DNA of 43,668 bases. It comes from Pseudomonadales bacterium (GTDB taxonomy: Bacteria; Pseudomonadota; Gammaproteobacteria; Pseudomonadales; Pseudohongiellaceae). Shown in pieces: positions 1 to 43,668 of the stretch. A model generated the notes under the pieces. That model saw only the letters and a list, made by a program, of their open reading frames with translations. It did not search any database and had not been told where the DNA came from. The translations under genes and the position numbers were made by a program. Location of the stretch: positions 1 to 43,668 of the forward strand of contig JALREE010000146.1 of NCBI GenBank assembly GCA_023256835.1, written 5' to 3'. Each line of letters opens with the position of its first letter. The first letter of the stretch is position 1.

Positions 1-732
1 TGGGTGTTCAACTGCAACGCTCCCGACGAGGGCAACATGCACACGTTGCTCCACTGGGCGAACGACGAGCAGAAGGAGAAGTACCTGAAGCCGTTGTTAA
101 AGGGTGTCTCGTCGTCGTGCTTCGCGATGACGGAACCCGAAGTCGCCGGCTCGGACCCGACTCTCATCCAGACGCACGCGATCAAGGACGGCGACGAGTG
201 GGTCATCAACGGCCACAAGTGGTTTATCTCGGGTGCGCGCCGCGCCAAATTCGCCATCCTCATCGCACGCACAGAACTCGACGTGCCGCCGGGCTCGCGC
301 GGGGCGAACACCGCGTTCATCGTCGACATCCCGACGGAGGGCTGGAACGACGTGCGCGAGGTGGAGACTATGCACGGCTCCACGGGTCACTCCGAGATCG
401 TCATCAGCGACCTGCGCGTGCACGACCGGCAGGTGCTCGGCGGGCGCGGCAACGGGCACAGGCTCGGCCAGTACCGCCTGGGGCCGGCACGCCTGGCGCA
501 CTGCATGCGCTGGATCGCCCAGGCCGAGACGGCGCTCGACATGATGGTCGACCGCTCGCTGAACCGCTACTCGCACGGGTCGTACCTGGCCGAGAAGCAG
601 GGCGTCCAGTGGATGATCGCCGACTCCACGATGGAGCTGTACCAGTGCAAGCTGATGGTGCTGCACGCCGCGTACCTCATCGACAAGGGCGTGGACTTCC
701 GCAACGAGGTCTCCATGGCCAAGCACTTCGTG
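1..732 (+). pseudogene. Acyl-CoA dehydrogenase (ACAD10/11-like) fragment, truncated at the window edge and at the fusion junction
   Basis: Translation NCNAPDEGNMHTLLHWANDEQKEKYLKPLLKG...SSCFAMTEPEVAGSDPT...VINGHKWFISGA...GNGHRLGQYRLGPARLAHCMRWIAQAETALDMMVDRSL...VSMAKHFV is typical of acyl-CoA dehydrogenases. The C-terminal part of the fold is absent and the frame continues into an unrelated protein. Confidence 0.85.
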
Positions 733-3700
733 GAGGATCGCATCCCCGATCTCGAGCAGCGTCTGCTGACCTCGCTGGAATTCACCTCGGACGAACAGGG
801 TGCCGGCCGCTCCGGCGTCTCCAGCCAGTTCGTGCGGCAATTGTGGGCGGACGCCGAGGCTCATGTGCAGGAGCAGCAGGCCCGCGTCGAGCAGGTGGCC
901 GAATCGAAGGCACCCTGGATATCCCTTGGCGCCGCGACGGCTGCCTTCGGGGTCGCCGTGCTGGCCTTGATGCTGTCCGAAGTCATGCTGTCGGCAGCCA
1001 GTCGACTGTTCTGGCCTTTCACGGCCGAACCGCAGGCCGAGATCGCAGTGCAGGAGCAGCCGCGCGAGATCCTGATCAGCCTGGAGCCAGGCGACATCGC
1101 CATGCAGCGTGGCGAATCCGCGACCATCGTGGCTCGCGTCACCAATGCCATGCCGAGCGAGATCCAGCTGCGCATCCAGAGCGACAACGTCAATTGGCAG
1201 GACCTGAGCATGCCGCAGGAAGCCAGCGGCAGTGACAGCGCCAGCTACAGCTACTTCCTGCCGTCCGTGCAGGAGAGCCTGGTGTACTACGTCAACTTCG
1301 AGCAGAACGGCGAACAGCGCTCCGAGCAATTCCGCATCACTGTCTACGACCTGCCCAGGGTCGAGAAGATCGACGTGGCCTATGCTTACCCCGACTACAC
1401 CGGCATCGCGGACAACACCGAAGAGGACGCCGGTGACATGATGGTGCCCGAAGGCACCCAGGTCAGCCTGCAGGTCAGCTTCAACAAGGCCATCGAGACA
1501 GCCAGCATCGAATTCCAGGAAGGTTCCGGTTACAGCAGCATACCCCTGAGCATCGATGGCAGCACGGGCACGGCCAGTTTGACGGTCGCGCAGGACGGGG
1601 TCTATCGCATCGTCGCCCGGGACTTCGAGGATCTGGAAAGCAAGGACCCGGCCGATTACTACATCCGCGCCATTCCCGACATGCCGCCCGAACTGGCGCT
1701 GCGCAGCCCGGGACGCGACACCGACGTGATGCCGCTGGAGGAAGTGGTGCTGGAGGTCGATGCCAGCGACGACTACGGCCTGAGCGAATTCAACCTGCAT
1801 TACAACGTGGTGGGCAGTGATGAAGTGGCCGTGGACTTCCTGCCGCCGGAGCAGACCCGCAGTATCTCCGGCGCCGAGATGCTCTATCTTGAAGACCTCG
1901 GCGTGGCTCCGGGTGACTTCGTCAGCTACTACCTCACCCTCGCGGACAACAATGGCCTGACGGGGCCAGCCCAGGTCGTGTCCGACATTTATTTCCTGCA
2001 GGTCATTCCCACTGACCAGGAGTTCCGCCGTGCCGGCGGGCAGCAAGGCGGGGGGGGTGGCGGTGGCGGACAGCAAGGCGGCGAGAGCAGTGCCCTGGTG
2101 ACCCTGCAGAAGGACATCATCGCGGCCACCTGGAAGCTGCGCAATGTGCCCATCGACACCGATCCGGCCACGCTGGCCGAGGATATCCGCATCATCGCCG
2201 AATCTCAGGCCGAGGCGACCACACGGGCGCAGCAGTCCATCGACCGTCTGGCGGAACGACTGAATTTCTCCGATGACAGTTATGACAATGCGGTGATGAA
2301 CCTGCAACTGGCCATCGAGCAGATGAATCTGGCCATTGCCGAACTCGAGAAGCAGCAGGTCACCAGCGCCCTCAAGCCGGAACAGGTGGCCCTGCAGTAC
2401 GTGCTCAAGGCGGAGGCCGAGATCAATCGCACCGACATCAGCACCCAGCAGGCGGGTGGTGGCGGGGGAGGCGGCGGTGCGCAGCAGGAACGCGAGGATC
2501 TGCGCGAGCTGTTCGAGATGGAAATGGGCCAGCTCGAAAACCGTTACGAAACCCCGCAAAGTGCCGGTGGCGGCGGCGCCCAGGCCACTGAGGAAGAGAA
2601 CAAGCTGGAGGAGCTGGCACGTCGCCAGGAGGGGCTCACCCGCGCGCAGCGTGATCTGGCGCGACGTCTGGAAGCCATGAACGAAGAGCAGCGCCGACGC
2701 GAGCTGGAGCGGCTGCAGCGTGAGCAGGAGCAGCTGTCTCAGGAAGTGCAGCAACTGGCGCAGCAGCTCTCGCGCCAGCAGGGCGGACAGCGCAGCCAGC
2801 AGAGTCAGCAGCAGCCCGGCCCCCAGGGGCCGCAGGGCGGACAGGTCGGCCAGTCCCAGCAGTCCGGACAGTCGCAGCAGAGCGGGCAATCCCAGCAGGC
2901 CGGCGCTTCCGGCGGCCAGTCATCGCCAGAGCAGCAGGGCGGACAGCAGACTGCCCAGCAGTCCGGGGGACAGAGCGGGCAGAGTCAGCTGGAGCGTGCC
3001 GCGCAGCAAATGGCTGAAGCCGCGCAGGCAGAATCGCCAGCCCAGGCAGCCGCCCGCAGTCAGCGTGCGCTGGAGAGCCTGCGCGAGCAGCAGCGCCAGA
3101 TGCGCGCCGAGCAGACCACGTCCGTGAGTCAGTTGGCGCAGAATGCCGCGCAGCGCGGCCAGCAGTTGCTCGAGGATCAGCGTGAGTTGCAGCAGGCCCT
3201 GGAGGCCGCCAATCGCGAGCAGGGTCTGGGCCAGACCCGGCAGACGGCCCGTGGCGACGAGGAATTGCAGGCACTGGTGGCGGAGCAGCAGCAGCAGCGC
3301 CGCGAGCTGGAAGAGATCGAGAAGATGCTGCGCGCCATCATCGCGCGCGGTGAAGCCGAGGATCAGCAGTTGCTGTCCCAGGCCCAGCAGGCCAGCCGCG
3401 CCATTCGTCCGCTGCGCGAGACCATGGACACCAGTGGCCGCGTCCTGAGCAATGGCATGGTCAATCTGGCGGTCGATCTTGAACGCGAGGTCGGTGACTC
3501 CCTGGAGGAACTGGGCGCCAGTCTGCAGGCCATGAACTCTGCCAACCAGCCGCGCTCTGCCGATCCGATCCAGCAGGCGGCACGCGACGCGGCGGAACTG
3601 ATGGAGCAGATGCAGGCCCTGCAGAATCAGGTGCAGGCCTTGAACGGCGGCAATCAGAGTGAAGCGTCCGTCGCCCAGATGCGGCAGCAGCTGGAACGCT

Positions 3701-4197
3701 CGCAGCAACTCTCCCAGCAACTGGCCGAACAGCTGCAACAGCAGCAGATGGCCGAGCGCACCGCAGCCCAGCGCGGCCAGCTGGCCCAGGGTGGTCAGCC
3801 CGGTCAGCAGGGGCAGCAGGGGCAACAGAGCCAGGGCGGACAGCAGTCCGGCGGTCAGCAGGGACAGGCGCAGCAGGGCCAGAATGCCGGTGGCGGCGAT
3901 GGCCGTCCCGGCACGGGCGGCACCACACTGGCGCTGGGCAATGCCCGCTCGATTCGCAGTGAGATCACCCGTCAGGGCATCGAGGATTTCCTGAGTCAGC
4001 CGGAACTGTTCGAGGCCCTGCTGCAGCCGATCATGGAACTGGAAGCCGCACTGCGGGCGCAGGCCGAGCTGGACCGCATCAATCAGAAACTCTACGCCTC
4101 GGCTGACGAAGACGTACCTGATCAATACCGCCGCCTTGTCGAGGAGTATTATCGCGTGCTGTCCGAGAACAACGGGGCGGGCGGTACGGCACCCTGA
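733..4197 (+). CDS. DUF4175-type envelope protein, N-terminally truncated by the fusion; Q/G-rich, coiled-coil C-terminal half
   Basis: From about IPDLEQRLLTSLEF onward: TM segment (WISLGAATAAFGVAVLALML), beta-rich domain (YPDYTGI...), then long Q/E/R coiled coil with SQQSGQ and poly-Gly tracts. Position next to VWA/MoxR/DUF58 genes fits DUF4175. Confidence 0.75.
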   Translation, partial: EDRIPDLEQRLLTSLEFTSDEQGAGRSGVSSQFVRQLWADAEAHVQEQQARVEQVAESKAPWISLGAATAAFGVAVLALMLSEVMLSAASRLFWPFTAEPQAEIAVQEQPREILISLEPGDIAMQRGESATIVARVTNAMPSEIQLRIQSDNVNWQDLSMPQEASGSDSASYSYFLPSVQESLVYYVNFEQNGEQRSEQFRITVYDLPRVEKIDVAYAYPDYTGIADNTEEDAGDMMVPEGTQVSLQVSFNKAIETASIEFQEGSGYSSIPLSIDGSTGTASLTVAQDGVYRIVARDFEDLESKDPADYYIRAIPDMPPELALRSPGRDTDVMPLEEVVLEVDASDDYGLSEFNLHYNVVGSDEVAVDFLPPEQTRSISGAEMLYLEDLGVAPGDFVSYYLTLADNNGLTGPAQVVSDIYFLQVIPTDQEFRRAGGQQGGGGGGGGQQGGESSALVTLQKDIIAATWKLRNVPIDTDPATLAEDIRIIAESQAEATTRAQQSIDRLAERLNFSDDSYDNAVMNLQLAIEQMNLAIAELEKQQVTSALKPEQVALQYVLKAEAEINRTDISTQQAGGGGGGGGAQQEREDLRELFEMEMGQLENRYETPQSAGGGGAQATEEENKLEELARRQEGLTRAQRDLARRLEAMNEEQRRRELERLQREQEQLSQEVQQLAQQLSRQQGGQRSQQSQQQPGPQGPQGGQVGQSQQSGQSQQSGQSQQAGASGGQSSPEQQGGQQTAQQSGGQSGQSQLERAAQQMAEAAQAESPAQAAARSQRALESLREQQRQMRAEQTTSVSQLAQNAAQRGQQLLEDQRELQQALEAANREQGLGQTRQTARGDEELQALVAEQQQQRRELEEIEKMLRAIIARGEAEDQQLLSQAQQASRAIRPLRETMDTSGRVLSNGMVNLAVDLEREVGDSLEELGASLQAMNSANQPRSADPIQQAARDAAELMEQMQALQNQVQALNGGNQSEASVAQMRQQLERSQQLSQQLAEQLQQQQMAERTAAQRGQLAQGGQPGQQGQQGQQSQGGQQSGGQQGQAQQGQNAGGGDGRPGTGGTTLALGNARSIRSEITRQGIEDFLSQPELFEALLQPIMELEAALRAQAELDRINQKLYASADEDVPDQYRRLVEEYYRVLSENNGAGGTAP

Positions 4198-4199
4198 CG

Positions 4200-6509
4200 A
4201 TGAATTTCATTCTGGACCAACACTATCTGGAGGCTATCGCGCAGGGGCGTTTCACCTTTGCCTACGGCCTCAGTCCCTGGCTCGCGCTGCTGCTCGTGGT
4301 GGCGCTTGTCGGCGTGGTCTGGTGGTCCTATCGCAAGACCACTCGCGCACTCTCGCCGGCCTGGAAGACGGGCCTGATCACGCTGCGCTCGCTGGTACTG
4401 ATCCTGCTTTTCGTCTGTCTGCTGCGGCCCGTGGTCACCACAGAGCAGGTCGTGCCGCAGGAGACCTATCTCGCCATCCTGGTCGATGACTCCCAGAGCA
4501 TGAGCATTCCCGATCTGGCCGGCTCGCAGACCCGGGCGGCGGCCGTCAGCGATCTGCTGTATGGCGATGCCGGCATCGTCGAGGGTCTCGGCGACACTTT
4601 CCAGGTGCGCACCTTCCGTTTCGACAAGAACACCCAGCGCGTCTCCGAGCCCGGTGCCCTCACGGCAGCGGGCACAGCCTCGTCGCTCGATCAGGCGCTG
4701 CAGTACGTGGACGAGCAGCTGAGCGGTCTGGCCCTGGGGGGCGTCCTGCTCATCAGCGACGGTGCCGACAACGAAGGCGTCGACCCGCTGCCGCGCGCCC
4801 AGAGCTTCGGCGCTCGCGAAATTCCGGTGTTCACCGTGGGCGTGGGGCAGGAGAACATTCCCCGCGATGTGGGCATCGTCGACGTGGTGGCGGCCAAGAC
4901 GGTGCTGGAAGGCTCGGTCTTCAATGTGGACATCGCCCTCAGCAACCAGGGCTATGCCAATCGTTCCGTCGAAGTCGCCGTGCTGGATGGCGAGACGGTG
5001 GTGACCACGCAGCAGGTGGTGCTGGGCGACGACAATTCCACGCGTCGCGTCAGCATCGAGCTGGAGCCGGAGCGGCGCGAGGCCATCGTCTATACGCTGC
5101 AAGTCGCGGAACAGGAAGACGAGATCGTCCTGCAGAACAATCGCTACAGCTTCCTCGTCGACAACTCCGAACGCCCGGCGCTGGATGTGCTCTACGTCGA
5201 CGGACACCCGCGCAACGAGTACAAGTTCATCCGCCGCGCCGTGGAGGGCGACACCTCGCTGCGTCTGGCCACCTATCTGCAGACGGGGCCGGGCAAGTTC
5301 TACCGCCAGGGCATCGAGTCTGCGCTGGAGCTGTCTGCCGGGTTTCCCACCACGCGCGAGGAACTCTATCAGTACGAGGCGGTGATCCTGGGCGACATCG
5401 ACCGCGACTTCCTCACTGACGAGCAACTGGAAATGCTGCAGGACTTCGTTGCCGAGCGCGGCGGCGGCCTGCTGGTGGCCGGCATGCTGCAGGACGAGTT
5501 CGTCGACACCGTGCTGGCCGACATCCTTCCCGTGACCCTGGTGCCCTCCACCGTGCTGCCGCAGAACCTGCAGGGCGGCATCACGCGCGGCACCCATCTG
5601 ACCGGCGAGATCTTCACGCCGAAGCTCACCACGGCGGGCGAGTTCTCCGAGCTGCTGCGCCTGCACAGCGACGATGCCGAGAACCGTCGCCTCTGGGCTG
5701 CCATGCCCGATCTGCAGGGCGCCTATGTCACCGGGCGCGCCAAGCCCGGCGCCACGGTGCTGATGGAACACAATGCGCTGCAGTTCCAGAACCAGGCGCT
5801 GCCCATCATCGCCATGCAGCGCTATGGCAGCGGTCGCAGCATGACCATCACCAGTGCCAGCACCTGGCGCTGGCAGATGATGATGCCCGCCGAGGACCAG
5901 TCCCACGAACGCGTCTGGCGTCAGCTGCTGCGCTGGCTCTCGGTGTCAGCGCTCGAGCGCGTCACCGTCGAGTTCGATCGCGAGTTCTATCACGTGGGCG
6001 ACACTGTCGAAGTCACCGCCACCGTGCGCGACATCAATTATCAGCCCGACAACAAAGCCTCCGTCTGGGTGCATCTGACCGGGCCACAGGGGGAACTGCT
6101 GGATGCCGCCATGGAGTGGGACATCGACCGCGACGGCGTCTATCGCACCAGTTTCGAGGTGCAGAACGAGGGCGTATTCAATCTGCTGGTGGATGTGCCC
6201 AGCGCCGCCGGCGAGGCGGATCGCAGCGACACCGAGCGCATGAGCGCCTTCGTTGTCACGCCTTCGCTGCGTGAGTTCACCTCCGCCGGCCGTGACACCG
6301 CGCTGCTGCAGCGCATCGCCGAGGTCAGCGCCGGGCGTTACTACGACCTGGAGCAGTCGTCCTCGCTGGTGAACGACATCACCTACACGCCGAACGCCTA
6401 CTCCGTGGAGGTGCAGGAAGACTTGTGGGACACCCCGGCCCTGCTGTTCCTGCTGATTCTGTTGCTGTGCGCCGACTGGGTCGCACGTCGATTCAAGGGC
6501 TTGTCATGA
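4200..6509 (+). CDS. Membrane protein with VWA domain (MIDAS DDSQS) and glutamine-amidotransferase-like domain
   Basis: Two N-terminal TM segments; LAILVDDSQSMS; GVLLISDGADNEG; DVLYVDGHPRNEYKFIRRA; AERGGGLLVAGM; C-terminal TM. Starts 2 nt after the upstream stop. Confidence 0.85.
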   Translation: MNFILDQHYLEAIAQGRFTFAYGLSPWLALLLVVALVGVVWWSYRKTTRALSPAWKTGLITLRSLVLILLFVCLLRPVVTTEQVVPQETYLAILVDDSQSMSIPDLAGSQTRAAAVSDLLYGDAGIVEGLGDTFQVRTFRFDKNTQRVSEPGALTAAGTASSLDQALQYVDEQLSGLALGGVLLISDGADNEGVDPLPRAQSFGAREIPVFTVGVGQENIPRDVGIVDVVAAKTVLEGSVFNVDIALSNQGYANRSVEVAVLDGETVVTTQQVVLGDDNSTRRVSIELEPERREAIVYTLQVAEQEDEIVLQNNRYSFLVDNSERPALDVLYVDGHPRNEYKFIRRAVEGDTSLRLATYLQTGPGKFYRQGIESALELSAGFPTTREELYQYEAVILGDIDRDFLTDEQLEMLQDFVAERGGGLLVAGMLQDEFVDTVLADILPVTLVPSTVLPQNLQGGITRGTHLTGEIFTPKLTTAGEFSELLRLHSDDAENRRLWAAMPDLQGAYVTGRAKPGATVLMEHNALQFQNQALPIIAMQRYGSGRSMTITSASTWRWQMMMPAEDQSHERVWRQLLRWLSVSALERVTVEFDREFYHVGDTVEVTATVRDINYQPDNKASVWVHLTGPQGELLDAAMEWDIDRDGVYRTSFEVQNEGVFNLLVDVPSAAGEADRSDTERMSAFVVTPSLREFTSAGRDTALLQRIAEVSAGRYYDLEQSSSLVNDITYTPNAYSVEVQEDLWDTPALLFLLILLLCADWVARRFKGLS

Positions 6510-7564
6510 TGCATGCGATGCGCAGATCGTTTCGACGAAAGCTTGCACGGGGCCTGACACTGGGTCTCAGTGTGCTGGCCACTTCGGCGCTTGCCCAGAG
6601 CGGGGACCAGGAAGACGTCTGGTTCCGCGGCGGGCCCGAGGCGGCGCGGCATGCCCTGATCATCACGGGAGCTGCGGCTTCGGACGAGATCCGCGCCCGC
6701 TTCTCGCAATGGTCCAATGCGCTGCATGACGTGCTGGCGCGCGACTATGGCTACAGCTCCGACACCATCACGCTGCTTCTGGACGACGGCAGCACGGCGG
6801 GCACGAACCCGCGCGTGGATGGCAGTTCGCGGCGCGAGGACATCGAGGCGGCCGTGAACCGGCTCCAGCAGACTCTTGCAGCCGGAGATCAGCTCACCAT
6901 CGTCATGATCGGCCACGGCTCCTCGTCGGACGCCGCCGCCAAGTTCAACATCGTCGGGCCCGACATCACCGGCGCCGAGTTCGCCACGCTGCTGGCCGCG
7001 TTCCGGCAGCAGGATCTCGTGGTCATCAATACGACGAGCGGCAGCTTCGAGTTCTCGGCGGCACTGGCCGCGCCGGGGCGTGTCATCCTCTCGGCCACGC
7101 GTACGCGCGCCGAGCGCTACGACCCGATGTTCGCCCGTTATCTCATCGAGGCGCTCGATGCCCGTACTGGCGATCGCGACAAGAATGGCCGCGTCTCCGT
7201 GCTGGAAGCCTGGACCTTCGCCAGCCAGAGCGTGCAGGGCTGGTATTCCGAACAGGGCCGGCTGCCGACGGAGCGTTCGGTGATTGATGACAACGGCGAT
7301 GGCAATTTCAGCCTGGAGCCCTCGGCCAGCGCCGGGGATGGCAGCCTTGCCGAGATCGCCTATTTCGACAACCACAGCGCCGGGCCGCAGAAGAGCTCGC
7401 CTGAGGCGCGTGCCCTGCTGGCCGAGATGCAAGAGCTGGAACGCGCGATCTTCCTGCTGCGCGGCCAGAAGGCCAATTATCTGGAAGAGGACTACTGGAC
7501 CAGGATGGAAACTCTGTTGATCGATCTGGCAAGAAAGACAGGACGGTACCATGAACTTCCCTGA
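6506..7564 (+). CDS. Secreted caspase-like (C13/C14-type) protein lacking a recognisable catalytic Cys
   Basis: Signal peptide (LTLGLSVLATSALAQ); HALIITGA...; HG motif in IVMIGHGSSSD; VVINTTSGSFEF at the expected catalytic-Cys segment; ATRTRAERYDP. ATGA overlap with the upstream stop. Confidence 0.65.
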   Translation: MMHAMRRSFRRKLARGLTLGLSVLATSALAQSGDQEDVWFRGGPEAARHALIITGAAASDEIRARFSQWSNALHDVLARDYGYSSDTITLLLDDGSTAGTNPRVDGSSRREDIEAAVNRLQQTLAAGDQLTIVMIGHGSSSDAAAKFNIVGPDITGAEFATLLAAFRQQDLVVINTTSGSFEFSAALAAPGRVILSATRTRAERYDPMFARYLIEALDARTGDRDKNGRVSVLEAWTFASQSVQGWYSEQGRLPTERSVIDDNGDGNFSLEPSASAGDGSLAEIAYFDNHSAGPQKSSPEARALLAEMQELERAIFLLRGQKANYLEEDYWTRMETLLIDLARKTGRYHELP

Positions 7565-10253
7565 GCGCTCCGCACTTCGTGTTGCCCTTCGCCCCCTGAG
7601 CCTGTGCCTGCTGCTGCAGGCCTCCCTGCTGGCCCTGCCGGCCACGGCTCAGGAACCCATCGTCCAGATGCAGCCGGCGCTCGAACGGGCGGAGGAGCTG
7701 CTGCAGTCCGGCTCCTATCTTGCGGCCATCGAGCTGTTCCAGCGTGTCGACGGCCTCGATGAGGAAGCCGGCTTGCTGGGCCTGAGCAAGGCCCTCGCCC
7801 AGACGGGTGAATACGAGCGCGCCATCGAGGCCCTGGAAGACGCCATCTCCGATTACGCCGCCTCGGCCCGCCTCGCGACGCAGCTGGCGGAACTCAAGCG
7901 CGCCACTGGTCAGTCCGCCGAGGCGCTGCAGATCCTGGAAGCCGTCGTCACCGGCAACACAACGCCGCCGGTGCGCGCCCTGGTGCAGTACGGCAGTCTT
8001 CTGCAGTACACGGGACGTCGCGACGAGGCCCGGGTGCAACTCGAGGCGGCGATCGGCCGCTACGATGCCGGCCTGGTGTTCGACGCCGAGGAAATTGCCA
8101 TGGTGGCGCAGGCCAGCTGGCTGCTCGACCGCTTCCATGACGCCAACAGCCTGTTCACTGAGGCCGTGCGTCTGGACGCGCAGAACCTGGAAGCCCAGGT
8201 GCTGTGGGGCGATCTGTTCATGGAGAAATTCAATGTCGTGGACGCAGAACAGTCCTACAACGCCGCCCTGGAGATCAACCGCCGCTACACCCCCGCGCTG
8301 GTGGGGCAGGCGAAGATCAGTGGCGGCGAGCGTTCCCTGGCCTTCGCCCTCGATGTAAACCCGAACGATGTCGCCGCGCTGGAGACCATGGCGACATTGC
8401 TGGCCATGAACGACCGCGCCGAGGAGGCGGTGGAGTACGTCGAGCGCGCGCTGGAGGTGAATCCGGAATCCCTCAAGTCCCTGAGCATCCTGGCTGCCCA
8501 GGCCGCTCTGCACGAGCGTTTCGACGAGTTCGCCGAGCTGGAGGCCCGGGTGAACGCCTTCAGCCCGGGCAATGCCCGCTTCTACGGCGATCTGGCCGAC
8601 GCCTTCGGCAATGCCTATCGTTTCACCGAGGCCGTGGGCTATGCCGGGCAGGCCGTGGCCGCCGACCCTAACTACTGGCAGGGTCACACCCTGCTCGGCA
8701 CCAATCTGATTCGTCTGGGCCAAGAAGAAGAGGGCCGCGTGGCCCTGGAACTGGCCTTCGACAACGACCCCTTCAACGTGATGACCTCCAACATGCTCAA
8801 GGTCTTCGACACCCTGGAGGAATACGCCACGCTGCGCACGGAGCATTTCGAGGTGCGCATGAGCCAGCGCGACGCCCGCGTGCTGTGGCCCTACATGGCA
8901 CCCCTGCTGGAGGAGAGCTGGGCCACTCTGACCGCCAAGTACGGCTTCGAGCCCGAGGCGCCGGTACTGGTGGAAGTCTTCGAACGCACCGATGACTTCG
9001 CGGTGCGCTCCGTTGGCCTGCCCGACATCGGACCGCTGGTGGGCATCTGTTTCGGCAAGGTGGTCACGCTGATCTCGCCGCAGACTCTGGATGCCAACTG
9101 GCAGGAAATTCTCTGGCACGAACTGGTGCACGTCTTCACCCTGCAGATGACCAACAATCGCATGCCGCGCTGGCTCTCCGAGGGTATCTCGGTGTGGGAG
9201 GAACGCGAGGCACGGCCCGAGTGGGGACGTCGTCATGGCATGGAGCTGGTGCGCGCCGCCCAGCAGAACAAGCTGCTGCCAGTGAGCAATCTCAATGCCG
9301 GCTTCACCGGTGCGGACAGTAATGAGGATCTGGGCTTCGCCTACTTCCAGTCCTACCTGGTGGTGGACTACATCTCCCAGGAATACGGCTTCGACAAGCT
9401 GATCGAACTGATCAAGCAGTACGCCCTCATCAAGGAAGAGTCGGCGATGTTCGAGACGGTGTTCGCCATGTCCATCGATGATTTCGATGCGGGTTTCCGA
9501 GCCTGGGTCGACCGCCGCGTGCAGGAGATCAATGTCTACGTGCATACCGAGGATGCTGCCGACGAAGGCGCCGCCCATGGCCACGGTCAGCGCGAGAATT
9601 CCAGTGCCGTGATGGCCGAGCTGTACAACAACGCCTCGCTCAAGCAGCACATGCGTCAGCGCGTGCAGGACCAGCCGCGGGACTTCCAGGCCCATCTGCA
9701 ACTGGGCATCGTGCTGTTCAAGGAAGAGGCCTTCGACGAGGCCAAGGTGCATCTGCAGATCGCCCACGACATCCTGCCGGATTATTCCGGCTACCCGAGC
9801 CCCTCCCTGGTTCTGTCGCAGATCTACGAGCGCGAGGGCAATCAGGCGGCCCGTCTGGAGCAGCTGCGCATCATGCTGCAGAACCAGCAGCATGACGATG
9901 ATTCCACCGTGCTGCTGGCCACGGCGGCGCTGGAGAGCGGCGATCTGGAGAGCGCCCGTTACTACATGGATCGCGCCCTTGCCATCACCCCTTACCGTCT
10001 GGATGTGCACCGCATCGGGGCCGAGATCGCCCGTCGGCAGAATGACCCGCATATGGCGGTACGTGAACTGGAAGTGCTGGTGGATCTGGACGTGAACGAT
10101 CCGGTGGAAGCCCGCACCGATCTGGCCGAGGCGTATCTGGCCAATGGTCAGGCACCGGAGGCACGGCGCAACATCCTGAATGCGCTGGAGATCGCGCCGA
10201 GTTATCTGCGTGCCCAGCAAGTATTGCTGCAGGCGGTGGATGCCACGCAGTGA
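7551..10253 (+). CDS. TPR-repeat protein with gluzincin (peptidase MA-like) HExxH domain
   Basis: Signal peptide; multiple TPR-like helices at both ends; WHELVHVFTLQMTNNRMPRWLSEGISVWEE is HExxH plus a downstream SEG glutamate. Confidence 0.85.
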   Translation: MNFPERSALRVALRPLSLCLLLQASLLALPATAQEPIVQMQPALERAEELLQSGSYLAAIELFQRVDGLDEEAGLLGLSKALAQTGEYERAIEALEDAISDYAASARLATQLAELKRATGQSAEALQILEAVVTGNTTPPVRALVQYGSLLQYTGRRDEARVQLEAAIGRYDAGLVFDAEEIAMVAQASWLLDRFHDANSLFTEAVRLDAQNLEAQVLWGDLFMEKFNVVDAEQSYNAALEINRRYTPALVGQAKISGGERSLAFALDVNPNDVAALETMATLLAMNDRAEEAVEYVERALEVNPESLKSLSILAAQAALHERFDEFAELEARVNAFSPGNARFYGDLADAFGNAYRFTEAVGYAGQAVAADPNYWQGHTLLGTNLIRLGQEEEGRVALELAFDNDPFNVMTSNMLKVFDTLEEYATLRTEHFEVRMSQRDARVLWPYMAPLLEESWATLTAKYGFEPEAPVLVEVFERTDDFAVRSVGLPDIGPLVGICFGKVVTLISPQTLDANWQEILWHELVHVFTLQMTNNRMPRWLSEGISVWEEREARPEWGRRHGMELVRAAQQNKLLPVSNLNAGFTGADSNEDLGFAYFQSYLVVDYISQEYGFDKLIELIKQYALIKEESAMFETVFAMSIDDFDAGFRAWVDRRVQEINVYVHTEDAADEGAAHGHGQRENSSAVMAELYNNASLKQHMRQRVQDQPRDFQAHLQLGIVLFKEEAFDEAKVHLQIAHDILPDYSGYPSPSLVLSQIYEREGNQAARLEQLRIMLQNQQHDDDSTVLLATAALESGDLESARYYMDRALAITPYRLDVHRIGAEIARRQNDPHMAVRELEVLVDLDVNDPVEARTDLAEAYLANGQAPEARRNILNALEIAPSYLRAQQVLLQAVDATQ

Positions 10254-10283
10254 ATCGGCGGGGTGTCCCGCGGAGACGAGTCG

Positions 10284-11207
10284 ATGGACGGCAATCGGGT
10301 GACAGGCATATTCCTGGGCAGGGCGCTGCGACCATGGCTCGCGGTGTCGGCTGCACTGCTGTGCAACGCCAGTCTGCAGGCCCAGACCACGGCCGTGCCG
10401 CTGGATTTCGACCCGGAGTCGTTCCTGCGCGAGGCGAACTCCGAGGTGGCCGTGCCCACCGAGTTCACCTGGATCCGCGGCCGCTACACCAACTATGGCG
10501 GCGGAGGCGGGCGCCGTGGTGGTGGCTTCTCCGGAGGGGATTTCGGCGGCTTCGGCGGTGGTGGACGGCGCGGCGGCTGGTGGGACACCGACTATCCGGA
10601 TGCCGAATCCAACTTCCTGCGCGGCGTGCAGCGCTACACGAACATCGACGCCAACAGCAAGAGTTACGACTTCCTGGAACTCACCGATCCGCGCCTGTTC
10701 GAGCACACGTTCCTGTACATGAACATGAAGCGCGTGCCCATCGGCAGCACCATGAGCGGCCCGGATTTCAGCCCCGAGGAAATCGAGGCGATGCGCGAAT
10801 TCATGTTTCGCGGCGGCTTCATCCTGCTCGACGATTTCTGGGGCGATGCGCATCTGGAGGACTTCCAGACCGAGATGGTCAAGCTCTTCCCGGAACGGCC
10901 GCTGGTGAAGCTCGATACCGATCACGAGATCTTCCACACCTTCTTCGACGTCGAGGAAGTGGTGCAGGTGCCAGGTCGCGCAGTCACCTGGGATTTCAAC
11001 GGCGGCTTCAGTCTGGATGATCCGAACTATCCGCCGGCCGTGTACGCGATTCTCGACGACGACGGCCGTGTTATGCTCGTGGCCAATCACAATGCGGACC
11101 TTGGCGATGGCTGGGAACACACGTTCTTCGAGCCCTACCCCACGCGCTACAGCAACGAGGCGTACAAGATCGCCATCAACTACTTGATATACGCATTCAC
11201 ACACTGA
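10284..11207 (+). CDS. DUF4159-type exported protein with Gly-rich N-terminal segment
   Basis: Signal peptide; GGGGGRRGGGFSGGDFGGFGGGGRRGG; FRGGFILLDDFWGD; conserved cluster position. ATG at 10284 (MDGNR) preferred over the longer GTG because of an upstream GGAGA. Confidence 0.75.
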   Translation: MDGNRVTGIFLGRALRPWLAVSAALLCNASLQAQTTAVPLDFDPESFLREANSEVAVPTEFTWIRGRYTNYGGGGGRRGGGFSGGDFGGFGGGGRRGGWWDTDYPDAESNFLRGVQRYTNIDANSKSYDFLELTDPRLFEHTFLYMNMKRVPIGSTMSGPDFSPEEIEAMREFMFRGGFILLDDFWGDAHLEDFQTEMVKLFPERPLVKLDTDHEIFHTFFDVEEVVQVPGRAVTWDFNGGFSLDDPNYPPAVYAILDDDGRVMLVANHNADLGDGWEHTFFEPYPTRYSNEAYKIAINYLIYAFTH

Positions 11208-11267
11208 GACGGACACAAAGACCGCCACAACATCCACAGGAACCATAGCGAAAACAGGAATCACCCC

Positions 11268-12311
<1,044 letters not shown>

Positions 12312-12332
12312 GCCTGGGGCGGACGCATCCTC

Positions 12333-13226
12333 ATGACGAGCAACACGACATTCATCGACCCGACGGTTCTCTCCAGTCTCAACAACCTGGAGCTGCGCGC
12401 CCGCGTGGTGGTGGAGGGCTTTGTCTCTGGTCTGCACAAGAGTCCGCACCGCGGCTTCAGTGTGGAGTTCACCGACTACCGTCACTACTACCGTGGCGAC
12501 GACATGCGCCATGTGGACTGGAAGCTGTATGCCCGCAGCGACAAGTTCTACATCAAGCAGTACGAGGACGAAACCAATGTCCGCTGCTATGTCGTGCTGG
12601 ATTCCAGTGCGTCCATGGGCTATGCCTCCGGCGCGATGAGCAAGCTGGAGTATGGTCGCACGCTGGCCTCGGCGCTGGCCTATTTCATCATGCGCCAGCG
12701 CGATGCCGTGGGGCTGATCACCTTCGACGCGAAAGTGAACGAGTACATTCCCGCCCTGTGCCGGCAGCCGCATCTGATTCGCATCCTGCGCGTGCTGGCG
12801 GGACTGCAGGCCGGAGCCCGCACGGACGTGGTGCGCCCGCTGTCCGATCTGGCCACCAATCTCAATCGCAAGAGCATGGTGATCCTGATCAGCGACATGC
12901 TGGAAGACGAGGAGCAGATCATCAAGACGCTGCAGCGCCTGCGCTCCATGGGCAATGACGTGATCGTGTTCCATGTGCTGGACGATGCGGAGCTGCACTT
13001 CCGCTTCCAGGAGGCCACCGAATTCATCGATGCCGAGACCCGCGAGAGCTTCATCACCCAGCCGCAGTCCATCCGCGCTGCCTATCTGGAGAATCTCGCC
13101 AGGTACCTGGAATTCTGCAAGAAACAGTGCCAGAGCAGCGGCGTGGACTACTGTCTGCTCAACACCTCGCAGCCGCTGGATACCGCGCTGTATTCCTATA
13201 TCGCGCGCCGCGCCAGGAGTTTCTGA
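12333..13226 (+). CDS. DUF58 domain protein with VWA-like MIDAS
   Basis: LRARVVVEGFVSGLHKSPHRGFSVEFTDYRHYYRGDDMRHVDWKLYARSDKFYIKQYEDETN, then VLDSSASM; downstream of moxR. Confidence 0.96.
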   Translation: MTSNTTFIDPTVLSSLNNLELRARVVVEGFVSGLHKSPHRGFSVEFTDYRHYYRGDDMRHVDWKLYARSDKFYIKQYEDETNVRCYVVLDSSASMGYASGAMSKLEYGRTLASALAYFIMRQRDAVGLITFDAKVNEYIPALCRQPHLIRILRVLAGLQAGARTDVVRPLSDLATNLNRKSMVILISDMLEDEEQIIKTLQRLRSMGNDVIVFHVLDDAELHFRFQEATEFIDAETRESFITQPQSIRAAYLENLARYLEFCKKQCQSSGVDYCLLNTSQPLDTALYSYIARRARSF

Positions 13227-15257
13227 ATGAGTTTCCTGAGCCCGCTGTTTCTGTTCGGTCTGCTGGCAGCGGCACTGCCCATCGCCATTCACCTGATCCG
13301 CAAGGAAACGCCGCCGAAGATGGTGTTCGGCACGCTGCGCTTTTTGAAGAACACCTCGAAGAAACTCATCCTGTTCCAGCAGATCCAGCAGTGGCTGCTG
13401 CTGCTGTTGCGGGCGGCCGTGATTTCCCTGCTGGTGTTCGCCTTCGCCCGTCCGTTGTTCGATGGCGCGATCGCGTCCCTGGTGGATGCCGCGCCCGAGT
13501 CGTCGGTGATTCTGCTCGATGTGTCCATGAGCATGCGCTATGGCGAGCGCAACGCGCAGGCGCGGGCGGCCGCACAGGATCTGCTCGCAGGCATGTCGGC
13601 CGGCGACGAAGTGGCCATCGTGGCTTTCGGCGGTTCGGCGCTGCAGGTGCGTGAGCTGAGCACCGATCTGGACGGTGCCCGCGCCTTTCTCGATGGCCTG
13701 GCGGAACCGGGCTATGACGTGACCCGTTACATGCCGGCACTGCGGCTGGCCAATGATTTGCTGGAGTCCGCACGCCATGACACCCGCAACGTGCATCTGA
13801 TTTCCGACTTCCAGGCCAGCGGCATGGGCAATGACGATTCCGGCTGGGTGATGTCGGCCGGGGTGCGCCTGAACCCGGTGGATGTGGGCGAGGGGCCCAC
13901 CCGCAATCTGCTGCTGACCGATGTGCGCTCGCCCGATCAGCTCATCGAGAATCAGAGCGAATACGAGATTCTGGCCCGCGTGCGCAGCACGGGCAGTGTG
14001 CATGTCGATCAGGCCGAGGTGCGGCTGCTGCTGGACGGCGTGGAAACCGCGCGCAAGCCGGTCAATCTCACCGATCTCTCCGAGGAAGTCGTGCGTCTGC
14101 CCGCCGTGTTCGATACCGCGGGCACCCATCGCGGCGAGATTCGCGTGGGCACCGACGATTTCGCCATCGACAACAGCTATTTCTTCACCGTGGATGTCAT
14201 GGCGAAGATCCGGGTGCTGCTGGTCAATGGCGAGCCCTCGCCGGACTGGTACGAGGATGAGGCTCACTGGCTGGGTCTGGCCATCGGTGGTACGGCCGAG
14301 TCGCCCTTCGTGCTCACCCGCAGCACGCCGCGCGATCTCGATGCCGAATTGCTCGCGCAGCATGACGTGGTGGTGCTGCTCAATGCCGGCAGTGATGTCA
14401 ATTCCACCCAGGCCGGTGCGCTGAACGAATTCGTCCGCGCGGGCGGCAGCCTGCTGCTGGCGCCGGGAGATCGCGTGACAGCGGGCCCGTTCAATCAGCT
14501 GTTCGGAGCCATCAGTCCCGCTGCCCTGGAGCAGCCCGTGCGCCTGGCAGCCGGTGACTATCTGCTGATCGCCGACATCGACCAGCGTCACCCCGTCCTG
14601 TTGCCGCTGGGCACCGACTGGGGCGTGCGCTTCGAAGGCTACTGGGCGGCCACGGCCGCGGCCGATGCCGACGTGCTGATGCAGTTCGACAACGGCAACC
14701 CTGCGCTGCTGGAGCGTGCCGTCGGGCAGGGACGTGTGCTGCTGTTCGCGTCTGCGCTGGACACCGAGTGGAACAATCTGCCGCTGCAGGGACTGTTTCT
14801 GCCCTTTGCGCACGAGTCCCTGCGTTACCTGGCCCAAGCGACCGAGAAGGAGCGCGCCTACCGGGTGGGGGACGTGATCGACCTGAGCACCGCCGTAGCG
14901 GAAGACGCGACTCTGACCATCACCGATGGCGCTGGCGTCAGCACGCAATTGCTGGCGGGCAATCGCCTGCTCACAGTAAGCACTGCCGGCTTCATGAACA
15001 TCGATGATGGGGCCTCGGTGCAGTTCTATGCTGTCAATCCGGACCCGCAGGAATCCGCTCTCGAACGCATCGCGCCTTCGGCCCTGCAGGATGCCGTCAC
15101 CAATCCCGAAACCGAGCCGATGCAATCCGAGGAAGTGCGCACCGCGCAGTTGATCGCGGAGATCGAAGGGCCCCAGCGTGTGTGGTGGTGGCTGCTGCTT
15201 CTGGTCATGTTCATGCTGCTCGCCGAGACACGCGTCGCCAATACCACCTACCGCTGA
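13227..15257 (+). CDS. BatA-type N-terminal membrane protein with VWA domain
   Basis: MSFLSPLFLFGLLAAALPIAIHLI (BatA N-terminus), MIDAS LLDVSMSM, C-terminal TM WWWLLLLVMFMLLAETRVA. Abuts the DUF58 stop codon. Confidence 0.92.
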   Translation: MSFLSPLFLFGLLAAALPIAIHLIRKETPPKMVFGTLRFLKNTSKKLILFQQIQQWLLLLLRAAVISLLVFAFARPLFDGAIASLVDAAPESSVILLDVSMSMRYGERNAQARAAAQDLLAGMSAGDEVAIVAFGGSALQVRELSTDLDGARAFLDGLAEPGYDVTRYMPALRLANDLLESARHDTRNVHLISDFQASGMGNDDSGWVMSAGVRLNPVDVGEGPTRNLLLTDVRSPDQLIENQSEYEILARVRSTGSVHVDQAEVRLLLDGVETARKPVNLTDLSEEVVRLPAVFDTAGTHRGEIRVGTDDFAIDNSYFFTVDVMAKIRVLLVNGEPSPDWYEDEAHWLGLAIGGTAESPFVLTRSTPRDLDAELLAQHDVVVLLNAGSDVNSTQAGALNEFVRAGGSLLLAPGDRVTAGPFNQLFGAISPAALEQPVRLAAGDYLLIADIDQRHPVLLPLGTDWGVRFEGYWAATAAADADVLMQFDNGNPALLERAVGQGRVLLFASALDTEWNNLPLQGLFLPFAHESLRYLAQATEKERAYRVGDVIDLSTAVAEDATLTITDGAGVSTQLLAGNRLLTVSTAGFMNIDDGASVQFYAVNPDPQESALERIAPSALQDAVTNPETEPMQSEEVRTAQLIAEIEGPQRVWWWLLLLVMFMLLAETRVANTTYR

Positions 15258-15260
15258 GAG

Positions 15261-15281
15261 CAGGGCCGGATGCCGGCCCTG
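15261..15281 (+). terminator. GC hairpin at the end of the MoxR/DUF58/VWA cluster
   Basis: cagggccgg-atg-ccggccctg, perfect 9-bp stem, 4 nt after the BatA stop, followed by a T-containing tract (tcatatttg). Confidence 0.6.
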
Positions 15282-15463
15282 TCATATTTGTCACAATCCC
15301 ATCCTCTTGTTTTTCCTTATCTTTCATTTCGAATCTGTCATGGCTGTGCAATATGGCGGTCACATGTCACGAAAAATTCATGCAATGACGGCAGTTTTCG
15401 ATTGCCTGTGGCGGGTTCCTGGAGGATATTTCCTGCACAAAAACTAGAAACACGGTATTGGAG

Positions 15464-16195
15464 ATGAACAACAAGAATGGCTTTCTTCGCACTTTTTTCT
15501 ACACGGCAATCCTGACAGCGTCCTGCTCATTCGCTCATGCACAGGACGATGGTCTCTCTTCCGCCTCCACTGTCGCGCCGCAACTTCAGGCGCAGGCAGC
15601 AAAGCATGTCGCGCTGGTCGGCGACATGGCGGCGGAATTCGGCCCCTATGATCTGCGTCTGACGGAGCCGCTGCTCGCAGCGGCCGACCGGCAGGCGGAA
15701 GCGGGGCTTTTCACGCAGGCTCTGGAGGGCTATCAACAGGCCCTGCAGATCACGCGCATCAACACGGGTCTCTACAGTGAGCAACAGATTCCCCTGGTGG
15801 AACGCATCATCGACTGCCACGTCTCGATGGCTGACTGGCCGAACGTGGACGAACAGTTTCGCTACCTGGAGTTGCTGTATTCCCGGGTCTACGAGCCGGG
15901 TTCCGAAGGCTGGGCGCGCGGTATCGCCCAGGTGTCGGACTGGCATGTGCTCGTGATCAATCACGGGCTGGCCACCAATCGCCAGGACCATCTGAAAGAG
16001 GCACACGACTTGCTGACCAAGCGACTCGAGTACACGCAGAAGATGGAAGGCGTGGATGAACGTGTGCTGGAGGTGCTGCGGCGCAATGTCGAACTGACCA
16101 CGCATTACTTGCGGCTGGCGGCACGGCGTTCGGCGCAGGAGGCGTTCGACGGCGCCAGGCTCAGTCTGGTGGATCAAGTGGCCTGGACGAACTGA
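15464..16195 (+). CDS. Secreted TPR-like protein of unknown function
   Basis: Signal peptide (FFYTAILTASCSFAHAQ) and helical repeat AGLFTQALEGYQQALQITRINTG. TTG at 15458 is an alternative start. Confidence 0.65.
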   Translation: MNNKNGFLRTFFYTAILTASCSFAHAQDDGLSSASTVAPQLQAQAAKHVALVGDMAAEFGPYDLRLTEPLLAAADRQAEAGLFTQALEGYQQALQITRINTGLYSEQQIPLVERIIDCHVSMADWPNVDEQFRYLELLYSRVYEPGSEGWARGIAQVSDWHVLVINHGLATNRQDHLKEAHDLLTKRLEYTQKMEGVDERVLEVLRRNVELTTHYLRLAARRSAQEAFDGARLSLVDQVAWTN

Positions 16196-16274
16196 TGAAG
16201 CGTGATGCGGGGTGAAGGTCGCTGAGGATCGGAACCTGCAGACTGCTCAGTGTCAGAAAAGGGGGGGGGACAAA

Positions 16275-16300
16275 GATCGGCCTGCAGGCCCGCTCCTCAG
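16275..16300. repeat. REP-like palindromic element (single copy seen)
   Basis: agatcggcctgcaggcccgctcctca; reverse complement tGAGGAGCGGGCCTGCAGGCCGATCt resembles the GTAGGAGCGGGC...GCCCGC(GA) REP type. Core ggcctgcaggcc is a perfect palindrome. Confidence 0.4.
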
Positions 16301-16422
16301 CTGTTTCTGCCCGGTTGCCACACTCCCTGGCGGCGGTTGAACAGAAAGTGAACAGATAGTAGCACAGGGGTTTCGCGCAGAAGTTCGAGCGTTACAATCT
16401 GTTGCAAACCCTCAATCTGTGA

Positions 16423-16448
16423 CACGTGGGCACTGCCGTGCCCACGTG
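16423..16448. other. Strong inverted repeat downstream of the RND permease stop
   Basis: cacgtgggcac-tgcc-gtgcccacgtg, perfect 11-bp stem with 4-nt loop, 45 nt downstream of the minus-strand stop. No U-tract on either strand. Confidence 0.6.
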
Positions 16449-16493
16449 ACAAAGTCGAACGCTCGTTCTCTATTTTCTGCGTTTCACCGCAAC

Positions 16494-19400
16494 TCAGTGG
16501 CCAACTCCCGGCGTCATCCGGGGTTTGGAGGTGTCATTGCCACTGCCGAATCGGCTGCGCAGGCTGCGCAGATGCTCGCGCAGCCTGCTCGGCAGGGCCA
16601 GCATGGCCGGCGTGATGATCAGCGTCAGAATCGTGCCGAAGGTCAGGCCGTACACGATCGCACTTGCCAGCTGGACCCACTGCGACGTGATCGGCCCGCC
16701 CACTTCCACTTCGGCCAGGATCAGATCGATCGAGACGTGCATGGCCAGCGGCAGCAGCCCGAACCCCGTCGTGAATGTTGTCAGGAACACCGGGCGCAGA
16801 CGCTGCACCCCTGTCTGCACGATCACTTCCTCCAGGCTCCAGTCCTGGCGCGTTCTGCGCAGATAATTGAACGTGTCGATCAGGATGATGTTGTTGTTCA
16901 CGATGATGCCCGCGAGTGCCACGATGCCCACACCTGTCAGGATCACGCTGAAGGTCTGCCCCGTGAGAAGCAGGCCGAGCAGCACGCCAGTGGTCGAGAG
17001 CAGCACGGCGGAAAGGATAAGCAGTGTCTGGTAGAAACTGTTGAACTGAGTCACCAGCAGAATTGCCATCAGCATCAGGGAAATGCCGAAGGCCTGCATC
17101 AGGAACGCGAAGGACTGCTCCTGCTCCTCATTGGCCCCACGGAACTGATAGTCAACGCCGGGCATCATCGGGTTGGTTTCCAGCCACTGCTCCAGCTCCA
17201 CCAGCTTGTTGGCCGTGACCACGCCGGGTGCCGGGTTGGCGCGCACGTAGATGACCTTGTTGCCATCCACGCGCTGGATCGAGCTGACCTTCGGTTCTGG
17301 AACACGGGTGATGAAGCTGCTGACCGGGGCCGGGCCGCTGTTGGTGTTCACCATGATCTTCTCGATCTGCTCGAGGCCACGATACTCCTCGGGGTAGCGC
17401 ACACGAATGTCCACTTCTTCTTCCGTGTCGTCCGGACGGTAGTCGCCCATGCGCACGCCTTCGGTGAGCAGCTGCACAGCGGTGCCCACTTCGGTGATGT
17501 TCGCGCCGAACATGGCGGCGCGGGCACGGTCGACATTGATGGCCCATTCGATGCCGGGAATCGGCGTGGTGTCATCGATGTCGATCAGGCCTGTCATGCC
17601 GGTTTCCAGATGCTCCCGCACTCGATTAGCCTCGGTGATCAGATCATCGAGATTGTCTCCGAATATCTCGATCTGCAGCTCCTTGCCCACCGGCGGGCCC
17701 TGCTCGATGGTGGCAATCTCCGCGCGAACGCCGGGGATGTTGCTGATGGCCTCACGGTAGAGGTTCTCGATCTCGAAGCCATTGACGTCCCGGATGCGGC
17801 GGTCGGTGAACTCCACGAAGATCGTGCCCACCAGATCCGGTGCGGAACTCTGTCCGCCGCCCAGGCTCTGCCCGGCACCCGACTGGGTGACGACGTTCTT
17901 GTAGAAGCCCACGTCCATGATGCGCTGCTCGACATCCACCACCATGTCACGGATTTCCTCAGGCGAGAAATTACCTCGGGCGAACACCTGCACGCGCGTC
18001 TGATTGGGCTCTACGGCAGTGAAGAATTCCACGCCGGCGCCGTAGTTGAAGTAGGCGAGCACGATGCCGATCAGAGTGCCGAAGCTGCCCAGGAACACCA
18101 GCCCAGGCGAGCGTGCTGCAGTGCGCAGGACATTGGCGTAGAGGCGACTCACGCCTCGCAGACGCGAGGAATCCACTTCGTCGTGATGGACTGCGGTGAC
18201 GTTGCCCGCCACCTTGGGCTCCTTGGCGAACAAGGCACCGATGACGGGGGCGAACCAGAGTGCATACAGCAGGGATCCCACCAGCACCGCGAACACGGTG
18301 ATCGGCAGATAGCGCATGAATTCGCCTGCAACCCCCGGCCAGAACATCATGGGCAGGAAGGCCGCCAGTGTGGTGAGCGTGGACGCGATGATCGGCCAGA
18401 ACATGCGGTTCACGGCCTCTGCGTAGGCGTCTTCCTTGCTGTAGCCCTCGGCCATTCGCGTGTCGGCGAATTCCACCATCACGACCGCCCCGTCCACGAG
18501 CATGCCCAGACCGAGCAGCAGGCCGAAGATCACCATGAAATTGTAGGTGAAGCCCAGCATGGAGATGACGATGAAGGCGAAGAAGAACGAGAAGGGCACG
18601 GCCAGAGTCACGATGATGCCTGAGCGCACGCCGACGGCCGCGATGATCACGATCAGCACCAGCACCATCGAAGAGACCATGTTGCCCTGCAGGCCCAGGT
18701 TCTGCTCGATCACGATAGGCGCCGTGTTGTTCAGGTAGGCAATGGTCACGGCGGGAGGCAGTGTGGGCAGCATCTCCTCCACGATCACATCGATCTTGTC
18801 CATGGCCTCGATGAGGTTGGCGCCCTTGCGCTTCTGCACATCAATGGAGATGGAGCGCTCGCCATTGGCGTAGGAGTAGCGCTGCGCATCCTTGAAGGTG
18901 CGGCGCACTTCCGCGATGTCGCTGAGCGTCAGCACGCCGAACTGGTTCGCCGCGATGGGAATGTCGAACAGGTCTTCCTGCGTCTCGATCAGGCCTGGCA
19001 GCTTCACGGAAAAACTGCCTTGGCCTGTGTTCACGGCGCCGGCGGGGATCAGCCGGTTGTTGCTGGTCACTGCCTGCACGATCTGCTGGTTGGTGAGGCC
19101 GTAGGTCTCCAGCTGGGCGGGGTCGATGATCGCTTCCAGCAATTCCTCGCGATCACCCACCATGTCGGCGGACATGATCTCGGGCAGCGTCTCGATGCGG
19201 CGCTGCAGGTCCTGCGCCACTTGCAGCAGCACGCGTTCGGGCACGTCCTCGCCACTGATGGCGATCTGCACCAGGGGAACGGAGGCGGCCGAGACTTCCT
19301 GCACGATGGGTTCCTCGGTGGACTGCGGGAAGCGTGCCTGGGCGCGGTCGATGGCGGTGCGGATTTCCTGCAGGGCAATGGTCGAATCCAGCGTCACATC

Positions 19401-19685
19401 GAACTCGGCGATGATGGTCGCCGCGCCTTCACTGGAGAAGGAACTCACCTCGGTGATGCCTTCGACAGTCTTGAGCTCCACTTCCGCGGGCTTGGCCAGC
19501 AGTCGCTCGGCATCCTCGGGGGAAATGCCCTCGTGAATGATCGTGGTGACGATGATCGGCACCGACACATCCGGATTGAGCTCGACGGGAATGGTCAGAT
19601 AGGACACGAAGCCCGTGGCCATGATGGCCGCGAAGATGCTCAGTGTGGTTCTGGCCCGTGATACAGAGGCACGTATGTAGCGCAT
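16494..19685 (-). CDS. RND-family efflux transporter permease subunit
   Basis: MRYIRASVSRARTTLSIFAAIMATGFVSYLTIPVELNPDVSVPIIVTTIIHEGISPEDAERLLAKPAEVELKTVEGI; LGLGMLVDGAVVMVEFAD; GIIVNNNIILIDTF. Confidence 0.97.
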   Translation of the reverse strand: MRYIRASVSRARTTLSIFAAIMATGFVSYLTIPVELNPDVSVPIIVTTIIHEGISPEDAERLLAKPAEVELKTVEGITEVSSFSSEGAATIIAEFDVTLDSTIALQEIRTAIDRAQARFPQSTEEPIVQEVSAASVPLVQIAISGEDVPERVLLQVAQDLQRRIETLPEIMSADMVGDREELLEAIIDPAQLETYGLTNQQIVQAVTSNNRLIPAGAVNTGQGSFSVKLPGLIETQEDLFDIPIAANQFGVLTLSDIAEVRRTFKDAQRYSYANGERSISIDVQKRKGANLIEAMDKIDVIVEEMLPTLPPAVTIAYLNNTAPIVIEQNLGLQGNMVSSMVLVLIVIIAAVGVRSGIIVTLAVPFSFFFAFIVISMLGFTYNFMVIFGLLLGLGMLVDGAVVMVEFADTRMAEGYSKEDAYAEAVNRMFWPIIASTLTTLAAFLPMMFWPGVAGEFMRYLPITVFAVLVGSLLYALWFAPVIGALFAKEPKVAGNVTAVHHDEVDSSRLRGVSRLYANVLRTAARSPGLVFLGSFGTLIGIVLAYFNYGAGVEFFTAVEPNQTRVQVFARGNFSPEEIRDMVVDVEQRIMDVGFYKNVVTQSGAGQSLGGGQSSAPDLVGTIFVEFTDRRIRDVNGFEIENLYREAISNIPGVRAEIATIEQGPPVGKELQIEIFGDNLDDLITEANRVREHLETGMTGLIDIDDTTPIPGIEWAINVDRARAAMFGANITEVGTAVQLLTEGVRMGDYRPDDTEEEVDIRVRYPEEYRGLEQIEKIMVNTNSGPAPVSSFITRVPEPKVSSIQRVDGNKVIYVRANPAPGVVTANKLVELEQWLETNPMMPGVDYQFRGANEEQEQSFAFLMQAFGISLMLMAILLVTQFNSFYQTLLILSAVLLSTTGVLLGLLLTGQTFSVILTGVGIVALAGIIVNNNIILIDTFNYLRRTRQDWSLEEVIVQTGVQRLRPVFLTTFTTGFGLLPLAMHVSIDLILAEVEVGGPITSQWVQLASAIVYGLTFGTILTLIITPAMLALPSRLREHLRSLRSRFGSGNDTSKPRMTPGVGH

Positions 19686-19698
19686 GTCAGTTGTCCGT

Positions 19699-20829
19699 TC
19701 AGAGGGTTGACCAGGAAGAATCGGGAATCACGGTCTGGCCGGCGAAGACAATCTCCTGACCATGAGTGATCACCTGCACGCTGGCGGGCAGGCCGGTCAC
19801 CCACATGCCGGGATCGACGCTGGTGTTCTCGCCCACGATGGTGACCGGTGCGAAGTGCACCAGGTTGCTGGCATCGACATGCTTGATGCCGATCAGGCCT
19901 GCGTCATCCATGGTGAGTGCAGAGGCCGGCACCAGATGGGCCTGGGTCTCGCTGGCGGCGATGTAGATCTCGGCAGTGATGCCCTGGCGAATCGACTGCT
20001 CGGTCGGGTCGATCTCGACTTCGATGGCGTAGCTTCGCGAGGTGCTGTCGGCCGCGCGGGAGATGTAGGTGACCTTGCCCGTCACGGATTCGCCGGAGAG
20101 CAGTGTGGCACTCACCGGTGCGCCAAGCGTCAGCTTGCCGACGTCCTGCTCCGCCACAAGGCCAGTCAGCAGCATTGGCGTGTCGTCGAGCAGGGAGGCG
20201 CACTGACCGCCCATGTCCATCAGATCGCCCACTTCCACGGCGCGGGTTTCCATGATGCCGGCGAACGGTGCGGTGATGCGGGTACGCTGCAAGGAGAGTT
20301 CGGCACGCTTGACGGCGGCGGTGGAGGAATCGAGCGCCGCCTTGAGCTGGGCCAGGCCCACTCGGGACTGCAGGCCGCGCGCCTGCAGATCAAGGGCCCC
20401 TTGATACTCCATGCGCGCCTGCTCTTCTCGGCTGATGGCTTCCTGCAGATCGGTGGCGCGGGTGTCGATGGCGATCTCGCACAGCACGTCGCCGGCGTTC
20501 ACACGGGCACCACGTGTCACCGGGGTGGCCACCACGCGGCCGGCAGCTTCGGCGCGCACATCGACCAGGCGGAAGGCCTTGGTCTGGCCACGCACGCGCA
20601 CCTGCTGAGTGTAGTTCTGTGCGTCGATACGAGCCACTCGCACGGTGAAGGTCTGATTGTCACTGGTAATGGGAGTGTCGCCTGCGACAGCCGTCACCGC
20701 TGCATCGCTTGCCGGCAGCGCGTAACCGTCGTCCAGTGCGCCGCGCTCGCGCGGCCAGGCCATCCATACCACAACGACAACAACCAGCGCGATGGCTGTC
20801 ACATGTTTGATTTTCACGTCGATCTCCAA
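19699..20829 (-). CDS. RND efflux periplasmic adaptor (HlyD/MFP family)
   Basis: N-terminal TM; VRVRGQTKAFRLVDVRAEAAGRVVATPVTRGARVNAGDVLCEIAID; RTRITAPFAGIMETRAVEVGDLM. GTG at 20817 is a possible start. Confidence 0.94.
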   Translation of the reverse strand: MEIDVKIKHVTAIALVVVVVVWMAWPRERGALDDGYALPASDAAVTAVAGDTPITSDNQTFTVRVARIDAQNYTQQVRVRGQTKAFRLVDVRAEAAGRVVATPVTRGARVNAGDVLCEIAIDTRATDLQEAISREEQARMEYQGALDLQARGLQSRVGLAQLKAALDSSTAAVKRAELSLQRTRITAPFAGIMETRAVEVGDLMDMGGQCASLLDDTPMLLTGLVAEQDVGKLTLGAPVSATLLSGESVTGKVTYISRAADSTSRSYAIEVEIDPTEQSIRQGITAEIYIAASETQAHLVPASALTMDDAGLIGIKHVDASNLVHFAPVTIVGENTSVDPGMWVTGLPASVQVITHGQEIVFAGQTVIPDSSWSTL

Positions 20830-21187
20830 TTATCGAAAGGTTTGCGCGGCCGCCACTCTGGCCGCCCATGGCATCCGTTGTCCTGCTTTCCGGGCAAGTT
20901 GTACGACAGAAACACGGGAAGTGGTCGCTACGGCCCTCATCAAAAAGGCGCCGTGTGTCTCTGGAATGGTTAGCTTGGACTGCTGATTTATTTTGGGAAT
21001 GGCAGAAGTGACATGGCACTGCATTGTGGGCCCACGGCAGCAGCGTTCAGGGATACCCACTTTTTTGTGAGCGCATTGTAACCGAGCAGGCAAGCATTGC
21101 AACGCCGTGATTCTCCTCCGCCAGAGGCATTCACTGCGATTCTCTGGTCAATAATTGGCCTGTCTACGCGGGAAGGTGGAGTCTGGA

Positions 21188-21724
21188 TCAGCGCTGCACA
21201 GGGCGCTTCTGCAACTTGCGCTGCAGGGTCCGGCGGTGCATCTTCAGCTGGCGTGCGGTTTCGGAGATGTTGCCGTCGTTTTCCTTCAGCACTTTCTGGA
21301 TGTGTTCCCATTCCAGGCGTCGGACCGACATGGGTTCCTGCACGGCCGCGTCGTCGAGGTGGACGGTGGGCTGCGCGGTCAATGCCGCGAGGATTTCGTC
21401 GGCATCGGCTGGTTTGGCGAGGTAATTGTCGGCACCCAGCTTGATGGCATCCACGGCCGTGGCAATACTGGCATATCCGGTCAAGACGAGAATGTGGATG
21501 CCGGGATACTGCTCCTTCAGCACAGGGATCAGTGGCAGTGACGAGTGGCCGCCAAGATTCAGGTCAAGCACCGCCAGATCGAAGTCCTGTTCACTCAGCA
21601 AGGCCGCGGTGTCGCCAAGGCTGGTGGCATGGTGAACCATAAGGCCGCGTTGACGCAGCGCGCGACTGATCACATGGGCGAATGCCTCGTCGTCTTCCAC
21701 CAGCAACAGATTCAACCCTTCCAT
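21188..21724 (-). CDS. regA: RegA/PrrA/RoxR-type response regulator with Fis-type HTH
   Basis: NLLLVEDDEAF, FDLAVLDLNLGGHSSLPLI, LTGYASIATAVDAIKLGADNYLAKPADADEIL; C-terminal HTH NDGNISETARQLKMHRRTLQRKLQKRPV. Confidence 0.93.
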   Translation of the reverse strand: MEGLNLLLVEDDEAFAHVISRALRQRGLMVHHATSLGDTAALLSEQDFDLAVLDLNLGGHSSLPLIPVLKEQYPGIHILVLTGYASIATAVDAIKLGADNYLAKPADADEILAALTAQPTVHLDDAAVQEPMSVRRLEWEHIQKVLKENDGNISETARQLKMHRRTLQRKLQKRPVQR

Positions 21725-23109
21725 GGCATCTCCCCCGGGTTGCCGGCGCCTGGCGCATTGCCTTCGGCGGCGGTGGTCGGCAGGCGAATGATGCTCATGG
21801 CGCCTCCAGATTTGCGATTGAACATCTCGATGCTGCCGGCATGACGCGTGATGGCCGCATTGGCCAGAAAGATGCCCAGCCCCATGCTGTCCTTGCGGGT
21901 GGAGATGAAAGGCTCGCCCATGTTCTCCATGACCGAGGCCGGAATGCCGGGGCCATCATCCTGGATACAGATCTCCATGCACTGGCCGCGCTCACGTTCG
22001 GCAGGGCAGGGGCGACAAAACACGTCAACCTGACTGCTGGCCGCCTTGATGGCATTCTCGATCAGGTTGATGACGGCGTGACGCAGGCTCAGGTCGGCGG
22101 CGATGCGCAGCGTGTCTGCCGCGGCATCCACCTGAAACTTCACGCTGGCGCGGGGGTGAATGTTGACGATGTAGTCGCGAATGTCAGCGATCAGCTCGGC
22201 ACCCGTACTCCCTTGCAGCTCCGCGCGATTGGACTTGTTGTAGAACTGGGTCAGCTGATTGAGCGACTCCTTGCAGCGCACCACCTGTTGACGAAGCAGG
22301 CTGATGTCTTCCTTGAGCGGCGTGCGGGCGAGTTCGTCCGCGCTGAGCTTGTCCAGATCCGTGAGCAGGACCGACATGGTGGCCAGTGGTGTGCCGAGGG
22401 CATGGGCAGTGCCGGCTGCCAGGGTGCCTATGGCCACCAGTTGTTCATTGCGCATCTCGTTCTCGCGCGCCTTGGCCAGCGTCAGTTCGCGGCTGCGGAT
22501 GGCGGCCGCCATGCGCGTGACGAAGACAGTGATGAGCATGGCACTGAGCACGAAGGTGACCCACATGCCTACCAGGTGCAGTTGAAAGTTCACCATCATG
22601 TGATCGGTGTGTTCATTCTGCAGTTCACTCAGCAGGAAGAACGTGTACGTCAGGATGCTGCCGACGGAGTACAGGGTGACATAGCCCTGATTCAACAAGG
22701 TCGCGCCCACCGCCAGCAGCACCAGCAGGTAGGAAATCATGGGATTGCTGGCGCCGCCGGTGTCCAGCAAGAGCACGATCAGGAAGGCGGCATCCACCAC
22801 CAGTTGGGCAAACAGCTCTTTCTGGGTGATGAGCGTGGCTCGACGCAGCCGCCAGTAGCCGACGGCAAGCGATGCCGCGATGCCAGCCACCAGGCCCAGC
22901 AGGAACAGCGGGGCGATGTTCAGCGGCGAGAAGGCGTGAAAGATCGCTGCGCCTGTCAGGCCCAGCAGGGTCACGAGCAGACGCAGCAGCAACAGTCTTT
23001 GCAGGGCCTGTCGCGCCGAGCTCTCGGTGCCGGCCGGTTCCGGCCGCAGGATCTCCAGTACGCGCTCGCGCAGGGAGGGACGTGTCACGGGGCTTGTCAT
23101 GGTCGGCAT
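21712..23109 (-). CDS. regB: RegB/PrrB/RoxS-type sensor histidine kinase
   Basis: Multiple TMs; quinone-site-like GGASNPM; H-box AHALGTPLATM; G boxes DDGPGIP and GLGIFLA; overlaps the regA start by 13 nt. Confidence 0.92.
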   Translation of the reverse strand: MPTMTSPVTRPSLRERVLEILRPEPAGTESSARQALQRLLLLRLLVTLLGLTGAAIFHAFSPLNIAPLFLLGLVAGIAASLAVGYWRLRRATLITQKELFAQLVVDAAFLIVLLLDTGGASNPMISYLLVLLAVGATLLNQGYVTLYSVGSILTYTFFLLSELQNEHTDHMMVNFQLHLVGMWVTFVLSAMLITVFVTRMAAAIRSRELTLAKARENEMRNEQLVAIGTLAAGTAHALGTPLATMSVLLTDLDKLSADELARTPLKEDISLLRQQVVRCKESLNQLTQFYNKSNRAELQGSTGAELIADIRDYIVNIHPRASVKFQVDAAADTLRIAADLSLRHAVINLIENAIKAASSQVDVFCRPCPAERERGQCMEICIQDDGPGIPASVMENMGEPFISTRKDSMGLGIFLANAAITRHAGSIEMFNRKSGGAMSIIRLPTTAAEGNAPGAGNPGEMPWKG

Positions 23110-23230
23110 TCTACCCCAGGTCCGTGTCAGTCAGGGTGCGACAAAATGCTGCAGTCTGGCATTGATTTCGCCCGACCTTGAGGCTGGGGTATAGTGCAGG
23201 CTGTTCCCGCACCCGGTTGTCAGCATCTCC

Positions 23231-24979
23231 ATGAATCCCCGCCTTCTGCCCTTTCCCTTGAATGTGTATGCACAGACGCTGGCCCTAGCGTCGGGCGCGC
23301 CGGCTGAACTGCTGCACTTCGGGGTGTTCGATACCGAGGCCGAACTGGCGGAGGGCTACCCTGCAGCAGAGCGCAGGGCACAGCGGCACCTGCTGACGCT
23401 CGTGTTGCCACCTCCGGCCCGCGTGCTGGAAGTGGGCTGCGGTTCGGGCAGCCTGGCGCGCGATCTGGCCCTGCAGGGCTACGAGGTCACGGCCATCACC
23501 GAGATCGAGGAAGAGTGGCGCAGCGCGTGTGCCCTGCCAGGGCAAAAGGCTCAGTGCGAATGGGTCAGCCTGAAGGAGTTTGCCGATGGCCGGCTCTTCG
23601 ACATCGTCCTGCTGCAGCAGTCCTCGCAGTATCTCGACCCCTTGCTGCTGTTCTCCCGTGCCGCTGCCCTGCTGGGGGAAGGCGGACAACTGCTGCTGGC
23701 CGATGAATTCCTGCTCGATGACAGTCGCATGGAGCCGGAGTCCCGCCCGCTGCTGAGCAATTTCCTGCAACTGGCCGAGCGCTGCGGGTTTCAGGTGGCG
23801 CGGCAGCGTGAACTGGGCCGCCAGGTGGCCCCCGGCCTCACGCTGTTCGCCGCGCTGCTGGAGCGTCAACGCGCCGCCATTGCGGCCAGTCTGTCCATGA
23901 GCGAGGCGGTCTTGCAGGACTTGCAGCAGGCACTGCAGACGCAGGCCGGGAAATTCGCGCTGGCCCGGCTGGGCTATACCCTGCTGGATCTGCGCCGCGG
24001 GCCGGTCGAAGCGCTGCGCACGGAGTATGGCAGTGCCGGCTCCTTCACCCTGGACGAAGTGTGCCCCTTGTTCGAGCGCAGTTTCGAGGTGCCCTTCAGT
24101 GCGGCCGTTTGGCAGTGGAAGTATGGCGACGGCCGCGGGCGCGCCGTATGTGCGCGCCAGCAGGGGGAATTGATCGCCCACTACGGCGGGGCACCGCGCG
24201 CGATCCGCTATTTCGGCACCCCCTCGCGCGCTGTGCAGATCTGCGATGTGATGGTGCTGCCGGAGTATCGCAGCTTCGTGAGTCGCGACACGCTGTTCTT
24301 CAAGACGGCCGCGACCTTTCTGGAACAGCAGATCGGCAATTGTGCCGAACACTTGCTGGGCTTTGGCTTTCCGAATGCCCGCGTCTTGAAGGTGGCCTGC
24401 CGGCTTGGCTTGTACGATGTCACCGACAGTTTCATCGAGCTGCACTATCCGCGCGAGGGCACCGACGCCCGGGATGGCCTGCAGGTGCGGCCGCTGGCCC
24501 TGGCGAGCGAGGACTCTCGCTCCGCCGTCAGCCTGTGCTGGCAGCGCATGGCCGAGTCCCTGCAGACGGCCATTGTCGGCGTGCGCGACCTGGACTATCT
24601 GCAGTACCGCTATTGCCGCCACCCCTTGTGGGCGCAAGGCGTGTACGAGAGTCTGGCCGTGTGGGCCGAAGACGAGTCAGCGCCCGTGGCGATTGTCGTG
24701 CTGAAAACAGTGGGGCAGGAGCGGCTGTTGATGGACATCGTCGCCGCCGTGCAGGACATGCCCGGCGCGCTCACAGCCTTGCGTCACGCGCTGGCGGCGC
24801 AACAGCTTGGTCTGCACGCCAGGATCACCCGGGCGCAGTCCGCCGCTTTGCTCTTGCCGGGTACGCAGGTGCACGACCTGGACATCGAGATTCCCTGCAA
24901 TGTCTGGACGCGCGGCCCGTCTGCCGCCACCCTGGCGGGTGCCTGGTGGCTGACGGCGGGCGACATGGACTTCCTCTGA
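23231..24979 (+). CDS. Fusion protein: N-terminal SAM-dependent methyltransferase plus C-terminal GNAT-like acyltransferase domain
   Basis: LEVGCGSGSLARDLALQGYEVTAITE (SAM motif I); then FERSFEVPFSAAVWQWKYG...AHYGGAPRAIRYFGTPSRAVQICDVMVLPEYRSFVSRDTLFFKTA (GNAT-like). Confidence 0.75.
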   Translation: MNPRLLPFPLNVYAQTLALASGAPAELLHFGVFDTEAELAEGYPAAERRAQRHLLTLVLPPPARVLEVGCGSGSLARDLALQGYEVTAITEIEEEWRSACALPGQKAQCEWVSLKEFADGRLFDIVLLQQSSQYLDPLLLFSRAAALLGEGGQLLLADEFLLDDSRMEPESRPLLSNFLQLAERCGFQVARQRELGRQVAPGLTLFAALLERQRAAIAASLSMSEAVLQDLQQALQTQAGKFALARLGYTLLDLRRGPVEALRTEYGSAGSFTLDEVCPLFERSFEVPFSAAVWQWKYGDGRGRAVCARQQGELIAHYGGAPRAIRYFGTPSRAVQICDVMVLPEYRSFVSRDTLFFKTAATFLEQQIGNCAEHLLGFGFPNARVLKVACRLGLYDVTDSFIELHYPREGTDARDGLQVRPLALASEDSRSAVSLCWQRMAESLQTAIVGVRDLDYLQYRYCRHPLWAQGVYESLAVWAEDESAPVAIVVLKTVGQERLLMDIVAAVQDMPGALTALRHALAAQQLGLHARITRAQSAALLLPGTQVHDLDIEIPCNVWTRGPSAATLAGAWWLTAGDMDFL

Positions 24980-24989
24980 ACCAGGCTTG

Positions 24990-25020
24990 TCTGCGCGCGC
25001 CTCAGAAGCTCGCGCGCAGA
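24990..25020. terminator. Hairpin between convergent genes
   Basis: tctgcgcgcg-cctcagaagct-cgcgcgcaga, perfect 10-bp stem; the TonB-receptor stop lies in the loop. Confidence 0.4.
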
Positions 25021-27041
25021 GTGACGCGCACGCTGCGCGGTTCAGCCGGGTGGAAATGCAGGTCCTCCACTGGCGCTGCTTCTCCCGGCAGCTGCGATTC
25101 ATAGAAGTAGGTGATGTCGTTGTCGTCGCTGTCCAGCAGGTTCAGCACCTCGACGCTCAGGGACCAGGCCGGGTTGAACTGGTACTGCGCCTGGGCGTTG
25201 AGCAGAAGTGTGGCGTCCGAGCTCATGGAATTGTCCTCGATCAGCGGCGCATCGCCGAGGTAACGCAGGCGCAGCCCGCCGCTGAAATTCTCCAGGTTGT
25301 TGACGATCAGCCCCAGCGAGGCTGTGCGGTCGACGGAATTGGGGATGCGGTCATCCGCACCCACACCCGCCAGGCGTGCCCGCGTCAGGGTGAGGTCGGC
25401 ATCCAGCAGCAGCCAGGGGCGCGGCGCGTAGATGGCCCCGACTTCGATGCCGCGGCGCTTGCTCTCGCCCAGCGCCTCGGTGGTGCCCGCATCGCCCACA
25501 TACAGCAGTTCGGAATCCAGCTTGAGCGAGAACAGCGACACGGCCAGCTGCATGTTGTCCAGCGCCGAGGTGCGCATGCCCAGCTCGAGGCTGCGCGCCT
25601 TGGCCAGCGGATCGATCGGATCGGCCGGGTCCCCGCTCGCCGGGTCGATGGCGATGGTGGTGCCGCGGGCGTCGTTGCTGTGGAAACCCTGCCCGCCGCT
25701 GAGGAAAAACTCGGTGCTCTGCGTCGGCGCATAGATCAGGCTGAACTTCGGGCTGACCAGATTGTCGTTGCCGCTGCCGGCATTCACCGCCATTCCCGCA
25801 TCCACGTCGTAGTCATAGTGATCGGCGCGCAGGGCGGCCACGGTGCGCCACTGCTCGCTCCATTGCTGCTCCAGCGCGGCATAGGCACTGGTGAGACGCT
25901 GCTGCACATTGTCTTCTCGCGTGGTGGCATGGCGCACACGGCGCTGAGTCTTGTGCAGGCCCACATCGATGTCGTCACTGCGATTCTGCAGGCCGAGCGT
26001 CAGCGTCGCCGGGACGCCCAGCTCCAGGGGACGCACATAGGCGGCGTTCATGCCCCACATGCGACGATCTTCCGTCTGTTCGAACTGGTCCCCGCGCACG
26101 GGGTCCTCCAGGAAGTAGGTGAAATTGGAGAACAGATCCAGGCCGTAGTCCATGACATAGCCATCGACACTCAGCACGGTGTCACCATTGTCCTGGCGCC
26201 AGTCGGCCGACAGGCTGCGGCGATAGGTGTCGCCGCCATCGGAGGTGTCGACCGTGCCCCAGGGGCTGAGCGTGCCGTTGCGCACTGCCCGCAGCGGGAT
26301 CTGGTCCGTCGAGTTCCAGGCATTGTCGAAGGACTGTGCCATCACGCTCCAGATCCGGTCGCCAGTCTCCTGGTGGTACTTGAGCAGCAGGTTGCGCTTG
26401 TCCAGGTCCAGATCGTTCTGCCAGGGGCCTTCGTAGCGGGTCACTTCAGCGGCGGCAGTCAATTGTCCTGCACCCGCTTCGAGGGAGCCGCCGCCGAACA
26501 GACGCTGATAGGCATTGCTGCCACCAGTCAGGCTGAGCTCGGGCCGCTCCAGGGCATCGACATAGGTGAATTCGGACGAACCGGCGGTGCCGAAGTCACC
26601 GATCTCAGCGTAATAGGGTCCCTTGCGGTACTCGAGATGATCGACCATCTCCGGCATCAGGAAGTTGAGGTCGGCATAGCCCTGACCATGCGCGTGAGAA
26701 GGCATGTTGACGGGCAGGCCGTCGACCTTGATGGCCAGGTCGGTGCCGTGGTCCAGGTTGAAGCCGCGCAGGAAGTACTGATTGCCCTTGCCCTCGCCGC
26801 TGTGCTGGGTGGCGATCAGCCCGGGCACGAGCTCCAGCAGTTCCGCCGGTCGCGACACGGGACGCTGTTGCAGCTGGGCGCCAAACACATAGCCTTCGGT
26901 GGCAGACAGCGGATTGCCCGTCAGCACCTTGTCATTGCCGTAGACAGTGATCTCTTCGATGGTGTTGCCCGTGATGCCGGCACCCTGGGCACCGCTGGCA
27001 ATGAGCGTGGTGATGGCGGTGGTCAACAGGCGTTGTTTCAT
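25002..27041 (-). CDS. TonB-dependent receptor
   Basis: Signal peptide MKQRLLTTAITTLIASGAQGAG; plug GNQYFLRGFNLDHGTDLAIKVDGLPVNMPSHAHGQGYADLNFLMPEMVDHLEYRKGPYYAEIGDFGTAGS; C-terminal ...RVTLRASF. ATG at 27041 with upstream GAGGATC. Confidence 0.96.
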   Translation of the reverse strand: MKQRLLTTAITTLIASGAQGAGITGNTIEEITVYGNDKVLTGNPLSATEGYVFGAQLQQRPVSRPAELLELVPGLIATQHSGEGKGNQYFLRGFNLDHGTDLAIKVDGLPVNMPSHAHGQGYADLNFLMPEMVDHLEYRKGPYYAEIGDFGTAGSSEFTYVDALERPELSLTGGSNAYQRLFGGGSLEAGAGQLTAAAEVTRYEGPWQNDLDLDKRNLLLKYHQETGDRIWSVMAQSFDNAWNSTDQIPLRAVRNGTLSPWGTVDTSDGGDTYRRSLSADWRQDNGDTVLSVDGYVMDYGLDLFSNFTYFLEDPVRGDQFEQTEDRRMWGMNAAYVRPLELGVPATLTLGLQNRSDDIDVGLHKTQRRVRHATTREDNVQQRLTSAYAALEQQWSEQWRTVAALRADHYDYDVDAGMAVNAGSGNDNLVSPKFSLIYAPTQSTEFFLSGGQGFHSNDARGTTIAIDPASGDPADPIDPLAKARSLELGMRTSALDNMQLAVSLFSLKLDSELLYVGDAGTTEALGESKRRGIEVGAIYAPRPWLLLDADLTLTRARLAGVGADDRIPNSVDRTASLGLIVNNLENFSGGLRLRYLGDAPLIEDNSMSSDATLLLNAQAQYQFNPAWSLSVEVLNLLDSDDNDITYFYESQLPGEAAPVEDLHFHPAEPRSVRVTLRASF

Positions 27042-27278
27042 GCGGTGATCCTCGGGTTTGTGCTCTTCTTGTGATGTGCTATCTTCGCGGCGAGTCCGCC
27101 TGGGGCAGTGCCGCCGCGCCATGGGTGCCAGAGTCTAAGCGCCTTGCGCGGGCGCCCTGAAGCCTGGCCTTGGGAAGGCCGCGACTGTTTTTTGCAACAC
27201 ATTGAAATAATTAAACTAAAAAGGAAGCAAAAAGACCGTGCGGCAGTCGGTTTTCGACCGCGCGGTGTGCCGATCCCG

Positions 27279-27695
27279 ATGATCAAGAAACGTTCTGCCT
27301 CGAACATGCTGCCCAATACCCTGGGCGAACTGGAGCTGGGAGTGCTGGAAGCGCTCTGGCAGGAAGCCGACCTGGATGCCAAGGCCATCTGCCAGCGCAT
27401 TCCCGCCATCCGGCAGCCATCCCTGAGCACCGTGCAATCCACCCTGGAGCGACTACACCGCAAGGAGCTGGTCAGCCGCACCAAGTCCGGGCACGCCTAT
27501 ACCTATGCCCCGCGCGTCTCCCGTTCCAATCTGCTGGGACGCCTGATGGGCGACATCATTCACCTGCTGCACGACGGCAAGCTCGAGACCATCCTCAGCA
27601 GTTTCGTCACCGTGGCGGCCGACCTGGACGATTCCTCGCTGGCCGATCTCGAGGCGCTGATCGCCCGCAAGAAGCAGGAAAAGGCGCTGGCATGA
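27279..27695 (+). CDS. BlaI/MecI-family transcriptional repressor
   Basis: LGELELGVLEALWQEADLDAKAICQRIPAIRQPSLSTVQSTLERLHRKELVSRTKSGHAYTYAPRVSR, followed directly by an M56 gene. Confidence 0.92.
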   Translation: MIKKRSASNMLPNTLGELELGVLEALWQEADLDAKAICQRIPAIRQPSLSTVQSTLERLHRKELVSRTKSGHAYTYAPRVSRSNLLGRLMGDIIHLLHDGKLETILSSFVTVAADLDDSSLADLEALIARKKQEKALA

Positions 27696-28663
27696 TGATC
27701 AACAGCGTCGGCACATTCGCGTCCATCTGGCTGGCCCTGTGGCTGGCACTGAGTGTGCTCTTCGTGCTGGTCTATCCGCTGCTGCGGCCGGCCTTGCTGA
27801 ACCTGCATCCTCGCCATGGCAGCACCTTGCTGCTGGCCTACTGGGTATTGCCCTTCGCGGCCTCGCTGCTCAGCACGCTGATTCTCTTCATGCCGCCGGC
27901 GGAGACGCTGCTGGTGGAGGCCCACTGCCACGAGGATTGCGCGAGTCATGTGCCGCTCATCGACTCTGCAGTGCTGGCGTGGTTCGGAATCGTGCTGGGC
28001 GCCGTGGTGGTGCTTGGCCTGGTCTGGCGCTTTGTCGCGACGCTGCACCGTTCGCGGCAGCTGCACGCCCAGTTCGATTTTCTTGGCCGGCGCCGTGGTG
28101 CCTGGTACGAGATGGAGTCCGACTGCCCGCTGGTCTTCACACTGGGCTGGTGGCGCCCGCGCATCTACCTGAGCAGCGGCTTGCGCGCCGCCTGCAGTGA
28201 GCAGGACCTGGACATCATCCTGCAGCACGAACGGGCGCATCAGGAGCGACGCGACAATCTACGCCTGCTCGTCGCCCGCCTGTGCTGTGCCATCCTGCCC
28301 GCGCCTCTGGCACAGCGTGTGCTGAGCGACCTGCAGGTCGTCACCGAGCAGGCCTGCGATTTTCGTGCAGCCGAACGCTGCGGTGAAGTGGCCGTGGCGG
28401 AGACCCTGCTGAAGATCAAGCGCTTGCTCCTGCAGCGACCGGCCAGCCTGCCGCAGGATGCCATGGCCTTCGCCGAGCGTGACGTGGAGGCCCGCATCAA
28501 GGCGCTGCTGGTGGCCTCCAGCCGTGTCACGCTGCAAGGCTGGCAATTGCTGGCACTGCTGGTCCTGGGCGTCGCTCTGCTCGGCGCCATGGTCGGGCCG
28601 CTGCATCATGGCTCGGAATGGGTCATTGACGCACTGGGGGCCCATGCCACCCTGCCGCATTGA
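27692..28663 (+). CDS. M56-family (BlaR1-like) membrane metallopeptidase without C-terminal sensor domain
   Basis: Several TMs; YEMESDCPLVFTLGWWRPRIYLSSGL; HERAH in DLDIILQHERAHQERRDN. ATGA overlap with the blaI-like gene. Confidence 0.92.
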   Translation: MMINSVGTFASIWLALWLALSVLFVLVYPLLRPALLNLHPRHGSTLLLAYWVLPFAASLLSTLILFMPPAETLLVEAHCHEDCASHVPLIDSAVLAWFGIVLGAVVVLGLVWRFVATLHRSRQLHAQFDFLGRRRGAWYEMESDCPLVFTLGWWRPRIYLSSGLRAACSEQDLDIILQHERAHQERRDNLRLLVARLCCAILPAPLAQRVLSDLQVVTEQACDFRAAERCGEVAVAETLLKIKRLLLQRPASLPQDAMAFAERDVEARIKALLVASSRVTLQGWQLLALLVLGVALLGAMVGPLHHGSEWVIDALGAHATLPH

Positions 28664-28759
28664 GCGGGGAACGAAACCGGCGCCACGCACTCCAATGAGC
28701 GTGACTCGATGTCCGCCGCCGGGCACGCCCTGTTCCAGGCTTCACAGGACTTCTGCCGC

Positions 28760-29755
28760 ATGAAAACACTTGCCTCCTTCCGCCGACTGCCCCTGGCTCT
28801 TCTCAGCGCAGCCCTGCTGACCCAGGCTTCGCCGCTGCTGGCGCAGCCCGATGCTGATGCGAGCGGGCGTCTGCGCCTGCCGGAGCTGCCGGCCATCACC
28901 GACACCTCGGCCTGGAGCTGGCTGGAGACGCGACGTGACAATGTCTCGCGCAATGTGTCCGGCATTGGCCGTGGCCTGGACGACTGGTTGTCCGGTGGCG
29001 GGGTGGGAGAGCACAGCAATCAGAGCTATCTGCGCCTCAAGGTGAATCAACAGGTCAGCGAGCAGGGCGACTACCATTCCACTGCGCGACTGAGCGGCCG
29101 CATCGACCTGCCCCAGGCCACCGAACGCTGGAAGCTGGTGTTCGAGTCGGAGCAGACCGAGACCGACTCGTTGCGCGATGAGCGCCTGAGCAATATCCGG
29201 CCTTCGGAATTCTCCGGCGGCTTCAGCTACGAACTGCCCGAGCGGGATGGACTGCGCTTCTCCCACGATGTGGGTGTGAAAGGGCGCATTCCGCTGGACC
29301 CGTTCTATCGCTTCCGCACGCGCTATGGCCTGGAGCTGAACGACATCTGGTACTTCGGCGCCGATCACAAGCTGTGGTACTACCATGCCGAGGGCTGGGG
29401 CCAGGACGGCCGCATCTACTTCAGCCGTGAGTTGAACGACACGATGTTCCTGCGTTTCGACACTGATCTGGACTACAAGGACCGCTACAACCAGTTCGAG
29501 TTCGCCCAGACCGTCTCGGTGCATCAGACCCTGGGCGAGCGCGAGACGCTGACCTACGAGGCCGGCGTGCTCGGGCTGAGTCAGCCCAATCCCAGGGTGG
29601 AGAACTACTACGTGCAGACGGTGTACCGCAAGGCCGTGTACGAGGACTGGCTGGTGATGGAACTGGTGCCGCAGCTGATCATGGCTCGCGACGAAAGCTG
29701 GGACCCGGAGCCGCGTTTCCAGTTCAATTTCGAGATCTACTTCTTCGACTTCTGA
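28760..29755 (+). CDS. Putative outer-membrane beta-barrel protein of unknown function
   Basis: Signal peptide MKTLASFRRLPLALLSAALLTQASPLLAQ; alternating amphipathic strands (ELNDTMFLRFDTDLDYKDRYNQFEFAQTVSVHQ); C-terminal ...FNFEIYFFDF. Confidence 0.65.
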   Translation: MKTLASFRRLPLALLSAALLTQASPLLAQPDADASGRLRLPELPAITDTSAWSWLETRRDNVSRNVSGIGRGLDDWLSGGGVGEHSNQSYLRLKVNQQVSEQGDYHSTARLSGRIDLPQATERWKLVFESEQTETDSLRDERLSNIRPSEFSGGFSYELPERDGLRFSHDVGVKGRIPLDPFYRFRTRYGLELNDIWYFGADHKLWYYHAEGWGQDGRIYFSRELNDTMFLRFDTDLDYKDRYNQFEFAQTVSVHQTLGERETLTYEAGVLGLSQPNPRVENYYVQTVYRKAVYEDWLVMELVPQLIMARDESWDPEPRFQFNFEIYFFDF

Positions 29756-29774
29756 GTTCGCCCGCGCGGGCCAT

Positions 29775-31874
29775 TCACTCGCGCAGCGGCAGGCGCAACC
29801 AGGGGCCGTCCACGCGCTGCTGCGCCTCGCCCGGCTGACTGAAATCGCACACCCCCTGAGAGAACACTGCTTCCAGTCTGCTCCATTGCGCGTCGCTGAA
29901 GCTGACTGGGTAAGCGGCCCGTTCCAGAGGCCGGCGCGCACAGGCAATCAGGTCTTCCGCGAGTGCGCCACCGGCTGCGAGGCGGGGGCTGGCATGCACC
30001 GGGTACAGCCCGAGGCACTGTCCCGGGGACGACAGGTCGAGCACTTCCTCGATGCGCTCGTTCGCGGCTGTCCAGCAGGCGTCCACCGCCATGGCCGGTC
30101 GGGCCCGGCTCAGTCGTGTACGTGGCGGGGCATCCGGGTCCTGCGACTGCAAGGCATCCAGCCATCGGGTCATGGTCTGCAGCGCCAGCGTGCGCAGCGG
30201 TTCCAGCGGCAGGCTGGCGGCCTGGACCCAGATGCGCTGATTGTCGGCGTCCCCGTTGGCCTGGCGCAGTCGCTCGCGGATCTGCAGATCATGCAGGAAA
30301 TCCTGGGCATCCCCCTTCCCGTCGGTATAGGCGCGATACTGCAGGATCGGAATGCTGGCGAGCGACCCGGCCCCGCGGTTGATGCGCCCGCTGCGATAGG
30401 CCAGGGCGATACCTGCAGAAGGTGCCTGCGTGCGTTGCGCCACCCAGCGGCCGTCGCGATCCACCCCGCCAAGCCGTTCATTCAACTCCACGAAGGCATC
30501 CGGACCGATGCGGCCGTCGATCAAGGCCTGCAGGCCGTACTGCACGCCACGATTGTCCAGCACTTGATGGGCGAATCCGGTGCTCGGGTCCCGCCCGACG
30601 CTGGCGACATTGGTGTCGAACAAGGTGCAGCGCGCGCCGCCAGGATTGCGTTCGGGGTGGTAGACGAGGGCCTCGTCAATGCCGCACCCGGCTTCTGCCA
30701 CGATGACGTCCATCGGGCTGCTCGCCCAGGCCACGCAGGTGCCCGCGGAGAAGCCTTCCACTGCCTGGCGCTGCTCAGCGCTCCAGGCGAGGGAGGATTG
30801 CTCGAAATAGCGCTGCAGCAGCCGACAGTCGGTCACGGCATTGCGCATGCTGAAGGCGTCGGGCTCACTCATGCCGGGCAGCAGGCCGTTGAGCAGACCG
30901 GGGTAGTTCTGGGCGACGAGCAGAGTCAGTGCGGCGCCGCCTGCCTCGCCCAGTCCCAGGGTCCACACGGGTTCGCCATACTGTTCGATGAAGTGCTCCT
31001 TGAGCAGCATCGTCGTTTCGGCGGCCAGGACGTCATTGCACTGATGGCCCAGCACCATGAATGAGGAAACGGCATGGGCGAAACCTGCCCCGAGCAGCGT
31101 GGCGTCGAGCACGCTCTCCAGCGCGCGCGAGCCCTGGTTGTACTGCGTGCCGCAGCCGCCGCCATAACTGAAGGCCAGTCGCTGGTTCCAGCTGCGCACG
31201 GCATCCCATTCGCCATAGGTGCGGCGCGGGTCGTCCAGCACGGCGATGTGATAGAGCGCCCGATTGCGGGTGCCGGACTCCACGCGCACGATGAAAGGCA
31301 GGCGCTCACCGGGGCGGAACTCGGTGTAGGCCAGATCCTCGGGGTAGGGCGCGGTGATGTCGTTGATCTGCCGGAAGTCGCCCGCTTGGCTGCGGTAGAA
31401 ATGGCGAATCTGCGTCACCGTGGAACAGTCGGCGTCCAGGGGCTCGCCGAACCCCTGTTCTGTCGCGGTACACACGAAGGGCTGCAGGGCAGGGCCGCTG
31501 AACACAGGGCCAGTCGTCGAATGATTCAGCAGAGTGACCTGGGAGCGTGCGCTGCCGGCGCCGTCCATGGCCACCAGTGCGTTAGGGCCGTCACTCAGGC
31601 CGGTGACGAGCGCCTTGAGGCTGTTGTCGCGCGGGTCGAGCGAGAACAACTCGCTGATGTCGCGGCCGTCCAGAGCCACCTGCACGGTGTTGAGGGGTAC
31701 GCCGGCACTGGTGATCGAGATCAGCGCGTCGCCGCCACTCACCATGTCTGGACGAGTGGACAGCACATGAATGGCAATCGCTTGGGCGGGCGCTGGTTCG
31801 GGCGAAGGGGAGTCGCGACTGCAGGCCGTCAGCAAGCTGGCGAGCAGGATGGCGGGCAAGAGGGCGCGTGGCAT
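29775..31874 (-). CDS. DUF6351-like (tannase-like) lipoprotein
   Basis: Lipobox LLASLLTACSRD; IHVLSTRPDMVSGGDALISI; QPFVCTATEQGFGEPLDADC; AQNYPGLLNGLLPGMSEPDA. ATG at 31874. Confidence 0.75.
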   Translation of the reverse strand: MPRALLPAILLASLLTACSRDSPSPEPAPAQAIAIHVLSTRPDMVSGGDALISITSAGVPLNTVQVALDGRDISELFSLDPRDNSLKALVTGLSDGPNALVAMDGAGSARSQVTLLNHSTTGPVFSGPALQPFVCTATEQGFGEPLDADCSTVTQIRHFYRSQAGDFRQINDITAPYPEDLAYTEFRPGERLPFIVRVESGTRNRALYHIAVLDDPRRTYGEWDAVRSWNQRLAFSYGGGCGTQYNQGSRALESVLDATLLGAGFAHAVSSFMVLGHQCNDVLAAETTMLLKEHFIEQYGEPVWTLGLGEAGGAALTLLVAQNYPGLLNGLLPGMSEPDAFSMRNAVTDCRLLQRYFEQSSLAWSAEQRQAVEGFSAGTCVAWASSPMDVIVAEAGCGIDEALVYHPERNPGGARCTLFDTNVASVGRDPSTGFAHQVLDNRGVQYGLQALIDGRIGPDAFVELNERLGGVDRDGRWVAQRTQAPSAGIALAYRSGRINRGAGSLASIPILQYRAYTDGKGDAQDFLHDLQIRERLRQANGDADNQRIWVQAASLPLEPLRTLALQTMTRWLDALQSQDPDAPPRTRLSRARPAMAVDACWTAANERIEEVLDLSSPGQCLGLYPVHASPRLAAGGALAEDLIACARRPLERAAYPVSFSDAQWSRLEAVFSQGVCDFSQPGEAQQRVDGPWLRLPLRE

Positions 31875-31893
31875 GAGGACTCCGGACGAAGCG

Positions 31894-31919
31894 CCGCGCC
31901 GGGACTTGTCCCGGCGCGG
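31894..31919 (-). terminator. GC hairpin downstream of amtB
   Basis: ccgcgccggga-cttg-tcccggcgcgg, perfect 11-bp stem, just past the amtB stop. No U-tract. Confidence 0.5.
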
Positions 31920-31926
31920 GCAGGTG

Positions 31927-33243
<1,317 letters not shown>

Positions 33244-33254
33244 GGCGGCTCTCC

Positions 33255-33770
<516 letters not shown>

Positions 33771-35000
33771 CTACGCATTCGCGAGCGCCTTCTCGCGCTG
33801 CAGTGCCTGCACCGAGCGAATCAGTGGCAGCAAGAACACAAGGAAAATGACGATCGAGGCAATGCCCAGAGCGCTCAGCGCCACGGGCAATCCCTGGGTC
33901 TCGGCCACGCGTCCCAGCAGCGGGCCGGTCAGCACGAAGCCAAGACGAAAGTTCAGACTGGTGAGCGAGTTCACCGTGGCCCGCACGTTGCCCGGCACGC
34001 GGCGATTGAGCGCATTCACCATGATCACCTGACACAGGCCGCGGCAGAAGAACAGGATGAAACCCACCAGTATTCCCGCCCAGCCTTGCAGCCACGCCAT
34101 GCCGAAATGCCCGAGCACCGGCAGCAGACCGATCAGCGTCAGTGCGAACACCGGCCCGCGACTGCGCTCCAGGTAGCGTCCGCACTGACTCGCCATGCCG
34201 ACGGTGAAGCTCTGGGCGAACCACAGCGAGCCGAACGTCACCAGTGACAAGCCCTGCGCCTCCCAATAGGGCTGCACCAGCCAGGCCACGTGAAACGTGC
34301 AGAGGTTGTAGAGCGGGATCGCGACGAAAGTCTGTCGCAGGATCTTGTCGCCCTGCATCAGGTGCCCATAGATCGCCCTGAAGCCCCGCAACGGTCGGGT
34401 GCCAGGTGCCTCACGACTGGGGGGCTCATGCAGCAGAAGCGCTAGCACCAGACAAACCCAGGCCACGCCGGCCTGTGCCGCCACCATCAGATCGAAGGAG
34501 TTCACGGCCAGTGCCCCGCCAGCCAGGGCCCCTGCGCCCTCTGCAAACGCCTTGGTGGACGACAGATGGGCGATGCTGCCGGTGTGGGCGTCCTCGGAGT
34601 CCGACAAGGCTTTCTCGGTGTCGTACAACAGGGCCAGGTCGGCACCTGACATCATGCTGGCGGCGACACCTAGCAGGCACTCGAAGACCAGCAGTTGCAC
34701 GAAGCTGTCGGCGAACACCAGCCAGCCGTAACCCAGCCCGTGGGCGATGCTGCCGATCAGCAGCACTGTGCGCCGGCCGAAGCGGTCGGCCAGCATGCCC
34801 GAAGGTGCCTCGAGTACCACGATGAAGCCGGCATAGACGGCCTGCAGGTAGAAGATATCGCCAAGGCTCAGTCCCTTCGATTCAAAGAACGGCACGATCA
34901 CCGGCACGATCAGCATGAACATGTGAAAGAAGGCCAGTGCATGAATGATGCGGATGTTGCGTTGCAGCGCCGCAGTGCCGAGCTGGTTTTTTTCAGGCAT
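33771..35000 (-). CDS. MFS transporter
   Basis: IHALAFFHMFMLIVPVIVPFFESKGLSLGDIFYLQAVYAGFIVVLEAPSGMLADRFGRRTVLLIGSIAHGLGYGWLVF with 12-TM-like pattern. ATG at 35000. Confidence 0.94.
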   Translation of the reverse strand: MPEKNQLGTAALQRNIRIIHALAFFHMFMLIVPVIVPFFESKGLSLGDIFYLQAVYAGFIVVLEAPSGMLADRFGRRTVLLIGSIAHGLGYGWLVFADSFVQLLVFECLLGVAASMMSGADLALLYDTEKALSDSEDAHTGSIAHLSSTKAFAEGAGALAGGALAVNSFDLMVAAQAGVAWVCLVLALLLHEPPSREAPGTRPLRGFRAIYGHLMQGDKILRQTFVAIPLYNLCTFHVAWLVQPYWEAQGLSLVTFGSLWFAQSFTVGMASQCGRYLERSRGPVFALTLIGLLPVLGHFGMAWLQGWAGILVGFILFFCRGLCQVIMVNALNRRVPGNVRATVNSLTSLNFRLGFVLTGPLLGRVAETQGLPVALSALGIASIVIFLVFLLPLIRSVQALQREKALANA

Positions 35001-35053
35001 AAGTCCCCCTCTGCACACCCGTTGTGGATGCACACTGGCAATTGTTCAGGTCG

Positions 35054-35096
35054 AAAAAAAAGGCCTCGGAGTTCGGCGGGAACTCGGAGGCCTTTT
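35054..35096 (-). terminator. Intrinsic terminator upstream of the MFS gene
   Basis: Minus strand aaaaggcctccgagttc-ccgcc-gaactccgaggccttttTTTT: 17-bp stem with one mismatch, followed by a T-tract (8 T in total). Confidence 0.88.
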
Positions 35097-35125
35097 CAGG
35101 GTTCAATCATTATTGAATCAGAAGT

Positions 35126-35236
35126 TTACTCCAAGCCACTCTCCCGGGCGTTTTTCACCGCAATATGCAGCGCGCGCACATCGACGCTGGTCGATGTGTG
35201 CATGCAGACTGTGCGGCTGGTGCGTGGGGTGAACAT
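35126..35236 (-). CDS. Putative 36-codon leader ORF or small protein
   Basis: MFTPRTSRTVCMHTSTSVDVRALHIAVKNARESGLE*; lies between a sigma70-like promoter and the intrinsic terminator on the same strand. Confidence 0.35.
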   Translation of the reverse strand: MFTPRTSRTVCMHTSTSVDVRALHIAVKNARESGLE

Positions 35237-35277
35237 GATGACTCTCTGGTGTTGCAATCTGGTTCAAGACGGCGCGA

Positions 35278-35305
35278 AGTCTATGCCTTTGCAAAGGCAT
35301 GTCAA
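35278..35305 (-). promoter_or_regulatory. Sigma70-like promoter with palindromic spacer (putative operator)
   Basis: Minus strand TTGACA-tgcctttgcaaaggca-TAGACT. The 18-bp atgcctttgcaaaggcat (35283-35300) is a perfect palindrome. Confidence 0.7.
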
Positions 35306-35322
35306 GCAGAAAACTGTTCGTT

Positions 35323-35691
35323 TCAGAAAATAGTTTTGGTGCCTGCCACCATGAAGATGTAGCCGGCCGTCACAAGGGCCAGCGCGAAGCAGGCGATGCG
35401 GGCCTGACGCGTGCGGGCGGTGCGCATCACGGCGACACCGAGACCGATGTAGACCAGCAGACCGACGATCTTGGCCCCGACCCAGGGCGCCACCCAGGGG
35501 TACATGCCGGACATCACCACCAGGGTGATGGCTGTCAGCAGCAGAAAGGTGTCGATGACGTGGGGGAGCACACGCACCAGCTTTTTCTCGACGATGGGGG
35601 ACTCCTTGATCTTGAGGATTCCGCGCACCAGAAAACCGAGGACGGAAATCGAGGCGAGGGACATGTGCAGGATCTTGATGAAGGTATACAT
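35323..35691 (-). CDS. SirB2-family membrane protein
   Basis: MYTFIKILHMSLASISVLGFLVRGILKIKESPIVEKKLVRVLPHVIDTFLLLTAITLVVMSG. Confidence 0.85.
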   Translation of the reverse strand: MYTFIKILHMSLASISVLGFLVRGILKIKESPIVEKKLVRVLPHVIDTFLLLTAITLVVMSGMYPWVAPWVGAKIVGLLVYIGLGVAVMRTARTRQARIACFALALVTAGYIFMVAGTKTIF

Positions 35692-35755
35692 GATGCGCGT
35701 GGGGCTCCTGTTGCTGCGGGTGGTGGGGCAGAGCGGGCGATGATAGAGCAAAGGC

Positions 35756-36424
35756 TCAGCGCAGGGAATCGAGCCAGGGCTGCAGTTCGTCCCAGTCGAT
35801 GGGGAACACATGACTGGCTCCCGGGGCGATACGTGCGTCAACGCGAGCCCCTGCCGAGGTCAGGGCATCGCGAATGGCCGGCAACTGCTTGTCCCAGCGC
35901 AGGTAGTCGTTCTCGCCGATGCGCAGAAACACGGGCAGGTCGGTGAAGTCCCCCGGCGCACTGCTGTCGCGCAGGATGCCCGGCACCGCCACCACGCCGT
36001 AGTAGTTGCCCGGGTTGCGTCCGGCGATCTCCAGCGCCGAGGTGCCGCCGTCGGAGACCCCGACGAGCAGAGTCTTGCCGACCTCGATGGCGGGCAGCTG
36101 CTGCAGATGGGCAATGATCTGGGGAATTCTCTCGCCGTTGCGGCCGGCAAAGCCACCGGCATCGGGAGCCACCGGGAAGGCGATCACCCAGCCACGGCTG
36201 GCCAGTTCATGACCGAGCCAGAATTGCGCGCGCACGATGTATTCATTGGCAGCACCACCGGACATCAGCACGCTGAGCGGCCACGGGCCCTCGCCGCTCG
36301 CCTTGGGATAGAACACGAACACCTTCACCGAGCTGCCATCGTCGAGCATGATCAGCTCCTCCGCCGCCCGGGTCAGAGCGGGGAGCAGCAGGATCAGGAA
36401 TGCAAACGTGCGCAACAGATTCAT
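35756..36424 (-). CDS. Secreted alpha/beta hydrolase (dienelactone-hydrolase/PHB-depolymerase-like)
   Basis: Signal peptide MNLLRTFAFLILLLPALTRAA; nucleophile elbow VGVSDGGTSAL; GASHVFPIDWDEL for the His. Confidence 0.8.
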   Translation of the reverse strand: MNLLRTFAFLILLLPALTRAAEELIMLDDGSSVKVFVFYPKASGEGPWPLSVLMSGGAANEYIVRAQFWLGHELASRGWVIAFPVAPDAGGFAGRNGERIPQIIAHLQQLPAIEVGKTLLVGVSDGGTSALEIAGRNPGNYYGVVAVPGILRDSSAPGDFTDLPVFLRIGENDYLRWDKQLPAIRDALTSAGARVDARIAPGASHVFPIDWDELQPWLDSLR

Positions 36425-36542
36425 GAGCCTTGCCAGGAGCTTGTAGGATGTCTTGAAGTCTAGCAGCAAACCGCAGGATGCAAGCAGGGATTCGACAAAC
36501 AGCTTGAGTTCTCGGGTCGTCGCAGCACCGCAAGGCTCCGCC

Positions 36543-38756
36543 TCAGTCGGCCGTCAAACGGACGGGCACGGCCTTGAAGCCCGGCGTCTGGCTGCGCGGG
36601 TCGGTGTGCAGCGGCACCAGCACATTGGCTTCCGGGAAATACATCAACAGATTCCCGCGCCGGATATCGAAGGGTTTCACCTTGAGTCCGGCAAGCCTGC
36701 CCGCGCTGCTGGTCAGGGTGACACGCTGATCCTCCTGCAGGCCGGCCGCGCGCATGTCGGCTGGATGCATCATCACGATCTGCCGCTCGCTCTGGCGCCG
36801 GTAGGTATCCTTGTCCGAGTACACGATGGTGTTGAACTGGCCTTCGCTGCGCACCGTGCTGAGCATGAATTCACGATCGCCAAGAACGGGGCGCGCCGCC
36901 TGTGCAGTCGGGCGCAGGAAGTGCGCGCGCCCGTCCGCCGTGGCGAAGCGCGGTTGCTCGAGATGGCGCTCGCCGACATGGAATTCCTGCCTCGTGTCGT
37001 CGATCTCGCCCAGCGCGGCGTACCCGGGGATCACGCGGGCAATCGCCTGGCGGATACTGCGATGTGCCGCGAAGGCCGAAAAATCCAGGATGTCGCGCGG
37101 GATCACCCGCTCGGCAATGCGGCTAAGCAGCTCGACTTCGGAACACAGGCCCTCTATGCGCTCGAAGCCGCCGTCGCTCAGGCGCACGTAATTGAACATG
37201 GACTCCTGCGTGGTGGGCTGTGTCTCTTCGTCACGCACGCGAATCGGCAGCACCAGACATTCCTCGCCGAGACCATGGACGTGGCCGAGGTTGAGTGTCG
37301 AGCTGAACTGGACCCGGAAGGGAATGGCCGCGAGAGCACGCGCCGCGAACTGGCTGTCAGGACTCGCGGCATACAGATTGCCGCCGAGCAGCACGGCCGC
37401 ATCGATGCGCCCCTCCTGCGCGGCACGCAGGCAGGCCAGGGTGTCCATGCCGGCCGTCTGCGGCAGACGTATGCCGAGGCTGGTCTCGAGGCGTTCGAAC
37501 ACCTGCTGTTTCAGCGCCGGGGTGACGCCCATCGAGCCCACGCCCTGCACATTGCTGTGCCCCCGCAGCGGCAGCAGACCCTTGCCGGGTGCGCCCAGCA
37601 TGCCGCGCAGCAGCGCCAGATTGCTGATGGCCTCGATGTTCTCCACGCCGTGTCGATGATGCGTGACGCCCATGCCCCAGGCGAACACGCAGGCATGACT
37701 GCGCTGGTACAGCTGCGCCAGCTGCTGCAGCTGTGCCGGCTCCACGCCGGATTCCTCGCACAGTCGCGACCAGTCGAGTGCGCGCAAGTGATCGGCGTAC
37801 TCGGCAAATCCCGCGCAGTGTTCGGCAATGAAGCGGGCATCCTCGCCGCCATTCTCAAGCACCGCCTTGGCGATGCCTTGCAACAGTGCCAGGTCGCCTC
37901 CGACATGGGGTTGCACATAGAGCGAAGCCACGGGGGCACCCCCGACGATCATGGAATGCAGATGGCTCGGCGAGGCGAAACGCAGCAGGCCAGGCTCGCG
38001 CGCCGGGTTGATCACGATCACCTGGCCACCGCGACGGCGGCACTCGATCAGCACCTTGAGAAAGCGCGGGTGGTTGGACGCCGGATTGGCGCCGATCACG
38101 AAGAATGTGTCGGCCAGCGGCAGATCCTGGAACTGCACTGAGGCCGTGCCGGTCCCGATGGCGGCCTGCAGGCCCACGCCCGAGGCCTGATGGCAGTAAT
38201 AGGAGCAGTTGTTCACATGATTGCTGCCGAACACCCGGGCGAACAACTGCAGCAGAAAGGCGGCTTCATTGGACGACCGGCCGGAGGCGTAAAAGAAGCT
38301 GCGCTGGGGGTCCGTGCCTTGCAGCCGCTCGCTGATCCGCGTGATGGCCTCGTCGTGGCTGATCACCTGATAGCGATCAGCGCCTGGCGCCTTGTACAGT
38401 GGGTGCGCGAGACGGCCCAGCGCTTCGAGTTCGCGGCCGCTGAGGGTGGCGAGATCCTGCAGCGACGTCTGCTCGAACAGGGCCCGAGGAATGGCGGGGC
38501 GCAGATCGCCCGACTGGGCCTGCAGGTTCTTGTTGCAGATCTCGATGCCATGGCTGTGTTCGTTGTGCAGACCGCCGCGCTGACCACCGGTGCCGAACGC
38601 GCAGGCCTTGCAGGTGTTCTTCGAGCGCACTGCTTCGGCCAGCCGGCGCGGACCGGCTTCGGCGGCAAGCCCGAGGACATAGCGCACGGCCTTCAGACCA
38701 CCGCCGGTGGGCAGGGACTTTGTGTCGAGCACCGCGTCGGTGACGGGCGACTTCAC
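36543..38756 (-). CDS. Molybdopterin oxidoreductase, FdhF/YdeP-like alpha subunit
   Basis: KNTCKACAFGTGGQRGGLHNE; FFYASGRSSNEAAFLLQLFARVFGSNHVNNCSYYCHQASGVGL; GANPASNHPRFLKVLIE; C-terminal RQIVMMHPADMRAAGL. GTG at 38756 (VKSPVTDAV), not the longer ORF start. Confidence 0.9.
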   Translation of the reverse strand: MKSPVTDAVLDTKSLPTGGGLKAVRYVLGLAAEAGPRRLAEAVRSKNTCKACAFGTGGQRGGLHNEHSHGIEICNKNLQAQSGDLRPAIPRALFEQTSLQDLATLSGRELEALGRLAHPLYKAPGADRYQVISHDEAITRISERLQGTDPQRSFFYASGRSSNEAAFLLQLFARVFGSNHVNNCSYYCHQASGVGLQAAIGTGTASVQFQDLPLADTFFVIGANPASNHPRFLKVLIECRRRGGQVIVINPAREPGLLRFASPSHLHSMIVGGAPVASLYVQPHVGGDLALLQGIAKAVLENGGEDARFIAEHCAGFAEYADHLRALDWSRLCEESGVEPAQLQQLAQLYQRSHACVFAWGMGVTHHRHGVENIEAISNLALLRGMLGAPGKGLLPLRGHSNVQGVGSMGVTPALKQQVFERLETSLGIRLPQTAGMDTLACLRAAQEGRIDAAVLLGGNLYAASPDSQFAARALAAIPFRVQFSSTLNLGHVHGLGEECLVLPIRVRDEETQPTTQESMFNYVRLSDGGFERIEGLCSEVELLSRIAERVIPRDILDFSAFAAHRSIRQAIARVIPGYAALGEIDDTRQEFHVGERHLEQPRFATADGRAHFLRPTAQAARPVLGDREFMLSTVRSEGQFNTIVYSDKDTYRRQSERQIVMMHPADMRAAGLQEDQRVTLTSSAGRLAGLKVKPFDIRRGNLLMYFPEANVLVPLHTDPRSQTPGFKAVPVRLTAD

Positions 38757-39145
38757 GGGGTTTCCTGCAGGCCGAGCACTTCCATGCGCTCGCTGGAGGC
38801 GACCGTCACCCGCACGCCCTGCACGGTGGTGAAGGCCCGCTCGTCCAGCTCGCTGCGGCGTACTTCGTAGGTGATCGGCGCGCTGCCGCCCTCGCGGTGC
38901 AGCACGACCTGCAGCACGGCGTTGTCCTGTTGCCACTGCAGATAGTAGAGATAGCTGCCCAGCCCGAGGATCAGGGCCAGCAACAGCCAGGCGGCGAAGC
39001 GGTAATCGTTGAGCTCCGGGGGCGCCGTCTGTGCCAGTGCGCGGCCATGGCCGACAGCATCGCGCAGGCGCTGTTGACGCACCTGGCGCAGCCACAGCAG
39101 GCCGAGCAGCACGATAATGAAAGTCAGAAGAATTTTTCCGAGCAT
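38753..39145 (-). CDS. Small inner-membrane protein of unknown function, coupled to the molybdoenzyme gene
   Basis: MLGKILLTFIIVLLGLLWLRQVRQQRL...YRFAAWLLLALILGLGSYLYYLQW; its stop overlaps the downstream start (GTGA). Confidence 0.75.
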   Translation of the reverse strand: MLGKILLTFIIVLLGLLWLRQVRQQRLRDAVGHGRALAQTAPPELNDYRFAAWLLLALILGLGSYLYYLQWQQDNAVLQVVLHREGGSAPITYEVRRSELDERAFTTVQGVRVTVASSERMEVLGLQETP

Positions 39146-39339
39146 GCCTGGGCCCGCGTGATCGCTTTGCCGGCATCATAGCAGCGTGCTTCGCGGCTTC
39201 GCCAGCACGCAGGCTCTGCGTCCATGCGCGGATTGTGGCCGCCGCCCGGGCAGTGCCATAATACCGGCCCACACACGCGGGCACTCCCTGCCGACCCCCA
39301 AGCGCGAGAATTCTCGAAGAAAAACAAAGAGGAAGCACC

Positions 39340-40365
39340 ATGAAAGCCGTTGGAGTTCACAATTCACTGCCCGTGACAGATCCCCAGGCCCTGCAGGATG
39401 TCGAGATCCCGGCACCCGTCGCCAGCGGACGTTTCCTGCTGGTGCGAGTGCGCGCCGTCTCCGTCAATCCCGTGGACACCAAGATTCGTCTGAATGCCGG
39501 CAGCCGGCTGGAACAGCCCCGCATTCTCGGTTGGGACTGTGCCGGAGTGGTGGAAGCGGTGGGTGAGCAGTGCTCGCTGTTCAAGCCTGGCGATGAAGTC
39601 TATTACGCAGGGGATGTGACCCGCGCCGGCTGCAACAGCGAACTGCATCTGATCGACGAGCGCATCGTGGGCCGCAAGCCGTCCACGCTGTCCTTCGACG
39701 ACGCGGCCGCAATGCCGCTGACCACGATCACCGCCTGGGAGGCGCTGTTCGAGCGTCTGGGCATCGCGAGGGATCGTGCTGCCAACAAGGGCAAGTCCAT
39801 CCTGATCATCGGCGGTGCCGGGGGCGTGGGCTCCATCGCGATCCAGCTGGCCAAGCAGCTTGCCGGACTGCACGTGATTGCCACCGCCTCGCGTCCGGAG
39901 ACGGAAAAATGGTGCATGGAGATGGGTGCCGACGAAGTCATCAATCATCGCGAGGCGCTGGCCGACGAGTTCAAGCTGATCGGCTGCAGCAGCGTGAACT
40001 ACATCCTTTGCCTCGTGGGCACTGCCCAGCACTGGCATGGCATGGCCGATGTGATCGCTCCCCAGGGCCGCATCTGTCTGATCGTCGACACTGAAGCGAA
40101 CCAGCCAGTCAATATCAACCTGTTCAAGCCCAAGAGCGTGTCCATCAGCTGGGAGTTCATGTTCACGCGTGCCCGCTTCCAGACGCCGGACATGGCGGAA
40201 CAGGGCGTGCTGCTGAACGAGGCCGCACGTCTGCTCGACGACGGGATCCTGCGGCACACCCGCACCGAACACTACGGGCCTCTCAATGCCGCCAATCTGC
40301 TCAAGGCGCATGCGAAGCTCGAGTCCGGCACCATGCTGGGCAAACTGGTACTGACGGTCGGCTGA
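39340..40365 (+). CDS. Zinc-type alcohol dehydrogenase/quinone oxidoreductase family (MDR superfamily)
   Basis: MKAVGVHNSLPV...VRVRAVSVNPVDTKIR...GWDCAGVVEAVGEQCSLFKPGDEVYYAG...IIGGAGGVGSIAIQLAKQLAGLHVIATASRPET. Confidence 0.95.
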   Translation: MKAVGVHNSLPVTDPQALQDVEIPAPVASGRFLLVRVRAVSVNPVDTKIRLNAGSRLEQPRILGWDCAGVVEAVGEQCSLFKPGDEVYYAGDVTRAGCNSELHLIDERIVGRKPSTLSFDDAAAMPLTTITAWEALFERLGIARDRAANKGKSILIIGGAGGVGSIAIQLAKQLAGLHVIATASRPETEKWCMEMGADEVINHREALADEFKLIGCSSVNYILCLVGTAQHWHGMADVIAPQGRICLIVDTEANQPVNINLFKPKSVSISWEFMFTRARFQTPDMAEQGVLLNEAARLLDDGILRHTRTEHYGPLNAANLLKAHAKLESGTMLGKLVLTVG

Positions 40366-40414
40366 ACCACGGTGTCTGCGCACACCGCCCCGGCCACCCA
40401 CAGGAGACGATGAA

Positions 40415-40636
40415 ATGGATCGCATGATCGGCATCTTGCAACTGCTGCTGTCCGGGGTGCTCGGCACCATGGCGCTGGCCACGCTCTACAATATCGTGCT
40501 GATCGCCATGCGCCCCGAGACCACGTCGGTCGCGAGTGCCGCCATGGGGCAACTGGTCGTGGTGATCTTCCTGGCCGTCTGGTCCAGGGTGTTCTTCGTG
40601 AAAGGGCAGGAGCGGGTGCGCAGCAGGAAGTCATGA
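40415..40636 (+). CDS. Small hypothetical membrane protein
   Basis: MDRMIGILQLLLSGVLGTMALATLYNIVLIAMRPE...GQLVVVIFLAVWSRVFFVKGQE; ATGA overlap with ribF. Confidence 0.6.
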   Translation: MDRMIGILQLLLSGVLGTMALATLYNIVLIAMRPETTSVASAAMGQLVVVIFLAVWSRVFFVKGQERVRSRKS

Positions 40637-41592
40637 GAGTCATCGAGGACGTTGCCTCCTTCCGGCAGCATCACCAACGCAGCGTGCTCACCATTGGCAA
40701 GTTCGATGGCGTGCACACCGGGCACCAGCTGATCCTGCAGCAATTGCGCAGCAAGGCCGCCGAACACGGTGCACCTGCCATCGTCGTGCTGATCGAGCCG
40801 CACCCCGAGGAATTCTTCGCCGCCACCCCGCAGGACTGTCCCGCACGCCTGAGTGAGCTGGAGGAAAAGCTGGTGCTGCTGGAAGCCCAGGGCGTCGATG
40901 TCGTGTACAAGCTGCGCTTCGATGCGCAGCTGCAGGCCCAGAGCGCCGAGGACTATGTGCAGGAGTTTCTGGTGGACGGCCTGGGCGTTGTGTGCCTGAT
41001 CATCGGCAGCGATTTTCGTTTCGGGCACAGACGGCGCGGCGATTTTGCCATGCTGCAGGCGTTTGGCGAGCGCCATGGTTTCGAACTGGTGGAGTCAGCC
41101 AGCTGCGAGCACCAGGGCGTGCGCATCAGCAGCACCTATGTGCGGCAGCAATTGCAGCAGGGCCACTTCGACCTGGTGGAGCTGCTGCTCGACCGCCCCT
41201 ACGGCATCGCAGGCACCGTGGTGAAAGGGCAGCAGCTCGGGCGCGACCTCGGCTTCCCCACCTGCAATGTGAAACTCAATCGCAAGTCACTGCCACTGCA
41301 CGGTGTCTATGCCTGTGAAGTGCAGGTGAACAATGCGGACCTGGCCGAGCGTTTCCTCAAGGGCGCGGCCAACATCGGCTATCGTCCGACCGTGACGGAC
41401 AGCAGCAAGGCCGTGCTGGAGGTGCATCTGCTGGATTTCGACAGCGACCTCTACGGCGAACACATCACGGTGATCTTCCGCCACAAGATCCGCGACGAGC
41501 AGAAGTTCGCCTCGCTGGCGGACCTGCAGGCCCGCATCGCCATCGACGTGCAGACGGTACGGGACTTCTTCGCCAGGGACATGCCCCTGTGA
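40633..41592 (+). CDS. ribF: Bifunctional riboflavin kinase/FAD synthetase
   Basis: LTIGKFDGVHTGHQLIL; IIGSDFRFGHRRRGDFAMLQ; GTVVKGQQLGRDLGFPTCNVKL; NIGYRPTVTDSSKAVLEVHLLDFDSDLYG; upstream of ileS. Confidence 0.98.
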   Translation: MRVIEDVASFRQHHQRSVLTIGKFDGVHTGHQLILQQLRSKAAEHGAPAIVVLIEPHPEEFFAATPQDCPARLSELEEKLVLLEAQGVDVVYKLRFDAQLQAQSAEDYVQEFLVDGLGVVCLIIGSDFRFGHRRRGDFAMLQAFGERHGFELVESASCEHQGVRISSTYVRQQLQQGHFDLVELLLDRPYGIAGTVVKGQQLGRDLGFPTCNVKLNRKSLPLHGVYACEVQVNNADLAERFLKGAANIGYRPTVTDSSKAVLEVHLLDFDSDLYGEHITVIFRHKIRDEQKFASLADLQARIAIDVQTVRDFFARDMPL

Positions 41593-41630
41593 TCGATCCA
41601 TGAATTCGAGACCAACGACGAGACTGAGAA

Positions 41631-43668
41631 ATGACTGACTACAAGAGCACCCTGAACCTGCCGCAGACGGACTTCCCCATGAAGGCCGCTCTGGCGCAGC
41701 GCGAACCGCAGATGCTGGCCCGCTGGCAGGCCATGGATCTGTACGGCCGCATCCGGGCGGCACGTGCGGGAGCGCCCCGCTTCATCCTGCATGACGGTCC
41801 GCCCTATGCCAACGGCGAACTGCATCTGGGCCACTCGGTCAACAAGACGCTCAAGGACATCATCGTCAAGTCGCGCACGCTGGCCGGCTTCGACGCGCCC
41901 TATGTGCCGGGCTGGGATTGCCACGGCCTGCCCATCGAGATCAATGTCGAGAAGAAACTGGGCAAGGCCGGCAAGAAGGTCTCCTTCGCCGAGTTCCGCA
42001 AGGCCTGCCGCGAGTATGCCGCGAAGCAGGTCGAGATCCAGAAGGCCGACTTCGTGCGTCTGGGCGTGCTGGGCGACTGGGACAATCCCTACCTGACCAT
42101 GGATTACAAGACCGAGGCGGACACCGTGCGGGCGCTGGGACGCATCGCGCAGAACGGCCATTTGGTGAAGGGCTACAAGCCAGTGTACTGGAGTGTCGTG
42201 GGCGCCTCCGCCCTGGCCGAGGCTGAAGTCGAGTATCAGGACAAGACTTCATTCGCCATCGATGTCCGGTTTGCGGTGGCCGACAAAGCCGGCTTCCTGG
42301 CGTGTTTCGGTGCTGCGGTCTCTGTCCCCGAGGGGGCACCGCTGTCCGTCGTCATCTGGACCACCACCCCCTGGACGCTGCCCTCCAACCAGGCCGTGTG
42401 CCTGAACGCCGAGCTGGATTACGCGCTGGTGGACTGCGAGCTGGAGAACGGCCGCGAGACCCTCGTCGTGGCGGCCGCCATGGTCGAGGACATCCTGCAG
42501 CGCTATGGCTGCGAGAACTACGAAGTGCTGGCCACCGTGAAAGGCAAGGCGCTGGAGAGGCAATTGCTGCAGCACCCGTTCGTGAGCCGTCAGGTGCCGG
42601 TGATCCTCGGCGCCCACGTCACCACCGACGCCGGCACCGGCGCCGTGCACACCGCGCCCGATCATGGAGTGGACGACTTCAACGTCGGTCGCGAATACGG
42701 CATCGGCACGCTCAACCTGGTGGACGACGAAGGCGTGTTCACCGCAGCCGCCGGCGAGTTCGCGGGCGAGCATGTCTACAAGGCCGACGAGCGCGTCATC
42801 GAGGTGCTCAAGCGCGAGCACGCGCTGGTGGCGCTGAAGAAGATCGTGCACAGCTACGCGCATTGCTGGCGCACCAAGACGCCGCTGATCTACCGCGCCA
42901 CGCCGCAGTGGTTCATCAGCATGAACGAGCAGGGGCTGCTCGCCGCCGCGCTCGATGCCACGGCGAAAGTGCAGTGGATTCCCGACTGGGGCCAGGCCCG
43001 CATCGAGCTGATGCTCAAGGGCAGCCCGGACTGGTGCGTCTCGCGTCAGCGCACCTGGGGCGTGCCGATCACCCTGTTCGTGCACAAGGAAACCCAGGCA
43101 CTGCATCCGCGCACGGCTGAACTGGTGGAGGAAGTCGCCCTGCGCATCGAGAAGGGCGGCATCGACGCCTGGTTCGAGCTGAGCGCCGAAGACCTGCTGG
43201 GCGAGGAAGCCGCGCAGTACAGCAAGGTAACCGACACGCTGGATGTGTGGTTCGACTCCGGGGTCACGCACTACGCCGTGCTGCAGCAGCGCGAGGGGCT
43301 GGGCTTCCCGGCCGATCTCTATCTGGAAGGCTCGGATCAGCATCGCGGCTGGTTCCAGTCTTCGCTGAAGACGTCCATCGCCATGTACGGCTGCGCGCCC
43401 TACCGTCAGGTGCTGACCCACGGCTTCACCGTCGACGCCAAGGGCTACAAGATGTCGAAGTCCCTGGGCAACACCATCTCGCCCAAGGAAGTGTTCCAGG
43501 AATACGGCGCCGATGTGCTGCGCCTGTGGGTGGCTTCCACCGATTTCCGCGGCGAGATGACGGCGTCGAAGGAAGTGCTGCAGCGTGTGGCCGACAGCTA
43601 CCGCCGCATCCGCAACACGGCGCGCTTCCTGCTGGCGAATCTCACCGGCTTCGACCCGGCAGTGAATC
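41631..43668 (+). CDS. ileS: Isoleucyl-tRNA synthetase, 5' partial (runs off the window)
   Basis: [32 protein letters not shown]...[53 protein letters not shown]; in-frame KMSKSLGN near 43450. Absent from the ORF track because no stop is reached. Confidence 0.98.

Follow-up and report, generated by a model that had tools for sequence, protein, structure and literature searches.

A putative trp-type attenuator in the leader of an MFS transporter gene of Pseudomonadales

The window, i.e. the whole stretch of 43,668 nucleotides analysed here, comes from a 2.6-Mb draft genome, taken to belong to the Pseudohongiellaceae of the order Pseudomonadales, and carries an MFS_1 transporter gene on its minus strand (33774..35000, with the ATG at 35000 and the Shine-Dalgarno sequence AGGGGGA at 35010-35004). 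In brief, this gene is preceded by a promoter, a leader ORF of 36 codons and an intrinsic terminator, all located on the minus strand. The gene 5' of the leader encodes a SirB family protein (PF04247) and ends approximately 90 nt before the ORF. The leader ORF (35126..35236) starts with ATG at 35236, stops with TAA at 35126 and encodes the peptide MFTPRTSRTVCMHTSTSVDVRALHIAVKNARESGLE*. This is exactly the peptide given in the first-pass annotation, and the order of promoter, 36-codon ORF and terminator before the MFS gene that was described there is confirmed.

Several elements can be recognized within and behind the leader ORF. Segment 1 (35224..35252) covers the leader translation start, from just 5' of the ATG through codon 4. 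A Cys codon, TGC (35204..35206), is a candidate for the codon that sets the pace of translation in the leader. A mid-ORF hairpin, GCACACATCGAC-CAGC-GTCGATGTGCGC (35174..35201, -16.2 kcal/mol), is a candidate RNA polymerase pause hairpin. Segment 2, GGCTTGGAG (35129..35137), consists of the last leader codons, adjoins the stop codon and is the putative 5' strand of an antiterminator. Immediately 5' of it lies the purine-rich, Shine-Dalgarno-like GGGAGAG (35139..35145). A small AU hairpin, TTCAAT-AATG-ATTGAA (35102..35117), is located between segment 2 and the terminator. The terminator hairpin (35058..35096, -23.7 kcal/mol) contains segment 3 in its 5' arm (CTCCGAGTT, 35089-35081) and segment 4 in its 3' arm (GAACTCCGAGG, 35074-35064), and has a T8 tract (35054..35061). 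It had been described as a 17-bp hairpin with T8 about 30 nt after the stop codon, with the MFS start about 50 nt further on. We find 16 of 17 pairs with one C.C mismatch, a gap of 29 nt between the leader stop and the terminator, and 53 nt between the T8 tract and the MFS ATG. The generic terminator scan did not pick up the terminator of the window, probably because four of its Ts pair in the stem.

The promoter (35278..35305) has the -35 box TTGACA (35305-35300), a spacer of 16 nt and the -10 box TAGACT (35283-35278), and the G+C-rich TCGCGCC follows right after the -10 box. TTGAC and the -10 box with the next TTCGC or similar are common to the 11 aligned units of the genus, and similar promoter boxes are found upstream of MFS orthologues in other genera. 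The G+C-rich TCGCGC after the -10 box (35271-35277 in the window) also occurs in many leaders of the family (upstream regions L055-L084). A G+C-rich stretch after the -10 box is a feature of promoters under stringent control. The promoter spacer is filled by a perfect 18-bp palindrome, ATGCCTTTGCAAAGGCAT (35283-35300), which may be due to chance or may be a lineage-specific operator. It was rejected as a conserved operator, since it is perfect in this genome only; the copy in the nearest relative carries a single mismatch, and the other nine aligned genus units lack it. The palindrome makes the promoter look regulated, as it had been described, but this detail is not supported.

The MFS protein matches PF07690 (MFS_1) with E=1.5e-21. 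Its best match is NorA, both by sequence profile and by predicted structure (model pLDDT 88), and it also matches LmrP and MdfA. The product is thus predicted to have a drug/H+-antiporter-like fold. Genes encoding a P-II (glnK-like) and an amtB-like protein are located directly downstream of the MFS gene (31927-33761), and such genes adjoin it also in two other Pseudohongiellaceae loci (L097, L108). The gene neighbourhood was considered as a clue to the MFS substrate and rejected, as the neighbours differ among loci.

Homologues of the MFS protein are found in 62 of the 137 genomes of the family (E<=1e-40), some of them being more distant homologues. Five further families were found to have the gene in a sample of 392 Pseudomonadales genomes, and the relatives with an orthologous gene include Pseudohongiella, for example Pseudohongiella sp. 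O18, and Pseudomonadales MAGs. In a class-wide sample of 369 genomes, no other genome gave an MFS match at E<=1e-60. The MFS orthologues thus span six or more families of the order. When the unit itself was searched for at the DNA level, it was present in most members of the same genus, and the comparison of upstream regions added a further locus (L063 of genome G006). We compared the upstream regions of 30 orthologues (420 nt each) and of more loci at 35-44% identity, followed by 20 loci from the family, 20 from the order and six more. A promoter, an ORF of 29-65 codons and a terminator are found before nearly all MFS orthologues (35-100% identity, at least six families). Since this arrangement of promoter, ORF and terminator, with its spacing, is repeated ahead of the orthologous gene across genus, family and order, the unit stands far above chance. 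The exceptions without the unit are loci of Bacteriovoracaceae or Oligoflexia and of one other bacterium (L138, L139, L145, L151), and the distant homologue L170 also lacks the layout of ORF and terminator. For loci L099, L100, L153, L167 and L196 the terminator was missed by the scan (short T run) or found too far upstream; the sequences of L153, L167 and L196 show a hairpin followed by Ts or at least the 3' portion of one. In genus g5 (L069, L079, L080 and L084) the MFS Shine-Dalgarno sequence is separated from the terminator by a further hairpin, variable in sequence, which may act as a translational control.

The genes flanking the MFS gene differ from family to family while the leader stays, indicating that the leader belongs to the MFS gene and travels with it. 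In each family that has the unit, it was found only upstream of the MFS gene. We did not find a second copy in the source genome, nor a plasmid-borne copy, the plasmid matches being remote MFS proteins on two plasmids only. Rfam gave no family match in the window or in 19 related loci. The first-pass annotation had offered an attenuator, a regulatory sRNA and a small-protein gene as possible identities. An independent sRNA or small-protein gene located before the MFS gene by chance would account for the unit's own promoter and terminator, for its size of approximately 220 nt, which is typical of an sRNA, and for the conserved ORF. However, the unit keeps to the MFS gene while the neighbours change, has no second copy in the genome, and has an ORF end that co-evolves with the terminator arm, as described below. 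We regard such an autonomous gene as very improbable, whereas the attenuator is strongly supported.

The alignment of 11 genomes of the genus shows that both promoter boxes and the terminator are kept, as is an ORF that is 36-40 codons long and has ...LE-stop at its end, whereas the middle of the ORF is not. The leader ORF is open at the same place across the genus with the exception of G009 (L173, G009:C89:8000-14500). Here, the leader contains a nonsense codon and the MFS gene is reduced to approximately its last 58 codons, right behind the terminator. This is a natural case of decay of both leader and MFS gene. A weaker second case is genome G146 (L167), with stops within the MFS gene and an interrupted T tract. 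The Shine-Dalgarno sequences of the leaders are weak, and we therefore deduce translation of the leader from its conservation.

We gathered 75 distinct leaders, and one representative of each of 37 sequence clusters was used in swap tests. For the 25 leaders of genus g5, the synonymous share over the last 17 codons and the stop is 0.34 in frame, whereas the two other frames give 0.17 and 0.20; the in-frame value was reached by 3 of 300 column shuffles. By this measure the C-terminal half of the g5 leaders, with the consensus GHQFCxRVVKNWETCLE, is constrained as protein. The same test gave no amino-acid constraint for the N-terminal half of the g5 ORF. The Shine-Dalgarno-like motif is also overrepresented: 31 of the 37 clusters have GGAG or GGGG among the final 45 nt of the ORF, with 17.9 expected, an excess that may in part be a by-product of pairing with the C+T-rich terminator arm. 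The codon frame of the motif varies between clades, which points to a role at the nucleotide level. The motif may make the ribosome pause close to the stop codon, or may just pair with the terminator arm.

Pairing between the end of the ORF and the terminator is the main evidence for an antiterminator. In the 75 leaders, a 25-nt stretch around the end of the ORF pairs with the terminator arm with a mean of -12.5 kcal/mol, compared to -6.3 kcal/mol for pairings elsewhere in the leader and -9.6 kcal/mol for shuffled ends. As a control for composition, the ORF ends of the 37 cluster representatives were paired with their own and with foreign terminator 5' arms. The own arm was preferred (-13.6 vs -10.2 kcal/mol, Wilcoxon p=2.7e-9, 37 clusters); it should be noted that this and the p-values below overstate the independence of the evidence, as the clusters are related by descent. 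About five of the 37 clusters had no preference or a reversed one. The pairing is usually stronger than that of any other part of the same ORF with the terminator arm. Furthermore, unrelated sequences make the same pairing in different clades, namely CTTGGAG/CTCCGAG, CTTAGAG/CTCTAAG, GGCTC..CGG/CCG..GAGCC, GAGACG/CGTCTC and GCGTTAGG/CCTGATGC.

Within the genus, CTTAGAG at the end of the ORF is the complement of CTCTAAG in the 5' arm of the terminator, with the variants CTTGGAG/CTCCGAG in the window clade and CTTGGAG/CTCTGAG in G007. The variable pair between segments 2 and 3 is A-U seven times, G-C twice and G-U once. In the window clade, a C in segment 3 keeps the antiterminator pair (A-U to G-C) but gives the C.C mismatch in the terminator. 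The change thus serves the antiterminator and not the terminator. The terminator hairpin itself is kept with compensatory changes in the genus. A folding simulation gave an engagement of segment 3 of 0.98 with a stalled ribosome and 0.43 with a ribosome at the stop codon, but it is too permissive and discriminates poorly between the two, as a shuffled segment 2 still gave 0.78. Based on the comparison of leaders, the ORF end and the terminator 5' arm are predicted to form a structure that excludes the terminator, which is what characterizes an antiterminator.

The small AU hairpin had been proposed to take part in alternative folding. It is kept in most of the genus and lost in G001 and G003. 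We rejected it as the alternative fold, as it is not kept throughout and as the partner of the terminator is instead formed by the last ORF codons. The AU hairpin is thus probably not the switch.

A second alternative pairing involves the two ends of the ORF. When the leader of the window is folded without the terminator, segment 2 is predicted to pair with the leader translation start with probabilities of 0.6-0.99. A swap test of the first 27 nt against the last 18 nt of the ORF favoured the own over the foreign partner (-8.4 vs -6.7, p=0.0055, 37 clusters). Four other ORF segments, used as negative controls, showed no own-over-foreign preference for the ORF end. In family f42, the ORF start and end change in concert over 9-10 bp, pairing GACCACC with GGTGGTT, GACCATCCT with AGGATGGTT, and GATCAC with GTGATT. 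The ORF hairpins are more stable than those of codon shuffles (p=3e-9, 37 clusters), and in the 25 g5 leaders the mid-ORF hairpin has pairs altered on both sides in a compensatory manner. Judging from these comparisons the mid-ORF hairpin is under selection. The pairings 1:2, 2:3 and 3:4 together with the mid-ORF hairpin correspond, at the level of sequence, to the four-segment architecture of a trp-type attenuator. Attenuation, as put forward in the first-pass annotation together with leader covariation as a means of checking it, is thus upheld by the co-evolution of ORF end with terminator arm and of ORF start with ORF end, by the mid-ORF hairpin and by the strict linkage to the MFS gene across families. 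The compensatory or co-evolving pairs are seen in the genus, in g5, in f42 and among the 37 clusters. The elements, their linkage to the gene and the co-evolution of all three pairings and of the mid-ORF hairpin thus emerge from the comparison of genomes.

Based on these observations, we suggest that the unit forms the 5' leader of the MFS mRNA, where it very probably controls transcription as a ribosome-mediated attenuator of the trp type. We infer the dynamics and the sign of the response as follows. RNA polymerase would start at the conserved promoter, and the mid-ORF hairpin would probably hold it until the first ribosome arrives. If the leader is not translated, segment 1 would pair with segment 2, the terminator (3:4) would form and the MFS gene would be off. 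A ribosome translating the leader at full speed would reach the stop codon and mask segment 2, so that again the terminator would form. If the ribosome is slowed or stalled in the leader, segment 2 would be free to pair with segment 3, giving read-through into the MFS gene. The inducing signal would then be slow translation of the leader, which may come from a shortage of Cys-tRNA or from a ribosome inhibitor.

The candidate signals discussed below are refinements of this attenuator and not alternatives to it. General slowing of translation, as by ribosome-targeting antibiotics, would make the MFS protein an inducible efflux pump. The protein is closest to drug/H+ antiporters such as NorA by profile and predicted structure, although fold similarity within the MFS is generic, and most leaders have no dominant amino acid. 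Drug-pump attenuators of this mode are known, i.e. PA5471.1/armZ (PMC12057347), BmrB-bmrCD (PMC4191407) and mef/mel (PMC4335068). However, general slowing alone does not account for the excess of Cys codons or for the amino-acid conservation in g5. We consider this signal a serious possibility, a little short of an even chance.

Alternatively, the signal may be a shortage of charged tRNA-Cys, with the ribosome stalling at one or two Cys codons of the leader. The MFS gene would then be switched on when cysteine or thiols run out, due to electrophiles, oxidants, thiol-binding metals or cysteine starvation. It had been noted that no single amino acid dominates the leader. This is correct for the window, and none of the leaders collected has a codon run of a single residue; across the 37 clusters, however, Cys is the most overrepresented residue. 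It is present in 95% of clusters, compared to 61% in position-preserving shuffles (z=4.6), and the mean number of Cys per leader is 1.5 vs 0.9 in these shuffles, while the overall Cys frequency equals that of a plain DNA shuffle. All six held-out leaders, fetched after the Cys signal had been noticed, contain Cys. In g5 the Cys codon at position -13 is kept in 24 of 25 leaders; TGC and TGT are used equally often, indicating that the Cys residue is kept rather than the RNA, but many other residues are conserved there too. The overrepresentation suggests that the Cys codon may set the pace of leader translation, and the uORFC-8-2 motif before cysS is a precedent (PMC8632094). On the other hand, the leaders usually carry just one or two Cys codons and the distance from Cys to stop varies widely. 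The placement of the Cys codon with respect to segment 1 followed no special geometry that we could find, the coverage measure being uninformative, and no cysteine-metabolism gene is linked. Two intact leaders, L060 and L123, lack Cys. An explanation of Cys-less leaders by broken MFS genes was rejected, as G013, without Cys, has a full-length MFS gene. The resemblance to NorA fits an antibiotic-type or a thiol-stress inducer alike. Taking both sides together, sensing of tRNA-Cys is possible but not the reading we would choose, general slowing being somewhat more likely. That an order-wide attenuator responding to tRNA-Cys charging couples cysteine or thiol depletion to an exporter of the drug-antiporter type is, as a whole, doubtful. 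If true, expression of the exporter would answer thiol-reactive stress without any protein regulator.

A third version of the same attenuator has the leader peptide arrest the ribosome on a small molecule in the exit tunnel, the arrest being converted to read-through. The C-terminal half of the g5 leaders is conserved as amino acids, and a C.R motif is found in 8 of the 37 clusters (p=0.004, uncorrected for the many motifs that could be tried). The leader peptides are, however, not alignable between families, and a ribosome arrested at the stop codon would sit on segment 2 and so favour termination. We consider nascent-peptide arrest improbable.

The attenuator proposed here would add an old and apparently undescribed system, conserved across at least six Pseudomonadales families, in which translation speed directly controls an efflux-type transporter. 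It also gives a functional clue to an uncharacterized transporter, which would be wanted when ribosomes slow down, possibly for lack of charged tRNA-Cys, and it hints that environmental gammaproteobacteria may have an inducible efflux route. In addition, the leaders are a well-covarying natural series for how attenuators rewrite their sequence yet keep their logic.

The attenuators of amino-acid operons in Proteobacteria (trpL, hisL and others) consist of a leader ORF, four alternately pairing segments and an intrinsic terminator, with the regulated gene close behind. The leader described here is predicted to have the same layout of ORF, four segments, terminator and nearby gene. Unlike the trpL and hisL type, it has no run of codons for the same amino acid, and the gene encodes a transporter and not a biosynthetic enzyme. 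The logic of the attenuator is thus known, whereas its use before this MFS gene is apparently undescribed, as we found no description of this leader in the open-licence literature.

Among leaders of drug-efflux systems, PA5471.1 of PA5471/armZ in Pseudomonas aeruginosa, likewise a member of Pseudomonadales, has a leader peptide and downstream terminators, and impaired ribosomes are proposed to permit read-through of these terminators (PMC12057347). That system also ends in drug efflux, but the armZ leader controls the anti-repressor of an RND pump and not an MFS gene. In Bacillus subtilis, the translated small ORF bmrB, alternative stem-loops and an intrinsic terminator control the multidrug transporter bmrCD (PMC4191407). 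A small ORF, alternative stem-loops and an intrinsic terminator precede a transporter in both cases, but BmrCD is an ABC transporter of a Gram-positive bacterium and the terminator lies inside the bmrB coding region. Leader-peptide attenuation also controls the macrolide efflux system mef(E)/mel (PMC4335068), which differs in being macrolide-inducible and located on mobile elements of Gram-positive bacteria. The uORFC-8-2 motif before cysS in Rhodobacterales is an attenuator with an intrinsic terminator and conserved Cys codons in its uORF, UGC and some UGU (PMC8632094). In contrast to the leaders described here, it has tandem Cys codons, precedes a cysteinyl-tRNA synthetase gene and is found in alphaproteobacteria.
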